Shown here piece by piece: positions 1 to 20,858 of a DNA stretch of 20,858 nucleotides (its first letter is position 1; the number at the start of each line of letters is the position of its first letter). The position numbers were made by a program, and so were the translations under genes. The stretch spans positions 1-20,858 of IMG/VR virus record IMGVR_UViG_3300042879_001178; one strand, 5' to 3'. The DNA comes from a virus. The notes beneath the pieces were generated by a model. The model worked only from the letters and a program-made list of their open reading frames with translations. It made no database searches and was not told where the DNA came from.

Positions 1-1
1 T

Positions 2-139
2 CAGGAAAATGGCGAATGGCTAGTGTCCGACAACGTGACCAAATATGGGAACCTGACTATTGATCAGGTGCGCGATGTTGCTGCTGATGAGTTTGATTGG
101 AATTTTGAGATGCCTAATAGGGAGGCCAAGCATGGCTAA
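2..139 (+). CDS. C-terminal fragment of unknown phage protein (5' end outside window)
   Basis: An open frame runs in from the window edge and ends with TAA, giving 45 residues of a C-terminus. The tail is acidic and includes LTIDQVRDVAADEFDW. I do not recognise a family. It is on the plus strand, opposite to the structural array, and its stop lies inside the start of the next gene (8-nt overlap), which suggests translational coupling in a small plus-strand operon. Frame continuity and the good ribosome binding site of the overlapping next gene support it being real, but no function can be given. Confidence 0.55.
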   Translation, partial: QENGEWLVSDNVTKYGNLTIDQVRDVAADEFDWNFEMPNREAKHG

Positions 140-239
140 CGGTTACAAAGAAAATTGTGAAGAATCATGCGTGAATTGTGGGGACGACATTGGGCCTCAT
201 CACCTATGTACAGACTGCCTAGAAAAGATAGAAGGCTAG
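132..239 (+). CDS. 35-residue Cys4 zinc-ribbon protein
   Basis: This very small gene encodes 35 residues with two CxxC knuckles, C13-VN-C16 and C26-TD-C29, ten residues apart. That is the pattern of a minimal zinc ribbon or zinc knuckle. A clear AGGGAGG Shine-Dalgarno lies just upstream of the ATG, the start overlaps the upstream gene by 8 nt, and the stop is 2 nt before the next ATG, so it sits in a coupled three-gene operon. Such mini zinc proteins are common in phage early regions and usually have no known role; binding of nucleic acid or of a host protein is possible. The function is inferred only from the cysteine pattern. Confidence 0.65.
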   Translation: MANGYKENCEESCVNCGDDIGPHHLCTDCLEKIEG

Positions 240-241
240 AC

Positions 242-454
242 ATGAACATGATTGAACCCACGAACCCTGCACGCATCCACCTTGCCACAATGGGCAACCA
301 GTGGGCTGACGCTAAAGCATGGGAACGGGACGCTGCCCGGATTACCTATCGGGCAATGCAGGACGCACACGCAGCAGGCATGTCTGAAGTTCAGATTGCC
401 TTGGTCGCCAAAGTGGATCGCATGACCGTGCGTCGCGCCCTAGGCAAACTCTAA
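242..454 (+). CDS. Small helix-turn-helix DNA-binding protein
   Basis: The protein is 70 residues. Residues 46-68 (AGMSEVQIALVAKVDRMTVR and on) match a resolvase/Hin-type helix-turn-helix, with the usual small-residue turn and a terminal recognition helix ending RRALGKL. The first half is helical and may dimerise. I chose the ATG at 242 because it follows the zinc-ribbon stop by 2 nt and has AGAAGG upstream. An in-frame ATG at 167 would run through most of the zinc-ribbon gene. The stop TAA overlaps the TAG of the convergent exonuclease gene, so there is no intergenic space. It is probably a regulator or accessory DNA-binding protein; the target is unknown. Confidence 0.65.
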   Translation: MNMIEPTNPARIHLATMGNQWADAKAWERDAARITYRAMQDAHAAGMSEVQIALVAKVDRMTVRRALGKL

Positions 455-1230
455 ACGGGACGCGCTTCCCCACTACGTAACACCCGCGACCACGCGCCAC
501 ACTCACACAACACCTTCGGGTGAACTGCCGTGCGCGAATACACGAACCCATCATGCGTCAGTTTGCTTGACCCACAGGCGTGACAGGTTGCCAGGTCACC
601 AGTCCACAAACCCCGATGCGGTCCCTTAATCCACGGCGACAGCAGCACAAACAACTGTTCAGTGATGCGAACATCCTGCACGTTGTAACGCTTGAACTTC
701 GCCCACGCCTTCGCATCATTCTTCAAAACATCATTCCACAGTTGCTGACCGCCAGTGTCAAGCTTCGTTGCCAGTCCCAAAGCCTCGGTGACATAGCCAA
801 GTTTATTTGACACGAACTTGAACTGACGCTTGTTAACTTGCAGCAAATCAATGTTTTGGAACGGTGACGGTGCTGTCATTCCGGCAAGCACAAATTCACG
901 CATTAGATGTGGGTTGTCGAATCGCACGCCGTTGTAGGACACCACCACGTCAGCTTCATCAAACAGCCGCCATGCCTGTTTGATCATTTCGGCGCGTCCG
1001 TCGTGGTACTCCGAATAGAATTCCACGCGGGAACTGTCAAGCCATTTAGCGGCGAAACACAGGACGCGTGACGGTTCGATTAGTTGGGATGTGGAAACGT
1101 TCTGATCCCACAATCCCCACACATACGCGATATTGGGTGAAGTTTCAATATCTATCGTCAGAACTTTAGGCGCTTTCACTGGTGCAGGCCGCAGTGCTGC
1201 AATTTCTTTAAGCCTGCCACTTAGCGTCAT
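451..1230 (-). CDS. DEDDy-family 3'-5' exonuclease (DnaQ/PolB-like RNase H fold) with C-terminal zinc ribbon
   Basis: The 259-residue protein has the three exonuclease motifs of the DEDD superfamily. Exo I is TIDIET (D27, E29), Exo II is SYNGVRFDNP (D105) and Exo III is YNVQD (Y182, D186). The Y-x3-D spacing places it in the DEDDy branch, like the proofreading domain of family B polymerases. No polymerase domain follows. Residues 216-244 hold CHAC and CEC, a Cys4 zinc ribbon. The fold implies two-metal hydrolysis of DNA (or RNA) 3' ends, perhaps in replication or recombination. It is the last gene of the minus-strand array and overlaps the preceding HTH gene by ATGA. Family assignment is firm; the substrate is inference. 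Confidence 0.85.
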   Translation of the reverse strand: MTLSGRLKEIAALRPAPVKAPKVLTIDIETSPNIAYVWGLWDQNVSTSQLIEPSRVLCFAAKWLDSSRVEFYSEYHDGRAEMIKQAWRLFDEADVVVSYNGVRFDNPHLMREFVLAGMTAPSPFQNIDLLQVNKRQFKFVSNKLGYVTEALGLATKLDTGGQQLWNDVLKNDAKAWAKFKRYNVQDVRITEQLFVLLSPWIKGPHRGLWTGDLATCHACGSSKLTHDGFVYSRTAVHPKVLCECGAWSRVLRSGEARPV

Positions 1231-1457
1231 CGGCGGCAGTCTGCTTTGCGATGCCTGTTGACGGTCATGTCTGAAATGTTGTGGCCTTCAGCTTTCAATG
1301 CGCGACTGATTGCAGCACCAGTGAATGACGGGTCAATAAGTGCAGCGTCTAGCGCCTTACGATCATCTGCCGGAAGTTCCTTCAACAGTGCACACATGGT
1401 GCACGTCGGCCCTTTGATGGTCGCTTTGGTTGCTTGTAGTGCGTCGGCTAAACCCAT
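1227..1457 (-). CDS. Small Cys/His helix-turn-helix protein
   Basis: The 76-residue protein has a CTMC pair (C19, C22), a helical middle (LPADDRKALDAAL), a segment resembling a recognition helix (FTGAAISRALKAEGHNISDM) and an end TVNRHRKADC that supplies H69 and C74. This CxxC ... HxxxxC layout around an HTH occurs in many small actinophage proteins annotated only as DNA-binding. The four residues could bind one zinc that joins the two ends. It lies just after the endolysin and overlaps the exonuclease start by ATGA, so the two are translationally coupled. A regulatory role, perhaps of late transcription, is inference. Confidence 0.65.
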   Translation of the reverse strand: MGLADALQATKATIKGPTCTMCALLKELPADDRKALDAALIDPSFTGAAISRALKAEGHNISDMTVNRHRKADCRR

Positions 1458-1499
1458 GATTTCCCGTTCCTTTCAAATGCGCAGTAAGGAAATGCCAGG

Positions 1500-2033
1500 T
1501 CACTTCACGGTTCCATCACTCTTAATACCAAGTGCTTTGATGACGCGTGCCGCGTCAGTGGTGTCAATACCTGGCGCAATATAAAAGTGCATAGGATCGT
1601 TTGATGCGTGCTTGCTGTACGTCGGCCCTGTGTAAACCACACCGGGCGCATCATTACATGCACCCCATCCGAAGATGTGACGACCGTCAGCAGTCTTGAA
1701 ATTCTCGAGAATTTTGGAGATAGCAAGCGCCTTAGCCTTTGGCATTTTCGTGGGCCACGTATGCATTCCGATACCATCTGACCAACAGTCAATTGCGTAA
1801 CCCGCATGATCAGACACACCGTCACCCATGCGCGGGGGACGGTAGTTAAATGACCACGTGTTACGCAGTGCCAGCGGTTCCACCTGATCAAGCAGCACAC
1901 ACAACCGCAGAAATAACGGCAAGTAGGCTTTACGGGTCAGAATCCATACGGGACGACCCGGAACAAACCCGCGTTTCAAATACGGTGAACGGCTGTACTT
2001 GATTGCCGAATGACCGCTGACAGTGGCAGCCAT
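1500..2033 (-). CDS. Endolysin, M15-family peptidase
   Basis: The 177-residue protein carries the M15/VanY zinc peptidase signature SDHAGYAID (H76 and D82 as predicted ligands) and a second ligand motif DPMHF (H149). The family cleaves D-Ala-D-Ala or L-Ala-D-Glu bonds in peptidoglycan, and phage members act as endolysins that open the wall once a holin releases them. There is no signal peptide and no recognisable separate wall-binding domain, so it is a single-domain enzyme with a roughly 55-residue N-terminal extension of unknown use. The ATG directly follows the holin stop (TAA), completing a holin-endolysin cassette. The bond cleaved cannot be told from sequence alone. Confidence 0.85.
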   Translation of the reverse strand: MAATVSGHSAIKYSRSPYLKRGFVPGRPVWILTRKAYLPLFLRLCVLLDQVEPLALRNTWSFNYRPPRMGDGVSDHAGYAIDCWSDGIGMHTWPTKMPKAKALAISKILENFKTADGRHIFGWGACNDAPGVVYTGPTYSKHASNDPMHFYIAPGIDTTDAARVIKALGIKSDGTVK

Positions 2034-2261
2034 TTACTCGCCTTCCTTCACCAGTGAAGCTGTGCCTTTCTCGCCAACACCAGTTGCCACAACGGAAGTG
2101 AGAATGGACGCGATTACCGCGACACCCGTGACACTCAGTGCCTGTTCCCAATCCACGTCAAGGATGCCTGTCTCACCGACGACAAGGAAACCAAGCAGCA
2201 CCTGTGCCGCTGTCCTCACTGATCGTTCAACAGTGGATTTCCAAAACGTTGCAGAAAACAT
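2034..2261 (-). CDS. Holin, r1t-like family
   Basis: A 75-residue protein with two hydrophobic segments (about 17-30 and 43-61) and a short charged tail ending KEGE. The pattern FWKSTVERSVRTAAQ, then DVDWEQALSV and ASILTS, closely resembles the r1t-type holins of actinophages. Holins form membrane lesions that end infection and let the endolysin out. I chose the ATG at 2261 because GAGGA lies about 6 nt upstream and the previous gene stops 2 nt before it. An ATG at 2273 would add four residues (MRTD) and overlap that gene; a dual start of this kind could matter for timing but is unproven. Confidence 0.82.
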   Translation of the reverse strand: MFSATFWKSTVERSVRTAAQVLLGFLVVGETGILDVDWEQALSVTGVAVIASILTSVVATGVGEKGTASLVKEGE

Positions 2262-2262
2262 G

Positions 2263-2571
2263 TCAGTCCTCATCGTCGTAGGAAACGCCGACTGATGCGG
2301 CGATCTTGCCAAGCATGATTTCAAGGCGCTTTGTTGACTTCGCCACGTCCGGCAGCGACAGGCCACCGTTTGCTTCTGGTTGAATCGGTGCTGTTGCCCG
2401 ACTGATCTCGCATTGCACAATTTCTTTGATCTCTTGCCGTAGCTGCTTACGCGTCCAACGGAACAAACCAACGACCGACCCGAAAAACAAAGCCAAGAAA
2501 CCCAATACAGCGGCAAGGTCAGTCACGTCTATACCGTTATTGTTTACGTCAAAGAAACCAGCGATGATCAT
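2263..2571 (-). CDS. Single-span membrane protein of the lysis cassette
   Basis: The 102-residue protein has a short N-terminal stretch, one transmembrane helix (about 19-38, DLAAVLGFLALFFGSVVGLF), a basic RWTRKQLRQ junction and a soluble, partly helical C-terminal half rich in charged residues. The basic side after the helix predicts the C-terminal half is cytoplasmic. It sits immediately upstream of the holin, where phages often encode an antiholin, a second holin or a pinholin partner. I do not recognise a named family, so 'lysis-associated membrane protein' is a position-based inference. An AGGGG Shine-Dalgarno precedes the ATG. Confidence 0.65.
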   Translation of the reverse strand: MIIAGFFDVNNNGIDVTDLAAVLGFLALFFGSVVGLFRWTRKQLRQEIKEIVQCEISRATAPIQPEANGGLSLPDVAKSTKRLEIMLGKIAASVGVSYDDED

Positions 2572-2598
2572 TGAACAGCCCCTATCGGCGTGACGAAG

Positions 2599-2883
2599 TT
2601 ACTTGGCAGGCTTTTCTTCTGGCGTTGGTTCGGGCACTGCCGGGACGCTGAACTTATCGCCGTCCCACGAATAGCCAATACCCGCATACCCGCCACGGTC
2701 CACACCGCCGACGGGGTTTCCGTTGTAGCTCGTCTGCCACCAGTCGCCGTCAAGCCCAATGGACTTAATAAACGCCTTGCCGACGGCCTCAGACTCGTTG
2801 CCGTCTGCGTCAAGAATGTCGTCATTGCCGACAACGATGACCTGAGTTACAAAGCCGTTCTCAACCTTTGCGAAGTGTGCCAT
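2599..2883 (-). CDS. Conserved small tail-fibre-associated protein (MAHFA type)
   Basis: The 94-residue protein begins MAHFAKVENGFVTQVIVVGN and contains WWQTSYNG and YAGIGYSWDGDKF, a pattern seen in many small phage proteins found next to tail fibre genes. The C-terminus is proline and glutamate rich (VPEPTPEEKPAK). No catalytic motif is visible. It follows the glycine-rich fibre by 12 nt with a strong AGGAGA ribosome site, so it probably works with that fibre as a small structural part, tip or assembly helper. Family resemblance is from memory of phage sequences; the role is inference from position. Confidence 0.6.
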   Translation of the reverse strand: MAHFAKVENGFVTQVIVVGNDDILDADGNESEAVGKAFIKSIGLDGDWWQTSYNGNPVGGVDRGGYAGIGYSWDGDKFSVPAVPEPTPEEKPAK

Positions 2884-2895
2884 TGTCTATTTCTC

Positions 2896-4893
2896 CTAGA
2901 TTGCGTAACGAACGATTACAAGACCCGAACCGCCAGCAGCAGCAGAACCGCTACCAGCACCGCCACCGCCACCACCTGTGTTCGTGGTTCCCGCTGTCGC
3001 GGCAGTACCACCAACACCGCCAGTGCCACCGCCACCAGTGCCAGCAGTACCAGCAGCAGAAACGCCACCGCCACCGCCGCCACCGCCACGGGTAGTGCTA
3101 GTGCCGTTCACAGAGTTTGCCGCACCAGCTCCACCAGCGCCGCCATTGTTGCCGCTTGACGTAGTGCCGACTGCGCCAGCGCCACCGCCACCGCCACCTG
3201 CCGTGCCTGATCCTTGACCGCCGTTGTTGCCTTGACCTGCAATACCTAGTGCGGCAGGTGCGTTGAATCCGCGACCGAAACCGCTAGACCCACCACCTGA
3301 CCCGCCACCATTGCCGGACATGGGATCAAAGTTTCCTGCGGTAAGCGCACCGCCACCACCGCCACCGACAGCCTGATAAATGTCAATAGTGGAATCACCA
3401 CCGCGACCGCCCGTGATTGTCTGCGAAGTGTTCGCGGCCCCCGCTGCACCGACGGTGACAGTCAGAGAGGCAACAGTCAAACGAACGCCTTGAAGGAACA
3501 CCTGACCACCTGCACCGCCGCCGCCGCCGTAGTTGTAACCGCCAGCACCGCCACCACCAAGTAAGTAAACGTCACAGGATGCGCTTGCAGGGAACGCGGA
3601 GACTGTCAGGGTCGCACTCGAAGTAAACGTGTGGACCTTGTAAAGCTGCCCGTTGACGCCGTTAGTGCCGTTGCCCGTGAAGGTTGTCTCCGTGCCGCCG
3701 GATGCGGTGATGCCTGACGAGGTTGAGCCCGACGCGACCGTGCGAACGATGACGATGCCGGAGCCGCCGTTTCCGCCGCCTTTACCGCTACCCGAAGTTT
3801 CACCGCCGCCACCGCCACCGCCGCCAGTGTTCGCAGTTCCAGCGGAACCAATAGCGTTTGATCCTCCAGCACCACCGCCGCCAGAACCGCCAGAACCAGC
3901 CGTACCTGAACCAGTGCCGCCGCCACCACCGCCGCCATACGTGACACTTGTGCCAGTAATTGAATCCGCAACACCAGCACCGCCATTGCCACCGACGCTT
4001 GCAGAAGATGGGTTACCGCCTACTGCGGCTGTACTTCCGCCGCCCGCGTTAGCATACGGACTAGAGCCAAAGAAAGTGCTAGCACCACCAGCATTGCCTA
4101 CGCCGTTTGATATGCCTCCAGTCGTATAAGCACCGCCACCTGATCCGCCAGTACCTCCCCGCGAACCTGAGCCAGCGCCGCCACCACCACCAGCGGAGTA
4201 CAGCAACGAACCAACAGCACTGCGTGTTCCGTTTGATCCGTCGTTTGAAGTGCCCGCGGTGCCACCTGCACCACCGCCGCCAACGACGACAGAGATTGAA
4301 CCAGCGTTCAGATACATACTCGTAACAGAAAGAATGTCACCAGCCCCACCGCCGCCACCTGAACGGTTAGCGTATGACCCACCGCCACCGCCACCGCCAA
4401 TAACGAGAACATCACAAATTCCAGAAGTAGCAACAGTCAGTGTTCCAGTAACAGTGAACGTATTGACGTTGTAGGTGACACCTGATGCGGAGTACGAAGA
4501 ACTTGTACCACCGCTAACGGATGCTTTTGGGATGCCAGCACCACCGCCTGCCACAATGCTCCAAGTGTTCGTGCCAGTCTTAATGCACGTAGCAGCCGAG
4601 TTAGTGGCAATAGTCGCAGTGCCATTCAAGGTCACGCCAACCGCGCCTGCCACGGTGACTGTTCCGGCCCCTAGGTTCAGCAAGGAAATCACTGTGCCAG
4701 TTGCGAAGGCCACAGATGAATTCAGCGGGATCGTGACAGCAATAGCGCTTGCATTGCTGTACGTCACCATGCCGCCCTGATCAGCTAGGGCAAGCGTGTC
4801 ACTGGTTGTAGTAACGGCCCTAATTGTCAATTGATTGAACGCGGTGTTCAGGTTTGCAGCCGTGAGGACTGACCCCGAAGTGAAGGCGACCAT
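2896..4893 (-). CDS. Glycine-rich tail fibre/adhesin with duplicated Gly-rich domain
   Basis: The 665-residue protein has three parts. Residues 1-120 are a beta-rich head with alternating Thr/Val strands (TIRAVTTTSDTLALADQ, GTNTWSIVAG). Residues 140-384 and 418-662 are two copies of one module: a beta segment (NTFTVTGTLTVATSGICDVLVIGG; HTFTSSATLTVSAFP...CDVYLLGG), then about 200 residues rich in GGG(G) runs, closed by GGSGIVIVR and GGSGLVIVR. Gly-rich domains of this kind are known to pack as polyglycine-II helices in phage adhesins. It follows the minor tail hub and probably binds the host surface. It is encoded by a repetitive stretch prone to recombination. A fibre role is strongly inferred; the receptor is unknown. 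Confidence 0.8.
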   Translation of the reverse strand: MVAFTSGSVLTAANLNTAFNQLTIRAVTTTSDTLALADQGGMVTYSNASAIAVTIPLNSSVAFATGTVISLLNLGAGTVTVAGAVGVTLNGTATIATNSAATCIKTGTNTWSIVAGGGAGIPKASVSGGTSSSYSASGVTYNVNTFTVTGTLTVATSGICDVLVIGGGGGGGSYANRSGGGGGAGDILSVTSMYLNAGSISVVVGGGGAGGTAGTSNDGSNGTRSAVGSLLYSAGGGGGAGSGSRGGTGGSGGGAYTTGGISNGVGNAGGASTFFGSSPYANAGGGSTAAVGGNPSSASVGGNGGAGVADSITGTSVTYGGGGGGGTGSGTAGSGGSGGGGAGGSNAIGSAGTANTGGGGGGGGETSGSGKGGGNGGSGIVIVRTVASGSTSSGITASGGTETTFTGNGTNGVNGQLYKVHTFTSSATLTVSAFPASASCDVYLLGGGGAGGYNYGGGGGAGGQVFLQGVRLTVASLTVTVGAAGAANTSQTITGGRGGDSTIDIYQAVGGGGGGALTAGNFDPMSGNGGGSGGGSSGFGRGFNAPAALGIAGQGNNGGQGSGTAGGGGGGAGAVGTTSSGNNGGAGGAGAANSVNGTSTTRGGGGGGGGVSAAGTAGTGGGGTGGVGGTAATAGTTNTGGGGGGAGSGSAAAGGSGLVIVRYAI

Positions 4894-4905
4894 GTGATCC
4901 CTTTC

Positions 4906-6141
4906 CTAGAAACCTAGCGAATTGTTGTCAAGCGTACCAAATATTAAATCATCAAGAATAAATGAAGCAGTCGTTTTTGAAAGCGTAAATGTGATGCGGT
5001 GTTCTTCTGGTGTTGCCCGGTGCTCTATTTGTTCAATTGTTGAATACTGTGAAATAGCAGTGCCAACATTATTCGGCGTGAAATTCACTAGCACAACACT
5101 GCCAAGATCAAGACTAAGAACCTTGCCCTGTTGCGTCGCATCCAACGCTTCTAAAATGATAGACAAAGCATTTATGCGGTACACAGGCTGTGCATGTTGA
5201 CCAACCTGAAATGACGCATATTCGGAAGCGTCAACAGCAGAAGCAAGAAACGTGTCATATTGCTTATTGATGACACCGTATGCAGCTTGCGATGTTGTGT
5301 CACTAGCGACAGCAGTTCCGGCAACAACCGTTCCCGCCGTGTATGTGACAGCAATTTCATTAAACAGTTCTTCACTGCCATAGACAGGTTCAATTTCAAC
5401 AAACGGGATAGCGGCAACAGCCGTCCCACCAAACACCACATTTGATGTGTATGACTGCAATTGTGAACGCGACTTGAATACGAAGTCACCAGCAGCGCCA
5501 ACAAACACTGCGCCAGGTTCCGACACGTCACCAACCTGCGACAACACCTGCAAAGCGTTAGAACCCGGTTGCACATAGTTAGCATCTAATGTGGAATCAC
5601 CATCGGCAATGTTTCTAGTTACTGAAGGCCACCCGATTTCGTCAAGAATAGCGCCGACCCTAGCGCCAGACTTTTGTGACATAGCCGTGCCGCCAGCAAG
5701 ATTCTGTTGCGCCACATATCCAAGCGCGTCAACAGCAGACGGTTCAGCAATTGATTCACCACTAAGTGAATATGAATAATTCCAATCAGCAACCTGACCC
5801 GTATAAATAGCAGTGCCGCCAACGTCAATCACGATTTGCTTACGGGGAACAAGTGACCCGTAGTAAGGGCCAGCAGTATTTAACGGATCATACTTCCGTG
5901 CCGACGCGCCGAAATTGTTTAGTGCAACGTTGGCGTTGCCAGCAGTGAAACGTTCAAGCTGCCGTGAACGACCGCGCCTAATTTGGAACGATCGAACATC
6001 GTTGGTCACGTCAACTAGAACGTCACCGCCTAGAACATAAACATTGTTATCCAACACACCGCGCACATCATCATCAAGCGTGAAGAAATTTACGGGAGTC
6101 GTTGCACTCTGATCAAACGCTATCTGTACACGAGTAGCCAT
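4906..6141 (-). CDS. Minor tail protein (distal tail/hub type)
   Basis: The 411-residue protein lies directly after the tape measure, the usual site of the distal tail or baseplate hub gene. RSFQIRRGRSRQLERFTAGN followed by VALNN and RKYDPLNTAGPYYGSLVPRK is typical of siphovirus minor tail proteins that cap the tail tip. The rest is beta rich. The N- and C-terminal ends share the pattern F-x-L-D-D-x3-G-x-L-D-N-N (residues 20-33 and 394-407). Its ATG overlaps the tape measure stop by one base (TAATG). It probably joins the tail tube to the glycine-rich fibre. Assignment to hub rather than another tip protein is tentative. Confidence 0.75.
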   Translation of the reverse strand: MATRVQIAFDQSATTPVNFFTLDDDVRGVLDNNVYVLGGDVLVDVTNDVRSFQIRRGRSRQLERFTAGNANVALNNFGASARKYDPLNTAGPYYGSLVPRKQIVIDVGGTAIYTGQVADWNYSYSLSGESIAEPSAVDALGYVAQQNLAGGTAMSQKSGARVGAILDEIGWPSVTRNIADGDSTLDANYVQPGSNALQVLSQVGDVSEPGAVFVGAAGDFVFKSRSQLQSYTSNVVFGGTAVAAIPFVEIEPVYGSEELFNEIAVTYTAGTVVAGTAVASDTTSQAAYGVINKQYDTFLASAVDASEYASFQVGQHAQPVYRINALSIILEALDATQQGKVLSLDLGSVVLVNFTPNNVGTAISQYSTIEQIEHRATPEEHRITFTLSKTTASFILDDLIFGTLDNNSLGF

Positions 6142-8744
6142 TATGCCGCCGCAAACACGTTGCCATTAGAAGATTCAAAACGCTTAATGTATTCAACGAT
6201 TTGCTGTCCGATAGCACGGGGATCACCAACACCAGCATTCACGCTGATATTGTATGTGCTGCCACCACTGCCAGCCATAACCCCTGCACGGTTTACGCTC
6301 GTGCCAAGGTCAACGTTCGGCACGATCTGCCCTGATGCTGACGGCATGAACACTTCCGGCCCACGCTCACCCACGAGATAAGCCGTGTTTGCTGCGACGG
6401 GTCCACCGTTTGCACGCCCCGGCAGTTTCGTGGCGTTCACCAGTTCAGTCACGACACGGTTGATTGTGGTGACTGTGACTGTGGCACTGCGATCCATCGA
6501 CCGGGCAAGGTTGTCCATCAACTTTTGAATAGCGTTGAACACGGGACCACCCGCGCCAATAGCAAACTTCAAACCTTCATAAGTTTTCTTTGCTTGGTCA
6601 ATACCAGTTTGAATAAACGCGGGGACTGACATGCCCTTTGCAGTCGTGTCGGCAATCGTCTGCACTGCATTGAATTGTGCAGCGATTTCGGGAACAAGTC
6701 CCTGAGTGATGAGAGCCTGACCCCACGCGCCGCCCTTTTCCACGCCCTGCGAGATAAGAAACTCACTAAGCGCCTGACCACCCGGCTGATTGCGGATTGC
6801 CAAAATGACGTTGTTGAACCATTGGAACTTGTCAATAGCAGCCTGAAAACCTTGCGTCAACTTTGAGCCGACAAGGTTACCTTGTTCGTCAACGCTATCC
6901 TCAAAAACGCCGCTGAAGTCAAACGCACCCGCAAGAGTCTTTGACATGTTAGCGGCCCACGTCGCCGCTTCAGACTTCGCCTTTTCCAAAGAATCAGCGG
7001 CAGTCGTCAACGCATCAGAAATGTTCTTACGAATAGATTCCGCAACGGAAGCCATGACTTCACCGAAAGCAGGATCAGCCGCCGTGCGCTTCGCCTTACC
7101 GATAACGCTGCCGATCATTTTATCTAGCGCACTTGTCACTGTCATTTCGCTGGCCTGTATTCCGGCAGCGATACGCTCAGTTATGCCTGTTCCAAGTTCG
7201 CGGAACTTCTCAACTCGTGCCTTCAATTTGTCACTAGCGCCACCACCGCCAGCTTTAAGATCGTTTAGCAACGCTTCAAGTTCGATAGCGGCAACAGATT
7301 TAGTTACACGTGCACGAGCTTCATCATTCGCTGCCTGCTTGCGGCTTTGCGAAACACCAGCCAAAGCGCCTTGTAGCCGGAACGCTGCCGATGTTGCTGC
7401 ATCAAGTTGATTGCTGAAAACGTATGCTTCAACACCAGCAACTTGCATTGCTTCTGCGGCTGCACGGGTTGATCCACGTGCAGCGTTCAGCCCCGGTGTG
7501 ATCTGTCCTGTTACTCTATTGACCTGCGAAATTCTGACAGCAGTTTCTTCTGTCGCTCGATTCACGAGATAGAAAGCACCAGCGACAGCAGCAAGAACAC
7601 CGACTATGACACCGACAGGACCAGCCGCCAGAAGTAGGGCAGCCCTAAACCCACCCAAAACTGTTGAAGCAGTGCCAATCGCTGTAGCAAGTCTGGGGAA
7701 CGTCGCCAGCAAACCAGTGTTAGCAATTGACGTTTGAATTGCTGCCACTCTTGCGGCAATCAAACCGATAGTCCACAAACCCAAAACTGCTGTGGTGATA
7801 ACGACCGCAACCCTGTTGTTCAACAATGCGGCAGTCAAGTTCACAACAAACGTCACAACGGCAGTAAGCGGCGGCAACAACACCTTCACGGCATTAGTGA
7901 GCAACGTGCCAATAGTGTTCGCCATAGTTGTCAACGCTGGCGTAAGTTCCTTCAACGCCGGGCCAAGACCGTCAGCGAGAGCAGACAGGAACGGAAGCAG
8001 GGCAGCACCCAAATCTTCCTGCATGTTGCCCATCATCACCGACAGTCGGCCTGTTGCTGTAGCGGTCGCCGTAGCGACACCACCAACCTGTGACTCAACT
8101 TCGGCCATGATCAGCCGCTGTGCACCAAACAAGTCATTGGACTTGACTAGCTCTTTGACCTGATCCTTTTGAACTTCACTGAACGTCACGCCTGCACGGC
8201 TCAAGGCGGTGAGTCCCTTAACGGGATCGTTCAACGCCTTGCCAAGCATCTTCGCTGAACTTTCGGCACTACCAAAACCAGCCGCCGCAAGATCCTGCGC
8301 CGCAAGAGTGGCACGATCAAGCATAGCGTTAACACCATCGCCGACGTTCTTCACGTTCTTAAAAGTCAACAGAAGGTTCGTGGAACTTTGGATCAGCTCG
8401 TCGTCAATGCCTGTTTGCTCAGATAGGCGGCGCGATAACTCCGCAACCTGACCAGCAGTGACACGTGCAGCACCACCAGTTGACTTGATGATTTGCACGG
8501 TGGTTGCTTGAACCTTCGCGGATTGTTGCGCCGCGTTGATAAGACCCGTGAACCCGGCAGTGACACCGCCAATAGCCAAAGCACCTATAGCAAGTTTCCC
8601 AGCCATAGACTTGAAGCCATTGCCAACATCCGTAGCACCTTTGGTGGCGATCCCGGCAGACTTCGCCATTGCACCAAGTTCGCGCTGTGCCTTCGCAATA
8701 TCTTTACCGTCGTACTTGCCGACAATGGAAATAGCAATAGCCAT
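6141..8744 (-). CDS. Tape measure protein
   Basis: At 867 residues this is the largest gene, placed after the tail chaperones as expected. It is mostly helical, with hydrophobic stretches near 51-70, 288-340 and 366-394 that could insert in the host membrane. The C-terminal motif AYLVGERGPEVFMPSASGQI is a hallmark of tape measure proteins. Such proteins fill the tail tube and fix its length; at about 0.15 nm per residue the tail would be near 130 nm. No lysozyme or peptidase motif is visible. The start has a strong AAGGAAGG site. The coding frame is intact throughout. Confidence 0.92.
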   Translation of the reverse strand: MAIAISIVGKYDGKDIAKAQRELGAMAKSAGIATKGATDVGNGFKSMAGKLAIGALAIGGVTAGFTGLINAAQQSAKVQATTVQIIKSTGGAARVTAGQVAELSRRLSEQTGIDDELIQSSTNLLLTFKNVKNVGDGVNAMLDRATLAAQDLAAAGFGSAESSAKMLGKALNDPVKGLTALSRAGVTFSEVQKDQVKELVKSNDLFGAQRLIMAEVESQVGGVATATATATGRLSVMMGNMQEDLGAALLPFLSALADGLGPALKELTPALTTMANTIGTLLTNAVKVLLPPLTAVVTFVVNLTAALLNNRVAVVITTAVLGLWTIGLIAARVAAIQTSIANTGLLATFPRLATAIGTASTVLGGFRAALLLAAGPVGVIVGVLAAVAGAFYLVNRATEETAVRISQVNRVTGQITPGLNAARGSTRAAAEAMQVAGVEAYVFSNQLDAATSAAFRLQGALAGVSQSRKQAANDEARARVTKSVAAIELEALLNDLKAGGGGASDKLKARVEKFRELGTGITERIAAGIQASEMTVTSALDKMIGSVIGKAKRTAADPAFGEVMASVAESIRKNISDALTTAADSLEKAKSEAATWAANMSKTLAGAFDFSGVFEDSVDEQGNLVGSKLTQGFQAAIDKFQWFNNVILAIRNQPGGQALSEFLISQGVEKGGAWGQALITQGLVPEIAAQFNAVQTIADTTAKGMSVPAFIQTGIDQAKKTYEGLKFAIGAGGPVFNAIQKLMDNLARSMDRSATVTVTTINRVVTELVNATKLPGRANGGPVAANTAYLVGERGPEVFMPSASGQIVPNVDLGTSVNRAGVMAGSGGSTYNISVNAGVGDPRAIGQQIVEYIKRFESSNGNVFAAA

Positions 8745-8756
8745 GATTTGCCTTCC

Positions 8757-9290
8757 TTATGCCGTTATGCGGTTAGTAATGCGCTGTGCTTCCTGCACTG
8801 CCTGCGTGATCAGCCGTAGCGCGTTGCCTTTTTCTTTTTCTTCGCCAGCCCAAATGCCACGCGGTTTCTTGACAGCCTGCGCCATGTTGGCACGCATTGA
8901 CTCACCCTTAGCCGACGTTCGCGCACCTGGCCTTTTGGCGTGTCCGACGTGGTGAAAAATTACTGTCGCGGCATCATCAGACGCAACACCAATTGCGTTC
9001 GTGACGAACACGCCACGGTTCCGCTTGATCTTTCCGGAACCCCTAGTGACCTTGATTGTTGACGCGGCACGCGAAGCCTCAAAGCTCAGGTCAGTACCGT
9101 TACGCGTAAACGTCCAACGGCCCCAATTCGACAAAACGTCAGCAGACATAAGTTCAGCGCGAGCAACCCGAACAATTGCAGAAGCAGCTTTAGTTATCTC
9201 GCGTTGAATCAGTTTGTACTGAACTTCATCGTATTCTTTCAGCGCTCGCATGGTGGCATCAAACCCGGCAATGTTCACGCGCTGTGCCAC
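8757..9290 (-). CDS. Probable tail-completion/minor tail protein (HK97 gp10-like, tentative)
   Basis: I read 177 residues from a GTG at 9290, ten bases past the frameshift-product stop and near an AGG-containing site. GTG codons at 9293 and 9278 are alternatives. An in-frame ATG at 9362 would overlap the chaperone and is less likely. NIAGFDATMRALKEYDEVQY at the N-terminus, the helical ITKAASAIVRVARAEL and a later FHHVGHAKRPGARTS resemble HK97-gp10-like tail completion proteins, which link tube and neck. It is highly basic towards the C-terminus. Position between the tail chaperones and tape measure is unusual for that family. The family call is weak; that it is a virion-assembly protein is likely. 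Confidence 0.6.
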   Translation of the reverse strand: MAQRVNIAGFDATMRALKEYDEVQYKLIQREITKAASAIVRVARAELMSADVLSNWGRWTFTRNGTDLSFEASRAASTIKVTRGSGKIKRNRGVFVTNAIGVASDDAATVIFHHVGHAKRPGARTSAKGESMRANMAQAVKKPRGIWAGEEKEKGNALRLITQAVQEAQRITNRITA

Positions 9291-9297
9291 CACGCAC

Positions 9298-9719
9298 CTA
9301 CTTTCGCTGTTGCTTACTTTGTTGAGTATTACGCCAGCGCAGGTATCGGTACATAGTAGCAATTGTGCGGGGGTGCTGCCCGGCTACATCGTCGGGCAGC
9401 ACGCCCCATTCGTACGCTAGATGCGTTATCAGCCAATGGGCTGAGTGCTCTCCAAAGGGGCAAGGTCTGCTTCCTCCGTGTCACCGAATTCAATTGATGC
9501 GACTGTTTCCGACCAAGGATCAAAGTCAGCAGTAACCAAATTCTTTCGCTTCAGCGCCGTCCACGTAAGCCACAACATGTATTCAATGCGAACCTGTTCG
9601 CTGAAAACTGCCATTGACTTATCGAAGTGTCGTTCAAATGCGATGAGATCGGGCGCAGACGCAACAACATCTGCGCCCGATCCATCTTCGTACTGTACGT
9701 GCAGTGGCAAACGCATCAT
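9298..9719 (-). CDS. Tail assembly chaperone, -1 frameshift product
   Basis: A -1 slip at CCCTTTG (9453-9459) joins residues 1-89 of the short chaperone to 51 more residues, ending at TAG 9298-9300, for about 140 residues in total. The appended part reads GEHSAHWLITHLAYEWGVLP, then DDV, and later TIATMYRYLRWRN. It has the composition and aromatic pattern of the C-terminal part of siphovirus chaperone fusions (lambda gpGT type), which bind tape measure and tail tube subunits and are absent from the virion. The slip site is in the right phase, lies 22 bases before the zero-frame stop and is followed by a hairpin. Seen directly: frame, heptamer and hairpin. Slippage itself is inferred from family precedent. 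Confidence 0.85.
9429..9459 (-). promoter_or_regulatory. Programmed -1 ribosomal frameshift signal
   Basis: The heptamer C CCT TTG fits X XXY YYZ in the zero frame, so both tRNAs can re-pair at CCC and TTT. Eight bases downstream a 6-bp stem (TCAGCC / GGCTGA, loop CATT, 9429-9444) could stall the ribosome. The zero-frame TGA is in the 3' arm of this stem. Efficiency cannot be estimated from sequence. Confidence 0.8.
9429..9719 (-). CDS. Tail assembly chaperone, zero-frame (short) product
   Basis: The 96-residue protein lies between major tail protein and tape measure genes. It is acidic at its C-terminus (FGDTEEADLAPLESTQPIG) with a helical centre (DLIAFERHFDKSMAVFSEQV; YMLWLTWTALKRK). This is the usual form of the short tail chaperone made in excess over the frameshift product. 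An AGGAG site lies 7 nt upstream of the first of two adjacent ATG codons. The frame ends in a double stop, TGA TAA. Family assignment rests on position, form and the adjacent slip signal. Confidence 0.85.
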   Translation of the reverse strand: MMRLPLHVQYEDGSGADVVASAPDLIAFERHFDKSMAVFSEQVRIEYMLWLTWTALKRKNLVTADFDPWSETVASIEFGDTEEADLAPLESTQPIG

Positions 9720-9761
9720 TGCAGGACTCCTAGCAGGTCAGAGGGTTTAAGATTAGTTTAC

Positions 9762-10175
9762 TTACGCAGTGGCGCGGGTAACAACGCCAGTGATCGGCAG
9801 CGAAACCGACACCGTGGCAAGGTCACCGACAGCCGAATCAATCGGGCTGTACTGTGCAACGAGAACGTCAAACTGGTATTCCGGGTTACTTGTACCAATG
9901 GTGGCAGTTCCCTGGGGACGTACCTTCACAGCGACAGTGCCGCCAAGGTTCGGCCAGAACAGGGAGTCAATCGAACCGCCAGCAAAGTCCTGATGAAACT
10001 CGAAATCAACAGAACCCGACTTCAAGCCACCGATGCGGGTACGCCAACCCGAACCACCAAACGCAGTGGTTTCAACATCGTCAGCTTCAACTGAGATGGT
10101 CACGGATGCACATGAGGATGTGACCGTGCTGCCAGCGAAAACGATCACTGGCTCTGTTACAACGTACTTTGCCAT
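9762..10175 (-). CDS. Major tail (tube) protein
   Basis: The 137-residue beta-rich protein begins MAKYVVTEPVIVFAG and contains VETTAFGGSGWRTRIGG and VDFEFHQDFAGGSIDSLFW, a pattern typical of small actinophage major tail proteins. These stack as rings to form the tail tube of non-contractile tails. It directly precedes the tail chaperone gene, as in nearly all siphoviruses, and has a strong AAGGAG ribosome site, as expected for an abundant product. There is no added Ig-like domain. The call rests on both sequence pattern and position. Confidence 0.85.
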   Translation of the reverse strand: MAKYVVTEPVIVFAGSTVTSSCASVTISVEADDVETTAFGGSGWRTRIGGLKSGSVDFEFHQDFAGGSIDSLFWPNLGGTVAVKVRPQGTATIGTSNPEYQFDVLVAQYSPIDSAVGDLATVSVSLPITGVVTRATA

Positions 10176-10186
10176 TTTGGCACTCC

Positions 10187-10588
10187 TTATGCGTAGACCG
10201 TGACCGCAAATTCTGCGGAAAGGTATGTGTTTTCTGCAATTTGAATTGCGGTATAGTTCCGCATTTCAGTTACTCGTAGGGTGTTTGCTGCCCCTGCGAG
10301 AGTCTTGTCCCGCTCAATCGCGGTTTTGATTGAGCCTGCACCTGTCGGTGCGCAGTATGCGTCAAGCGTGTTTTGTGCTGTTCGCTCGTCCACCCGGCCA
10401 ACAATGACCAACACGACGAATTCGTACTGATCTAGGCCGCGCCCCATTGACGTATCCCAAATAACCCGCTGTGGCATTACAACGGCCACTGGCGGCTTAG
10501 GATCGTCGGGCACGGTGGCTGATGTGCGAAGCCCTGTTATGGTCGCCAGGTTTGCCGCTAGGCCCGTGCGAAGGGTGGTCATGCTCAC
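10187..10588 (-). CDS. Probable tail terminator protein
   Basis: The 133-residue protein starts MSMTTLRTGLAANLATITGL and contains PDDPKPPVAVVMP, then a strand-rich core (YEFVVLVIVGRVDERTAQNT) and a C-terminal AENTYLSAEFAVTVYA. This layout matches siphovirus tail terminators, which cap the tail tube and dock it to the head. It lies between the head-tail adaptor, which it overlaps by four bases, and the major tail protein. A head-tail stopper is an alternative, since no separate stopper gene is seen in this interval. No catalytic role is expected. Confidence 0.65.
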   Translation of the reverse strand: MSMTTLRTGLAANLATITGLRTSATVPDDPKPPVAVVMPQRVIWDTSMGRGLDQYEFVVLVIVGRVDERTAQNTLDAYCAPTGAGSIKTAIERDKTLAGAANTLRVTEMRNYTAIQIAENTYLSAEFAVTVYA

Positions 10589-11196
10589 GCGATACCTGCC
10601 GGGGTGCGGCGCAGTGGGGCAAGGATCATTGCCACGTCAGGATCGAGACGCGACCCGACGCGAACCGCACCCATATCACCGAAGCCTAGAACCCCGGTAG
10701 GGCTGTCGTATCTCTTATATTGCCTGAGCGCAAGCAGGATCGTTGCGTGCGTCACCTGCGTAGGGACAGCAGTACCAAACCCGAACACGCCCGTAATCTC
10801 AACAGCAACTTCATTACCCACAATGGGGAACAGGTAGTCACCTACGGCACGAAGCGTCATCGTGGGAAAAGCAAGTCCTGACGCGGTGCGGTTGCCCGGC
10901 TCTAGCTGGTAATCGGAAGGTGTCCACGTCAGGTCATAAATGCCGTCAACGTCGCTTGAAGTTTTGACCGTGATCGCTGTTCCGATTACATCATCAATGG
11001 GGCACACGTAGGAAGTGTCGGCAGCAAAGTAGCGGGTTTCCGTACCTGCCGTGTAGAAGCGGCGTTCGCAGTATCCGTCAACCATGCGGGATGCGGTTTC
11101 GGTGCACATTTCTAGCATGGTGTCGTCAACGCTGTCCGTGATTCTGGCGGCAGCTTTAACCTGTGCCAGCGTGGCATAACCGTTAGTTATCGGCAC
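10585..11196 (-). CDS. Head-tail adaptor (connector) protein
   Basis: The 203-residue protein has a helical start (YATLAQVKAAARITDSVDDT, then LEMCTETASRMVDGYCERRFY) of the kind found in HK97 gp6/SPP1 gp15-type adaptors, followed by a beta-rich insertion (TWTPSDYQLEPGNRTASG) and a C-terminal helix near ATILLALRQYKRYDS. Such proteins form a ring under the portal that receives the tail. It starts with GTG, preceded by a strong AGGAGG site 9 bases after the methyltransferase stop, so it is translated independently of the inserted cassette upstream. The assignment is well supported by form and position. Confidence 0.75.
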   Translation of the reverse strand: MPITNGYATLAQVKAAARITDSVDDTMLEMCTETASRMVDGYCERRFYTAGTETRYFAADTSYVCPIDDVIGTAITVKTSSDVDGIYDLTWTPSDYQLEPGNRTASGLAFPTMTLRAVGDYLFPIVGNEVAVEITGVFGFGTAVPTQVTHATILLALRQYKRYDSPTGVLGFGDMGAVRVGSRLDPDVAMILAPLRRTPAGIA

Positions 11197-11204
11197 AGCG
11201 CCTC

Positions 11205-11735
11205 CTATTTGACTGAACCAAAGAAATACAAATCATGTGATGAATCATTAGTCATAAAATTCCATTCACTGAACATTGAATCAAGATCAAGTTCAGTAAT
11301 GAAATCCTGCGCAGTCAGGTTCCTATAATAGTCCCAACCAAGACTGACAGTAAGTGGCGAACAGTTCGGGGTGGTGCGTTCCGTCCCATGTTCCGCCCGG
11401 CCCGTCGTGGCGCAAGACATAAACACCATGCCGTTACACATACGCGCCATGTTGGCAAACGTGTCGGCCCAATACGGGTTGTGTTCCAAACATTCAGCAC
11501 TGATCACCGTGTCAAAAGTTTTGTCAAGGTAATCTAAATTCTGACCCTGGCACACCACATCCACGCCCGAACCTGCTGCAACATCTACACCCACATATTT
11601 GCAGTCAGTGAAGAAATCCCGAACCGTGCCATTGATGTTCAATGAACCAACTTCAAGAACACGCACAGCATTAAACGATGCCGGAAACTTAGCGACCATT
11701 GACGCGAAAAATTCGCGCTGCTCAACATGTGCCAT
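11205..11735 (-). CDS. Class I SAM-dependent methyltransferase
   Basis: The 176-residue protein shows motif I VLEVGSLNINGTVRDFF (26-42) for S-adenosylmethionine binding, motif II YVGVDVAAG (D51) and motif IV/post-I DTVISAECLEH (75-85). The acceptor is not evident: there is no DPPY motif of adenine DNA methylases and no PC motif of cytosine C5 enzymes. With two glycosyltransferase genes immediately upstream, methylation of a sugar or of a glycan-bearing protein is the simplest reading. It is the last gene of a three-gene cassette between capsid and adaptor. The fold is confident; the substrate is inference. A host-like biosynthetic origin is possible. Confidence 0.8.
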   Translation of the reverse strand: MAHVEQREFFASMVAKFPASFNAVRVLEVGSLNINGTVRDFFTDCKYVGVDVAAGSGVDVVCQGQNLDYLDKTFDTVISAECLEHNPYWADTFANMARMCNGMVFMSCATTGRAEHGTERTTPNCSPLTVSLGWDYYRNLTAQDFITELDLDSMFSEWNFMTNDSSHDLYFFGSVK

Positions 11736-11736
11736 G

Positions 11737-12378
11737 TCAGTCCCACGTCAGTATGCGTCGGCGGCGAACATTCCACACGCCTTCGCTGTAATCGTTGCGG
11801 CTCATCTTGTCATGGTAATACTTCATATTCAAATCATACGTTTCGTTATTGCGCTGTTCGTATCCGGCTTTCAGCGTGCTGCTGTTCGCATGATTTATCG
11901 GAATGTCAGTGCGGCGAATCATTGGCCCGATACGTTCGCACCTGCGTTCGTAGTCTAAATCTTCAAAGTATGCAGGGTGCAAAGCCTCATCAAATAACCC
12001 GACAGCGTTCACCACGGCAGCACCAAGCGCAAACGCGGCCCACGGCGGGAACGCATCAGACAGCACCAGCTCGTGCGCTGTCGCTTCCTTATCGAAACGT
12101 TCCAATGATCCTTCAGGCCAAGTCACATCAAAATTAGCAATGAGCCAATACGGGGCAAACGGTAATGACTTTATGCCAAGGTTCCACGAACCAGCTACGC
12201 CTAGATTGCTTGGCATAGTGACAATGTGAATGTTGTGAACGTGCTTCGCAGTGACTTCCTTGACACAGTGCCCATTGTCAATAATGACTAGGTGTTCAAT
12301 CGGGTAGTCAATTGTGGCAAGCATTTCGTCAAGCAAATTGGGTCGCGCCAGAATTGGCACGATCATTGCCGGGATCAC
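11737..12378 (-). CDS. GT2-like (GT-A fold) glycosyltransferase
   Basis: I chose the GTG at 12378, which overlaps the upstream GT4 stop as GTGA and follows GGAAA; this gives 213 residues. A GTG at 12402 is possible but overlaps the upstream gene more. The N-terminus VIPAMIVPILARPNLLDEML, the NLGVAGSWNLGI segment (58 on), the metal-binding position ANFD (D84, in place of the usual DxD) and FEDLDY (E139, D140) are typical of family 2 glycosyltransferases, which transfer a sugar from a nucleotide donor. No membrane span is seen, so it should act in the cytoplasm on a phage protein, a glycan begun by the neighbour, or DNA. The acceptor is unknown. Confidence 0.82.
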   Translation of the reverse strand: MIPAMIVPILARPNLLDEMLATIDYPIEHLVIIDNGHCVKEVTAKHVHNIHIVTMPSNLGVAGSWNLGIKSLPFAPYWLIANFDVTWPEGSLERFDKEATAHELVLSDAFPPWAAFALGAAVVNAVGLFDEALHPAYFEDLDYERRCERIGPMIRRTDIPINHANSSTLKAGYEQRNNETYDLNMKYYHDKMSRNDYSEGVWNVRRRRILTWD

Positions 12379-13580
12379 AAAGTTTCCAACAGTGGTCGCC
12401 ACGCGTTTTCATACACCGTGTCAGCGTCATAGTTTTCAACAACGAACGCCCGTGCCGTGTCTGACTTTCCGTCACCCTTACGTTCGTAGGCTTCGTTCAG
12501 CGCGGTCACCATGTCCTGCACGCTAGGCACGTTGAACCATGCGCCCTGTGCAGCATCCCATAGCGGCTGTCCACCAACCTTCCAACCGTCACCGATCAGT
12601 TCAGGCTGTGCACTAAAATTGTTCACAATCACAGGCGTGCCGCATGACTGCGCATCAATAACGGTGATCCCGAATCCTTCACCGTATGTCGCGGCAAGCA
12701 AAACGTTCATGCCTGTATAGATTGCGGCAAACACGTTGTCAGGAATTCCCATACGCTGCTGATACTGGTTCACGAACACGAACTGATCAGGGCGCAAACC
12801 TACAGCTTCAATGAGGGTATCGAAATTGATACCACCCATGCCGCCTGTCTTTTCTGTATGCAAATACAGAACAGCGTCAGGCTTGTCTTTGGCAAAGATA
12901 GAGAACGCAAGCAATTGTTCACCGAACGCCTTGCGGTTAGGTGACACACCCTTGTTCGCGTTGACGATACCGACAACGAAAGCGTCATCAGGGACGTTCA
13001 TTATTTGTCGCCCGGTGCGCCAACCGTTAGCGGTGTCAATCTTTGCTGTCGGCTTCAGCACGTTTGTTTCAATAGCGTGCGGAATATAAACGTTGTCAAT
13101 GTCTAGGCGGGTCAACTGTTCTGACCCGAACTTGCTCATAGCGACAGGGGTCACGTTCGGCTTCGCACAGAACGCGGCAACACTGCTAGGTGCTGGCAGG
13201 TGGTCAATGGGAACCCATGACACAAGCTGCACTTCATCTAGGCGCGGATTCTTCAACACCCACACGTCATAAAGCGTGAACAGCGGATTGCGACTGGTGT
13301 CATATTGCCTGCACCAGTCAGCGTGATAAGCGTTCATCACATCATTTGAATACGCATCAAATCCGCGTGGGAAATGCGTGATGCCTTCCCACTCAGTCAT
13401 TGTTGCTTCAAGGCCATAATTCGCGGTAACCGCGATGTGGTGACCGTCAGCAATCATCCGGGAAACTACTTGACGCGTTTGCGTACCATAACCCGTTTGT
13501 GCCCACGCGGCATTGGAAAACCAAGTGCCAGCGATCATGTTTCCGTTACGTGCCGCACGGCGGCGTGCTGCTCTATCCAT
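12375..13580 (-). CDS. GT4-like (GT-B fold) glycosyltransferase
   Basis: From the ATG at 13580 the protein has 401 residues. TGYGTQTRQVVSRM (from residue 29) fits the N-terminal glycine loop of GT-B enzymes. In the C-terminal domain GIVNANKG, LYLHTEKTGG and EGFGITVIDAQSCGTPVIVN match family 4, with E301 and D309 where the classic E-x7-E pair sits (here E-x7-D). The family retains configuration and uses nucleotide sugars. An upstream in-frame GTG at 13667 was set aside because its first codons are the arm of a strong hairpin. It follows the capsid gene and overlaps the GT2 gene. Modification of virion proteins is the likely purpose, by analogy with phages whose capsids or tails carry glycans. 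Confidence 0.82.
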   Translation of the reverse strand: MDRAARRRAARNGNMIAGTWFSNAAWAQTGYGTQTRQVVSRMIADGHHIAVTANYGLEATMTEWEGITHFPRGFDAYSNDVMNAYHADWCRQYDTSRNPLFTLYDVWVLKNPRLDEVQLVSWVPIDHLPAPSSVAAFCAKPNVTPVAMSKFGSEQLTRLDIDNVYIPHAIETNVLKPTAKIDTANGWRTGRQIMNVPDDAFVVGIVNANKGVSPNRKAFGEQLLAFSIFAKDKPDAVLYLHTEKTGGMGGINFDTLIEAVGLRPDQFVFVNQYQQRMGIPDNVFAAIYTGMNVLLAATYGEGFGITVIDAQSCGTPVIVNNFSAQPELIGDGWKVGGQPLWDAAQGAWFNVPSVQDMVTALNEAYERKGDGKSDTARAFVVENYDADTVYENAWRPLLETL

Positions 13581-13634
13581 CGCAGGGGACTTCCGTTCGC
13601 AGAGTGTTGCGCAGGTTTTTGCAGGATGTGAAGC

Positions 13635-13669
13635 CTGTGTGGGGCGGTCCTGCGCCCCGCCCCACACAG
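13635..13669 (-). terminator. Perfect GC-rich stem-loop after the capsid gene
   Basis: A 13-bp perfect inverted repeat (CTGTGTGGGGCGG / CCGCCCCACACAG) with a 9-base loop lies 21 bases past the capsid stop. On the minus strand no T-tract follows, while on the plus strand TTGTTTT follows after 5 bases. It could be a tail-less terminator, a partial terminator or a 3' end protector of capsid mRNA. Confidence 0.6.
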
Positions 13670-13690
13670 ACGATTGTTTTACGGCGCTAC

Positions 13691-14875
13691 TTATGCAGCG
13701 TTGCCCGTAAAGACCTTAACAGCGTCGGACTGACCAAGATCGCCCCAGATACGCATGGTGACACGGAAGCCAACCTCATCAGATGCGAAGTAAGCATCGT
13801 CCGAACGTGCAACTTCAATGCCGCCAACCTGGCGAACGTGGTACGAACCGAACCAACCGAACGCAACCGACTTCGCGCTGGTTGCCGTAGCGGCAACGTC
13901 GGGGTTCTCGAAAATCGGGAAACCCATGAACGAATCGGCAACGCCGATCGAAGCAGCCGGAACATACAGGTACTGACCTGCGGTGTCCTTCAGCTTGCGA
14001 AGCGTGCCCATGCTTGAACGACGCATCATCCAACCCGCACCGTTACGGACGTAAGCGCCGTCAACGGAGTGAGCGAGATCAATGAGGTTGTCAGCAGTGA
14101 ACGCGCCACTGACAGCAGTACCACCAGTGATACCAGCGCCAGCGGCAGCAATGATTCCCTTAGCCTCAACAGTGCCAGTGCCAACAGTCAGAAGGTTGTT
14201 GACCTTGATACCGATAGAAGTTCCCAGGGTGCGGCCCAGGTAGGCAACGAGATCAATGCCCGAATCCTGAAGCAGCTCGCGGCTGACCTTGGTGAGAACA
14301 GCGACCTTCTGTGACTTCAGCGTGATGCTGGAGAACGTGGGGTCAAGTTCCGTGATGGTCGTGCCTTCAGCGATTGCGGTTGCTGCGGGGCGGGTAGCCT
14401 CAACAGGAACCTTAATATCTTCGCCGGAAGCGGTGTTGAGCAGGGTGACAATGTTGCCGTCAAGCATCGGGCCGACGGTGACAAGCTTCTCCTGAATAAC
14501 GTCGTAGAACGACTGCGGAACGATTGAAGAATCGTCAGCGGTGTTCAGGTCACGACGCTCAAACGTGTGCGAGCGAATCTCACCAGCGGCGAGTGCACGA
14601 ACAACGTCAAAGTCACCTGCGGTCTTGGCGGCGCGAACGTCGCGGATTTCAGGTGCGGCAGCCATTGATGCTTCAATGTCGAAGGCGCGTGCCTCAGCGG
14701 CCTGAAGGTCACTGATCTTCTGCGAACGCTCATCAATGTCAGCCATCATACGGCTGTAGGACTGCTCCTCATCGGCAGACAGATCGCGCTTCTCAGCGGC
14801 TGCCGCGTCAAGGAGCGACTTGGCGGCGTGCCACGCCGACTGGCGAGCCTCCACCTGGCGCTTCAGGTACTCCAT
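13691..14875 (-). CDS. Major capsid protein, HK97 fold
   Basis: The 394-residue protein has a charged, coiled N-terminal region (1 to about 75, MEYLKRQVEARQSAW ... DERSQKISDLQAAEARA), which matches the delta domain that serves as built-in scaffold and is cut away by the protease. The mature part includes the typical E-loop and A-domain segments: SSITLKSQKVAVLTKVSREL, LVAYLGRTLGTSIGI, GWMMRRSSMGTLRKLKD and GFPIFENPDV. It follows the protease gene after a 98-base gap with stem-loops, and GGAAAGGGGA precedes the ATG, consistent with strong independent translation. Cleavage probably lies between about residues 75 and 110; the exact site is not visible. Confidence 0.92.
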   Translation of the reverse strand: MEYLKRQVEARQSAWHAAKSLLDAAAAEKRDLSADEEQSYSRMMADIDERSQKISDLQAAEARAFDIEASMAAAPEIRDVRAAKTAGDFDVVRALAAGEIRSHTFERRDLNTADDSSIVPQSFYDVIQEKLVTVGPMLDGNIVTLLNTASGEDIKVPVEATRPAATAIAEGTTITELDPTFSSITLKSQKVAVLTKVSRELLQDSGIDLVAYLGRTLGTSIGIKVNNLLTVGTGTVEAKGIIAAAGAGITGGTAVSGAFTADNLIDLAHSVDGAYVRNGAGWMMRRSSMGTLRKLKDTAGQYLYVPAASIGVADSFMGFPIFENPDVAATATSAKSVAFGWFGSYHVRQVGGIEVARSDDAYFASDEVGFRVTMRIWGDLGQSDAVKVFTGNAA

Positions 14876-14916
14876 TAGAGTCCCCTTTCCTTAGTTAGTT
14901 TGAATTGTTTACAAAC

Positions 14917-14960
14917 GCGAAGCGGCTCCGCTTACGCAATCCTGCCCATCGGCTCCGATG
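14917..14960 (-). other. Two tandem small stem-loops between protease and capsid genes
   Basis: AAGCGG-CT-CCGCTT (14920-14933, extendable by GCG/CGC with a bulge) and CATCGG-CT-CCGATG (14947-14960) share the core CGGCTCCG. They occupy most of the only sizeable gap in the head module, just ahead of the capsid ribosome site. They may act as a processing site, an attenuator or mRNA stabiliser. No consensus promoter is evident. Confidence 0.5.
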
Positions 14961-14973
14961 TAGTAGGAAGTTT

Positions 14974-15786
14974 TTAGATGCCGAAAGTTTTAGCGGCAAG
15001 ATCAATCTGCTTTTGCAGAAGTGAAATGGGAATGGAAACGCTGGCCTCAACTTCAATTTCAGTTCCGTCGCCTTCGTGCATAGCGCCTTCCCCTTCATGG
15101 GTCACACCGTCGTAACCAAGTTCGCCTAGGTTCTCCATACCCACAACCCCATCGTCACTCAGTTTCAAAGTATTGATAACTTCAAAAAGTGTAGCAACCT
15201 GATCGGCAGTCAAAGTGTTTCCGGCTTGCAGCTCATTGATTGCCAGCGCGAGCGCGTCAGCGTCTACTGACGCACGGGTAGCAAGGTCACGCATGGCGCG
15301 AACACTAGCAGTCGTCTGCGGGTATGCGGGAACACCAGTGACAACACTGACTTCATGCAAACGAACTTCATTTAGGGTGCGCTCGTTTCCGTCAACTGAC
15401 CACGCATCCTTGACAGTAGAAAATCCGAAACTCATTCCGGTTATATCGCCCCTTGCAACCAAAGCGCGAATGTCGCGCCCCGCTGTCGTGTCAGGCAAAT
15501 CAATTTCAACGTAGCCACCGTCAGGACGATCTTCAATGCGCAGAGTCTTTGCACGGGTCGAACCAAGTAGCAGCGTGTCATCGTGATTCACATACGCCCG
15601 AATGTCATTCTTTGACTTCAGCGTGCGAGTGAAAGCACCTGGCGCGATACGTTCGGTGAAAGGCAGCGGAAGGCTAGGTGCGTTGTATCGCCACGCGTAA
15701 CCGCCGAACGTCATTCCGTCGCCGTTTTCCATTGCGCGAATCTCAGTGACTTCCGCTGCAAAGGTGCGGATTTCAATAGCTGACAT
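14974..15786 (-). CDS. Nested in-frame start: protease-only form (putative)
   Basis: Inside the long gene, ATG 15786 (residue 237, MSAIEIRTFAAEVTEIRAME) is preceded by AAGGAAGGACAGAA, one of the best Shine-Dalgarno sites in the window at ideal spacing. It starts exactly at the protease domain. The product would be 270 residues and would include the whole catalytic domain and acidic tail. Nested products are known in phage head genes such as lambda C/Nu3. Use of this start is inferred from the ribosome site and domain border. Confidence 0.6.
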   Translation of the reverse strand: MSAIEIRTFAAEVTEIRAMENGDGMTFGGYAWRYNAPSLPLPFTERIAPGAFTRTLKSKNDIRAYVNHDDTLLLGSTRAKTLRIEDRPDGGYVEIDLPDTTAGRDIRALVARGDITGMSFGFSTVKDAWSVDGNERTLNEVRLHEVSVVTGVPAYPQTTASVRAMRDLATRASVDADALALAINELQAGNTLTADQVATLFEVINTLKLSDDGVVGMENLGELGYDGVTHEGEGAMHEGDGTEIEVEASVSIPISLLQKQIDLAAKTFGI

Positions 15787-16494
15787 TTCTGTCCTTCCTT
15801 GCAAACGATTTGATTCACGTTCTAGCCAACGGGTCGCGGGTCTAGGATCAGTGGGGTCAATTCCCCACAGGTAATGTGCGACAGCTCCCGCACCGGGCCA
15901 TTCTGGGTCGTCAGTGTTTCGGTTCTTTGATGCTTCAAGGTCTACAGCGTGCCGCTGTGACCAAGCGTAAGCGCGGATAATCTTATCATCTGAAATGTTT
16001 CCGTCAGCCATTTCACGCGCTTCACGCACAGTCTGATCAGTAACGCCGTCACCCGCGAAACCTTCACGGCGCAATTCCAAACCACGTGCCGCCGCTGTTT
16101 GCATATAGTTTGGCGGTGTCGCCCTAGTCTCAACAGGTATTGATGCGGGTACGCGTTCTTCCCCTTCGGGCTGCCACGCGTTGCAGTAGTAAGCGCCGCT
16201 CACGTAGTCGTCCCATTTTTCGCACCAAGCTTTATCGCCGCGCACGTTCGTTTCATCATAGAAGTAGCAGTTGCCGCACGCCCTACCTTCTGGCACCGAC
16301 TGATCCAATGCGGGGCGGTAGTTGTCTGGCAGTGCGCGTTCCCCACCGGGCCGCATACCCTCTTGAATGGACACGGCAACCATTTGCTCAATAGCGTCCT
16401 TCTTATTTGCGTGACAGCCGACTACACGACCAGTTTCCGCGATGGTTGCCCAACCGCTGCAATCAGGAGACTTGTCAGTAATGTAGTACGGCAT
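14974..16494 (-). CDS. Prohead protease with N-terminal Cys-rich extension (capsid maturation protein)
   Basis: The 506-residue product starts at ATG 16494, after the upstream stop and an AGGA site. Residues 1-45 hold a small domain (SPDCSGWATIAETGRVVGCH). Residues 73-104 hold CGNC ... WC ... YYC, four cysteines likely binding a metal. A third segment (about 127-225, PPNYMQTAAARGLELRREGF ... WPGAGAVAHYLWGID) resembles domains fused to other phage proteases. From residue 237 follows an HK97-type protease with the expected H304, S355 in GMSFGF and E381 in LHEVSVV. The acidic end (EGEGAMHEGDGTEIEVEASV) may act in scaffolding. The family cuts the capsid delta domain and itself. An internal start at 15786 may give a short form. 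Confidence 0.85.
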   Translation of the reverse strand: MPYYITDKSPDCSGWATIAETGRVVGCHANKKDAIEQMVAVSIQEGMRPGGERALPDNYRPALDQSVPEGRACGNCYFYDETNVRGDKAWCEKWDDYVSGAYYCNAWQPEGEERVPASIPVETRATPPNYMQTAAARGLELRREGFAGDGVTDQTVREAREMADGNISDDKIIRAYAWSQRHAVDLEASKNRNTDDPEWPGAGAVAHYLWGIDPTDPRPATRWLERESNRLQGRTEMSAIEIRTFAAEVTEIRAMENGDGMTFGGYAWRYNAPSLPLPFTERIAPGAFTRTLKSKNDIRAYVNHDDTLLLGSTRAKTLRIEDRPDGGYVEIDLPDTTAGRDIRALVARGDITGMSFGFSTVKDAWSVDGNERTLNEVRLHEVSVVTGVPAYPQTTASVRAMRDLATRASVDADALALAINELQAGNTLTADQVATLFEVINTLKLSDDGVVGMENLGELGYDGVTHEGEGAMHEGDGTEIEVEASVSIPISLLQKQIDLAAKTFGI

Positions 16495-16498
16495 TTGT

Positions 16499-17203
16499 CT
16501 AGTCCTGCCTTTGAATCGCCAAGGCACATGCTGTGCCGTTTGCTGATGCGTAAACCGCTTCACCGGGATATAGGTCCATTGTGATGAGCTCACCGCCGCG
16601 CAAACGTATTGCGCTTCCTGCTGTGCCTAAGTAAATGTCATGCAGCCCGTTGTATTGCTCAGTAAAGCCAAGTTCAAAATGAACGTCTGTTGCGCCTGAT
16701 GATGCGACGAAACTCATTGCATATTTCGTTGAAGGCTTTAGTGTGTGCACTTTGACGGAAGAAATCACACCGCCGCCCTGCTTACTTGTTGGCACAAATT
16801 CTGAACTGATGACAGTTCCGCCCGTGATGTTTGTTGCGCGAGTCAATACAGACTGATATGAGTCAGAATGATTCCTGTTTAAGTTGTATGCCTGAACTGC
16901 TGACCCTGCTGTGTAGTTAACGCCTTCAATCAAAGAAGCGTTCACGCTGTTCGACGCAACGTCAATGCTGTAAAACTCAAACTGTGCGCCGTGTGATCCT
17001 GTATTCAAACCGAATGACACCGTGCCACCGTTAGACACACTAAAAAACGATTGCGCCAAGTAGACGTAACCGTCACGGCTGTAGTCACCAACGTCGCCTT
17101 CAGGCTGCTGATTTTGTAGCACCACACGCTGTGTGTCGGTGCTTGGTGGCACAACCATTGTTTGCGCTGTGCCGACAGTGACAACACTACGTGAAATCGT
17201 CAC
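16499..17203 (-). CDS. Unrecognised beta-rich protein between portal and protease
   Basis: The 234-residue protein starts with GTG, overlapping the portal stop as GTGA. It is rich in Ser, Thr, Val, Gly and Asn with alternating strand patterns (TVSFGLNTGSHGAQFEFYSI; TKYAMSFVASSGATDVHFEL) and ends with a domain that looks compact and beta-sandwich-like (LRGGELITMDLYPGEAVYAS). There is no signal peptide, membrane span or catalytic motif. I do not recognise the family. Being inside the head module and coupled to portal translation, a virion role (decoration protein, head fibre or portal-associated part) is the best guess, but it is inference only. In most HK97-like phages the protease directly follows the portal. 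Confidence 0.75.
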   Translation of the reverse strand: MTISRSVVTVGTAQTMVVPPSTDTQRVVLQNQQPEGDVGDYSRDGYVYLAQSFFSVSNGGTVSFGLNTGSHGAQFEFYSIDVASNSVNASLIEGVNYTAGSAVQAYNLNRNHSDSYQSVLTRATNITGGTVISSEFVPTSKQGGGVISSVKVHTLKPSTKYAMSFVASSGATDVHFELGFTEQYNGLHDIYLGTAGSAIRLRGGELITMDLYPGEAVYASANGTACALAIQRQD

Positions 17204-18558
17204 TGCCCATCACCGATGTACGCGGCAGCGGGGTCAGTCGGGTCAAACGTTGCTGCCTGCTGAAGCTGAACAGACGGCAAACCAGTGTGCATGATCGGCG
17301 GCAGCCCGACAGCGGCGAGAGACTCTGAAGGATCAAATCCCATCGTGACAAGACGCGCCAACATTTGCGTACGCTTTTCAGTCTCAACAATGTTCGCGGC
17401 AGCAAGGTTCACATTCGCCAGCGGAACGCGGTACACGTCGCCACCCTCAACAGGCAGCATGTCCTCAACAACGTGAATGTCATTGATTGAAAGGAACCCT
17501 GCTTGTGTCGCGCTTGAATACGCGGCGTAACGTTCTGTCAGGTTGGCGCGTAGCAAACCATCAACGTTGAACTTCAGGAAAGCATCGGAAGGCAGAAGCC
17601 GCGAATAGGCAGCTTCAATCTTTTCAATGTACGGAAGCAACGTGTAGGTAACGAACTGCTTTGAATTTTCTTCAACGCTCGCATACGACATTGCACCCGG
17701 CTTCGTTGACTGAAGCATGTGCGGGGGGATGCGGAAAATTCTTGCAATTTCTTCAACCGCAAATTCACGTGATTCAAGCATCTGTGCTTCGTTAGGCTCA
17801 ACAGATGTTTTCATAAACTTAGCGCCGCCAGAAAGAATCCCCGGACGGAACGCCTTACGCAAACCCTTGTGACCGCGTTCCCATGCAGACTGCATTGACT
17901 CTGCCTGCTCCGCAGTCACGTCACCCGGAACTTCAATCACACCGCCGATGGTGCTTCCGCTTCCGAAGAACTGTGCACTGAAATCTTCAAGCGCCTTCGA
18001 CAGCCCGAACGTTTCCCGCATTTCAGTAACGCGACTCACGCCAACCAACGCGCCAGGACGGCGAAGCTCAGTCAGGTGAATAACGTCCTGTTCTTGCAGA
18101 ACGTATGCCTGATCCACAACGAATTCAATTTGACCCATCGCGTTACGGCGAACCGTGATGCGTGACGGATCAAGCACAGTCAACGCGACAATATCGCCGT
18201 TACCGTTGCGGATAATGCGCGTGTAAGAATTGCCGGCGATCATCAGCGACACAAGCAGTGACTGGTAATGGTCACTGCGCTGCATTGAAGAATCAGGTTC
18301 CGGCTGCTCAACCCATGCAGGCTGTGGCGTGTACGGGTAGCGTGCACCGTTACGGCGAACAAACGTGCCAAGGGGCAGCGTGCTAATCGTGTCAGAGATC
18401 AAACGTATGGACGCGTAGACAGCAGCAATAGTCAGACTGTTAGCCTGAGAAATGTTTACGCCAGCACGAGTCGTTGACGGAATCATCCCACCAGACTCGA
18501 AAAGAGTCTGAAAAGAAATCGCCCGTGCCTCCTGCGGCTTCAGCAAGCGGTTCAACAT
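17200..18558 (-). CDS. Portal protein, HK97 family
   Basis: The 452-residue protein shows the family's usual landmarks: IAAVYASIRLISDTISTLPL near the N-terminus, LLVSLMIAGNSYTRIIRNGN, VLDPSRITVRRN, DVIHLTELRRPGALVGVSRV, and EEIARIFRIPPHMLQSTKPG followed by EENSKQFVTYTLLPYIEKIE. Twelve copies form the ring at one vertex through which DNA is packaged and to which the tail joins. The C-terminal tail (DPTDPAAAYIGDGQ) is flexible and acidic. The start overlaps the stop of the small membrane protein by one base (TAATG). Length and order are normal for the family. Confidence 0.92.
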   Translation of the reverse strand: MLNRLLKPQEARAISFQTLFESGGMIPSTTRAGVNISQANSLTIAAVYASIRLISDTISTLPLGTFVRRNGARYPYTPQPAWVEQPEPDSSMQRSDHYQSLLVSLMIAGNSYTRIIRNGNGDIVALTVLDPSRITVRRNAMGQIEFVVDQAYVLQEQDVIHLTELRRPGALVGVSRVTEMRETFGLSKALEDFSAQFFGSGSTIGGVIEVPGDVTAEQAESMQSAWERGHKGLRKAFRPGILSGGAKFMKTSVEPNEAQMLESREFAVEEIARIFRIPPHMLQSTKPGAMSYASVEENSKQFVTYTLLPYIEKIEAAYSRLLPSDAFLKFNVDGLLRANLTERYAAYSSATQAGFLSINDIHVVEDMLPVEGGDVYRVPLANVNLAAANIVETEKRTQMLARLVTMGFDPSESLAAVGLPPIMHTGLPSVQLQQAATFDPTDPAAAYIGDGQ

Positions 18559-18692
18559 TAGTCACGCTCCAAAGCCATACCGAACAGGACAAGACCGACA
18601 CCAGCAACAACAATACCCGCAGGAACAAACACCAACGCCACACCGACAGCAACCGCCACCACACCGACGGCTTGCAGAACAGTTGCAAACAT
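18558..18692 (-). CDS. 44-residue two-span membrane protein
   Basis: The gene is short but clear: 44 residues starting MFATVLQAVGVVAVAVGVAL, a VPAG turn, a second hydrophobic span IVVAGVGLVLFGMA and a charged end LERD. It would form a helical hairpin in the membrane. An AGGGG site lies just upstream, and its TAA overlaps the portal ATG. Similar mini membrane proteins occur between terminase and portal in other actinophages, with no known role; an effect on the host membrane or superinfection is possible but not shown. Confidence 0.75.
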   Translation of the reverse strand: MFATVLQAVGVVAVAVGVALVFVPAGIVVAGVGLVLFGMALERD

Positions 18693-18700
18693 GAAAACCC

Positions 18701-20260
18701 CTATGCGTAAAATTGTGGAACAGGAGCAACCACAGGCGCTTCCTGATTTACTGCACGTTCAACACCCATCACTGCCGCAACCGCCAAGTCAATTCGGCGC
18801 GTAGAAGATTTAGATTCCTTCATAATACGCGTGCCGCGACTGTCCTGCTTCAACACTGCATTACTAACGTGACGCGTTAATGCTGCATTACCGTCATGCG
18901 TAAGTGCACGCGTAGACACCATGTCAGTAAAACGTTTAGTTGCCGGAGTCATGCGTGCAGCTGATTGCGGAAATTCCACAATAGGCAAACCCTCATCAGC
19001 GAGAACTTCCAAAGACCGCGACCACAAATGCGGGTCAGCAATAACTTCACGCACACGCCAACGCAAACAACACGTCTTGATCATTTCCTCAACATCAAGA
19101 ATCGGCACACGCCATTCCTGCGCACCTGGCGGTTTCTCCCAATGACCAGCAACAACCACATGCGGAAACTCTGAAATCTCGACAGCGACAAGCGCAGTGG
19201 AGTCACCAGAGAACGAACCGTCAAGGGACAGCACCACGTCAACACCGTCAGGGATTGTGCGTGCAGCTTGGCACTCATCCCACGCCAACTGTGATAACCA
19301 TTGACCCTGCAAAGAAACGGGACGGTTAAACCAGTAACGTTCCCATTCAGCCGACGAAGTTTGTGGGTCATCAAATGAATCCGCGATTGCTTCTAAGTCC
19401 ATCCAATCGGCGGCAGGCCCATACACTTCCCGCAACCCGTTCATGCGATGCGTCTTGAATTTCGGGTCATGCTTCGCGCCAGCCTGCTTGTGATCAAACA
19501 GCAAGCCAACATCGGACACGCGCTTTTCAGTGACTGCCTTCGCGTATTCGTGTGTTCCCTCAGCAACCGAGCCTTCACCTGGCGCGTACATCGTTGTCGT
19601 TTCCAAACACCAACCTGAAGCAATCTTGCGCTTCAAAAGGTTACGCAACACGACTTGATGCATACGCTTCAACTTAGGCAACACCCACAGATGCGTTTCG
19701 TCAAACACTGTGAACGTTGACTTGCCACCATCCTTTGACGAATCGGCAGCAGACTCCGGCGAGATCACGCCACCGTCAGGAAGATTGATACGCGTCAAAC
19801 CCACGTCAATGCGCCCATACGTTTCCGTCAACGCCTTTGCGCCCGTGTCCGGCGACAACATATAACGGATAGCGTCATACGTGTTTCCGGCCTGACTCAG
19901 CTCGGTAGCGAAACACAAAACTTCAGGACGCTTCACGGGAACCCCGACAGGTTCACCTTCCGCGTACACGTAACCCCACGCCGACACTTCGCCAGCAACC
20001 GCGAAGTGATCAAACCGCACCGGGCCAAGTGCCTCAGCGCACGCTATGAACGCGGCAAGCTCAGACTTCGCACGCCCCTTCGGGCGGGAGATCACACCAC
20101 GGCGAACACGTCGCCTGCCGTCCTTGTCAATCTCATAGCAGCGCAACACAAACGCGGCAAACTCATCGTCAAGCATGATTGGCGAACCTTCAATGTCGCC
20201 AGGGCCATGCACAAGAAAAGTCTCAACCCAATCAATGACCTGTAAACCAAGAGTCAGCAT
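18701..20260 (-). CDS. Terminase large subunit (ATPase-nuclease)
   Basis: The 519-residue packaging motor has an N-terminal ATPase with a deviant Walker A in GVISRPKGRAKSE (about 55-67), Walker B TVFDETH (D187, E188) and a coupling segment near LETTTMYAP. The C-terminal RNase H-like nuclease has its three acidic positions in SLDGSFSGDSTALV (D347), VIADPHLW (D409) and RRIDLAVAA (D491). It cuts concatemeric DNA and pumps it through the portal. It overlaps the small subunit stop by one base. The packaging type (cos or pac) cannot be told from this gene by eye. Confidence 0.92.
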   Translation of the reverse strand: MLTLGLQVIDWVETFLVHGPGDIEGSPIMLDDEFAAFVLRCYEIDKDGRRRVRRGVISRPKGRAKSELAAFIACAEALGPVRFDHFAVAGEVSAWGYVYAEGEPVGVPVKRPEVLCFATELSQAGNTYDAIRYMLSPDTGAKALTETYGRIDVGLTRINLPDGGVISPESAADSSKDGGKSTFTVFDETHLWVLPKLKRMHQVVLRNLLKRKIASGWCLETTTMYAPGEGSVAEGTHEYAKAVTEKRVSDVGLLFDHKQAGAKHDPKFKTHRMNGLREVYGPAADWMDLEAIADSFDDPQTSSAEWERYWFNRPVSLQGQWLSQLAWDECQAARTIPDGVDVVLSLDGSFSGDSTALVAVEISEFPHVVVAGHWEKPPGAQEWRVPILDVEEMIKTCCLRWRVREVIADPHLWSRSLEVLADEGLPIVEFPQSAARMTPATKRFTDMVSTRALTHDGNAALTRHVSNAVLKQDSRGTRIMKESKSSTRRIDLAVAAVMGVERAVNQEAPVVAPVPQFYA

Positions 20261-20688
20261 TAGGATTCAACGACCGCCAACAAACGTTCACGGCGATCAC
20301 CAGACACCCGCTGTGGTTTCGGTGCGTCCTTCACGTCATCGTCAATCGCGATACGTAACCGCATCCGATCTTCAGGAGTCGCACCAAACTTCGCAACCCT
20401 CAAACGCAATTCGGCAGCGACACCCGGACTGCCTGACCAAAGCTCATTGTGCAGCAGTGCCGTGTCTAAAAGGAAATCCCAGTCAGCGTCAATGAACGTG
20501 ACCGCTAGTGGGGAACGTCGCCACGTCGCCCACCATGCCTGCGTGCGCTCACTCCACAGAACACCGCCAGGAAGGTCAGGGCCACGCTCAACACCATCAG
20601 CAGCAACCTTGCGAAACTCTGCTTCACGGCGTGCAGTGTCATTAGCGCGGGAACGTTCTGCCTTCGGTGCGGGACCACGACCAGCCAT
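20260..20688 (-). CDS. Terminase small subunit
   Basis: From ATG 20688 the protein is 142 residues and begins MAGRGPAPKAERSRANDTAR, a start shared by many actinophage small terminases. The centre (LPGGVLWSERTQAWWATWRR, DADWDFLLDTALLHNELW) is helical, and it ends with a basic SGDRRERLLAVV segment. The subunit recognises phage DNA and regulates the large subunit. A GTG at 20694 would add two residues and overlap the upstream stop as GTGA, so the true start is uncertain by six bases. Its stop overlaps the large subunit start (TAATG). Confidence 0.8.
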   Translation of the reverse strand: MAGRGPAPKAERSRANDTARREAEFRKVAADGVERGPDLPGGVLWSERTQAWWATWRRSPLAVTFIDADWDFLLDTALLHNELWSGSPGVAAELRLRVAKFGATPEDRMRLRIAIDDDVKDAPKPQRVSGDRRERLLAVVES

Positions 20689-20690
20689 AA

Positions 20691-20858
20691 TCACACCCCA
20701 ACCAAATCAGACACCAGTGAAGAAATATCGGCAAGCCTACGCGAAGAACCCTGCCAACGATTACCAGTCACGGTCATGTAGCGCCCACGGTCATACACTT
20801 CAACCTGACCCATGCGGCGACCCTTGCCGACTTCAGCAAAACCCCAAATGTGCAAACC
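20691..20858 (-). CDS. C-terminal part of a primase-polymerase-like (AEP/PrimPol) protein, 5' end outside window
   Basis: The last 55 residues are present. GLHIWG supplies the His expected in AEP motif II (s-x-H), and VEVYDRGRYMTVTGN matches motif III with its acidic residue followed by the R-Y-x-T-V-T-G pattern common in phage primase-polymerases. The protein then ends only 23 residues after TGN, so no helicase domain follows: it is either a stand-alone primase domain or one placed at a C-terminus. Motif I lies beyond the window. The stop TGA lies 2 nt before the ATG of the small terminase, joining replication and packaging genes in one unit. The family call is fairly good for so short a fragment. 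Confidence 0.65.
   Translation of the reverse strand, partial: GLHIWGFAEVGKGRRMGQVEVYDRGRYMTVTGNRWQGSSRRLADISSLVSDLVGV

Follow-up and report, generated by a model that had tools for sequence, protein, structure and literature searches.

What two glycosyltransferases (GTs) and a methyltransferase are doing among the head genes of a phage, and on which molecule they would act, is the question raised by the locus described here. The window, the whole stretch of DNA that was analysed, is a partial, linear virus record of 20,858 bases. Its late genes lie on the minus strand in the order small and large terminase, portal, prohead protease, major capsid protein (MCP), GT4-type GT, GT2-type GT and methyltransferase (MT), followed on the same strand by a gp6-like adaptor, tail terminator, major tail protein, tape measure and tail/fibre genes. 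A megablast search with the whole window against named phages gave no match; among named phages, Pontimonas phage phiPsal1 comes closest, with an MCP that is 40 % identical.

Two side observations concern this late region. The prohead protease (14974-16593) has some 280 residues N-terminal to its S78 domain, its reading frame overlaps that at 16499-17203, and tblastn matches in relatives are often split there, so this N-terminal part is variable. Between the major tail protein and the tape measure, two small open reading frames (8757-9719) resemble a frameshifted tail assembly chaperone pair; in the relative L006 (6942-7542), the second of the two is divided between frames.

Three coupled genes and a hairpin

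The MCP (13691-14875, minus strand) belongs to the HK97 family (Pfam Phage_capsid, 8.3e-56; phrog_10, 1.9e-70). It is followed by the GT4 gene (12375-13580, minus strand), coding for a GT-B type enzyme of 401 amino acids that matches Glycos_transf_1 above the cut-off (3.5e-9) and phrog_2170 (3.7e-34). Its EX7E-type motif reads E301-X7-D309 in the window, with E at the second position in most relatives. The GT2 protein (11737-12378, minus strand; 213 amino acids) has no match in Pfam and is assigned by phrog_29879, annotated as "galactosyl transferase" (1.1e-41), and by structure. As PDB sequence searches with GT2 and MT gave nothing useful, a fold search was used for both proteins. The AlphaFold model of GT2 (pLDDT 89.7) has as its best Foldseek matches in the PDB GT-A enzymes only, all with a probability of 1.00; D92, D148 and D150 are its invariant acidic residues. 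The MT (11205-11735, minus strand; 176 amino acids) matches phrog_32762 (4.8e-73) and, weakly though above the cut-off, Methyltransf_11. The fold search with its model (pLDDT 86.7) led to class I small-molecule methyltransferases, and the protein carries a glycine-rich motif I, EVGSLNINGT, and the invariant residues G30, D51 and D75. It is thus a class I SAM-dependent methyltransferase.

The three genes are real and tightly coupled. The longest GT2 open reading frame spans 11737-12402, but the GTG at 12378, which many relatives use, is the likelier start codon and gives a 4-nt GTGA overlap of the GT2 start with the GT4 stop; GT2 and MT are 1 nt apart. The adaptor gene (10585-11196, minus strand; Phage_connect_1; phrog_442, 2.5e-18) forms the constant downstream border of what is shown below to be a variable region. 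It has a ribosome-binding site of its own, AGGAGG (11201-11206, minus strand), 4 nt ahead of its GTG and overlapping the MT stop codon. The original prediction, of a coupled GT4-GT2-methyltransferase set between the capsid gene and a head-tail adaptor with its own ribosome site, thus holds for gene order, families and coupling.

It also holds for the upstream boundary, where a perfect 13-bp stem-loop had been noted. This structure (13635-13669, minus strand) lies in the MCP-GT4 gap and has arms at 13635-13647 and 13657-13669 and a loop of 9 nt. The region folds more stably than its shuffled versions (z = -3.1), and of the 88 relatives in which the MCP-GT4 gap could be measured, 82 % have at the same place a stem longer than that in 95 % of their own shuffled sequences. 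In the close relative L012, all 13 pairs are kept despite an altered arm, with CTGTGGGGGACGG replacing CTGTGTGGGGCGG. The stems of relatives differ in sequence, so it is the hairpin and not a particular sequence that is kept at this joint. A canonical intrinsic terminator after the MCP gene was considered and ruled out, as no T-run follows the stem-loop. On the simplest reading, the hairpin is probably either a partial stop or a protector of the MCP transcript end, in both cases lowering GT4 expression relative to that of MCP. In three relatives (L039, L082 and L095), the same gap is occupied by HNH endonuclease genes that run on the other strand, possibly homing elements that use the joint.

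A constant GT4 and an exchangeable slot

Further relatives were collected by tblastn scans of IMG/VR, to which one contig from a genome bin was added. Profile searches of all loci yielded 152 that span MCP to adaptor with a near-full-length MCP, and collapsing these at 95 % MCP identity left 89 representatives. GT4 is the first gene behind MCP in all 89, disregarding the opposite-strand HNH gene present in a few loci, and it is directly behind MCP in 62 of 62 relatives that were found via MCP alone (window included). As these relatives are the best-scoring matches, deeper branches may differ. One locus, L105, seemed to lack GT4, but there GT4 and an MCP fragment are inverted with respect to MT-GT2-adaptor, probably by an assembly inversion. 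At about 30 % identity, the MCP has more distant relatives in PV036457 and Bordetella phage PHB09, where neck genes come immediately behind it. The GT4-GT2-MT set is therefore specific to the clade, and GT4 would have entered once and early in it, or have been lost outside it.

Pairwise identities tell the two GTs apart. Over 32 loci, the correlation with MCP identity is 0.85 for GT4, 0.83 for portal, 0.75 for the major tail protein and 0.71 for the adaptor, while it is only 0.47 for GT2 (31 loci). GT4 therefore behaves as a core gene of the head module and GT2 does not. The congruence between GT4 and MCP is not significantly higher than that between MCP and portal, and such co-inheritance is by itself no proof of substrate specificity. 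The original prediction that the three genes are a unit added to a pre-existing late operon needs revision in the light of these results: GT4 is as much part of the head module as the portal gene, and it is GT2 and MT that are exchangeable. Related genomes have many alternatives for GT2 and MT, and in phiPsal1 the MT gene is inverted.

The locus is carried by many uncultured viruses, a large lineage of small phages that very probably infect aquatic actinobacteria. All of 16 long records of the lineage encode WhiB, which marks phages of actinobacteria (PMC10202952), and the hosts are therefore very probably Actinomycetota.

Behind GT4, the 89 representatives show 35 arrangements of recognised families, of which GT4-GT2-MT is one; the number is approximate, since a few assignments are below curated cut-offs, a few open reading frames have no assigned family and GT4-GT2 fusions were counted with the loci that have GT4 alone. 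Turnover is fast: among pairs with 90-95 % MCP identity, only 40 % have the same arrangement. The assigned genes of this slot nearly all belong to families of glycan synthesis. They include GTs of families GT2, GT11 and GT17 and GT32-like and TOD1-like ones (Pfam Glycos_transf_2, Glyco_transf_11, Glyco_transf_17, Gly_transf_sug and TOD1_MUCI70), and further hexapeptide (acyl)transferases, FkbM, Methyltransf_23 and 24, Epimerase, cytidylyltransferase-like, GFO_IDH_MocA and MptE-like proteins and a radical SAM/SPASM protein. Most slot proteins are soluble, as only 6 of 333 reach membrane-spanning hydrophobicity (KD of at least 1.9).

In many relatives, the end of GT2 (11737-11760 in the window; ..TGGGACTGA) runs into the start codon of the following, unrelated genes (ATGGGACTGA..), which gives these the identical N-terminus MGL. 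Several families do show this overlap, which is possibly a coupling site that aids gene exchange. The residues at the GT2 end (SWD-stop) are, however, also conserved where GT2 is the last gene, so that a protein constraint is possible, and the idea of a docking start codon was set aside.

That GT4, GT2 and MT act jointly, as had been suggested from their order, is supported by their associations elsewhere. Of 32 places where the MT family occurs, 28 have the same GT2 no more than 1.3 kb away. MT and GT2 are fused in seven open reading frames of other phages (L090:8001-9329, L089:8001-9308, L091, L093, L096, L100 and L101), two of which were checked with Pfam. Five relatives have a GT4 that ends in a GT2 domain, and on contig L264 (5908-8598) a single open reading frame of 896 amino acids has the domain order GT4, GT2, FkbM methyltransferase. 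The GT4 domain of this protein is 34 % identical to the GT4 of the window. The fusion gene follows immediately on a scaffold gene and an MCP gene related to that of Microcystis phage Mae-JY09, in a head module that is unrelated to that of the window; two unrelated head modules thus have GT4 as the gene next after MCP. The fusions, together with the loci of Mae-JY09 and Synechococcus phage S-CBS4 described below, indicate that the three activities form one pathway, which has become attached to several head modules. The MT also occurs with a GT partner away from head genes, namely in the PhoH-encoding phage L090 and in Streptomyces phage KimJongPhill, which weighs against the virion reading given below. 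The MT-GT2 fusions adjoin giant multi-domain GTs, such as a protein of 1064 amino acids with GT2, GT25-like and GT17 domains (L090:4817-8011). The KimJongPhill set (L183:6060-8533) has the order GT-MT-GT, lies far from the head genes and contains a distantly related MT; the gene next to it may code for an oxygenase-like protein.

Proposed function and target of the cassette

In the window, the cassette would be one form of a locus for glycan building that the whole lineage has inside its head operon. We consider it probable that it serves virion glycosylation, carried out late and in the cytosol, with the capsid as the most likely target. During late transcription of the head genes, GT4 would start a glycan on, or transfer a sugar to, a virion protein, most likely MCP; GT2 would then extend it and MT would cap or modify the sugar that GT2 had added. 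The hairpin probably holds the enzymes at catalytic levels relative to the capsid protein. Exchange of the genes behind GT4 could give related phages with similar capsids chemically different surface glycans. The protein target, the order of steps, the identity of the sugars and the effect of the hairpin are all inferred here, as is the benefit, which might be shielding, adsorption to surfaces or evasion of recognition. Modification of the virion, already suggested for the original three genes, remains the leading reading; a virion protein as target fits the late place in the head operon, the repeated occurrence of the genes behind MCPs that are unrelated, and what is known of mycobacteriophages Corndog and Che8.

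The foremost alternative, which we regard as unlikely, is that the enzymes act late in infection on wall polysaccharide or teichoic acid of the host envelope, thereby blocking superinfection or re-adsorption of progeny to debris. GTs of aquatic phages are often interpreted in this way (PMC10202952, PMC7029224). The slot does resemble surface-polysaccharide genes, with its epimerases, cytidylyltransferase, GT11 and hexapeptide acyltransferase, the Foldseek matches of GT2 include enzymes of wall glycans (TarP, TarS, GlfT2 and RmlT), and a soluble enzyme could possibly act on a lipid-linked glycan of the host. Against this stand the scarcity of hydrophobic slot proteins, the lack of any above-cut-off match to the GtrA flippase in 16 long records and the constant place in the head operon adjoining MCP, unrelated MCPs included.

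Somewhat less likely still, in our estimate, is that a tail protein (the tail tube, adaptor or Gly-rich fibre) and not the capsid is the main substrate. In mycobacteriophages, the tail tube carries glycans in addition to the capsid (PMC12619734), and GT4 identities follow those of the major tail protein too (rho 0.74). The capsid is nevertheless preferred over the tail, since GT4 lies directly behind MCP, in both head modules, and since MCP identities follow those of GT4 more closely than those of the major tail protein (bootstrap difference 0.01-0.20); as it tracks GT4 no better than portal, this evidence is modest. An attachment site is not indicated, as the Ser/Thr content of the C-termini of MCP and the major tail protein is only slightly raised, with no convincing enrichment.

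Glycosylation of the phage DNA to evade nucleases, as has been proposed for the GTs of freshwater actinophages E7 and F5 (PMC10202952), is very improbable here, given the late position in the head operon and the outcome of a search for the thymidylate-synthase-family (dCMP hydroxymethylase) gene, which found it in none of 16 long records, the complete phiPsal1 genome included, while controls were detected. A search for Tet/JBP-type base oxygenases also gave no match, but its control was likewise unmatched. A neutral mobile "moron" without a role in the virion, for which the HNH genes in the MCP-GT4 gap of three relatives and the lower GC content of MT (0.467 versus 0.577 for MCP) might speak, is hardly conceivable in view of the invariable presence of GT4, slot replacements that are almost always glycan enzymes, the fusions and the conserved hairpin.

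Returning to glycosylation of the virion, a GT beside the capsid gene is invariably kept in the lineage, and the enzymes encoded behind it change faster than the capsid does. This suggests that the viruses make a coat of sugars for their own particles and vary it. It may even be, although we put this forward tentatively and think it somewhat short of an even chance, that GT4 is an anchor inherited with the capsid that primes a capsid glycan, and that the hypervariable tailoring slot behind it creates "capsid serotypes" under diversifying selection in aquatic actinophages. With the same reserve, the locus might be to these viruses what an O-antigen or capsule locus is to bacteria. If its products do sit on the particle, phage capsids that vary in their glycans would be widespread in nature, the variation having arisen with enzymes unrelated to those of mycobacteriophages; the question would then be what selects for differing capsid sugars in water and sediment, be it grazers, surfaces, host lectins or other phages. 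Loci with GT4 alone, with GT4-GT2 and with GT4-GT2-MT offer natural comparisons for assigning the steps to the enzymes.

Comparison with known glycosylation systems

In the literature covered, virion glycosylation has been proven only in a few cultured mycobacteriophages. The GTs of Corndog and Che8 glycosylate capsid and tail tube (PMC12363180, PMC12619734), gp38 of Corndog is reported to be necessary for capsid glycosylation (PMC12363180) and the capsid protein of Che8 carries attached glycans (PMC11256854). GTs of freshwater actinophages have been interpreted as modifiers of DNA or wall (PMC10202952), and pelagimyophages contain hypervariable GT regions near their tail fibres (PMC7029224). 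A search of the open-licence literature for a capsid-linked, conserved GT4 with an exchangeable tailoring slot gave no description.

Serotype-conversion cassettes of the GtrABC type are likewise phage-encoded sets of sugar-transfer genes. They require a membrane flippase and a lipid-linked donor. The slot studied here codes mostly for soluble proteins, and 16 long records of the lineage gave no above-cut-off match to GtrA.

The phage phiPsal1 (MG835450), which was deposited without further discussion and has reportedly been lost (PMC6106888), is a member of the lineage with the same head module and has GT4, MT and GT2 between MCP and neck; unlike in the window, its MT is inverted and sits between GT4 and GT2. 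An orthologous GT4-GT2-MT set in the same order is present in the structural region of Synechococcus phage S-CBS4 (gp14-16). Its MT is 56 % identical, but its GT4 only 22 %, and the set is located between portal and protease in an unrelated head module. In Microcystis phage Mae-JY09 and contig L264, a GT4 of the family lies close behind MCP. GT2 and a tailoring enzyme come next as separate genes in the former, where the enzyme is an epimerase (GT4-GT2-epimerase), and are part of one protein with GT4 in the latter, where it is the FkbM methyltransferase; the head module of both is unrelated to that of the window.

The closest likeness in kind is to gp35-38 of Corndog (gp33-36 of Firecracker; cluster O), where an O-methyltransferase and GTs form a cassette within the head operon (PMC4351075). 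That cassette is situated between portal and protease, whereas that of the window is between MCP and adaptor. For sequence comparison, Firecracker and Catdawg were used in place of Corndog, and no homology of Firecracker gp33-36 to the lineage profiles was detectable. Che8 (cluster F1) has a similar multi-gene set of GTs with an MT (gp108-110), homologous to Firecracker gp33-36, but at the right end of its genome, while the set of the window is in the structural operon. The slot-family GT2c profile gave a single weak match to Che8 gp108 (3.8e-5). With this exception the mycobacteriophage enzymes are not homologous, so those of the lineage would be of independent origin. This lack of homology weighs against the virion reading. 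GT and MT genes in a structural operon have a precedent in Corndog gp35-38. Like the Corndog and Che8 systems, the present locus combines at least two GTs, with or without a methyltransferase, in one operon, here a structural one, and by analogy it would work as these do, with proteins from outside their set of families. A virion-glycosylation cassette as such is therefore known; the capsid-linked GT4 variant, its independence and its variability appear to be new.
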